DNA of 34,383 nt from a virus, in IMG/VR virus record IMGVR_UViG_3300007735_000651, positions 1-34,383 of that record; one strand, given 5' to 3'. The notes beneath the pieces are model-generated. The model was not told the origin of the DNA and ran no database searches. It was given only the letters and a program-made list of their open reading frames with translations. Shown here piece after piece: positions 1 to 34,383 of this stretch. A program made the position numbers and the translations under genes. How positions within the stretch are numbered: the stretch's first letter is position 1; every line of letters starts with the position of its first letter.

Positions 1-127
1 CCCTACAGATACCTGTGCGGTCTTGTCAGACGACAAACGAACTTTTGATTTCCGTCATACGTTTTGTTGTTGCTCTCGCCAAGAGCCAAGACCGCAGAGA
101 GATTTGTAGGGTTTTTGCTTTTGGACA
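1..127. repeat. Left copy of the 127-bp terminal direct repeat
   Basis: Bases 1-127 are identical to 34257-34383. A single exact terminal overlap of this length is what a de Bruijn assembler using k=127 leaves when it closes a circle, so I read it as an assembly overlap of a circular or circularly permuted genome, not as a biological terminal repeat. The unique genome is therefore 34256 bp, and features at the right end continue into base 128. The repeat cuts through the structured RNA described at 34216-34378. Confidence 0.9.
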
Positions 128-374
128 ACGCAATGCGGTACGTCAGTGGTTGCGTTTGAGATATCCCGATACACGAGCAGACCAGATCGGGGAGCGTGGG
201 CTTAGTCCTAGAGCGCGGTGGTTGAAACAGTCTGGGACAGTGCGAGGCGATGACATGGCTCCATACAAAAGGAACTGGCATTGAGGCACAGGCGAACTTT
301 GGTTTTGACCACGGTAAGGCTGTGCTTTGCTCCAACATTCACCACCAAAAGATTTAACACAAGGAGATATGTAT
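128..374 (+). other. Structured untranslated leader downstream of the pseudoknotted RNA
   Basis: No convincing gene lies here. Several short inverted repeats can be seen. AACGCAA (127-133) pairs with TTGCGTT (150-156). TCCCGAT (164-170) pairs with ATCGGGG (186-192, one wobble). GGTGG+TGAA (217-226, one bulged T) pairs with TTCA+CCACC (338-346), closing a 110-nt domain. Inside that domain TTGAG+GCACAG (281-291) pairs with CTGTGC...CTC-CAA (320-335), capped by TGGT/ACCA (300-311). Open frames here lack a ribosome binding site. The strong AAGGAG at 361-366 serves the first gene at 375. I infer a folded 5' leader of the rightward operon, or a second domain of the upstream RNA. Confidence 0.5.
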
Positions 375-587
375 ATGAAGTATCTGATAAACATGGACAA
401 GGAAAGCGGTAAAGCGCACCTTTGGGATGACGGTGACTCATATTGCAAGATGTACAGCACTGGCGGTATGCGAAAGAAAAAATACAAAATTTACGACAAT
501 GCCCAAGATCGTGAAATTTGTTTAATGTGTCAAAACGTGTGGGCTGAAATTCATGAATTTACAGGAAAACAACATGACAAACTTTGA
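375..587 (+). CDS. Hypothetical protein, first gene of the rightward operon
   Basis: A 70-aa protein that I cannot assign to a family. The start ATG at 375 lies eight bases after a perfect AAGGAG (361-366); an in-frame ATG at 369 is too close to it. The protein is basic in the middle (MRKKKYK) and carries a C-x-x-C pair in the motif ICLMCQNVW near residues 49-57, which could bind a metal but lacks a second pair. It overlaps the next gene by 14 bases, so the two are translationally linked. As the first gene after the long structured leader it is the first candidate for a regulator of the operon, but nothing in the sequence shows that role. Confidence 0.75.
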   Translation: MKYLINMDKESGKAHLWDDGDSYCKMYSTGGMRKKKYKIYDNAQDREICLMCQNVWAEIHEFTGKQHDKL

Positions 588-921
588 ACAATTCTGGGCT
601 GCATGGCCTACAAGTACCCGAAAAGGCGGTAAGTCTGATTGCTTGAAACGGTGGGAAAAGTATTATTGTGATAGCTGCTGTGATCAAATAATCAAACACA
701 TTGAATGGATGAAAACAACCGACCAGTGGCGCAAAGACGGTGGTGCATATATTCCATCACCTGCTGTTTACCTAAATCAAAGGCGTTGGGATGGGGCTGA
801 GATACCTGAGATTAAAAAAACCGTTCATATTTTGGACAAGCTGGCAGAAGAAAGCGCCAGGGCAGTGCCTATGCCTGCGGAAATAAAAGCCCGTCTGGAT
901 GCGTTGCGGGGTCGTAGATGA
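574..921 (+). CDS. Replication-initiator-like protein (C-terminal domain only)
   Basis: A 115-aa protein. The start ATG at 574 follows AGGAAAACAAC. The opening FEQFWAAWP and the later motif IPSPAVYLNQRRWDG (near residues 61-75) are typical of the C-terminal part of phage replisome organisers and helicase loaders (O/DnaT-like proteins), where a 'F..FW..YP...K..A...W' helix pair is followed by 'P..WLN..RW'. The N-terminal origin-binding winged helix of those proteins is absent, so this is either a stand-alone helicase-recruiting domain or a reduced initiator. It is the only replication-like gene in the genome, which lacks polymerase, primase and helicase. The family resemblance is from memory and the function is inference. 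Confidence 0.6.
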   Translation: MTNFEQFWAAWPTSTRKGGKSDCLKRWEKYYCDSCCDQIIKHIEWMKTTDQWRKDGGAYIPSPAVYLNQRRWDGAEIPEIKKTVHILDKLAEESARAVPMPAEIKARLDALRGRR

Positions 922-924
922 CCC

Positions 925-1200
925 ATGAAAGACTTGTTGCAAACTCAATCCTTTCCCGACTTAAAGACGGTGAAGAATTTAGCCAATCTGTTGTTAGAAC
1001 AGCGCTTACAGATACAGGAGACATTGCGCCAGACCGAGGCCAAGGACTGGATCAGGCGTTACAAGAAGAAGATTCGGGAGGAAGGGAAAGCCGAAGCATT
1101 AGCCTGGTGGCAGCAAACCTTATCCGACGTAGTAAAACGGCGTGGGCAGAAAGCTGCTGATGACTTACGGAGACGCATGAATGAGGGCGGCAAAGATTGA
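925..1200 (+). CDS. Hypothetical phage protein, helical and basic
   Basis: A 91-aa, strongly charged, probably all-helical protein. The C-terminal stretch WWQQTLSDVVKRRGQKA followed by RRMN resembles small conserved phage proteins found beside replication and recombination genes, usually ending with a similar W..TL..I.RRRG...V..L...MN pattern. No enzyme motif is visible. It starts four bases after the stop of the upstream gene and its end overlaps the VRR-NUC gene by 20 bases. A second frame (918-1160) overlaps it almost fully, but this frame has the more protein-like composition and fits the neighbours better. Confidence 0.65.
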   Translation: MKDLLQTQSFPDLKTVKNLANLLLEQRLQIQETLRQTEAKDWIRRYKKKIREEGKAEALAWWQQTLSDVVKRRGQKAADDLRRRMNEGGKD

Positions 1201-1468
1201 TGCAAATCATGAAGCGGTTGTATTGGCGTTACGGTCGGCTGGCGCTACGGTGCAGTCTTTGGCTGGTGTTGGCAAAGGTGTACCTGATCTGCTGGTGGGT
1301 TATCAAGGCCAAACCCTCCTACTTGAAATTAAAGACGGCTTTAAACCGCCATCTAAGCGGCTTTTGACCGAAGACCAGCTAAGGTGGCATGGAAGTTGGA
1401 AAGGCGGCGCATTGGCGGTTGTAGACAGTCCTGATGCGGCATTACGCATGATTGGGGTGATTAAGTGA
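1181..1468 (+). CDS. VRR-NUC domain nuclease
   Basis: A 95-aa protein spanning a whole VRR-NUC fold (PD-(D/E)XK superfamily). The signature VGKGVPDLLVGYQGQTLLLEIKDG lies near residues 29-52. The catalytic residues are visible as PD (Asp36), then E and K in LLLEIKDG, with an upstream helix carrying ANHEA where the first acidic residue is expected. Phage stand-alone VRR-NUC proteins are thought to process branched DNA or act as Holliday-junction endonucleases. It sits between a small replication-region gene and NinB and overlaps the latter by four bases (GTGA), so the two are translationally coupled and probably act in the same recombination or DNA-processing pathway. Confidence 0.85.
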   Translation: MRAAKIDANHEAVVLALRSAGATVQSLAGVGKGVPDLLVGYQGQTLLLEIKDGFKPPSKRLLTEDQLRWHGSWKGGALAVVDSPDAALRMIGVIK

Positions 1469-1743
1469 GAAGCCTTGAGCAAAACCGCCTTATGTGGGCA
1501 AACCTTGAGGACATTGCCCAGCAGGTGGTCTGGTACGGTCAAAAGCTAGACAAGCAAGAATGGAAAGATGTGCTGACGGCGGGGCTAAAGAAGCAAAAGA
1601 TCGTGCCAGGCATTGAGGGCGGGTTTGTGGTCATTGGCGCAAGAACAAGCAAAATGACCGTGGCAGAGATGAATGAGTTGATTGAGTTAAGCACCATGTT
1701 TGGCGCACAGCAAGGTGTAAAGTTTCGAGCTTTAGAGGAATAA
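1465..1743 (+). CDS. ninB: NinB-like recombination protein
   Basis: A 92-aa protein with GTG start at 1465, overlapping the VRR-NUC stop. The pattern RSLEQNRLMWANLEDI, then KQEWKDVLTAGLKK, GGFVVIGARTSKMT and a helix with MNELIELSTMFG is that of lambda NinB (Orf). Orf is a dimeric single-strand-binding mediator that helps load annealing or strand-exchange proteins, replacing host RecFOR in phage recombination. The length is shorter than lambda Orf (about 146 aa) but typical of the compact NinB found in many prophages. It probably works with the ERF-type annealing protein at 32689-33255, which is transcribed in the opposite direction. Confidence 0.85.
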   Translation: MRSLEQNRLMWANLEDIAQQVVWYGQKLDKQEWKDVLTAGLKKQKIVPGIEGGFVVIGARTSKMTVAEMNELIELSTMFGAQQGVKFRALEE

Positions 1744-1744
1744 C

Positions 1745-2425
1745 ATGATTCATTATCATGGAACGCCCATCAGCCCTATCAAAGCAATTCAAACAATGGC
1801 AGGCAAAAACTTTTGTATTTCTTATGCCAGACCAGACGATTTGCAAAGATGCTTACAAATTGCTCAATCCTTAATGCTTGATAACGGTGCATTTAGCGCA
1901 AAAACCCGAGGATTAGAATTTAACTTAACAGGATTTTATGAATGGGTTGACCCTTTATTGGCGCATCCACATTGGGCGGTAGTACCCGATGTAATTGATG
2001 GAACTGTTGACCAACAACGTGAAATGACCAAAACATGGCCTTTTCGCAAAGAATTGGGTATACCTGTATGGCATTTGGGTTTGCCAATCAGCTATTTAAT
2101 TGAAATTTGTGACCAATGGGGGCGGGTTTGCTTTGGGTCTGCTGGTGAATATTGGCAAATTGGCACTTCTAAATGGTGTGGGCGCATGGATGAGGCTTTT
2201 AATGCTCTTGTTCAAACTTATGGGCGACAAATCCCTTGGGTGCATGGGATGAGAATGCTTGGGCAGTCTAGCGGTTCGTGGCCTTTGGCAAGTGCTGATT
2301 CCACCAATGTTGCGTTGCATCATGCTGAACATTTGCAATGCGCTGGATGTATGGCAAAAAGAATTGATTCAACTAACCCGCCAACTTTTTGGCAAATTAA
2401 CCCTTTGCAGGAGAATTTAATTTGA
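1745..2425 (+). CDS. TGT/DpdA-like guanine transglycosylase (putative 7-deazaguanine insertion)
   Basis: A 226-aa protein that looks like a short member of the TGT/DpdA barrel family. Motifs in order: ISYARPDDL (25-33), LDNGAFS (45-51, corresponding to the LDSGGF-type substrate pocket), AVVPDVIDG (78-86), PVWHLGLPI (107-115, matching the VQGG-type strand), VCFGSAGEY (128-136), HGMRML (167-172) and SADSTN (183-188). Phage DpdA proteins exchange guanine in DNA for preQ0-type bases and so protect against restriction. No zinc site of the tRNA enzymes is seen, in keeping with DpdA. The next gene, overlapping by four bases, is a queuosine-precursor transporter, which supports this call. Codons are more AT-rich than in neighbouring genes. 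The exact base inserted, or whether tRNA rather than DNA is the target, cannot be told. Confidence 0.65.
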   Translation: MIHYHGTPISPIKAIQTMAGKNFCISYARPDDLQRCLQIAQSLMLDNGAFSAKTRGLEFNLTGFYEWVDPLLAHPHWAVVPDVIDGTVDQQREMTKTWPFRKELGIPVWHLGLPISYLIEICDQWGRVCFGSAGEYWQIGTSKWCGRMDEAFNALVQTYGRQIPWVHGMRMLGQSSGSWPLASADSTNVALHHAEHLQCAGCMAKRIDSTNPPTFWQINPLQENLI

Positions 2426-2922
2426 TTTACGCAGGAATTTATATAGCTGCCCTTGTTTTGGCTAATTTACTTGTTGCTTGGCTAGGAGTTTGGTTTAGCC
2501 TTGTCAATGCTTTTGTCTTGATCGGTTTAGATTTATCATTGCGAGACAAATTGCATGATCTTTGGGAGGATGACAAGTTAGCCATAAAAATGGGGGGCTT
2601 AATTGCAAGTTCAAGCATTATTTCTTACGCCATCAATCCCGCAACAGGAATGATTGCCTTTGCATCTTTGGCTGCATTTTGTTTATCAATGGTAGCTGAT
2701 GCGGTTGCATATCAATACCTTAAAGGCAAGGATTGGATGATTCGGGTCAATGGATCAAACATTGCTGGCGCAGCGGTAGATTCGATAGTTTTTCCGACCG
2801 TTGCTTTTGGCAGTTTGATGCTAGAAATTGTGGCTTTACAATTTTTTGCCAAATTTATGGGTGGCGGTATTTGGTCATATTTGTTAAAAAAAGGGGATCG
2901 GCACAAGGCCGACCCAAAGTGA
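2422..2922 (+). CDS. VUT/YhhQ-family queuosine precursor transporter
   Basis: A 166-aa integral membrane protein with about five or six hydrophobic helices. The signature IGLDLSLRDKLHDLW (near 34-48) and NIAGAAVDSIVFPTVAFG (near 113-130) are characteristic of the VUT family, whose Escherichia coli member YhhQ imports the 7-deazaguanines preQ0 and preQ1. The start is TTG at 2422 with AGGAG about nine bases upstream and a four-base overlap with the DpdA-like gene, so the two form a coupled pair. Phage copies are known, usually beside 7-deazaguanine DNA-modification genes. Here no biosynthetic gene (folE, queD, queE, queC) accompanies it, suggesting a pure salvage route. AT-rich codon use matches the preceding gene. 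Confidence 0.85.
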   Translation: MIYAGIYIAALVLANLLVAWLGVWFSLVNAFVLIGLDLSLRDKLHDLWEDDKLAIKMGGLIASSSIISYAINPATGMIAFASLAAFCLSMVADAVAYQYLKGKDWMIRVNGSNIAGAAVDSIVFPTVAFGSLMLEIVALQFFAKFMGGGIWSYLLKKGDRHKADPK

Positions 2923-2965
2923 TCACCGCAAGCACAAAAAACGGCAACCTGATAAAAGTATACCC

Positions 2966-3319
2966 ATGTTTCAAAAACATCAATACATAAGATCAAAAAA
3001 ACTACTCAAACTGGTGGCGGGTCTTGATTGCCAAGCCTGTGGGTCTGGCGTTATGGTGCAGGCGGCACACACAAACTGGGGCGGCGGTAAGGGCAGAAGT
3101 ATTAAAGCTGATGACAACTTAGTGGCTGCGCTGTGTCTTAAATGCCATTATGAGATTGACCAAGGGAACACGTTAAGCAAAGAAGAACGTAAAGAAATGT
3201 GGGAACTAGCGCACATTGCCACCGTAAAAAAACTGTACATCTTAGGCTTGTGGCCTGTTGACGTACCGATTCCAGCGTTTACAATTGACCAGCAGTTGTC
3301 TCCTTTGCAGGGGCATTGA
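2966..3319 (+). CDS. YbcO/DUF1364-like HNH-type nuclease
   Basis: A 117-aa protein with the zinc/HNH pattern C-x-x-C (DCQACG, near 20-25), then AHTNWGGGKGRSIKADD (near 34-50) and LCLKCHYEID (near 56-65). This matches the small phage nuclease family of YbcO (DUF1364), found beside NinG/Rap and Holliday-junction genes in lambdoid phages, where it probably trims or nicks recombination intermediates. No strong ribosome binding site precedes ATG 2966. The gene's end lies inside an intrinsic terminator (3307-3332): the stop codon is in the descending arm of that hairpin. Confidence 0.8.
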   Translation: MFQKHQYIRSKKLLKLVAGLDCQACGSGVMVQAAHTNWGGGKGRSIKADDNLVAALCLKCHYEIDQGNTLSKEERKEMWELAHIATVKKLYILGLWPVDVPIPAFTIDQQLSPLQGH

Positions 3320-3332
3320 CCCCTGCTTTTTT
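3307..3332 (+). terminator. Intrinsic terminator inside the rightward operon
   Basis: GCAGGGG (3307-3313) and CCCCTGC (3320-3326) form a perfect seven-base-pair stem with a six-base loop, followed by six T (3327-3332). It lies at the end of the YbcO-like gene, and the next gene begins only ten bases after the T-run. No new promoter is obvious before 3342, so transcription of downstream genes needs partial or complete read-through. Confidence 0.85.
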
Positions 3333-3341
3333 AGGATTACC

Positions 3342-3698
3342 ATGAAAAAAGACGTTGCCGATTTCATTTCCACAATGTTTCACAGCTCTACGGTGACTCA
3401 TTTCATGCACCTAGCGACCGACTCTTATTCAGTTCATGTGGCATTAGGCGCTTATTACACCGAAATTGTTGACTTGGCAGATCAGTTTGCTGAAGCCTAC
3501 GCAGGGTGCTACGAAAAGATCAAGGATTTTCCTGAGAACTTTCACAATGCCAAAGACCCTGTTAAGTACCTGACCAGCATCAAGGAATATGTCTATAAAA
3601 ACCGTGAGGCATTGCCAGACGATACCCAGCTCCAGAACATTGTGGACGAGATTGCGGCGCTGATCGACACAACCCTGTACAAGCTGACGCTGAAATGA
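3342..3698 (+). CDS. Hypothetical helical phage protein (possibly DUF5856-like)
   Basis: A 118-aa protein. ATG 3342 is chosen because AGGATT precedes it at normal spacing and it falls just after the upstream terminator. The sequence predicts four or five long helices, with histidines and acids spread through the first two (THFMHLATDSYSVHVALG and a later YYTEIVDLADQFAEAY). This layout recalls ferritin/Dps-like bundles and the phage family DUF5856, but I cannot confirm metal ligands. It overlaps the glycosyltransferase gene by four bases (ATGA). No role is assigned with confidence. Confidence 0.7.
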   Translation: MKKDVADFISTMFHSSTVTHFMHLATDSYSVHVALGAYYTEIVDLADQFAEAYAGCYEKIKDFPENFHNAKDPVKYLTSIKEYVYKNREALPDDTQLQNIVDEIAALIDTTLYKLTLK

Positions 3699-4375
3699 TT
3701 AGGATATTTGCTGGTTACGACCCAAGGGAGGCTATTGGCTACCATGTGTTTTGCCAGAGCTTGATTGAGCGCACCAGCGAGCCAGTTGCTATAACGCCCT
3801 TATACGGCACACAGCGGGACGGGACTAACGCATTTACGTATCAACGGTTTTTAGTGCCTTATTTCACCAAATTCACAGGCAAGGCAATATTCTTGGACGC
3901 AAGCGATATGTTGATGTTGTCCAACATTGATGACCTTGCTAAGTTATTTGATCCGACCAAAGCGGTGCAAGTTGTTAAGCACGACTACTTGACCAAGCAC
4001 CCAAAGAAATACATTGGCACACCGATGGAAGCGGCAAACAGAGATTACCCTAGAAAGAATTGGTCAAGTTTAATCCTGTGGAATTGCGACCACCCAAGAA
4101 ACAAGGTGCTGACACCTGACTTTGTGGCTGACCACAGCGGATCAGACCTACATCGTTTCGGTTGGTTGCCCGATTCACTTATCGGTGAGTTACCGAAAGA
4201 ATGGAACGTGCTGATAGGCGAACAAGACAACAAAAACGCCCGAATTGCTCATTACACGCTGGGCATACCTGAGTTTGACCACTACCAAGATTGTGATTAC
4301 AGTAAGCAATGGTTCAACACTAAGAGCCGATTGATGAACGGTTTAATCAAGATGAAAGAGGTGGTCGATGCCTAG
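3695..4375 (+). CDS. GT-A fold glycosyltransferase
   Basis: A 226-aa protein that starts with a Rossmann-like strand and loop (MIRIFAGYDPREAIGYHVF), then a TYQRFLVPYF helix and the DxD-like metal motif IFLDASDML (Asp68 and Asp71). Such motifs mark GT-A enzymes using nucleotide sugars, close to GT8-type proteins. HFG/HYT-type residues near the C-terminus (ARIAHYTLGIPEF) fit the conserved terminal 'HY' of these enzymes. Phage enzymes of this kind modify DNA hypermodified bases, host O-antigen or virion proteins; which applies here is not visible. It is coupled to both neighbours by overlaps, so it is part of the accessory block, not a lone insertion. Confidence 0.75.
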   Translation: MIRIFAGYDPREAIGYHVFCQSLIERTSEPVAITPLYGTQRDGTNAFTYQRFLVPYFTKFTGKAIFLDASDMLMLSNIDDLAKLFDPTKAVQVVKHDYLTKHPKKYIGTPMEAANRDYPRKNWSSLILWNCDHPRNKVLTPDFVADHSGSDLHRFGWLPDSLIGELPKEWNVLIGEQDNKNARIAHYTLGIPEFDHYQDCDYSKQWFNTKSRLMNGLIKMKEVVDA

Positions 4376-4526
4376 TCATTCTGCTAAACAAGCCCGATTT
4401 ATGCAAGCGGCGGCGCATAACCCAGAGTTTGCAAAGAAAGCCGACATCCCTGTTAAGGTTGCCCAAGACTATGTGGCTGCCGACAAAAAGATGGCAATGG
4501 CGAAAGCCTTAACTCAGAAAAAATGA
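4368..4526 (+). CDS. Small conserved phage protein
   Basis: A 52-aa basic protein (opening MPSHSAKQARFMQAAAHNPE). The pattern S.KQ..FM.A.A.NP.FAKK..IP..V..D...ADK is a very widespread small phage protein usually near packaging or methyltransferase genes; its role is unknown. It overlaps the glycosyltransferase end by eight bases and the methyltransferase start by four (ATGA), which supports its reality despite its size. Confidence 0.8.
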   Translation: MPSHSAKQARFMQAAAHNPEFAKKADIPVKVAQDYVAADKKMAMAKALTQKK

Positions 4527-5728
4527 AAATTACCCAGAAAAAGGTTGACAGCCTAATTCCCTACATTAACAACAGCCGCACTCACAGCGATGAGCAAGTG
4601 GCACAAATAGCGGCAAGCATTAAAGAGTTTGGCTGGACTAACCCAATACTGGTAGACGGGGACAACAGCATCATTGCAGGCCACGGCAGGCTATTAGCGG
4701 CAAGGAAACTAGGCTACAAGGAAGTGCCAACCATAGAGCTGGCAGATTTAACAGAGACTCAAAAGAAAGCCTACATCATTGCCGATAACCGCTTGGCGCT
4801 TAACGCTGGCTGGGACAATGAGCTGCTGACCATTGAGCTTAACGACTTGCTGGCAGACGGCTTTGCGCTGGAATTGTTGGGCTTTGACCCTAAAGAACTG
4901 GACGCATTGCTTGAGCCAGAAGTGGTTGAGGGCTTAACAGACGAAGACGCTGTTCCTGATGTGCCTGATGAACCAATAACCAAGTTAGGTGACATTTACA
5001 AATTGGGCAATCATCGTTTAATGTGTGGCGACAGCACCAGCATTGACGCTGTGGATAAGTTGATGGATGGGCAGAAAGCCGATATGGTTTTGACAGACCC
5101 TCCTTATTCAATTGAAACACAAGGCGGTTTTAAAGGCGAAATTGGCAAAAGTTTGAAAAAACAATCAAACGCAATAGAGTTTATTGCCAACTTTGAACCA
5201 GCCGAATTTCTTAACACATTGCCTTTGGTTTTTAATTCCAACAAATTTAATGCTTATATTTTTTGCAATAAAGATTTGTTACCCGATTACCTTTTGTGGG
5301 CAAGAGACAACAAAATTTCTTTTAATGTATTAATTTGGAAAAAGCCAAATGCAATTCCAATTGGCGACAGCCACAGACCAGACATTGAATATCTGCTGTT
5401 GTTCAGAAAATCTGCAATTTGGAACAATGGCATTAAAGGGGTAAATTATTCAAGGTGCTTGGAATATGGGCGCGAAAAAGGATTGCACCCAACAATGAAG
5501 CCAGTTGAATTATTAGAGAATGAAATTTACATTTCGTCTAACAACCAAAGCATAGTTCTTGATTTCTTTGGTGGAAGCGGTAGCACATTGATTGCTTGCG
5601 AAAAGACAAACCGACACGCACGACTGATGGAGTTAGACCCAAAGTATTGCGATGTAATTGTTAAGCGATGGGAAGACTTCACAGGCAAAAAAGCCGTATT
5701 GTTGTTAGAATCCACCGTAACAGCTTAA
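4523..5728 (+). CDS. ParB-like domain fused to DNA methyltransferase
   Basis: A 401-aa fusion. Residues 1-100 are a ParB/Srx-like domain with the GHGR motif at 53-56. Residues 150-395 are an amino-methyltransferase: DPPY (192-195, motif IV) precedes FGGSGST (349-355, motif I, SAM binding), the order of beta-class N6-adenine or N4-cytosine enzymes. HPTMKP (322-327) precedes motif I, as is usual in this class. No partner restriction endonuclease is present, so it is an orphan methyltransferase that probably protects phage DNA. It lies directly before the terminase genes. Codons become markedly AT-rich from about 5095 to 5600, right at the start of the catalytic half, suggesting mosaic origin of the methyltransferase module. 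Confidence 0.92.
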   Translation: MKITQKKVDSLIPYINNSRTHSDEQVAQIAASIKEFGWTNPILVDGDNSIIAGHGRLLAARKLGYKEVPTIELADLTETQKKAYIIADNRLALNAGWDNELLTIELNDLLADGFALELLGFDPKELDALLEPEVVEGLTDEDAVPDVPDEPITKLGDIYKLGNHRLMCGDSTSIDAVDKLMDGQKADMVLTDPPYSIETQGGFKGEIGKSLKKQSNAIEFIANFEPAEFLNTLPLVFNSNKFNAYIFCNKDLLPDYLLWARDNKISFNVLIWKKPNAIPIGDSHRPDIEYLLLFRKSAIWNNGIKGVNYSRCLEYGREKGLHPTMKPVELLENEIYISSNNQSIVLDFFGGSGSTLIACEKTNRHARLMELDPKYCDVIVKRWEDFTGKKAVLLLESTVTA

Positions 5729-5747
5729 CGAGTTCCCCTTTATAAAA

Positions 5748-6086
5748 ATGGCACTAATCCCACAAAAGGCTCACAAGCCAACCAAGGAATCTCGCAGAAT
5801 GGTTGAAAGCACCAGTGGATTGGGTTTGCCGCATGAGCAAATAGCCATTCTTGTGGGAATAGACGACAAGACACTACGCAAGTATTACCGCACCGAATTG
5901 GACTTAGGCAAGGCAAAAGCCAACGGTCAAATAGCCAAGACGCTGTTTGGCAAAGCCACAGGGGGCGACACGACCGCATTGATCTGGTGGACAAAAACGC
6001 AAATGCGCTGGGCTGAAACAGTTAAGCAAGAAATCTCAGGCGCAGACGGACAGGATTTGGTGATCAAGTGGGCGGGAGGGAAATAA
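5748..6086 (+). CDS. terS: Terminase small subunit
   Basis: A 112-aa protein upstream of and overlapping the terminase large subunit by 19 bases. Residues 20-55 form a helix-turn-helix (VESTSGLGLPHEQIAILVGIDD then KTLRKYY), followed by a helical oligomerisation region (LGKAKANGQIAKTLFGKATGGD) and an ALIWWTKTQMRW segment common to small terminases of podoviruses and siphoviruses. It recognises phage DNA and regulates the large subunit. No recognition site can be picked out from the sequence. Confidence 0.85.
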   Translation: MALIPQKAHKPTKESRRMVESTSGLGLPHEQIAILVGIDDKTLRKYYRTELDLGKAKANGQIAKTLFGKATGGDTTALIWWTKTQMRWAETVKQEISGADGQDLVIKWAGGK

Positions 6087-7387
6087 TCCTGCCTTACAGT
6101 CCTCGGGATGCATTTATGCCATTCCACAATAGGACAGAACGTTGGTCATGTTTGGTTGCCCACCGCAGGGCTGGAAAGACCGTAGCCGCTATTAACGACC
6201 TGATCAAGCGAGCCATTACTGAGGGCAACAGAGGCGCACAATACGCCTACATAGCCCCATTCAGAAGCCAGGCTAAACGAGTGGCATGGGATTACATCAA
6301 GCACTATGCTGCGCCCATTACCAAGACTACAAACGAATCCGATTTAGCGGTGGAATTGCTTAACGGCGCAAAGATCATGTTGTTTGGCTCAGATAACGCT
6401 GATGCCATGCGGGGTATGGGATTTAACGGCGTTTATCTTGATGAATACGGCGACTTTAAGCCAAGCGTCTGGGGTAACGTCATTCGACCCACACTGTCAG
6501 ACCGATTAGGTTGGGCGGTGTTTGGGGGTACGCCAAAGGGTAAGAACCAGTTTCACGACATTTACAAGGTCAGCCAAAACGTGCCTGATTGGTTTTTGCT
6601 CAAACTGCCAGCCAGCGTGTCTAAAATATTGCCAGACTCAGAATTGCAGGCGGCTCGGGGTCAGTTAAGCCAAGACCAATACGATCAAGAATATGAATGC
6701 AGCTTTGATGCCGCCATTCTTGGTGCGTTTTATGGTCAAGAGATGCGCCTTGCTGATGATGAGGGCAGGATTTGTAAGCTACCGTTTGAGCCTGATGCGT
6801 CTGTCTACACCGCATGGGACTTAGGTTACCGAGACGATACGGCGATCTGGTTCTATCAGGTGGTCAGAGGTGAGATCAGGGTAATGGACTATTACGCTGT
6901 CAGTGGCGCAAGCATTGAGGAAATCTGTAATGCGGTGATAGCTAAGGGTTACCGATACACCCGCCACTACCTGCCGCATGATGCCAGAGCTAAGACCTTA
7001 GCCTCGGGCGGTAAATCCATTGTTGAGCAGTTGGCGGCACATTTGGGCGGCATGAGCAAGCTGGCAATAGTGCCTGAGATTGGCATACAAGATGGTATTC
7101 AAGCGGTGCGGATGATCCTGCCTATCTGTTATTTCGACCCAAGCTGTGATGAGGGTCTGGAAGCGTTAAGGCAATATCAGCGGGAATACGATGAAGATAA
7201 GAAAACTTTTCGACAAACTCCTCGCCATGACTGGTGCTCACACCCAGCAGATGCGTTTAGAATGTTGGCAGTAGCCTATCGACAAGAGGCAAAAGATCAA
7301 ACGCCTCCAAAGGGCAAGACCCTGCAAACCATCACACTCGATGAGCTGTGGGATTATGAGATGCAACATAGAGAGGAACGCATATGA
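6068..7387 (+). CDS. terL: Terminase large subunit
   Basis: A 439-aa packaging motor and nuclease. The ATPase has Walker A AHRRAGKT (31-38) and Walker B VYLDEYGD (122-129), with coupling motif FGGTPKGK near 152-159. The RNase H-like nuclease shows AWDLGYRDD (Asp251), LPHDARAK (Asp305) and HPADAFRM (Asp395). GTG 6068 is the only reasonable start upstream of the conserved ILPYSPRDAF opening, and it overlaps terS. The arginine-rich Walker A and the short nuclease resemble terminases of many uncultured freshwater podoviruses; whether packaging is headful or cohesive-end type cannot be decided here, though a circular assembly favours headful or cos-circularised DNA. Confidence 0.95.
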   Translation: MGGREIILPYSPRDAFMPFHNRTERWSCLVAHRRAGKTVAAINDLIKRAITEGNRGAQYAYIAPFRSQAKRVAWDYIKHYAAPITKTTNESDLAVELLNGAKIMLFGSDNADAMRGMGFNGVYLDEYGDFKPSVWGNVIRPTLSDRLGWAVFGGTPKGKNQFHDIYKVSQNVPDWFLLKLPASVSKILPDSELQAARGQLSQDQYDQEYECSFDAAILGAFYGQEMRLADDEGRICKLPFEPDASVYTAWDLGYRDDTAIWFYQVVRGEIRVMDYYAVSGASIEEICNAVIAKGYRYTRHYLPHDARAKTLASGGKSIVEQLAAHLGGMSKLAIVPEIGIQDGIQAVRMILPICYFDPSCDEGLEALRQYQREYDEDKKTFRQTPRHDWCSHPADAFRMLAVAYRQEAKDQTPPKGKTLQTITLDELWDYEMQHREERI

Positions 7388-7659
7388 GCCAGCCAGTAGC
7401 AGAAGTCGGTGGATACAAGAACATCACCGCCACAGGCGCAGTCAGCACAGGCCCATGCCAGTTGATTGGTTTCTACGTTAATAACACCAGCTTAGGCACT
7501 TTGGTGCTCCGCAACGGCGGCGCAAGCGGCGAGGTCATGAGTGGCACGATTACACCGGCTATCGGGTTTCACCGATTCCCTGCTAATGTGGGTGTCAGCC
7601 TATACGCCACGGTTGGCGGCACATTGGATGTGACATTCTTCTACGCCGCAGGTAGCTGA
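7384..7659 (+). CDS. Small beta-rich structural-region protein
   Basis: A 91-aa protein of alternating Thr/Gly/Val strands with no charged helices, likely a small beta-sandwich. It sits between terminase and portal, overlapping the terminase by four bases (ATGA). Genes in this slot are often minor head or decoration proteins; the LVLRNGGASGEVM and TLDVTFFY strands look like one repeat of a fibre or cement domain. I do not recognise a named family, and virion location is inferred from context. Confidence 0.7.
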   Translation: MSQPVAEVGGYKNITATGAVSTGPCQLIGFYVNNTSLGTLVLRNGGASGEVMSGTITPAIGFHRFPANVGVSLYATVGGTLDVTFFYAAGS

Positions 7660-7661
7660 TC

Positions 7662-9953
7662 ATGACTGAAAACGGCGCATACGAGGGGGAAGACCCAGGC
7701 CCGTACTGGCATGACCAGATTGAGACCGCCATCAAGATATTTGATAAGTGGGAAAAGCGTGGGCAAAAGGTAGTTAAACGCTACCGTGACGAGCGTGATG
7801 CCATTGAGATGCCGAGGATGAAATTCAATATCCTCTGGTCAAACATTCAAGTCTTATTCCCAGCTTTGTACGGCAGACAAGCCAAGCCCGAAGTCTCACG
7901 CAGATACATGGATCAAGACCCTGTTGGTCGCCTTGCCTCAACAATGCTCGAGCGTGTTATGGAGTACGAGACCACCCAATTTGGTGACTTTGACTCTGCG
8001 ATGCGTGGCGTGGTGGAGGACAGACTGTTGCCTGGTCGGGGAACAGCGTGGATACGCTATGAGCCTGTGATTGTTGGCGAGCGCCCAGAGATTGAGGGGC
8101 AGGCAGAAGAACCTAGCGAGGCTCAGGTCTACAATGCGGTGGAAGAACCCACAGAACGCATTGACGCAGCACACAGCCCAATTGATTACGTTCACTGGTC
8201 TGATTTTCTACACTCACCTGCTCGCACATGGGATGAGGTATGGTGGGTAGCTCGGGCGGTCTACATGACCAAGGACGAGGGCATTGAGCGTTTTGGTGAC
8301 GTATTTAAGAATGTCAGCCTGACCAGCTCAAACACCGACATGGACGGTAAGAATCCATTGACCGCCAAGATGACGTACGACAAAAAGGCGATGGTCTATG
8401 AGATTTGGAATAAACGCACTGGTAAGGTTTGCTGGATAGCCAAAGGTTATCCACAGGCGCTAGATGAACGTGATGACCCGCTAGAGCTAGATGACTTTTT
8501 CCCATGTCCTAAACCGTTGTTGGCGACCACCACCACGGGAACAATGATCCCTGTGCCTGACTACTGCGAGTACGAAGATCAGGCGCAAGAACTGGATAAC
8601 TTAACGCAGCGCATTTACCTGTTGACCAAGGCTTGTAAAGCGGTCGGCGTGTTTAATGCTGAGTTCAAGGAATTGGCTCGGATGTTTAGCGAGGGCGTGG
8701 ACAACAAGCTATTCCCTGTGACAGCATGGGCGGCAATGTCGGAAAAAGGCGGCTTAAAAGGCGCTATCGACATGATGGACACATCGCAGATCATTATGAC
8801 CTTGCGAGAGCTGTACACCGCCAGAGAGCAGGTCAAACAGTCGATCTACGAAATCATGGGCATATCGGACATCCTGCGTGGATCGTCTAAGGCTCAGGAA
8901 ACTCTCGGTGCTCAACAGCTCAAAGCCAACTTTGGCAGTTTGCGGTTACGCAGTGCTCAAAGTGATGTGGCTAGGTTTGCCACTGACATATTTAAGCTCA
9001 AAGCGCAAATCATCTGTAAGTTCTATCCACCTGAGCTGATTGTGGAAATGTCTGGGGTAATGAATACACCAGACGGTCAAGACCCACAGATGTTGCAAGC
9101 GGCGATCCAGATGCTGTCCAACAGCACGATCAGAGACTTCCACATTGCGGTGGAGGCTGACAGCCTAGCTCAGATTGACGAGCAAACCGAAAAGCAGGGC
9201 GCACAAGAGGCTATCCAAGCTATCGGTTTATTCTTGCGTGAGGCAATCCCTATGATTGCCCAAGCGCCTGAGACACTGCCGATGGCATCTGAAATGCTGT
9301 TATTCCTTGTACGCCGGTTCAGAGCCGGTCGGGGATTGGAAAGCGCAGTTGAGAGGGCAATGAAAGCCCTGCAAGACAAGGCTGATGCGGCTAAACAACA
9401 ACCGCCAAGCCCACCACCTGAGATGCTGAAACTCCAAGCCGACCAGCAGGCAGAGCAAATGAAAATGCAGGCGCAGGCTCAATCCGAGCAGATGAAGATG
9501 CAGGCAGACGCACAGATGGCGCAGGCACAGGCACAGCTTGAGATGCAAATGCATCAAGCCAAGGTGCAGGCTGATATGCAATTGGAGCAGATGAAAGCCG
9601 AATTTGAAGCGGCTAAACAAAACAACGAAATGCAAATCAAAGCCAGAGAAATGGCGGGGAGAGAAGAATATGAGCGATGGAAAGCAGAACTTGATGCAGC
9701 TACTAAAGTCTTGGTGGCTCAAATTGGTGCAAAAGCTGGACTCGATCAGGCGGCGATGAGCGCACAGTTGGCGGCATCCGAAGAAGTTGACTCTACTTTG
9801 GGTGACGGCATGAGCGAAGCGATCAACCGATTGGCTGATATGCACGGTCAGACGTTGGGGCAGATCACAGGCGTGATGCAGGCTATTAGCGCACCCAAAC
9901 GCATAATTCGTGGGCCAGACGGTCGGGCGGCGGGTGTTGAGATTGTTTCATGA
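7662..9953 (+). CDS. Portal protein (podovirus type) with long coiled-coil tail
   Basis: A 763-aa portal, the dodecameric ring at the packaging vertex. The N-terminal part has NILWSNIQVLFPALYGRQ and PEVSRRYMDQDP, then DYVHWSDFLHSPARTWDEVWWVARAVY (typical P22-like portal strands), and the stem region contains QSIYEIMGISDILRGSSK and ETLGAQQLKANFGSLRL. Residues about 590-690 are a Gln/Met/Ala-rich coiled coil built of 11-residue repeats, comparable to the long barrel helix of P22 gp1, which extends into the capsid. Its length matches P22-type portals (about 725 aa). It overlaps the following gene by four bases. Confidence 0.93.
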   Translation: MTENGAYEGEDPGPYWHDQIETAIKIFDKWEKRGQKVVKRYRDERDAIEMPRMKFNILWSNIQVLFPALYGRQAKPEVSRRYMDQDPVGRLASTMLERVMEYETTQFGDFDSAMRGVVEDRLLPGRGTAWIRYEPVIVGERPEIEGQAEEPSEAQVYNAVEEPTERIDAAHSPIDYVHWSDFLHSPARTWDEVWWVARAVYMTKDEGIERFGDVFKNVSLTSSNTDMDGKNPLTAKMTYDKKAMVYEIWNKRTGKVCWIAKGYPQALDERDDPLELDDFFPCPKPLLATTTTGTMIPVPDYCEYEDQAQELDNLTQRIYLLTKACKAVGVFNAEFKELARMFSEGVDNKLFPVTAWAAMSEKGGLKGAIDMMDTSQIIMTLRELYTAREQVKQSIYEIMGISDILRGSSKAQETLGAQQLKANFGSLRLRSAQSDVARFATDIFKLKAQIICKFYPPELIVEMSGVMNTPDGQDPQMLQAAIQMLSNSTIRDFHIAVEADSLAQIDEQTEKQGAQEAIQAIGLFLREAIPMIAQAPETLPMASEMLLFLVRRFRAGRGLESAVERAMKALQDKADAAKQQPPSPPPEMLKLQADQQAEQMKMQAQAQSEQMKMQADAQMAQAQAQLEMQMHQAKVQADMQLEQMKAEFEAAKQNNEMQIKAREMAGREEYERWKAELDAATKVLVAQIGAKAGLDQAAMSAQLAASEEVDSTLGDGMSEAINRLADMHGQTLGQITGVMQAISAPKRIIRGPDGRAAGVEIVS

Positions 9954-12466
9954 GCTTGGTCTTAGCCGATAGGGTCAGGGAGACCACCACCTCCACAGGC
10001 ACAGGCACGATAACCCTTGGCGGCGCAGTACAGGGCTTTCAGCGGTTTTCTGTGCTTGGTAATGGCAATACTACCTATTACACAATCCAAGGCACGATTC
10101 AGTGGGAAGTGGGGATCGGCACATATAACGCAAACACACTGACTCGGGACACGGTGCTGGATTCGTCTAGTGCTGGCGCTTTGGTGAACTTTAGTGGCGG
10201 GACAAAAGACGTATTTGTTACCCTGCCTGCTGAAAAGACAATAACGTCAATTACATCTACTGATGGCAGTGTAGGCGTAGCGCAGACCGGCAGTATCGTG
10301 GACTTATCGGTGGCGGTCTCAGGAGCAACCACAAACGTCATTTGCTTGGTTAGGAACAACTCAGGCGCAACCTTAACCAAAGGCACGGCGGTCTACATAA
10401 ACGGCGCTGTTGGGCAAAACCCTACGGTCACCAAAGCACTGGCGACCAGCGATGCCACATCTGCCCAAACATTGGGCTTGTTAACCGAGGATTTGGCAAA
10501 CAACTCTAACGGCTATGTGACCATCATCGGTTTGATTACCGACATAGATACATCCATGTTTAGCGATGGTCAGCAGTTGTATTTAAGTGGCACAACGCCT
10601 GGCGGCTTAACGGCAATTAAACAATACGCACCGATTCATTTGGTTTATGTAGCCGTGGTTGAACACGCACATCCAACGCAGGGCAAGTTGTTTGTTAAGG
10701 TGCAAAACGGCTATGAGATGGACGAGCTACACAACGTGTCGGCTCAGTCACCAAACAACGGCGATATTCTTGTTTACAACTCAAGCACACAATTGTGGGA
10801 GACCGCAGCGCCAGCTAGTGGCGGCACGGTCACATCGGTCAGCGGTACAGGCACGGTCAGCGGTTTAACTTTAACTGGCACGGTAACCACCAGCGGCAGT
10901 TTGACCCTTGGCGGGGCAATCACAGGTTTTGCGACCAGCGGGGCAAATACCAATCTGACATCGGTGGCATTGACTAGCGGCACGATTACGACCGCACCTA
11001 GCTCAAGCACCGATATTGTCAACAAGTCCTATGCCGACTCAATTGCGTCTGGCGTTAACTTTCATGCTGCGGCGCAATATGCAACGACAGCGGCCTTACC
11101 AACAAACACTTACAACAATGGTTCAAGCGGTGTCGGCGCAACATTAACGGCTGTGGCGGTTGGTACGCTGACCATTGACAGTTACACGCTAGTTATTGGT
11201 GATGTTGGCAAACGGTTACTGATTAAGAACGAAGTAACTCAAGCCAATAACGGCGTATACACACTGACTCAAGCGGGTACTGCGTTATTACCGTACATTT
11301 TGACTAGGGCAACAGATTACGACACCAGCGGGTCAGGCACAAATGAAGTAGATCAAGGCGACTTGATTTTGGTGATTAACGGCACGACAAACGCAAATAC
11401 CTCATGGGTACAGCAGACACCATTACCAATTACGATTGGCACAACGGCAATTGTGTTTATTCAGTTTGCGGCGATTCAGACGTACACAGCAGGCACTGGA
11501 TTAACCTTAACAACCAACCAGTTTTCGATCACCAACGTGGGAACGGCGGGAACTTATGGATCAGCATCAACAGTCCCAGTCATCACAACAAACGCCCAAG
11601 GGCAAGTCACAGGAGTCACAAATACCGTTATTGCTATTAGCGGTAGCTCTGTATCTGGCAATATTTCTGGTAATTCTGCCAACGTAACTGGAACTGTTGC
11701 TTTTGCTAATGGTGGTACAGGAGCAACCACACGCCAAGATGCAATGGATGCTTTGGCTGGAGCTACAACTAGTGGTCAATATTTGCGTGGCAATGGCACA
11801 GATGTTGTTATGTCTGCAATACAAGCGGCAGATGTTCCAACATTAAATCAAAATACAACAGGAACGGCAACATTAGCCAAAAGCACTTCAGCATTTACAA
11901 CTGGCACAGGGGCAACTTACACCGCACCATCAAATACCCAGTGGGTTAAGGTCACGGTGGTCGGGCCAGGCGGAAACGGCGGGGCATCCGCAACGGGTAG
12001 AGCAACTGGCGGCGGCGGTGGCGGGGTGGCAATTAAATGGCTATCCATGACCGCAGGACAGACCTTAACGTATACCGTTGGCACAGCGTCTGGCACAGCA
12101 TCCACCGTGTCATCAGGGACGTTGACCATCACCACAATAACGGCTAACTCAGGCACAAACGGCGCAAGCACGACATATGCTTTATCTCAAACGGCTGGTG
12201 GCGCTGGTGGCACAGCAACCAATGGCGATGTCAATATTACTGGTGGACAGGGTGGTTATTCGTTTGGCTCAAGTACAACAGTAACCACTAACTTTTCTGG
12301 TAAAGGTGGCGACTGCCCTGGCTTTGGCTCTGGTGGCCCTGCTCTATCTATGGTTGCAACCGCAGGCGTGCAAGGTAACGGTTTCGGCGCTGGTGGCGGT
12401 GGTGCTCACGGCAGTGCAACCGCAGCCAACGGTCGAGGTGGGATCATTATCTTTGAGGCGTACTGA
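9950..12466 (+). CDS. Tail fibre or head-fibre-like structural protein
   Basis: An 838-aa Ser/Thr/Gly-rich beta protein. The N-terminal 100 residues (SLVLADRVRETTTSTGTGT onward, then LTRDTVLDSSSAGA) match a widespread N-terminal module of phage fibre proteins. The centre has repeated short strands (TSVSGTGTVSGLTLTGT), and residues 650-838 are glycine-rich with a GGGGGG stretch, like the collagen-like or polyglycine sheets of fibre tips. It lies between portal and scaffold rather than with the tail genes, so it could be a head fibre or an appendage attached near the portal. Codons shift to AT-rich between about 11640 and 11900, a sign of recombination at fibre modules. Confidence 0.75.
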   Translation: MSLVLADRVRETTTSTGTGTITLGGAVQGFQRFSVLGNGNTTYYTIQGTIQWEVGIGTYNANTLTRDTVLDSSSAGALVNFSGGTKDVFVTLPAEKTITSITSTDGSVGVAQTGSIVDLSVAVSGATTNVICLVRNNSGATLTKGTAVYINGAVGQNPTVTKALATSDATSAQTLGLLTEDLANNSNGYVTIIGLITDIDTSMFSDGQQLYLSGTTPGGLTAIKQYAPIHLVYVAVVEHAHPTQGKLFVKVQNGYEMDELHNVSAQSPNNGDILVYNSSTQLWETAAPASGGTVTSVSGTGTVSGLTLTGTVTTSGSLTLGGAITGFATSGANTNLTSVALTSGTITTAPSSSTDIVNKSYADSIASGVNFHAAAQYATTAALPTNTYNNGSSGVGATLTAVAVGTLTIDSYTLVIGDVGKRLLIKNEVTQANNGVYTLTQAGTALLPYILTRATDYDTSGSGTNEVDQGDLILVINGTTNANTSWVQQTPLPITIGTTAIVFIQFAAIQTYTAGTGLTLTTNQFSITNVGTAGTYGSASTVPVITTNAQGQVTGVTNTVIAISGSSVSGNISGNSANVTGTVAFANGGTGATTRQDAMDALAGATTSGQYLRGNGTDVVMSAIQAADVPTLNQNTTGTATLAKSTSAFTTGTGATYTAPSNTQWVKVTVVGPGGNGGASATGRATGGGGGGVAIKWLSMTAGQTLTYTVGTASGTASTVSSGTLTITTITANSGTNGASTTYALSQTAGGAGGTATNGDVNITGGQGGYSFGSSTTVTTNFSGKGGDCPGFGSGGPALSMVATAGVQGNGFGAGGGGAHGSATAANGRGGIIIFEAY

Positions 12467-12819
12467 TGTTTGGCTACGCCGCCTTTGCTGAGTTACCGTT
12501 TGCCACTATCGGCGTTACGGTAACCCCATCGCCAGAAGTTTTACTCGGTGGACACTTTGGCTTTGATGAGCGTGATAAGCATTGGGAAGAAGAAAAGCGG
12601 CAAGAGGAAAAGCGCAGGGAGAAGATCAAGACCGCTTTGTTTGGCTTACCGCCTGACGAGCGTGAAAAGATCACCACAGCGCCAGCTCAGACAATAGATA
12701 TTGCGGCGCAAACAGTAATCACTTATGATGCGATCATGGTTCAGATTGAGACGCTAAGAAAGCGGATTGAGTTTGAGCAAGATGAAGAAGATTTTGAAAC
12801 ACTATTGGAGTTGCTTTGA
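12466..12819 (+). CDS. Hypothetical structural-region protein
   Basis: A 117-aa protein overlapping the fibre stop by one base (TGATG). It opens with FGYAAFAELPFATI, a short pattern often found in small phage virion proteins encoded next to fibres, and then has a highly charged helix (DKHWEEEKRQEEKRREK, near residues 38-54) and an acidic C-terminal helix. No family function is known to me. The four-base TTGA overlap with the next gene suggests a coupled pair. Confidence 0.7.
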   Translation: MFGYAAFAELPFATIGVTVTPSPEVLLGGHFGFDERDKHWEEEKRQEEKRREKIKTALFGLPPDEREKITTAPAQTIDIAAQTVITYDAIMVQIETLRKRIEFEQDEEDFETLLELL

Positions 12820-13238
12820 GAACTACATGGGTATTTCCATCTGACGGTAGCGAGCCTTATGAAAAGTCGCAGGGTAGGTCTGGTGAGTACACCACCGTCA
12901 TGGGCGACATTGCTCCATTTATGTCGCCTGATGGCGTAATGATTGAGGGTAGAAAGCAATGGCGTGACCACTTAAAGCGCACCGATTCCATTGAGATGGG
13001 ACATTCGGACGTTAAGTATGCCCAGCAAGAATGGAACAAAAAGAAAGAAGCGCATCGAGACCGATTGCGTGGACAGTTGCAGACCGTGCAAGAGTTTGAC
13101 CGACCAGGCGCACCGATAGCACCTGTTAAGATGTCTAATCTGAATGTAGAGATGGCAAACCGTTTACATAACCGTCCCATGCCAGAGCGCAAGGAGATGA
13201 TCAAAATGACTTTGGAACAAATGAAAAGGATGAAGTGA
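12816..13238 (+). CDS. Conserved hypothetical head-region protein
   Basis: A 140-aa protein beginning at TTG 12816, overlapping the upstream stop (TTGA). The pattern GDIAPFMSPDG..IEGRKQWRDHLKRTDSIEMGHSDVK (near 30-65) recurs in proteins encoded before scaffolding genes of P22-like and uncultured podoviruses; cysteine-containing relatives are sometimes called FmdB-like zinc ribbons, but no cysteines are present here. The C-terminus is basic and helical. Its role is unknown, and assembly or scaffold interaction is a guess from position. Confidence 0.7.
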   Translation: MRTTWVFPSDGSEPYEKSQGRSGEYTTVMGDIAPFMSPDGVMIEGRKQWRDHLKRTDSIEMGHSDVKYAQQEWNKKKEAHRDRLRGQLQTVQEFDRPGAPIAPVKMSNLNVEMANRLHNRPMPERKEMIKMTLEQMKRMK

Positions 13239-14296
13239 TGGAAAACGAAGTTGTCGCACCCGACACAGTAGAAACACCAGCACCCGAAACCCCAGCGGTT
13301 GAAGCGCCCCAAACAGCGCCAGCAGAGCCGCAAAGCCGAGCCGATACGATTCGTGAGGCACTGACAAAGACACCTACAAACCGTGGCAAACACGCAGCTA
13401 CACAGCCGCGAGAGGGCGGTAAGTTTGCCCCTAAGTTCCCGACCGACCAGACTCAAGCACCGCAAATGGCTGAAAAGCCAAGAACCGAAATGCCCAAGAG
13501 TTTGCGGTTAGAGTTGAAAGAGCACTGGGAAAAAGCCCCGCCTGAGTTACAACAAGCCTTTGCCCAGCGGGATGCCGATTACGAAAAGGGCATCACCTCT
13601 TATAAGCAAAGAGACGCAGAGGCTCGGGCGATAACTGAACAATTTGCGCCGTATGAGTGGATTTTGCGGAATGAGGGCAGCACACCGGCGCAGGCTATTG
13701 GCCCATTGCTCCAAACGGCGGCATTGCTGAGAACAGGTACACCACAGCAAAAATCGCAAGCTGTTGCTCAAATGATTCAGCAGTTCCAAATTCCTTTGGA
13801 TCAGGTGGCTGCTTACTTTGGCGGGGAAGCTCCACCGCAACAAGATTCGCACTACAATCAACTGGCGCAACAAGTACAGCAACTAACGCAACACATCACG
13901 CAGTCGCAGTACGAGGCACAGAAACAGAATGAAAACAGAGCACTCTCTGTAATCCAGCAGTTTGCGAGCGACCCCGCAAACACACACTTTGAGGCAGTCC
14001 AAGACCGTATGCTGTCGCTTCTCCAAGCGCCGCAAGTTCTAGGGGACATCAGTCATATGTCAGAACGTGAGAAATTACAAGTGGCATATGACACCGCTGT
14101 AAGACTTGATCCACAGTTAGCACAAAGTTTATATGCTCAACAGCAACAAAACTATGCCGCACAGAATCAGGTACAGAAAGCAAAACAAGCGGCTGTACAG
14201 GTAAGAGGAGCGCCAGGCGGCGCAGTCTCTGGCTTAGTAAGTCAAACAGACCGCCGAGCTGTTATCGCAAATGCGTTACGGTCGGCAAACTTTTAA
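13235..14296 (+). CDS. Scaffolding protein
   Basis: A 353-aa protein directly before the major capsid gene. The N-terminal 100 residues are Pro/Ala/Glu-rich and disordered, the middle carries LRLELKEHWEKAPPELQQAFAQRDADYEKGI, and the rest is Gln-rich helix with a basic C-terminal segment (RRAVIANALRSANF). This composition, size and position are those of scaffolding proteins such as P22 gp8, whose basic C-terminus binds coat protein. It overlaps the upstream gene by four bases (ATGG/TGA type) and ends 11 bases before the capsid gene. Confidence 0.85.
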   Translation: MMENEVVAPDTVETPAPETPAVEAPQTAPAEPQSRADTIREALTKTPTNRGKHAATQPREGGKFAPKFPTDQTQAPQMAEKPRTEMPKSLRLELKEHWEKAPPELQQAFAQRDADYEKGITSYKQRDAEARAITEQFAPYEWILRNEGSTPAQAIGPLLQTAALLRTGTPQQKSQAVAQMIQQFQIPLDQVAAYFGGEAPPQQDSHYNQLAQQVQQLTQHITQSQYEAQKQNENRALSVIQQFASDPANTHFEAVQDRMLSLLQAPQVLGDISHMSEREKLQVAYDTAVRLDPQLAQSLYAQQQQNYAAQNQVQKAKQAAVQVRGAPGGAVSGLVSQTDRRAVIANALRSANF

Positions 14297-14307
14297 AGGG
14301 GTAAATC

Positions 14308-15288
14308 ATGGCATACGCCAATAGTAATTACTCAGACGTTTTGGCAACCACCATTGAATCACGTTCCGGCATCGTTGCTGATAACGTGACCAAAAACAAT
14401 GCGTTGCTGACTCGCCTGCGCGAAAAAGGCCGTTACAAGCCGTTCACAGGTGGTTCGACCATTCTTCAAGAATTGTCATTCCAAGCAAACTCAACCGCCA
14501 TGTATTACTCAGGCGCTGAAGTATTGAACATTTCCCCAGCGGACGTGATCAGTGCGGCTCAGTTCCCGATTAAACAGGCAGCCGTAGCAGTCACAATCAA
14601 TGGCTTGGAAATGCTCCAAAACAGCGGCGAAGAACAGATCATCGACCTGTTTGACGCACGTTTGGACGTTGCCGAGGCATCCATTGAGAACTTGATCTCT
14701 ACTGGTATCTACTCTGACGGTACAGCCAACAACGGCAAGCAGATCACTGGTCTGCAAGCTATGGTGGTTGCGTCTCCATCCACCGGCGTGGTTGGCGGCA
14801 TCGACCGTGCCACTTGGTCATTTTGGCAAAACCAGACTTTTGACTTTTCTAACGATCTGGGCGTTTCTGCATCCAGCTCAAACATTCAGACTGGTTTTAA
14901 CCGTCTGTATGCAAAGACAAGTCGCGGCTCTGACGTAGTCGATTTGATCCTGTTGGATAACAACCTGTGGGGCTTCTTCATGTCCTCACTGCAAAACATT
15001 CAGCGTTTTCCTGGTTCAAGCAAAATGGCTGAACTCGGCTTTGTTGCTTCCAAGTACATGAATGCAGATGTGGTTCTGGACGGTGGTATCGGCGGTAACA
15101 TTCCCGCAAGTACCGGCTATTTCCTGAACACAAAATACATTTTCTTCCGTCCTCACGCAAATCGTAACTTTGTTCCGATTGGTGATGAGCGTATGTCTAC
15201 CAACCAAGATGCCATCGTGCGCTTGATCGGCTGGGCTGGCAATATGACTGCCTCGGGACTTCAGTTCCAAGGCGTAATGACTGAATAA
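14308..15288 (+). CDS. Major capsid protein (HK97 fold)
   Basis: A 326-aa protein with GC-richer, strongly optimised codons, as expected for the most abundant virion protein, and a clear AAAGGGG ribosome site. It has an N-arm (SRSGIVADNVTKNNALLTRLREKG), an E-loop/P-domain-like region with SFQANSTAMYYSGAEVL, a spine helix with FDARLDVAEASIENLISTGIYSD, and a C-terminal A-domain ending in MSTNQDAIVRLIGWAGNM. The layout and place after scaffold fit HK97-fold coat proteins of short-tailed phages. A triangulation number cannot be inferred. Confidence 0.92.
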   Translation: MAYANSNYSDVLATTIESRSGIVADNVTKNNALLTRLREKGRYKPFTGGSTILQELSFQANSTAMYYSGAEVLNISPADVISAAQFPIKQAAVAVTINGLEMLQNSGEEQIIDLFDARLDVAEASIENLISTGIYSDGTANNGKQITGLQAMVVASPSTGVVGGIDRATWSFWQNQTFDFSNDLGVSASSSNIQTGFNRLYAKTSRGSDVVDLILLDNNLWGFFMSSLQNIQRFPGSSKMAELGFVASKYMNADVVLDGGIGGNIPASTGYFLNTKYIFFRPHANRNFVPIGDERMSTNQDAIVRLIGWAGNMTASGLQFQGVMTE

Positions 15289-15299
15289 GGAGCAAAATC

Positions 15300-15833
15300 A
15301 TGGCTGATTACGTCACCGATGGCAAAATTGGTATTGATCTGACCGCTACTTATGCGAGCACATCTGCCGGTTCTACAACATTGTTCCCTGTTACTCCTGG
15401 TACACGGGTGAACACCTCCAACAACGGCGTGTATATGTTTGTGCGTGCCGAATCCGACATTGCGGCATATGACGCAGTGATCATGAGCACATTTGCAGAC
15501 TCAGCGAGCCAAACTCCTGTGATGCGTGCTGTTCCGATCACCACGACAAACGCTGCAACGCTAGGTTGGAATCAAGTTGGCTTTGCACAAACTGCGATTG
15601 CCTCCAGCTACTACGGCTGGGTAGGCTTGAACGGTATGCTCAAGGTTAACTTGTTGATTGCTTGCAATCCTAAAGTGCCTTTGTACACCACTTCTACCGC
15701 TGGTAAGCTGGATGACACAACTGTGTCTGCTGGCTTTATTCAAGGTATCGTGGCTAATACATCTGCCACTTCTGCATCTGCACCATTCTGTATGGTCAAC
15801 AATGCAGGCTTGATGACATCTAATCCTGTCTAA
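15300..15833 (+). CDS. Capsid decoration or head-stabilising protein
   Basis: A 177-aa Thr/Ser/Ala-rich beta protein immediately after the capsid gene, with TAAGGAG upstream and capsid-like codon choice, so probably made in large amounts. Residues 1-60 and the VGLNGMLKVNLLIACNPKVPLYTTSTAGKLDD segment resemble the phage small-head decoration family related to DUF2190, whose members bind the capsid surface. It is followed by an intrinsic terminator, which closes the head block. Confidence 0.75.
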   Translation: MADYVTDGKIGIDLTATYASTSAGSTTLFPVTPGTRVNTSNNGVYMFVRAESDIAAYDAVIMSTFADSASQTPVMRAVPITTTNAATLGWNQVGFAQTAIASSYYGWVGLNGMLKVNLLIACNPKVPLYTTSTAGKLDDTTVSAGFIQGIVANTSATSASAPFCMVNNAGLMTSNPV

Positions 15834-15840
15834 AGCTGAT

Positions 15841-15870
15841 GCCCTCTCCCCATAAAGGAGGGGGCTTTTT
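15841..15870 (+). terminator. Intrinsic terminator after the capsid genes
   Basis: GCCCTCTCC (15841-15849) pairs with GGAGGGGGC (15857-15865) through nine base pairs with one wobble and a seven-base loop, followed by five T (15866-15870). The descending arm contains the GGAGG that serves the next start codon at 15872, so the same hairpin can both end head transcription and hide the ribosome site of the DUF115 gene. Confidence 0.88.
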
Positions 15871-15871
15871 A

Positions 15872-17503
15872 ATGAGTTCTGTTCCCCTAAAAATCGTTGG
15901 TAAATGTGTCGCAGAAGATGAGACACTGTTTGCACACATGGAAGCGGCTGTCGCAAGAGGCTTACCGCAAGTCAAACAAGCTGAGCCTATTAAGACCAAT
16001 CCGATTATTTTGGTGGCAAGCGCACCAAGCGTAAGAGGGAAAGTAGAGGTCATTAAAAAGATGCAAGCTGCGGGGTCGCCTGTGGTCGCCATTAAGGGCG
16101 CACATGATTGGCTCATTGCTCAGGGTTTAATACCTGATTACGCCTTAGCCATTGACCCACAAGAACACAGAATAGCGTTTTACAAACCGCACAAAGCTGT
16201 GCATTACATGATTGCCAGTCAGTGCCATCCTGCGATGTTTGACAACCTTGAGGGACATCAGGTCACAATATGGCATCCATACGTCAAAAAGGGGCAGACA
16301 CGCCCTAAAAACTCAATGTTGATAGGTGGCGGCACAACCTCGGGATTAAGGGCTATATCGCTGTTCTACGTCCTTGGCTACCGCCAGTTTGAGCTGTTTG
16401 GGTTTGATTCCTGTAATATGGGCGAGATGCTCAGGGTCAATGGCGAAAGACTTAAGGATGGCGACAATTTGGTTGAAGTCCAAATCGACCCAAATGGAGA
16501 GACGTTTTACTGCAATACGGCAATGGCTTTGCAGGCTGAGCATTTCCAAACCTATTATGACTACCTGCCAGACGCTACATTTGTTGGGCATGGGCATGGT
16601 CTGATCCAAGCAATTATCAAAAAGCGTGAGCAGAACATGATTGAGTTGGGTGGCATCATTGAACAAAAGCGTGAGCTTAACGACCGCACATCATTTATCC
16701 ATTGGGGCAATGAGAATGCGGCCAGCTGGCGCTATCGGGCAAAGATTCCATCAAGAGGATGGGCAACACTGAACGACCTGACTGCTGACACGCTGATATT
16801 TGCCAAACCGCAGGCCAATGAGCTGATGGACATGGCTCGGGCTAAAGCTCGAGGGGCGTGGGTGGTGGTGGATTTCTGTGATGATCACTTTGATTGGCCT
16901 CACTACCAAGAAGCGTTACGCCTTGCCGATGCGGTGACTTGTCCGACCGCTGAGATGGCAAAACGAATAAAAGAGCTGGGTAAGGATGCTACTGTCATTC
17001 CTGACCCTTATGAGTACCCCGAGATGCCACCGCACTACGCTGGGGTTAATTTGCTTTGGTATGGGCATCATGTCAACCGTGACAGCCTAAAACGCATATT
17101 GCCTGAGATTGAGGGTTATCCCTTGCGGGTGGTATCAAACTTTGATGGGGCGATTCCTTGGTCGAATGAGACCATGCTAAAAGAATTTGCCCAAGCCGAT
17201 ATAGTGGTGATCCCTGCCACAGCTCCTTACAAGAGCGCAAACAGGGCAATTGAGGCGATCAGGCAAGGTTGTTTTGTGGTTGCAGAGCCGCACCCAGCTT
17301 TGGAGGGTTTTCCCATTTACATCGGCAACATCAAAGAGGGCATCGAATGGACAACACAGCAGAACATGAACGAACTCATTTCCAAGGCGCAGAAGTTCGT
17401 GAGGGAAGAATTTTCGCCTCGAATACTGATCGACAAGTGGAAGATAGCTACGAAACGGCCTACAACCTTGGATGCGGAAAGAAAAAATGGGACGGTTGGA
17501 TAA
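15872..17503 (+). CDS. DUF115/MptE-like domain fused to glycosyltransferase-like domain
   Basis: A 543-aa protein with ATG 15872 after AGGAGGGGG; upstream frame lies in the terminator and is not used. Residues 1-260 are a DUF115 (MAF/MptE-like) Rossmann domain: ILVASAPSVRGK, GAHDWLIAQGLIPDYALAIDP, MLIGGGTTSGLRAI and ELFGFDSC. Residues 300-540 look like a GT-B-type glycosyltransferase C-half, with ATVIPDPYEYPE, LLWYGHHVNRDSL and the E-rich ADIVVIPA...NRAIEAIRQGCFVVAEP segment. DUF115 proteins join sugar (often nonulosonic acid) transfer to flagellin or related pterin chemistry. In a phage they may modify virion or host surface glycans. The second DUF115 gene and a methyltransferase follow. Confidence 0.8.
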   Translation: MSSVPLKIVGKCVAEDETLFAHMEAAVARGLPQVKQAEPIKTNPIILVASAPSVRGKVEVIKKMQAAGSPVVAIKGAHDWLIAQGLIPDYALAIDPQEHRIAFYKPHKAVHYMIASQCHPAMFDNLEGHQVTIWHPYVKKGQTRPKNSMLIGGGTTSGLRAISLFYVLGYRQFELFGFDSCNMGEMLRVNGERLKDGDNLVEVQIDPNGETFYCNTAMALQAEHFQTYYDYLPDATFVGHGHGLIQAIIKKREQNMIELGGIIEQKRELNDRTSFIHWGNENAASWRYRAKIPSRGWATLNDLTADTLIFAKPQANELMDMARAKARGAWVVVDFCDDHFDWPHYQEALRLADAVTCPTAEMAKRIKELGKDATVIPDPYEYPEMPPHYAGVNLLWYGHHVNRDSLKRILPEIEGYPLRVVSNFDGAIPWSNETMLKEFAQADIVVIPATAPYKSANRAIEAIRQGCFVVAEPHPALEGFPIYIGNIKEGIEWTTQQNMNELISKAQKFVREEFSPRILIDKWKIATKRPTTLDAERKNGTVG

Positions 17504-17949
17504 ACGTTGACCTGCATTCAGATATTGCAGACATCCAGTGCGACCTGAGAAAACTTGAGTTAGCTACCGATTCAGCCGATGCGGTGGCTGCGATCCACGT
17601 TTTAGAGCACTTTTACGAGTGGGAAGTCTATGACCTGCTGACCGAATGGAAACGAGTGCTCAAGCCTGGCGGCAAGATGATCCTAGAGCTTCCCTGCATG
17701 GATAAGGTATTTGCCTATGTCCACAATTGCGTTGTCAATAAAGAGCCGTTACAACCGTTTATGACCTTAAATGCGTTATATGGTGATCCTAAATACAAGT
17801 CAGAGGCAATGTGCCATCATTGGGGCTGGTTTCAGCGTCCTTTGAGGGATATGTTGGAGACCGTAGGAATGCAAGAAATTACATTCTGCGAGCCTAGATA
17901 CCATTTTCCATTTAGAGACATGAGGGTGGAATGCTTAAAGGGGTCTTGA
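17347..17949 (+). CDS. SAM-dependent class I methyltransferase
   Basis: A 200-aa enzyme of the Methyltransf_11 type. Motif I is NLGCGKKKWDGWINVDL (near 37-53 from this start), followed by the acidic strand VDLHSDIADIQCDLRKLE, AIHVLEHFYEWE (motif II region) and LKPGGKMILELP (motif III). ATG 17347 has GAGG at a good distance but gives a 157-base overlap with the upstream gene; GTG 17437 sits right before the domain but has no ribosome site, and many family members begin there. The enzyme probably methylates a small molecule, sugar or lipid made by the flanking DUF115 proteins. It overlaps the second DUF115 gene by 19 bases. Confidence 0.8.
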   Translation: MDNTAEHERTHFQGAEVREGRIFASNTDRQVEDSYETAYNLGCGKKKWDGWINVDLHSDIADIQCDLRKLELATDSADAVAAIHVLEHFYEWEVYDLLTEWKRVLKPGGKMILELPCMDKVFAYVHNCVVNKEPLQPFMTLNALYGDPKYKSEAMCHHWGWFQRPLRDMLETVGMQEITFCEPRYHFPFRDMRVECLKGS

Positions 17950-18668
17950 CCAACGATGAGCGCCATGAGCAGATGGCAAAGGCAATTCACTTGCCCCTGC
18001 TCAAGAAAAAGGGCAAATTCAACGATAGGCGCATGACCATTGCGTGTTATGGCCCGAGCCTTGAGGACACTTGGCGCCAGCTCAGGCATCCGATCATGAC
18101 GGTCTCAGGGGCGCACGACTATCTGGTGGAGAGGGGTGTTATTCCCGACTTTCATGTGGACTGTGACCCCAGAGCGCACAAGGCGCAGATGTTAAGAAAG
18201 CCACAAAAGAACACAAAGTACCTGATGGCCTCGGTGTGTCATCCAGACTTTTGGGAGATTCTTAAAGGGAAAAATGTTAAGGTATGGCATTTAGTAAATG
18301 GGAATGATTTTGAGACGGTGGCGTGGGTTGCCCAAAATCATCCCGAGGGAATGGAAAGCCTGATAGGTGGCGGTTCGAGTGTAGGAATGCGAGCTATGAA
18401 TGTTTCGGCGGCTTTAGGGTTTCGCAGATTTGACATTCATGGCATGGATTGTTCATTTGTAAAAAATCGTCACGCAGGTGCTCATACTGGCAAGGATCAG
18501 ACTAAAATCATGGTCAGAGTTGGTTTGAGAACTTTCCAGACAACACAGCAGATGCTACAAGCGGCGATTGAAATGGAAAATTTCATAGAGACGCAGGATG
18601 CTGAAGTGGTGTTTTACGGCGATGGTCTAATGCAGGAAACTGCTTTCAAACTCAAGGAATTAGCATGA
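17931..18668 (+). CDS. Second DUF115/MptE-like protein
   Basis: A 245-aa single-domain relative of the N-terminal half of the protein at 15872. The same motifs appear: MTIACYGPSLEDTW, GAHDYLVERGVIPDFHVDCDP, MASVCHPDFWEIL, SLIGGGSSVGMRAMNVSAALGF and FDIHGMDCSF. The two are paralogues flanking the methyltransferase, so they probably perform related steps on the same substrate. It lacks the C-terminal glycosyltransferase half. It overlaps both neighbours (19 bases and four bases), so the cassette is one translational unit inserted between head and tail genes. Confidence 0.85.
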   Translation: MLKGVLTNDERHEQMAKAIHLPLLKKKGKFNDRRMTIACYGPSLEDTWRQLRHPIMTVSGAHDYLVERGVIPDFHVDCDPRAHKAQMLRKPQKNTKYLMASVCHPDFWEILKGKNVKVWHLVNGNDFETVAWVAQNHPEGMESLIGGGSSVGMRAMNVSAALGFRRFDIHGMDCSFVKNRHAGAHTGKDQTKIMVRVGLRTFQTTQQMLQAAIEMENFIETQDAEVVFYGDGLMQETAFKLKELA

Positions 18669-19252
18669 AAAACGAAGTGGCAGGTTGGACAAACGAGAGC
18701 TGGATGGAAGATAACCGTGGCAAGATGGCGGTGTTTTTCTACACCAAGCAGGTGCAAAACTCATTCAAAACGGCGCAGGAAAACCGCCCAATCTTTGATG
18801 AAAAGATATTTTTAAAGAAATTAGTACCTGGCGACTCTACCCTGATCGTTGACCGCCCAATGCGCCCGACTGACGTTGAGGAGCACCCAATTGAATGGGC
18901 AAGGTTTGAGCAAAAGAAAGAAAACCGTGTCTCTGGTACTCCTTTGGACGCATGGCCTATTCTGAGCGACACACAAAAAGCCGAATTTAGAGCGCTTAAC
19001 ATTTTTACCATTGACCAGTTCGCACAGCTCCCCGACTCGGTGGGCAACAAGATCATGGGCTTTAACGACTTGCGTGATAAGGCTCGCACGTTCATTTTGG
19101 CGGCAAAAGATTCTAAATTGATGGACAACGTAAGGGCTGAGACTGAGAAAGTAATGCAGACTCAAGCCGCTGAAATTGCTCAATTGCGTGAGATGATCAA
19201 CGAGTTGACTGCCAAAAAGGGCAGACCACGAAAAGAAACCGTAGAGGAATGA
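18665..19252 (+). CDS. Conserved hypothetical tail-region protein
   Basis: A 195-aa protein with a four-base overlap (ATGA) with the DUF115 gene. It has a beta N-terminal part (KMAVFFYTKQVQNSF, LVPGDSTLIVDRP), a central helix-hairpin-helix-like stretch with FRALNIFTIDQFAQLPDSVGNKI (near 118-140) and a C-terminal coiled coil ending in KKGRPRKETVEE. The HhH-like turn and basic end suggest DNA contact near the portal or in the ejected set, but I do not recognise a named family. Confidence 0.7.
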   Translation: MKNEVAGWTNESWMEDNRGKMAVFFYTKQVQNSFKTAQENRPIFDEKIFLKKLVPGDSTLIVDRPMRPTDVEEHPIEWARFEQKKENRVSGTPLDAWPILSDTQKAEFRALNIFTIDQFAQLPDSVGNKIMGFNDLRDKARTFILAAKDSKLMDNVRAETEKVMQTQAAEIAQLREMINELTAKKGRPRKETVEE

Positions 19253-19253
19253 T

Positions 19254-20171
19254 ATGAGCTACACATTACTGCAACTGGTTGACCAAATGTCCGCAGAGTT
19301 GGGCCTAACTCAGCCAGCGGCAGTAATTGGCTCATCAAACAATCAGACCATCCAAATTCTTGCTTTGGCTAACCGGCTGGGCAAGGATTTGGTCAGGGAC
19401 TTTGAATGGCAACGTTTGGTGCAAGCCTATATTTGGCAAACACAGGTTGCTGTGAGCACCACGGGAAACATCACGGCAGGGTCTAAGGTCATCACAAACA
19501 TTCCTGATACCTCTGGTTTGCAGGTTGGCAATGTGGTTACAGGCACTGGTCAGACACCGTATGCAGAAATTTTGACAATTGACAGCAGTACGCAGGTCAC
19601 ATTGAATGCGCCGGTCACCACGTCCACCGCATCGGTTTCAATGACGTTTGCCAAGCAGGATTACGACTTGCCAGGCGGGTACGACCGCATGATTTCAGAC
19701 ACAAACTGGGACAGAACTGACCACTGGCGCAACCTTGGTACTAAATCATCTCAGGATTGGCAATTCTTACAGGGCGGCATTATTTCGATTGGCCCAAGGG
19801 AACGCTACCGAATCTACAACAACAAATTTCGTATTTTCCAAGCCTTGACCACGGTTTATAACTTTTCTTTTGAGTATGTATCAAACTATTGGGTATGCGC
19901 CACAGGCTCAGATCAAGGGTCAAAATCAGCGTATACAGCAGACACAGACACTTGCGTGTTTCCTGATGACCTAATGCTGGCGGGGCTAAAGTTTTACTTT
20001 TTGAAAGCCAAAAAGCTGGATTATTCGGTGGAGCTGGGCGAGTTCATGCGATCACTTTCATACTGTAAAGCGCAGGATGTCCCAGTTTCTGCAATGTCCC
20101 TTGCACCAGTGGGAATGAACCAACTGGTTGGCCCGTGGAGTGTGCAAGACGGTAACTGGCCGAGCGTCTGA
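19254..20171 (+). CDS. Head-tail adaptor (gp11/gp4-like tail tubular protein A)
   Basis: A 305-aa protein. The opening LLQLVDQMSAELGL and NRLGKDLVRDFEWQRLVQ form the helical bundle of T7 gp11 / P22 gp4-type adaptors that bind the portal ring. A beta insertion with a repeated TGNITAGSKVITNIPDTSGL / VGNVVTG strand pattern (residues 70-125) is a small Ig-like or OB insert found in many of these adaptors. The C-terminal part (FPDDLMLAGLKFYFLKAKKLDY) is the docking helix. It is coupled to the following nozzle gene by a one-base overlap (TGATG). Confidence 0.82.
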   Translation: MSYTLLQLVDQMSAELGLTQPAAVIGSSNNQTIQILALANRLGKDLVRDFEWQRLVQAYIWQTQVAVSTTGNITAGSKVITNIPDTSGLQVGNVVTGTGQTPYAEILTIDSSTQVTLNAPVTTSTASVSMTFAKQDYDLPGGYDRMISDTNWDRTDHWRNLGTKSSQDWQFLQGGIISIGPRERYRIYNNKFRIFQALTTVYNFSFEYVSNYWVCATGSDQGSKSAYTADTDTCVFPDDLMLAGLKFYFLKAKKLDYSVELGEFMRSLSYCKAQDVPVSAMSLAPVGMNQLVGPWSVQDGNWPSV

Positions 20172-21718
20172 TGCTGAATTCATTTGCAAAAATACCCCGT
20201 CAACAGTCTGCCCAAACGGTAACTGTTGCCGCGCCAATTGGTGGATGGAATGCTCGAGATGCGCTGGGGGCGATGGATCCTTTGGATGCGGTGACGCTGA
20301 CTAATTTTTGGCCTGGCACAAACTCTGTAATTTTGCGAAGTGGGTACACGCAACACGCCACGGGGTTGCCTGGTCAGGTCGAAAGCCTGATGGCATATAA
20401 CTCAGGCACGGCAAGCAAGCTGTTTGCGGCATCTGTTGACAGTATTTATAACGTGACTAGCGCCGGTGCGGTGGGGTCTGCTGATGTCACTAGTTTAAGT
20501 AACGCCAAGTTTCAATACATCAACATGACCACCACGGCGGGGTCTTACCTGATGGCGGTCAATGGTGCAGACAAGCTCAGAATCTACAACGGCACGACTT
20601 GGTTTAAAGACGGTGACGGCGCACCTTATGACATTACTGGAGTAAATACGGCGACCTGCTCAAACATCACTTTGTTTAAAAATCGAGTGTGGTTGATCGA
20701 AACAGGCACATTAAAGGCGTGGTATTTACCGATTAACTCAATTGGTGGAGCTGCAACCAGTCTGGATATGTCTAGTTTGGTGCAAGAGGGCGGCTACATC
20801 ATGGCGGGGATGACTTGGACGTTAGATGCTGGTTACGGCATGGACGATTACTTAGCGTTTATTACCTCATCTGGCGAAGTTGTGGTCTGGCGTTTAACTG
20901 ATCCAACCACGCCGTCTGGTATTTCAATGATTGGGGTTTACACGGTAGGCGCACCCATTGGACGCAGATGCTGGACTAAATTTGGCGGTGACCTGTTGAT
21001 CATTACTCAGGATGGCGTAGTGCCTATGAGTGGCTCATTGCAAAGCTCTAGGCTTGACCCAAGGGTGTCTATCACCAACAAGATTCAGTACGCCATGAGC
21101 GCCGCTATATCGACCTACGGTGACACGTTTGGGTGGTGCTTGCTGTATTACCCTAAAGAGAATCAATTGCTGTTAAATGTGCCAATTGCGGTGGGTAGCC
21201 AGCAGCAATATGTGATGAACAACATCACAAAAAGCTGGTGTAACTTTACCGGCTGGGCGGCAAATTGCTGGGAATTGCACAAAGACAATCCCTATTATGG
21301 CGGCAATGGATTTGTGGCTCGGGCATGGAATGGCAATACAGATGGCACATCCGACATCAATGGATTTGCTTTACAGAGCTTTCAGACCTATGGCACAGCC
21401 CTGCAAAAGCAGTGCAAGATGATCCGCTACCACGTTCAAACAGATGGAACGCCGTCTGTGTTTGGTAATGTGAATGTGGACTACAACCTTGCAGACGAAT
21501 CAGCTCAACTTAACTTTTCTGTATCAAACTATGGAATCTGGGATTCTGGGCTTTGGGATGCGGCAATTTGGGGATCAGGCTTAGTGCCGATTGCCAACTG
21601 GCAGGGGGCGACAAATATTGGTTATACGTTTGCCCCGCTGTTAAAAACTGCCACGCAGGGCATACAATTGCAATGGGTCGCAACCGATCTGGTATTTGAG
21701 GGTGGCGGTGTGCTTTGA
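20171..21718 (+). CDS. Tail nozzle (T7 gp12 / P22 gp10-like, beta-propeller)
   Basis: A 515-aa protein starting one base inside the adaptor stop. The N-terminal segment QTVTVAAPIGGWNARDALGAMDPLDAVTLTNFWP is the characteristic opening of phage nozzle proteins. Repeated blades such as LFAASVDSIYNVTS, LMAVNGADKLRIYNG, LAFITSSGEVVVWRL and LLIITQDGVVPMSG form a WD-like propeller, and the rest is a beta-rich knob. In T7 and P22 this ring prolongs the short tail and gates the DNA channel. Length and order after the adaptor agree with that role. Confidence 0.85.
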   Translation: MLNSFAKIPRQQSAQTVTVAAPIGGWNARDALGAMDPLDAVTLTNFWPGTNSVILRSGYTQHATGLPGQVESLMAYNSGTASKLFAASVDSIYNVTSAGAVGSADVTSLSNAKFQYINMTTTAGSYLMAVNGADKLRIYNGTTWFKDGDGAPYDITGVNTATCSNITLFKNRVWLIETGTLKAWYLPINSIGGAATSLDMSSLVQEGGYIMAGMTWTLDAGYGMDDYLAFITSSGEVVVWRLTDPTTPSGISMIGVYTVGAPIGRRCWTKFGGDLLIITQDGVVPMSGSLQSSRLDPRVSITNKIQYAMSAAISTYGDTFGWCLLYYPKENQLLLNVPIAVGSQQQYVMNNITKSWCNFTGWAANCWELHKDNPYYGGNGFVARAWNGNTDGTSDINGFALQSFQTYGTALQKQCKMIRYHVQTDGTPSVFGNVNVDYNLADESAQLNFSVSNYGIWDSGLWDAAIWGSGLVPIANWQGATNIGYTFAPLLKTATQGIQLQWVATDLVFEGGGVL

Positions 21719-22151
21719 AATAACTTCAGACCATTCAGTGGGTCATTGGACTGCCGAGCAAATTGAGGGCGGTTATTTTGAGGCCAGATGCCGGTCAATC
21801 GGATTGAAAAAAGACGGCGAGTTTGTTGCCGGTGTGATTTACGAGAACTGGAATAGGCGGTCAATCACTTGCCATATTGCCATTTCTGGTCGGTTGACAC
21901 CGAAATACTTGTGGGCTATTTTTGACTATCCATTTCGGGTTTGCGATGTCAAAAAGATCATTGTCCCAGTAGATGCAACAAATTTAAAAAGTGTCAAATT
22001 GGTTGAAAAGATGGGATTCACAGAAGAAGCTCGAATCAAAGACGGCATGGCTGATGGAGACTTGATCCTGTACACATTAGCTAAGAATGATTGCAAATAT
22101 TTGGGGGAACGATATGGGAAAAAAAACACCAGCCGCACCAGCAGCGCCTGA
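21708..22151 (+). CDS. GNAT-family acetyltransferase
   Basis: A 147-aa protein. I choose GTG 21708, preceded by GAGGGTGG; TTG 21696 and GTG 21702 are in frame but closer to the nozzle's coding end. Motifs of the GNAT fold are visible: EFVAGVIYENW, HIAISGRLTPKYLWAIFDYPF, then the acetyl-CoA-adjacent VDATNLKSVKLVEKMGFTEEARI, which is motif B of alarmone/ribosomal-type acetyltransferases. It is an accessory enzyme set among tail genes; a target (host protein, glycan or virion protein) is not evident. Confidence 0.8.
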   Translation: MCFEITSDHSVGHWTAEQIEGGYFEARCRSIGLKKDGEFVAGVIYENWNRRSITCHIAISGRLTPKYLWAIFDYPFRVCDVKKIIVPVDATNLKSVKLVEKMGFTEEARIKDGMADGDLILYTLAKNDCKYLGERYGKKNTSRTSSA

Positions 22152-23184
22152 TTACACAGGGGCAGCAGTAGCTCAAGGTCAAGCAAATATTGAATCTGCA
22201 AGAGCTACTGCCAAGCTCAACAACCCCAATATGTACACGCCTTATGGCACTCAGTTGGTAAGTTACGAGGGCGATGTTCCAACCGTTAGACAAACCCTTA
22301 ATCCAACTGCACAAAAAACTTTAGAGGCTCAACAAGGCGTTGATCTTTCATTGTCAAACCTTGCCCAAAAAGGAACTGGTATTGCATCTAATGTGCTTGA
22401 TAAGCCATTTAGTTTTGGTGGGCCTGACGTTCAGACATCGTTAGACACAAGCGGTATAGCCAAGATGCCCGTCAATGCAGGCATGACAGGTCAAGAGGCA
22501 ATCATGCAACGGCTTGAACCATCATTGGCAAAGCAACGCGTTAGCACTGAAACTCAGTTGATCAATCAGGGATTGCGACCAGGCACAGAGGCTTACAACA
22601 ACGCCATTAACTTGCTGGGTCAGCAAGAAAACGATGCTAGAACACAAGCCGTTACCCAAGGTCTTAACCTTGACATTGGCGCAAATGCTCAAGGATATAA
22701 CCAAGCATTGCAAAGCGGTCAGTTTGCAAACACTGCTCAAGGCCAGGCGCTTGCACAGGCAATTCAACAGCGTCAGATGCCATTGAATGAAATTAACGCA
22801 TTGACTAGTAGTTCACAAATTCAAAATCCGCAATTTGCTGCTTACACAGGCGCAAATGTTGCACCTGCTCCAATTGCTAACGCAACAGCTCAACAAAGTC
22901 AATTTGCTCAAAACAACTATAACCAGCAAGTGGCCTCACAAAATGCTAATACAGCAGGTTTGTACAGTTTGGGCGGTGCTGGAATCATTGCAATGTCTGA
23001 TCGTCGATTAAAGTCAAATATTGTCAGAATTGGTACGCATCCATTTGGTATAGGAATATATGAATATGATATTTTTGGTGATCGTCAAATTGGTGTGATG
23101 GCACAAGAACTGTTGGAAGTAATGCCAGAAGCGGTGTTACAGCACCCAAGCGGTTACTTGATGGTTAATTACGGGAGACTTTAA
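22114..23184 (+). CDS. Virion protein with C-terminal S74-like intramolecular chaperone
   Basis: A 356-aa protein. ATG 22114 follows GGGGGAACG; it overlaps the acetyltransferase by 38 bases. The body is Gln/Ala/Asn-rich and helical (ejection-protein-like) with TETQLINQGLRPGTEAYNNA and a later QQQMPLNEINAL-type segment. The last 60 residues (MSDRRLKSNIVRIG, GIGIYEYDIFG, IGVMAQELLEVMPEAV) match the peptidase S74 / intramolecular chaperone of tail fibres, which trimerises and self-cleaves. The Ser-Asp at SDRRLKSN is the cleavage context. Finding this tail-fibre chaperone on a helical internal protein is unusual but known in several uncultured phages. Confidence 0.78.
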   Translation: MGKKTPAAPAAPDYTGAAVAQGQANIESARATAKLNNPNMYTPYGTQLVSYEGDVPTVRQTLNPTAQKTLEAQQGVDLSLSNLAQKGTGIASNVLDKPFSFGGPDVQTSLDTSGIAKMPVNAGMTGQEAIMQRLEPSLAKQRVSTETQLINQGLRPGTEAYNNAINLLGQQENDARTQAVTQGLNLDIGANAQGYNQALQSGQFANTAQGQALAQAIQQRQMPLNEINALTSSSQIQNPQFAAYTGANVAPAPIANATAQQSQFAQNNYNQQVASQNANTAGLYSLGGAGIIAMSDRRLKSNIVRIGTHPFGIGIYEYDIFGDRQIGVMAQELLEVMPEAVLQHPSGYLMVNYGRL

Positions 23185-24308
23185 TGGTAGATATAAATTT
23201 ATCCCCATACACTGGTGAACAGCAGGCGCTGGATCGTCGCCGCAAAATGGCTGAAGCAATGCAGCAGCAAGCTATGTCGCCAATTGAAATGCCTACTATG
23301 CCAGGGGTAGCAGTTAGCCCTTATGCTGGTCTTGCAAAAATGTTGCAGGCTTATGTGGCAAAACGCAATATTGACAAAGCTGATGAAGCACAAAGAGCCT
23401 ACGAAACTTCTTCTCAGGAAGACGTAGCCAGATTGTTAAGGAATTTTGGCAAAACAGAAACTGTGCCTGGTGAACTAATCACGCCAGGGCAAGAATCTGC
23501 GTTTATTCCAGAAAATGTAACTAGATACAACGAAACAAAAAATCAACCCGAGAGCTTTACGCCCGAAGAAAGAAATGCGGCTATTGACTTGCCTTTGAAA
23601 ACTGAAGCTGTTGCGCCAACTTATGGCCCAAGCCGACAAGTGCCTTACTTGTCAGCAGACTTATTAGACCCCAACAATCCTAATGCCATGAAAACAGGCA
23701 CTGGTCGCATGATGCTGGCTCAAGTTTTAATGCAACAAAAAGCACAAGAGCAAGCTGCGGCACAAAGAGCTTTAGAAGCTCAACAACAAATTCATGCAGT
23801 TGCGCCAGGCGCGTCTTTATTTCAAAACAACAAAGCTATTTATACAGCCCCTAAAGAATCGCCTATTCGCGAGGTTAAGACTATTGATGCCAATGGAATG
23901 CCGATAACCAAATACATTCCTGAAAGCACATTGTTGACGATGGGTAATATTCCAGATCAATACAAAGGATTTGCGGCTGATTTGATCACCGCCAAAAATT
24001 TACCAGAAAACATAACAAATGACCCGCAATTGCTAAATTTGGTTGGCTCACAATTGAATAAAGCCGCTGGTCAGGTTACGCCGCAAGATGTTGCCAACTA
24101 TATGTTAAAAGTGGCTGAGACAAGAGCCAAACTTGGCTATGAGGGAATTCCATTTGCTGAGCCTAAACCAATGGTTGCCGCTAAAAATCCTTTAATTCAA
24201 TCTAATCCTTTACCGCCGCAAGGAAGTCAGTTAATAAATGGTCAGGTATACGACACACCTAAAGGGCGTGGACGTTGGAATGGAAAAAGTTTCACTACCG
24301 TAGATTAA
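23184..24308 (+). CDS. Putative internal virion (ejection) protein
   Basis: A 374-aa protein that starts one base inside the stop of the upstream gene (TAATG). It is rich in Ala, Gln and Pro, with a helix LAQVLMQQKAQEQAAAQRALEAQQQ (near residues 175-200) and a short C-terminal basic tail (PKGRGRWNGKSFTTVD). No enzymatic motif is seen. Position between tail nozzle and the large ejection protein, with matching codon style, suggests a virion or ejection role comparable to T7 gp14/15 or P22 gp7/20. Confidence 0.65.
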   Translation: MVDINLSPYTGEQQALDRRRKMAEAMQQQAMSPIEMPTMPGVAVSPYAGLAKMLQAYVAKRNIDKADEAQRAYETSSQEDVARLLRNFGKTETVPGELITPGQESAFIPENVTRYNETKNQPESFTPEERNAAIDLPLKTEAVAPTYGPSRQVPYLSADLLDPNNPNAMKTGTGRMMLAQVLMQQKAQEQAAAQRALEAQQQIHAVAPGASLFQNNKAIYTAPKESPIREVKTIDANGMPITKYIPESTLLTMGNIPDQYKGFAADLITAKNLPENITNDPQLLNLVGSQLNKAAGQVTPQDVANYMLKVAETRAKLGYEGIPFAEPKPMVAAKNPLIQSNPLPPQGSQLINGQVYDTPKGRGRWNGKSFTTVD

Positions 24309-24318
24309 GGATTTAAAA

Positions 24319-24990
24319 ATGGCAGAATTTTCTTTAGAAGAAGCATACGGTATACCAACGGCTAAACCAAAAGGTAAGCAGAGCTATACGCCCTTGCAAC
24401 AGGTTATGCCGGTTGCGCCGCAAGCAGCGCCACAAACAATGCCGCTACAGTCAGTTTTAAGCCCTAAAAGCCAAGAAGCATTTAATTTAGAGCAGGCAAA
24501 AAGAAGCGCTGATCAAGCATCTGCCCCGCCTGGTGCTGCATTTATGGAAAAAGCCCAAAAGCTCAAAGATTTTGAGGGCTACTTAAATGATTACAAAGAC
24601 GAGCTTAAAAAAGATTTAACTGTATTTCCGACTGAAATTCCTTTGATCATGGGTGCAAAAGTACCTTTACCCGTTGGATCGGACACGGCGCGCATGAAAG
24701 CTAAATACAACGCCTTGTTGATGGGCGTAAAAGATGCTTACCAATTGGGTGCTTTGACTGGCCCTGACATGAATATTGTTGAGGCTCAAATCACTAATCC
24801 AGCATCTATATCAGGCATTTTTACAAGTCGAGATGCCATGAATGAGCAAGTAAAAGTTTTAAATGGTATTTTGGGTAGGGCAAAACAAAACCTTGAATCA
24901 TCTTATGGCAAAAAAATGGATTTTGGAACTTCACAAGGCGGCGGAAGTCTTGCAAACGATCCGCTGGGAATAAGACCAAGGAAACCATAA
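24319..24990 (+). CDS. Putative internal virion protein, small
   Basis: A 223-aa protein preceded by AAGGA. The N-terminus FSLEEAYGIPTAKPKGKQSY resembles the N-terminal 'EEAYG' tags seen on several ejection proteins. Residues 75-195 predict helices (FMEKAQKLKDFEGYLNDYKDELKK, ALLMGVKDAYQLGAL, ILGRAKQNLESSYGKK). The C-terminus is Gly/Pro-rich. It starts a run of genes that share AT-richer codons and a one-base overlap with the following large ejection gene. Function is inferred from context only. Confidence 0.6.
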   Translation: MAEFSLEEAYGIPTAKPKGKQSYTPLQQVMPVAPQAAPQTMPLQSVLSPKSQEAFNLEQAKRSADQASAPPGAAFMEKAQKLKDFEGYLNDYKDELKKDLTVFPTEIPLIMGAKVPLPVGSDTARMKAKYNALLMGVKDAYQLGALTGPDMNIVEAQITNPASISGIFTSRDAMNEQVKVLNGILGRAKQNLESSYGKKMDFGTSQGGGSLANDPLGIRPRKP

Positions 24991-26801
24991 TGGCAACACT
25001 TGCAGAGTTTCGTACTAAAAATCCAGAATACAACGATATGCCAGATGTGGCATTGGCTGATGCGTTGCATTCTAAATATTATGCTGACATTCCAAAACCG
25101 CAGTTTTACAAGCAATTGGGTTTAGTGGGTGCAGACATACCTGGCGCTGCAAATGTAACCACAATGCAATCTAAGCCTATATCCATGCAAGACAGGATGC
25201 TGGGCGCTGTTGAAATACCTTTAACCCTTGGATCAGGATTAGTTGCGGGTATGGTTTCACCCATAGCAGGCGCATACAGCACATTGACAAGCGGTAAATA
25301 TGGCACGCAAGAGGGTGTTAAAGCCGGTGAGAAAACGGCTGCAAATGTTGCACAAGCATTAACTTATCAGCCCAAAACAGAAACCGCACAAAATACTTTG
25401 CAATCATTGGCTGGCGCATTAAGCAGTATGCCGCCGGTGATTGGTGTTGGTAATGCTGGCATGGCATTGTTGCCAGAGGCGATCAGCCAAACAAGACGAG
25501 CTGTTGCACCTGCGGCGGCATCTACTCAGCAACGCATGGCGGCGCTTTTACAACCCAAACAAACGGCAATGATGGGCGGTGGTGCTGCGTCTACTGATGA
25601 GGCTTTACTGCGCCAGCAACGTGCAATGAATCAGAATATTCCTTTGACTAAAGGCGAGCAGTTACAGAGCTTTCCTGTTCAGCAGTTTGAATCTGAGGTA
25701 GTCAAAGAAAACCCAGAATTAGCTAAGAGTTTGATCCAGTTTAAAGAAGGGCAAAAGAAAGCCATTCTTAGCCGTTTTGAGCAACTTTCTGAGCAAACTG
25801 GCGCTGAGTATGCCGATCCAACTGCCTATCGCAAAATCGGCTCTTTGGTTGATTCTGCCTTGGTTAAACAATTTGATGCCAAAAAAGCAAAGGTAAATGA
25901 GGCTTACCAAGCGGCTCGAGATGCTGGCGAAACTAAACAGGTAATTAATACTGCGCCGCTAGAGCAATTCCTTGCTGAAAAAGCGCCAGAAGCTATTGCA
26001 GTGCCTGAGATTAATTCAATCAAAGCTAAATTGGATGCATTAAAAACAACTCGCAATGGGCAAGTAACCATTGATGATATTGAAAATCTGTATCAGGCGG
26101 CGGGTCAATTAGGCAAAGCAGGCGATCCATCTGGTGTGTTTATGAAGCAGGTCAAGGGCGTTATTAACAACATGACTGAGGGCGCTGGTGGCGATTTATA
26201 TCGTGTGGCCCGCAATCAACGTAAAGAGCTTGGTAATGAGTTTGAGAACACTTACCGAGTGGCTAAATTGCTTGGCACAAAAGGCGGCTATGCAGATCGA
26301 GCTGTAGCATTAGATGATGTGTTTTCGCACGTTGTTTTAGATGGCAGCCTAGAGGAAATGCGTACTGTCACTAAGTTGCTGAAAAAAGGCGGTGCAGATG
26401 GTCAACAGGCTTATGCTGAACTTCAAGGCCAGACTGTTCAATATTTAAAAGATCAGCTTACCAAAAATGCCAGCGGTCAGTTATCGTTTGCAAAACTTAA
26501 ATCAGCAATTGATACGCTGGATCGTGAAGACAAGTTGACATATATGTTTGGCAAACAAGGTCGTCAATCATTAATTGATTTGCGTGACACTGTGCAAGAT
26601 GCGTTAGTTAAACCTCAAGGTGCTGTTAATTATTCCAATACTGGTAGCGTCGTGCTTAGAGGATTGGATAAATTGGCGGCTTTACGATTCCCATTGGCTA
26701 AATCTGCGGCTGATATTGTTAAAAATCGTGAACTCACCCAAAAGGTGGAAGAATCTACAAAATACAATGCATTGGCTGATGCTTTGAAAGGCAAAAAATG
26801 A
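24990..26801 (+). CDS. Large internal virion / DNA ejection protein
   Basis: A 603-aa protein starting one base inside the previous stop (TAATG). The opening ATLAEFRTKNPEYNDMPDVALADALHSKYYAD is a recurrent N-terminal motif of podovirus internal proteins. A hydrophobic, glycine-rich stretch (LGSGLVAGMVSPIAGAYSTL, near 75-94) could insert into the host membrane, and the remaining 400 residues are long helices with periodic charge. This fits an ejection protein that leaves the capsid with DNA. The ATGA overlap with the fibre gene continues the operon. Confidence 0.75.
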   Translation: MATLAEFRTKNPEYNDMPDVALADALHSKYYADIPKPQFYKQLGLVGADIPGAANVTTMQSKPISMQDRMLGAVEIPLTLGSGLVAGMVSPIAGAYSTLTSGKYGTQEGVKAGEKTAANVAQALTYQPKTETAQNTLQSLAGALSSMPPVIGVGNAGMALLPEAISQTRRAVAPAAASTQQRMAALLQPKQTAMMGGGAASTDEALLRQQRAMNQNIPLTKGEQLQSFPVQQFESEVVKENPELAKSLIQFKEGQKKAILSRFEQLSEQTGAEYADPTAYRKIGSLVDSALVKQFDAKKAKVNEAYQAARDAGETKQVINTAPLEQFLAEKAPEAIAVPEINSIKAKLDALKTTRNGQVTIDDIENLYQAAGQLGKAGDPSGVFMKQVKGVINNMTEGAGGDLYRVARNQRKELGNEFENTYRVAKLLGTKGGYADRAVALDDVFSHVVLDGSLEEMRTVTKLLKKGGADGQQAYAELQGQTVQYLKDQLTKNASGQLSFAKLKSAIDTLDREDKLTYMFGKQGRQSLIDLRDTVQDALVKPQGAVNYSNTGSVVLRGLDKLAALRFPLAKSAADIVKNRELTQKVEESTKYNALADALKGKK

Positions 26802-28588
26802 GTTACAACGGCAGCGGAACATTTCAAATAAACACCATTGGTCAGCCGGTAGTTACAGGCACGGTCATATCCTCAACCGCCTTTAACGCCCTTACAGCGG
26901 ACTTGGCAACAGGTCTATCCACGGCTTTGACAAAGGACGGTCAGACCACCGCAACGGCTCGTATACCGTTTGCACAAGGCATTACGTCCACACTGGTTAC
27001 AGACTCCTCTAGCGTCTCCACAGGCTCAATCATTACGGCTGGCGGTGTGGGTATAGCCAAGAATCTTTATGTTGGCGTGAATGCCAATATAGCGGGTACG
27101 TTAAGCGTTACAGGTAGCACCACATTAACCAATCCTGTGATCAACAACATCAAGATGGGTTACTCCACTACCGCTACGGCGGCAGGTTCAACCACTTTAA
27201 CCGTGTCAAGTAACTATCGCCAGTTCTTTACCGGCACACTGGCTCAGACCATTGTTTTGCCTGTAACCAGCACTTTGGTAACTGGCATGGCTTTTGAGAT
27301 TGAAAACAATTCCACTGGCTTACTAACCGTTAATTCATCGGGCGGTAACTTGGTTGGAACAATACCCGCAGGCGTTTGTGCTCATGCGGTATGTATTGGA
27401 ACTACCTTAACTACCGCCGCCGATTGGGATTGGGATTACATTTCAACCTCAACAATCACAGGCACAGGCGCTAATGTGTTGGGAACTTCTCCGACCATTA
27501 CATCTGCCACTTTGATCACACCCGCATTAGGAACACCAGCAAGCGGTAGTTTGGTGAATTGCACAGATACAAATTACACAGGCTTCAAGAACCGCATCAT
27601 CAATGGTGCGATGGTGATTGACCAGAGGAATGCGGGGGCGAGTGTTACGCCTACTGATGGACAGTATGTTCTTGATAGATGGCTGTTTGGTTTGTCACAG
27701 GCATCTAAATATACTGTTCAACAAAATGCTGGTGCTGTAACGCCACCTGCTGGTTTTACAAATTACCTTGGTGTAACTGTTGGCGCTTCTGCTAACGTAA
27801 CACTTGCCGCAGGTGATAACTTCAACATCAGACACTTTATTGAAGGGTACAACGTAGCTGATTTGGGTTGGGGTACTGCAAATGCTCAAACAATAACATT
27901 GTCTTTTTGGGTACGTTCTAGTTTAACTGGAACTTTTGGCGGTGCATTATCTAATAGTAACGTAACAAGGTCATATCCATTTACTTACACTATATCAGTT
28001 GCAAATACATGGGAACAAAAAACAATAACCATTGCTGGAGATACTGGCGGGTCAACAACTTGGGTTACTACAACAGGTATTGGTTTGCGGCTGTTGCTAA
28101 ATCTTGGTGCTGGTTCTACTTATACAGGCACTGCTGGTGCATGGGCGGCGGCGGATTATCGTTCTGCAACTGGTGCAGTTAATCCAATCACAACAAACTC
28201 TGCAACTTTCTACATCACAGGTGTACAGCTAGAAAAAGGCTCAACAGCAACGAGTTTTGATTACCGCCCTTATGGTACTGAGTTGCAGTTGTGTCAGAGG
28301 TATTTTCAACAGATTCTTTATGATGGCGGAAATTATCCTTCAATTGGTGGATACATTACAAATGGTGGAACTGTGGATATGTCATTCCCTTACCAAGTAA
28401 CGATGAGAGCAAACCCAACTGTTACAAAAAATGGAACATGGAATGTAAGCGGAAATAATGGACAGCCTAGTGTTTTAGGAACAAGCACATCTGGATTTTC
28501 ATTACGAATTACTGGTACAGCATCTGGTCAAGGATATGCTTATGGGCAAAGTTCTACAACTACTGTCACAAGTTCAGCGGAGTTATAA
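26798..28588 (+). CDS. Receptor-binding tail fibre or spike
   Basis: A 596-aa protein. Residues 1-90 (SYNGSGTFQINTIGQPVVTGTVISSTAFNALTADLATGLSTALTKDGQTT) are the usual virion-binding N-terminus of podovirus tail fibres. A series of short beta strands follows, with AAGSTTLTVSS and TIVLPVTSTLVTGM. From about residue 265 (FKNRIINGAMVIDQRNAG) a jelly-roll module resembling carbohydrate-binding domains begins, with DNFNIRHFIEGYN and ATSFDYRPYGTELQLCQRYF, a pattern common in phage receptor-binding tips. No chaperone or endosialidase signature is seen. The small gene at 28589 may assist folding. Confidence 0.82.
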   Translation: MSYNGSGTFQINTIGQPVVTGTVISSTAFNALTADLATGLSTALTKDGQTTATARIPFAQGITSTLVTDSSSVSTGSIITAGGVGIAKNLYVGVNANIAGTLSVTGSTTLTNPVINNIKMGYSTTATAAGSTTLTVSSNYRQFFTGTLAQTIVLPVTSTLVTGMAFEIENNSTGLLTVNSSGGNLVGTIPAGVCAHAVCIGTTLTTAADWDWDYISTSTITGTGANVLGTSPTITSATLITPALGTPASGSLVNCTDTNYTGFKNRIINGAMVIDQRNAGASVTPTDGQYVLDRWLFGLSQASKYTVQQNAGAVTPPAGFTNYLGVTVGASANVTLAAGDNFNIRHFIEGYNVADLGWGTANAQTITLSFWVRSSLTGTFGGALSNSNVTRSYPFTYTISVANTWEQKTITIAGDTGGSTTWVTTTGIGLRLLLNLGAGSTYTGTAGAWAAADYRSATGAVNPITTNSATFYITGVQLEKGSTATSFDYRPYGTELQLCQRYFQQILYDGGNYPSIGGYITNGGTVDMSFPYQVTMRANPTVTKNGTWNVSGNNGQPSVLGTSTSGFSLRITGTASGQGYAYGQSSTTTVTSSAEL

Positions 28589-28747
28589 ATGTATAAACTA
28601 TTAACAATGTTAAATATTGGTCAAGTAAATGCTGTTTTAAGAGTGGCTGACAATGCCTTCATCCCCTTTGACCCCGCTAACACCGATTACCAGCAATATT
28701 TAGCATGGCTTGCAGAGGGCAACACACCGGAGCCAGCAGATGAGTGA
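28589..28747 (+). CDS. Small protein after the fibre, fibre-assembly-like
   Basis: A 52-aa protein that starts one codon after the fibre's stop. It has a hydrophobic first helix and the pattern VADNAFIPFDPANTDYQQYLAWLAEGNTPEPADE, which is the short 'P.D..N.DY..YL.WL..GN.P.PAD' motif of proteins encoded after tail fibres (XkdW/Tfa-like tails). A chaperone or fibre-tip role is likely by analogy. It overlaps the next gene by eight bases. Confidence 0.72.
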   Translation: MYKLLTMLNIGQVNAVLRVADNAFIPFDPANTDYQQYLAWLAEGNTPEPADE

Positions 28748-28937
28748 TGAGCTTGAATTAGATTTTGCGGTGCATGAGGCCATTTGCGCCCAACGGTATG
28801 AGTCCATTCAAAAGACTTTGGCTGACGGCGACAAGCGCATGACCAAGATTGAGTACCTGCTGTACGCACTGATGCTTTGCGTTTTGTTTGGCCCAGGCGT
28901 TGCCGGTGAGTTTGTCAAAAAACTTTTGGGGCTGTAA
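28740..28937 (+). CDS. Small membrane protein, holin-region
   Basis: A 65-aa protein. ATG 28740 is used, eight bases inside the upstream gene. The N-terminal half is acidic and helical and includes IQKTLADGDKRMTKIE; the C-terminal half contains one hydrophobic helix (YLLYALMLCVLFGPGVAG) followed by KKLLGL. It begins the lysis block. It could be a pinholin-like or accessory holin protein, but the family is not clear. Confidence 0.7.
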   Translation: MSDELELDFAVHEAICAQRYESIQKTLADGDKRMTKIEYLLYALMLCVLFGPGVAGEFVKKLLGL

Positions 28938-29477
28938 ATTGATCCTTTCACACTTGCCCTTTCCGCCATTGCTGCGATCAAGCAAGGTGTGGCGCTTTAC
29001 AAGGATGCAAAGTCGGTCGCTAAGGATGTCACCTCCATCACAATGGAGATTTCTGGTCACATCGGTAAATTCTTTGATGCCCATGAACAAGTCAAAACCG
29101 CTGCTGCCGAACAAAAGAAAAACCCGCCAAAGGGTAAGTCACTAAAAGCGCAGGCACTGGACAACATCTTTCAAGAGATGGAGCTGGAGCGCCAAGCCAC
29201 TGAGCTGAGAGAGTTGTTGATCTACGGCGTTGATCCAGCATTGGGCGCGGTCTGGTCACGGTTTCAAGATGAATTTGAAAGATTGCAAGCTGAACAGGAA
29301 AAGGAAAGGTTAGCGCAAGAGGCCAAGGAAAGAATAGTGGCATGGCAACGAAGAAAAATGCTAAACCAACTACAAGACAGAGCGCTAATAATAGCGGGAG
29401 TGGTGATAGTTTTTATATACCTCCACCTAATGTTTCTAGCAATCCGACAGATGAGGATAGCGAAATGGGGTTTCTGA
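28938..29477 (+). CDS. Conserved lysis-region membrane protein, probable ATT start
   Basis: A 179-aa protein whose frame opens with ATT at 28938, directly after the upstream stop codon; the next in-frame start is GTG 28989. The N-terminal residues translated from ATT (DPFTLALSAIAAIKQGVALYKDAK) match the usual opening of this conserved phage family as I remember it, so I infer an ATT or otherwise unusual initiation. A GGGG lies about eight bases upstream. The protein has a charged middle with a coiled coil (residues 100-135) and one C-terminal membrane helix (ALIIAGVVIVFIYLHLMFLAI). Topology is spanin-like, but no lipoprotein partner is visible. Confidence 0.68.
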   Translation: MDPFTLALSAIAAIKQGVALYKDAKSVAKDVTSITMEISGHIGKFFDAHEQVKTAAAEQKKNPPKGKSLKAQALDNIFQEMELERQATELRELLIYGVDPALGAVWSRFQDEFERLQAEQEKERLAQEAKERIVAWQRRKMLNQLQDRALIIAGVVIVFIYLHLMFLAIRQMRIAKWGF

Positions 29478-29623
29478 TTTCATTGATTGCTATGGTTGTT
29501 GTGTTTGGTGTGCTTTTGCCCATAATGGCAATGCTGTACTTTGATATTTTGGAAGTACGGGAACAGACCAAACAACAGCAGCAAACTGTTCAAAAATTGA
29601 TTGACAAAGCAAAGGAAAAATAA
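29465..29623 (+). CDS. Small single-helix membrane protein, lysis region
   Basis: A 52-aa protein. ATG 29465 follows GAGGATAGCGAA; an earlier ATG at 29342 would add 41 residues of Ser/Asn/Pro-rich sequence but overlap the upstream gene by 136 bases, where the upstream frame encodes its membrane helix. The chosen form has an N-terminal membrane helix (GFLISLIAMVVVFGVLLPIMAMLYF) and a charged, Gln/Lys-rich tail (EVREQTKQQQQTVQKL). It may be an accessory holin or an inner-membrane spanin. It ends at the start of the holin gene (TAATG). Confidence 0.62.
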   Translation: MGFLISLIAMVVVFGVLLPIMAMLYFDILEVREQTKQQQQTVQKLIDKAKEK

Positions 29624-30132
29624 TGCTACCAATACTTGCATCACTACTAGGTAGTCTTGCCCAGAACGGTTTAGGACTACTATCCTCAGCAATTCAAGCC
29701 AAAGGCAAGGAAGTTGTTGAGAACACCTTGGGCGTAAAAATTCCTGACGCACCGACCCCAGAGGATGTCGCCAAGTTGCGCCAGCTTCAATTTGACCACG
29801 AAGAACGGCTGTTAGAGCTGGGCATTGAAAAAGCCAAGATGGAACTGGCTGAACTTGACCTGTTGGCCAAGGCCGCGCAGAACGATGCAGACAACATCAC
29901 AGACCGCTGGGAAGCGGATATGGCATCTGACTCTTGGCTGTCCAAAAACATACGCCCCATGAGCCTCATAGCAATCTTTCTGGGCTATTTCTTGTTTGCC
30001 ATGATGTCTGCCTACGGTTTGAACGCTAACGAATCCTATGTGACCCTGTTGGGCAACTGGGGAATGCTGATCATGGGCGCTTACTTTGGTGGTCGCACAG
30101 TTGAAAAATTGGCAGAAATGAGGAAAAAATGA
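29623..30132 (+). CDS. Holin (GTA-type, 3TM family-like)
   Basis: A 169-aa protein. It has an amphipathic N-terminus (LPILASLLGSLAQNGLGLL), a coiled coil rich in Lys/Glu (residues 55-90), then two hydrophobic helices near the C-terminus (MSLIAIFLGYFLFAMM and LGNWGMLIMGAYFGGR). The segment SWLSKNIRPMSLI is the signature opening of the holin family found with gene transfer agents and many proteobacterial phages. It forms lesions in the inner membrane that release the endolysin, whose gene overlaps by four bases. Confidence 0.82.
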   Translation: MLPILASLLGSLAQNGLGLLSSAIQAKGKEVVENTLGVKIPDAPTPEDVAKLRQLQFDHEERLLELGIEKAKMELAELDLLAKAAQNDADNITDRWEADMASDSWLSKNIRPMSLIAIFLGYFLFAMMSAYGLNANESYVTLLGNWGMLIMGAYFGGRTVEKLAEMRKK

Positions 30133-30467
30133 GCTTAAGCACAGAACAAGCCGCATTCTTGTTGGATGCCTGCAAACTGATCCAATACGCCACTGAGCAG
30201 GGTTTTATGGTTACTGGTGGTGAGTTAAGTCGCACACCTGAACAACAAGCCATTTACGTCAAAACAGGGCGTTCTAAGACCATGAATTCCATCCACCTCA
30301 AACGCTGCGCCATTGACTTGAATTTTTTCAAAGACGGTAAGATTATTTGGGACAGAAAGATTATTGAACCGCTAGGCATTTATTGGGAATCGTTACACCC
30401 AAAAAACCGATGGGGCGGCTATTTTTCCAATTTAGTGGATTGCCCACATTTTGAACGAAATGTCTAA
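30129..30467 (+). CDS. M15-family peptidase endolysin
   Basis: A 112-aa L-alanyl-D-glutamate or D-Ala-D-Ala type peptidase. Zinc ligands are visible as His56 and Asp63 (SIHLKRCAIDLNFF) and His107 (DCPHFE), with the flanking RTPEQQ and RWGGYF segments typical of phage M15 enzymes. It cleaves peptidoglycan stem peptides after holin action. No signal peptide is present, as expected for a holin-dependent lysin. It is short but complete for the family. It ends the rightward operon and meets a leftward gene head to tail at 30464. Confidence 0.88.
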   Translation: MSLSTEQAAFLLDACKLIQYATEQGFMVTGGELSRTPEQQAIYVKTGRSKTMNSIHLKRCAIDLNFFKDGKIIWDRKIIEPLGIYWESLHPKNRWGGYFSNLVDCPHFERNV

Positions 30468-30559
30468 TCGCTAAAAATGTGAAGTAATAAAACAGCACCG
30501 CCAATTCCAATAGCAGCGCCAACAAACAAAACGAGGATGGTGATGATTATTTCTCCCAT
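30464..30559 (-). CDS. Tiny single-helix membrane protein
   Basis: A 31-aa peptide, nearly all one hydrophobic helix with Gly motifs (ITILVLFVGAAIGIGGAVLLL). AAGGAG lies about 11 bases upstream of ATG 30559. It is the last gene of the leftward operon and overlaps the endolysin 3' end by four bases. It resembles very short phage holin-like or antiholin-like peptides, but nothing proves this. Confidence 0.5.
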   Translation of the reverse strand: MGEIIITILVLFVGAAIGIGGAVLLLHIFSD

Positions 30560-30711
30560 TTTTTGCAAAGCTCCTTTACTGTTTTGGTTTTGCGGGGTTT
30601 GTTACAGACCTTGCTGACAGACTTCTGTTTGGCTTTATACATCAACTCGGCAACGGTCGGCGGCTGAGGATGCCAGCTCACCCCTACCATGACCAAGATC
30701 AGCCAGCGCAA
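30547..30711 (-). CDS. Small secreted or membrane-anchored basic protein
   Basis: A 54-aa protein if TTG 30711 is used, preceded by AAGGAA. The first 12 residues (MRWLILVMVGVS) form a short hydrophobic helix and the rest is Lys-rich with two Cys (SVSKVCNKP, KELCKKWEK). It could be an exported factor. With ATG 30690 it would be 47 aa. It overlaps the genes on both sides by 13 bases, as in a compact operon. The family is unknown. Confidence 0.5.
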   Translation of the reverse strand: MRWLILVMVGVSWHPQPPTVAELMYKAKQKSVSKVCNKPRKTKTVKELCKKWEK

Positions 30712-30917
30712 TTCTTTTCCTTGAGTTTGGCTTCAATGGCTCGGGAAAATTCACGCCAAAAACTATCGGTTGGGTCTGATGCTTCCATTCTTTCCGCGAA
30801 CTCTGCAATCTCCTCATCCGTCAGCCCTACCCATGTGCGCTGTGGTGTTCTAGTGCATGGCTCATCGCACAAAGATTGACAAGGCTCGTTTCCAAGTGGG
30901 CAGTAATCTGGCCTCAT
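30699..30917 (-). CDS. Conserved small phage protein with Cys-rich N-terminus
   Basis: A 72-aa protein. It starts with a four-cysteine block (YCPLGNEPCQSLCDEPC), then WVGLTDEEIAEFAERM, a short acidic helix frequent in Burkholderiales phage and prophage proteins. The cysteine block may bind zinc. The role is unknown. It overlaps the upstream gene by four bases (ATGA). Confidence 0.72.
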   Translation of the reverse strand: MRPDYCPLGNEPCQSLCDEPCTRTPQRTWVGLTDEEIAEFAERMEASDPTDSFWREFSRAIEAKLKEKNCAG

Positions 30918-31099
30918 GCGTCTCTCCCTGTTTGATCCATCATGACTGTTCGTGCCAATGCTTCACAGGTTGGACATGGCGGTGGCACTTTGTAGTGCTG
31001 TGCCAAGGCTTCTTTGATGGCGGTGATGGCTTTGTACTGCCCCATAGGTGATGGTGCTTCCAACGCCTCTAGCGCCAGCTTCAATGCTTCTTGTGTCAT
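30914..31099 (-). CDS. Conserved small phage protein
   Basis: A 61-aa protein. ATG 31099 is chosen since GTTAAGGAG precedes it at seven bases. The opening TQEALKLALEALE plus IKEALAQ is a very common small protein in phages of beta- and gamma-proteobacteria; it usually occurs in groups between early genes and has no known function. A C-P-T-C pair follows near the end. Confidence 0.75.
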   Translation of the reverse strand: MTQEALKLALEALEAPSPMGQYKAITAIKEALAQHYKVPPPCPTCEALARTVMMDQTGRDA

Positions 31100-31110
31100 G
31101 CTTGTTCTCC

Positions 31111-31314
31111 TTAACAAATTAAGGTAAATATTTTGACGGGCTTGTTCTCATCAATTCCTGTCCAGTTTTTCAAACTTTGCAACAAGTGTTCTTTACTGTC
31201 AGATGTAATTCCAAAGGGTGTTTGGCTGTTTTTGTGAAAGTAAACCGCCACATACAGTTTGAGTGTATGTATTTCATAAGTGCTTACTGGTGTTGTTTGT
31301 TCTTCAATCATCAT
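31111..31314 (-). CDS. Hypothetical early protein
   Basis: A 67-aa protein. GGAGAAAAAGC precedes adjacent ATG codons (31314 and 31311). The composition is mixed beta/alpha (TYEIHTLKLYVAVYFHKNSQ then a helix SKEHLLQSLKNWTG). Four-base overlap (ATGA) with the gene upstream. No family recognised. Confidence 0.65.
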   Translation of the reverse strand: MMIEEQTTPVSTYEIHTLKLYVAVYFHKNSQTPFGITSDSKEHLLQSLKNWTGIDENKPVKIFTLIC

Positions 31315-31565
31315 GCTTTTTCTCCTCTGGCTCTGATGGCATCACCACACGCCAAAGAAGTTATGTCCCACATTCCTTTATCTGAATCACTGTAGACGTT
31401 TGGTGCTGGCAATTCATCGCACACCTTTGCACAGGCTTCACGTTCGGCTTCAATTGCATGGCGTACTAATGCCACCAAATGCGGTGTTGATATTGTCCAT
31501 GTAGTAAAGTTCTGGTTCTCTGCTACCACCTTATGTAGCATTTGTATAACCTGATCTTGTGTCAT
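31311..31565 (-). CDS. Conserved small phage protein (AEREACAKVC type)
   Basis: An 84-aa protein. ATG 31565 follows GGGAATTGAT. The core AIEAEREACAKVCDEL and closing CGDAIRARG are the hallmarks of a very widespread phage protein of unknown function, where the two cysteine-bearing helices pair. It overlaps both neighbours by four bases. Confidence 0.75.
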   Translation of the reverse strand: MTQDQVIQMLHKVVAENQNFTTWTISTPHLVALVRHAIEAEREACAKVCDELPAPNVYSDSDKGMWDITSLACGDAIRARGEKA

Positions 31566-31873
31566 ATCAATTCCCGCTGAATAGGCACAAACCGCCATTC
31601 ACGCTCTGCCCTACCAGACTTTGATTTGGTGGTGTGTCCAGTTAGCTCAACCATGCCAAGCCTTGCCATCTCAGGTAACCGCCTGGCTACCTGATTCCCA
31701 TCCAAACCGGTCAGCTCTGCAATACCGTCCTTGCCTCTGGCGCCAAACCGTTGCAGGCATTCCACAATTTGGTCAAAGTGCTGACTAGCAAAAGTGGCTT
31801 GGTCGGCAGCGGCGTGGCTGGTCACTGGGTCAAGTGACCTTGCTCGTTTAAAAAGGGATATTGGTGTCATCAT
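31562..31873 (-). CDS. Winged-helix DNA-binding protein
   Basis: A 103-aa protein, starting at ATG 31873 (or 31870) behind AGAGGA. Residues 8-25 have the DPVTSHAAA motif of phage proteins in this class. Residues 30-95 form a winged helix: HFDQIVECLQRFG, GIAELTGLDGNQVARRLPEMARLGMVEL, then a wing with TTKSKSGRAEREWRF. It is probably a small transcription factor or DNA-binding accessory of the early operon. The overlap with the SSB-like gene is 26 bases. Confidence 0.75.
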   Translation of the reverse strand: MMTPISLFKRARSLDPVTSHAAADQATFASQHFDQIVECLQRFGARGKDGIAELTGLDGNQVARRLPEMARLGMVELTGHTTKSKSGRAEREWRFVPIQRELI

Positions 31874-32087
31874 ATTTATCCTCTGGTTTATTTGTCTTTT
31901 CCTCCAAGTCATAGCAATTTGCCCATCCTGTCCAACCACCGTCCGCTAAAGGTATGGTGTCTAACTTAATTTTAAAATTTTCACCATCTTCAAACAAGCT
32001 GCCAATGGTTTGGTAGCGTTTCTTTTCTTGACCGTCTTTGTTTGTGTATGTGCCAGTGATGACAACGATGTTTTTAATTTTTTTCAT
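31848..32087 (-). CDS. Small OB-like protein with SSB-type C-terminal tip
   Basis: A 79-aa protein. The first 55 residues are beta-rich (NIVVITGTYTNKDGQEKKRYQTIGSLFEDGENFKIKLDTIPL). The C-terminus is acidic and ends DDTNIPF, closely like the DDDIPF tip of bacterial SSB that recruits repair and replication enzymes. It lies next to the exonuclease and annealing protein and overlaps the former by four bases. I infer a single-strand-DNA-associated accessory protein; it is half the length of a standard SSB OB-fold, so direct DNA binding is uncertain. Confidence 0.6.
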   Translation of the reverse strand: MKKIKNIVVITGTYTNKDGQEKKRYQTIGSLFEDGENFKIKLDTIPLADGGWTGWANCYDLEEKTNKPEDKYDDTNIPF

Positions 32088-32689
32088 GGAAGGCTTTCAA
32101 GTTGTTGAATTTTTAGGTCTACATCACCCAAGAACTGGATGACTGAATTCTCAAGCAAATTAACCATTTCGGGGTCATAGTTAATGCGCTTGATGAATAG
32201 CTGATGTCTTTCTGGAAGACGTGGATCAAAACTTACAAAATCGCACCAAGGGCGGTCGGCGCAAGCCATTTGCCACATTATTTGCGTTATGTATTTTTCG
32301 GGTACTTTGCGGTCTAGCAAGGTTTGGAGGTGGGTCGCCGTATTTGGACATTTGATCTCAACCATCCCCTCATTAGCCAAACCGTCTGGGGACGCGCCAG
32401 ACATGGTGATCCAAGGGTGGTCGATAAACCCCACCTCGGTCACCAATAAGTCCATTCTGGCCTCATATGCGGCTCTGGCAAACGGCTCGGTATCTGTACC
32501 CCATTGCATGGCTGAATTGCTGTAAGACTCGGCAGGCTTGCCGGTTAAGCGTTCACAGACAAGCTGGGCAAGGTAATTCTCGCGGCTGGTGCTGTAACCC
32601 GTCTTGGTCTTGGCAATGATGTCTGCCACACGGCTGGCGGTGACCTTACCGCACCTGGCGGCAAACCATTCTTCTGTACGTTGTTCCAT
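32084..32689 (-). CDS. YqaJ-family (lambda exonuclease-like) exonuclease
   Basis: A 201-aa nuclease of the YqaJ/lambda exonuclease clade. RTEEWFAARCGKVTASRVADI opens the fold; the active site shows SGASPDGL (Asp), VEIKCP (Glu and Lys) and the downstream QIMWQMA helix with Gln. It degrades one strand of double-stranded DNA ends 5' to 3', giving substrate to the annealing protein encoded just upstream. The pair is coupled by a one-base overlap (TAATG). Confidence 0.92.
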   Translation of the reverse strand: MEQRTEEWFAARCGKVTASRVADIIAKTKTGYSTSRENYLAQLVCERLTGKPAESYSNSAMQWGTDTEPFARAAYEARMDLLVTEVGFIDHPWITMSGASPDGLANEGMVEIKCPNTATHLQTLLDRKVPEKYITQIMWQMACADRPWCDFVSFDPRLPERHQLFIKRINYDPEMVNLLENSVIQFLGDVDLKIQQLESLP

Positions 32690-33255
32690 TATTTGCCCTC
32701 CAACATGGCTTTTTTAGCGTCTTTTTTGGCAATAACCTTAGCCTGCCATGCTTGCTCGCCGTTTGTGGCCTTGTACGCCGCCTTATACGTTTCTTGAAGC
32801 TCTTTAACCGTGGTGACTTCATCCATTGCCGCCATCAAGTCAAGGATTTGGTTTTCGTTGACCGTGGATTTAATTTCAGTGCGGCGGCTGGCTTGGTTGC
32901 CATCATCATCTTCTGGGGCAATACCGCAGGCAGCCATCAAACTGTAACGCCTGGCATACGTTAAAGCCGAGCCGTAACCCTGTGGATCTTGTTTGCTAGC
33001 GGGAACGTGAAGAATGCCGCATTCCAGCATTTCGCCACTTTCGTGGATAAACATGGTTTCCACCATTACGCCATCTGTACAGTCATAGCATTTCTGAATC
33101 AGGGCTATACCGTTGTCGTTTAAGCCTGCAATGACCGCCTCTACACAAGCGGCAAGGTCAGCATAGCGGGATTTGAAATGCGGGTTTGTAGAGGACTTTA
33201 AAGCAGGCCCAAATGCCTTTTGTGCTTTGACCAGCGCGGTTGCAATTTGTTTCAT
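32689..33255 (-). CDS. erf: ERF-family single-strand annealing protein
   Basis: A 188-aa recombinase. The N-terminal core KSRYADLAACVEAV, LNDNGIALIQ, QGYGSALTYARRYSLMAACGIAPEDDDGNQAS is the ERF superfamily signature (P22 Erf-like). The C-terminal 60 residues are helical and variable. It anneals resected strands and, with the exonuclease downstream, forms a Red-like module for recombination and circularisation or concatemer formation. P22-type phages also use Erf to circularise headful-packaged DNA, which fits this genome. Confidence 0.92.
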   Translation of the reverse strand: MKQIATALVKAQKAFGPALKSSTNPHFKSRYADLAACVEAVIAGLNDNGIALIQKCYDCTDGVMVETMFIHESGEMLECGILHVPASKQDPQGYGSALTYARRYSLMAACGIAPEDDDGNQASRRTEIKSTVNENQILDLMAAMDEVTTVKELQETYKAAYKATNGEQAWQAKVIAKKDAKKAMLEGK

Positions 33256-33264
33256 GATGTTTCC

Positions 33265-33498
33265 TTAATAAAATTTTGGGCCACAGGTCACGTCCACCAG
33301 CGTTTCGGCGGTGTAACCATTGATCTTGCGTTTACCGTATATCGTGATGGCTCTGAGGCCATTCTTTTCACATTGTTTAATTGCGTCTATGACTTCATTC
33401 CTGCCCATTGGCTGGATGTTTTTGTCCATGACAAGCGTTTGGGCTGTTTCGGGGTCGCTGGCGCAAGCCGCCAGCAAAAGCAAAAGAATGTATTTCAT
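33265..33498 (-). CDS. Predicted lipoprotein of the early operon
   Basis: A 77-aa protein with a lipoprotein signal peptide: a short basic N-terminus, Leu-rich core and the lipobox LAAC with Cys12 (MKYILLLLLAACAS). The mature part is about 66 residues, mixed alpha/beta with another Cys pair (QCEKNG, DVTCGP). Phage-encoded early lipoproteins are often superinfection-exclusion factors that block receptors, as in T5 Llp. That is possible here, but unproven. It sits ten bases from the ERF gene. Confidence 0.78.
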   Translation of the reverse strand: MKYILLLLLAACASDPETAQTLVMDKNIQPMGRNEVIDAIKQCEKNGLRAITIYGKRKINGYTAETLVDVTCGPKFY

Positions 33499-33500
33499 GA

Positions 33501-33776
33501 TTAAAAAATGTTGTTGGCTAAACCGTTGATGACAAACCCAACGCGCTTGGCGCTGGGCGGCTCATAACCGGCACGTTCTTTGACGCACTGATAGACGTAC
33601 TTAAATGCTGCTTTGGAAATGTCGTAAGTAATGTCCAGTTCGCCGCATTTGACAAACACGTCAAAGTTCCCGTCTGTGTCCCAATCGTCACCGTCATACC
33701 AAGTCCATTCAATCGTGACTTCACCGTAGTTATTTAGGTATTCCTCAAAAGTGCCTTGTTCGCCATCGTTCAGCAT
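33501..33776 (-). CDS. Small acidic early protein
   Basis: A 91-aa acidic protein with aromatic/acidic strands (EWTWYDGDDWDTDGNFDVFVKC, near 23-44). Its high negative charge and small size are features of DNA-mimic inhibitors, although many unrelated early proteins look like this. It overlaps the first gene of the leftward operon by seven bases. No family recognised. Confidence 0.72.
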   Translation of the reverse strand: MLNDGEQGTFEEYLNNYGEVTIEWTWYDGDDWDTDGNFDVFVKCGELDITYDISKAAFKYVYQCVKERAGYEPPSAKRVGFVINGLANNIF

Positions 33777-33892
33777 GATGCCCTCCAGACTAAAACGTCA
33801 AGAGCGACCACCACAATGGCGGCTATGGATACCGCATACAGGGCGACTTGCGCCCAATCGGTCGGTTTTTTGTAGGTTTCTATGTCAAACAT
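33770..33892 (-). CDS. Small membrane protein, first gene of the leftward operon
   Basis: A 40-aa protein with a good AAGGAG seven bases before ATG 33892. The N-terminus is hydrophilic (FDIETYKKPTDWAQ), followed by one hydrophobic helix (VALYAVSIAAIVVVALDVLVW). It is the first product of the leftward early transcript. The helix suggests an inner-membrane peptide acting at the start of infection. No family recognised. Confidence 0.68.
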   Translation of the reverse strand: MFDIETYKKPTDWAQVALYAVSIAAIVVVALDVLVWRASC

Positions 33893-33940
33893 TGTTTACT
33901 CCTTAAAGACCCTGTGCGAAATTGCTGGGGCATGGATGCA

Positions 33941-33960
33941 TTGTTAAGCAAACTAAACAA
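33941..33960. promoter_or_regulatory. Putative operator, imperfect palindrome
   Basis: TTGTTAAG (33941-33948), four spacer bases, then CTAAACAA (33953-33960), giving half-sites TTGTTWAG and CTWAACAA. It is the only octamer copy with an inverted partner, so it is the best candidate for a dimer site of the cro-like protein. Confidence 0.55.
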
Positions 33961-33973
33961 TCATGCAAGCAAT

Positions 33974-33981
33974 TTGTTAAG
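33974..33981. promoter_or_regulatory. Putative operator half-site
   Basis: Second exact TTGTTAAG, 33 bases from the first (about three helical turns). No inverted partner is visible. Confidence 0.45.
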
Positions 33982-34004
33982 TACCCGACCATTTTGTGGG
34001 GATT

Positions 34005-34032
34005 TTGTTGTTTATCTGCCTTAACATAGAAT
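34005..34032 (+). promoter_or_regulatory. Promoter of the cro-like gene
   Basis: -35 TTGTTG (34005-34010), spacer 16, -10 TAGAAT (34027-34032, five of six consensus bases). The near-operator CTTAACA (34020-34026) fills the end of the spacer. The start codon of the cro-like gene begins only seven bases after the -10 box, so the expected start site coincides with ATG 34039. Confidence 0.6.
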
Positions 34033-34038
34033 CACCGC

Positions 34039-34194
34039 ATGACTAAACAAGACATTATCAAATTGGCAGGCTCACAGGCTGAGCTTGCTAAGTTACTCAA
34101 GGTAAGCCGATCAGCGGTTTGCCAATGGAAAGCCGTGCCAGAGCTGCGGATGCGGCAATTAAAAGATTTAAGACCCCAGTGGTTTACAACTTAA
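34039..34194 (+). CDS. Cro-like (YdaS/Cro-family) repressor
   Basis: A 51-aa helix-turn-helix protein. Residues 12-30 form the DNA-binding motif (SQAELAKLLKVSRSAVCQW), followed by PELRMRQLKDLRPQW, which is the usual short C-terminal segment of Cro/YdaS proteins. The message appears leaderless, since the ATG lies where transcription should start and no ribosome site precedes it. TTGTTAAG-type sites lie in its own promoter region and between the -35 and -10 of the next promoter, so I infer autorepression and control of the rightward operon. No CI partner is encoded. Confidence 0.82.
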   Translation: MTKQDIIKLAGSQAELAKLLKVSRSAVCQWKAVPELRMRQLKDLRPQWFTT

Positions 34195-34210
34195 CAAAAC
34201 TATGTATAAT
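34183..34210 (+). promoter_or_regulatory. Main rightward promoter
   Basis: -35 TTTACA (34183-34188, five of six) and -10 TATAAT (34205-34210, perfect) with a 16-base spacer. The -35 box is within codons of the cro-like gene. It is the best promoter by eye in the window and drives the structured RNA and probably the whole rightward operon. Confidence 0.8.
34190..34197. promoter_or_regulatory. Putative operator in the promoter spacer
   Basis: CTTAACAA, the exact reverse complement of TTGTTAAG, between the -35 and -10 boxes of the main rightward promoter. A protein bound there would block RNA polymerase. Confidence 0.55.
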
Positions 34211-34215
34211 CACAA

Positions 34216-34378
34216 CCGTCTAGAGTGGCATCTGGACGTAGACGGAAATCGGAGAACCCTACAGATACCTGTGCGGTCTTGTCAGACGACAAACGAACTT
34301 TTGATTTCCGTCATACGTTTTGTTGTTGCTCTCGCCAAGAGCCAAGACCGCAGAGAGATTTGTAGGGTTTTTGCTTTT
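34216..34378 (+). ncRNA. Pseudoknotted leader RNA of the rightward operon
   Basis: Expected transcription starts near 34217. Helix A: 34236-34250 pairs with 34303-34312 plus 34314-34318, 15 base pairs with one bulged A. Helix B: 34253-34266 pairs with 34358-34371, 14 pairs with two wobbles. Helix C: TGCGGTCTTG (34272-34281) pairs with CAAGACCGCA (34343-34352), ten perfect pairs. Hairpin D: GCTCT (34328-34332) with AGAGC (34338-34342), directly abutting helix C. A crosses B and C, so together they form a pseudoknot. A short 5' hairpin CCGTCTA (34216-34222)/TAGACGG (34239-34245) shares bases with A and must open for it to form. T-runs at 34368-34372 and 34375-34378 follow helix B. No known RNA family is recognised. 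It may be a stand-alone RNA of about 155 nt or a cis-acting leader. Confidence 0.72.
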
Positions 34379-34383
34379 GGACA
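34257..34383. repeat. Right copy of the 127-bp terminal direct repeat
   Basis: Exact copy of bases 1-127; see the left copy. Because this copy continues an intact upstream sequence, the structured RNA is contiguous only here. Confidence 0.9.
34358..34378 (+). terminator. Possible intrinsic terminator closing the leader RNA
   Basis: The 3' arm of helix B (34358-34367, ending GTAGGG) is followed by TTTTTGCTTTT (34368-34378). The partner arm lies about 100 nt upstream, so this is not a simple local hairpin; termination would depend on the pseudoknot fold. It resembles tR' of lambda by position, about 155 nt after the promoter. Confidence 0.5.

Follow-up and report, generated by a model that had tools for sequence, protein, structure and literature searches.

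Phage early-operon leaders are the place where antitermination and RNA-based immunity were discovered. Lambda 6S RNA, the product of the pR'-tR' arrangement, is a short, terminated transcript from a late promoter ahead of a long operon, with dependence on Q. In the P4 CI and P1 C4 RNAs, which are phage leader RNAs with separate target sites, the specificity of pairing determines immunity. IsrK of the Salmonella prophage Gifsy-1 exists both as a short form ended by a terminator and as a read-through mRNA form, and the short form acts on the translation of that mRNA (PMC4825925). The put RNA of HK022 comprises about 70 nt in two stem-loops, is present in two copies and binds the beta' zinc-binding domain (PMC9378689), while GOLLD and ROOL are elaborate phage RNAs that contain pseudoknots and kissing loops (PMC12286853). 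Here we describe RNA-1, a pseudoknotted leader RNA of about 160 nt that ends in a T-run.

The window, by which we mean the whole analysed stretch of 34,383 nucleotides, is a circular virus contig from IMG/VR that comprises 34,256 distinct bases and a 127-base exact terminal repeat (1-127 equal to 34257-34383). We take 127 bases to be the size of a common assembler k-mer, and the contig probably represents an entire circular genome opened within RNA-1. Given this circularity and the terminal repeat, the + strand copy of 34257-34378 found at 1-122 does not represent a second RNA-1, and the candidate at 1-127 was rejected as assembly overlap. RNA-1 itself occupies 34216-34378 on the + strand, downstream of a predicted sigma-70-type promoter (34183-34210, +; TTTACA at 34183-34188, 16 nt, TATAAT at 34205-34210) that carries 11 of the 12 consensus letters and whose -35 hexamer overlaps the end of a P22-Cro-like gene (51 aa, 34039-34194). 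Among the rightward genes examined past RNA-1 are a replication-initiation-like gene, NinB, terminase, portal and holin; upstream, the opposite strand carries Erf-like and exonuclease genes. The sequence agrees in this respect with the original prediction, which had placed the element behind a TTTACA-16-TATAAT promoter, with a T-run at its end and ahead of the rightward operon. Positions 1745-2922 hold a queuine tRNA-ribosyltransferase-like gene followed by a gene of the Vut_1 family, which we take to be queuosine-precursor transporter-like; the two are a possible base-modification pair in a phage.

Each of the described systems resembles this locus in part. Like lambda 6S RNA, RNA-1 separates a phage promoter from a long operon, but it stands behind cro and before the replication genes. 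The int-alpA RNA (RF02996) stands in this place, behind the Cro-like gene, in two related loci (L011, 3166-3232; L020, 247-313) as another leader type; it measures 71 nt, has another fold and finds no match in the window. GOLLD and ROOL are several hundred nt longer and often near tRNA islands. As originally predicted, the fold matches none known: at the gathering score none of 4,227 Rfam 15 families matched the window, a permissive search returned a chance match only (E 4.9), and 14 further loci covering type II, remote RNA-1 and other downstream RNAs gave no Rfam match either. The absence of an Rfam match separates RNA-1 from lambda 6S, IsrK, P4 CI, P1 C4, GOLLD and ROOL alike. With put it shares the character of a structured RNA near the promoter in the early leader of lambdoid-type phages, in a cis position between cro and the replication genes, and by analogy the transcript could stay on RNA polymerase so that terminators in the 30-kb operon are ignored. 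We regard such an antiterminator as improbable: RNA-1 is 153-168 nt long rather than about 70, pseudoknotted, present in one copy rather than as putL and putR, ended by its own terminator-like T-run and without common structure (PMC9378689). The likeness drawn in the original prediction is therefore not supported past position, and length, copy number and ending exclude put as a family, although not as a way of working.

Across type-I relatives, RNA-1 is built from five helices, a pseudoknot and a kissing contact, and in the window all of its parts lie on the + strand. The 5' hairpin P1 (CGTCTAGA/TCTGGACG, loop GTGGCA, 34217-34238) sits at the expected promoter start point and carries in its loop UGGC (34226-34229), the 5' side of kissing contact K. 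The 5' arm of helix A follows (GACGGAAATC, 34241-34250), and then a long hairpin whose base abuts the T-run (TTTTTGCTTTT, 34368-34378, directly after helix B). This hairpin consists of B (CCCTACAGAT, 34257-34266, with ATTTGTAGGG, 34358-34367), C (TGCGGTCTTG, 34272-34281, with CAAGACCGCA, 34343-34352), and then D (CGACAAACG, 34287-34295, with CGTTTTGTTG, 34316-34325) together with hairpin E (GCTCT-CGCCA-AGAGC, 34328-34342), in which GCCA at 34334-34337 forms the 3' side of K. The 3' arm of A (GATTTCCGTC, 34303-34312) lies within the loop of D, and the 5' domain contacts the top of the long hairpin via helix A and, from the P1 loop, via K. RNA-1 is a pseudoknot because A crosses B and C. Helix A, originally described as 15 bp with one bulge, does exist, with 10 Watson-Crick pairs or 14 counting wobbles, whereas the extra length represents an extension into P1 and D; likewise A, B and C had been found, but P1, D, E and the P1-E kissing contact had been missed. 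The folding energy, computed with the pseudoknot left out, gave z = -6.4, and none of 200 shuffles folded as well.

We evaluated this structure on 63 diverse type-I RNAs, using a MAFFT alignment made without structure; an RNA-1 model matches the window with 161 bits. Over the full pseudoknotted structure 96.9% of pair cells hold standard pairs, both sides have changed in 28 of 56 pairs, and the covariation score is 0.310, compared to 0.137 +/- 0.004 after shuffling and 0.05-0.08 with partners slid by 1-3 columns. None of 500 shuffles reached the observed paired fraction, both-side-change count or covariation score. Support is strong for P1 (99.4% of cells paired, both-side changes in 5 of 8 pairs), B (97.3%, 6 of 10), D (95.1%, 5 of 9) and A, whose columns 31-34 show 3-4 Watson-Crick types per pair with both-side changes in 24 to 37 of the 63 RNAs. 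It is weak for C (99.7%, two pairs with both-side changes) because C hardly varies, and E hardly varies either. Using the window structure as template somewhat favours the unslid structure, but the arm-swap test is independent of that choice: the A arms of one RNA pair over 11.6 bp on average, compared to 7.1 bp for arms swapped between RNAs, with the proviso that covariation cannot separate intramolecular from intermolecular pairing. The case for a first helix crossing the other two is thus stronger than originally claimed.

Contact K, the pairing of UGGC in the P1 loop with GCCA in the E loop, is invariant in the 63 RNAs, which for this reason neither support nor oppose it. In four deep relatives (L006, L201, L073 and L035), read by eye, it is longer or different yet complementary, with GUGGCAUCA/UGAUGCCAC in L073, UUGGCGG/CCGCCAA in L035 and UGGCG/CGCCA in L201. 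A second sequence type of RNA-1, type II (76 RNAs), has the same architecture; its P1 loop carries the 5' arm, and in 75 of 76 RNAs this arm and the main-hairpin apex pair over 7 bp or more, as against 9% of swapped pairs.

The same alignments bear on whether the selected molecule is RNA at all. Inverted repeats and an adjoining replication-initiation-like gene would suit a fold acting as DNA, as an origin, packaging or recombination hairpin, but paired columns hold 293 G.U cells and 34 A.C cells, which indicates + strand RNA as the selected molecule, and the distance from the promoter is fixed; we consider a DNA role highly improbable. We give next to no credence to a small leader protein (MYNHNRLEWHL...) with the structure as its by-product. 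A coding ORF was first suggested by a simple count of ORFs overlapping RNA-1, and in 62 of 107 relatives, counting the window, frame +1 indeed runs through RNA-1 without a stop, with the corresponding stretch annotated as a CDS in one GenBank phage. Against this, early stops break the frame in 45 of the 107, the length is not divisible by three in 31, the frame end is not conserved, substitutions outside A fall on codon positions 1/2/3 as 211/411/346 with no third-position preference, and coding leaves the pairing of two hypervariable arms unexplained. Two outcomes that the original prediction had named as telling against it, a lack of compensatory changes among relatives and conservation that follows codons, have both failed to appear: the compensatory changes are abundant and the conservation does not follow codons.

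RNA-1 occurs in many uncultured aquatic phages. A search with the Cro-like protein led to 80 viral loci, many of them with an RNA-1 whose helices are quite different yet complementary, and DNA-pattern scans of IMG/VR recovered type-I RNA-1 in at least 119 stretches and type II in at least 120; among the matches listed, we extracted 107 distinct type-I RNAs and 76 type-II RNAs. The window and 10 matching phage contigs, each 32-37 kb long, have one sense-strand site apiece, and antisense matches of the RNA-1 model reflect its inverted repeats. Among 50,697 phage records RNA-1 appeared in one metagenomic record alone, and no cultured phage in the collection searched carries it. Plasmids and named phages likewise held none with the exception of MW202484.1, a GenBank phage from a spring metagenome that carries type II. 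There, positions 33533-33892 (L212, 3023-3382) hold an RNA-1 of type II together with the structured RNA that follows it, under the annotation of a hypothetical protein, a CDS that is probably misannotated RNA. A prophage search run without a positive control found RNA-1 in 0 of 399 genomes of one bacterial order.

Helix A is hypervariable. When we compared 146 pairs of RNAs identical between the A arms, 25 had the A core in common and nearly all of the others differed in both arms, and RNAs at least 97% identical outside A have on average 56% of the A core in common. Column entropy is 1.05 bits in the A core, 0.07 in helix C and 0.04 in helix E. The 107 type-I RNAs contain 55 combinations of A5 and A3 cores, and locus L003 encodes a Cro-like protein 100% identical to that of the window next to a different A word. 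Selection for private pairing, allele exchange or template switching at inverted repeats could each account for this variability, and template switching could copy changes from arm to arm without selection for specificity.

Both ends of RNA-1 are fixed in place. The -10 hexamer ends 3-5 nt before the RNA-1 start in all 106 type-I RNAs scored, 74 of which match TATAAT at 6/6 positions, and with this spacing RNA-1 should start with P1. At the other end, the 12 nt after stem B contain 8-10 T in 107 of 107 type-I RNAs (of these T, the first four were imposed by the search pattern) and 7-11 in the 76 type-II RNAs, and the T-run stays with RNA-1 whatever is downstream. Stems B and C provide about 20 bp followed at once by a U-rich tract, as in an intrinsic terminator. 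In place of the short loop (3-8 nt) of such a terminator, stem C encloses about 61 nt (D, A3 and E), and a simple terminator scan did not list the site. Where type-I loci have a next ORF of at least 100 aa, it lies on the same strand in 89 of 96, at a median of 280 nt past the T-run.

We propose that RNA-1 is a promoter-proximal attenuator, a detachable module heading the phage early operon, and judging by its sequence, position and fold we put the probability of this reading at roughly 45%. Most transcripts would end at the T-run, releasing a compact product of about 160 nt with both ends protected, and some would read through into the next leader RNA and the operon. Helix A could form first during transcription, and since A must coexist or compete with the terminator stem, binding of one A arm would alter the share of read-through. 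Given that both A arms change together while the rest is fixed, A may serve as a private address that pairs with the phage's own RNA and avoids RNAs of co-infecting relatives. The working model is nearest, by analogy, to IsrK with its terminated short RNA and read-through form, from which RNA-1 differs in that no similarity to it was found. Against an attenuator stands the stem-enclosed region, which is far longer than in ordinary intrinsic terminators.

Closer inspection of the folds suggests how A might relate to the terminator stem. Minimum-energy folds of the growing window transcript contain A between nt 95 and nt 140 and B-C-D-E once nt 150 is reached, and the forced end-state folds are nearly equal in the window (-68.6 vs -68.8 kcal/mol). 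Over 106 relatives, however, the terminator fold has a mean advantage of 7.9 kcal/mol over the A-only fold, so an equal-energy switch between A and B/C holds in the window but is not general. A and the terminator stem can coexist because the 3' arm of A lies within the D loop. Due to the advantage of the terminator fold, we read A as a tertiary lock or contact and not as a classical competing switch.

What follows RNA-1 varies. At least five different structured leader RNAs occur behind it, common to type I and type II, and the combination of one copy per genome, no Rfam match and these different followers marks RNA-1 as an independent module. In the window a second conserved structured leader RNA, RNA-2, lies directly behind (123-345 on the + strand, ends approximate), with at least three covarying helices (129-134/149-154, 164-169/187-192 and 194-197/213-216) and an invariant segment, AUGCGGUACGUC, that served as search pattern. 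The RNA-2 core is found in at least 119 IMG/VR stretches, and RNA-2 has no Rfam match. In three loci (L090, L105 and L194) the sequence 5' of RNA-2 is not recognisably RNA-1. The RNA-2 slot holds at least four more highly structured leader classes (L226, L277, L236, L212, L219, L241 and L286), again without an Rfam match; those of L236, L212, L219 and L241 seem to have a common 3' domain. When host genomes were searched, the ten exact-core matches in the species-genome collection included no true RNA-2: they are unlike RNA-2 around the 18-base core, and most fall within protein genes.

This modularity would also suit a stand-alone trans-acting small RNA, with operon read-through incidental and with C, E and the P1 loop binding a host or phage protein or RNA. 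RNA-1 moves as a unit independent of downstream sequence, has a near-consensus promoter, a 5' terminal hairpin and a T-run at fixed places, and its C and E helices are near-invariant, as for a binding site. We nevertheless think it unlikely, since RNA-1 heads a co-directional operon in 89 of the 96 loci, the approximately 15 nt to RNA-2 are too few for a second promoter, and no targets were found; a search for additional targets of the A arms in 1.1 Mb, covering parts of the phage contigs, gave 9 own-word matches where 11.3 were expected, which is not above chance.

Strict complementarity combined with extreme allelic diversity also invites comparison with RNA-based immunity or incompatibility, in which the A arms of the terminated RNA would pair with the nascent leader of a relative that has the same A word and force termination, as the P4 CI and P1 C4 RNAs do in their own systems. 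The different A alleles beside an identical Cro-like gene fit this analogy. Unlike for P4 CI and P1 C4, no separate target site in cis was found in the parts of the phage contigs covered; RNA-1 was absent from the 399 genomes of one order (again, no positive control), the species-genome collection yielded no true RNA-2, and no integrase was seen among the ORFs examined, in which the Cro-like gene, Erf and the exonuclease were found. We regard immunity as quite unlikely. Helix A could more generally act as an RNA self/non-self label, the leader recognising only RNA that carries an identical A word, whether in cis or in another molecule; this idea is speculative and we do not expect it to hold. 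The promoter-proximal attenuator remains the best explanation, for which reason we file RNA-1 with the terminator-ended phage leader RNAs.

RNA-1 appears to be a new RNA family, and the literature searched, which left out most subscription journals, contains no description of it. This phage leader RNA is common in IMG/VR and absent from Rfam, and covariation gives its pseudoknot strong support. Together with the several further structured RNAs, modular RNA-1 brings several unstudied RNA classes together in a single region. The strict complementarity and hypervariability of helix A raise the question of whether pairing specificity between phage RNAs is under diversifying selection. If the self-label idea were true, co-infecting relatives would not cross-regulate, and the label would diversify under selection while the surrounding machine stayed fixed; if shown, such a label would be categorically new. 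Combined with interchangeable structured RNAs, it would mean that phage early operons have a modular control region made of RNA alone, of a kind not described before.
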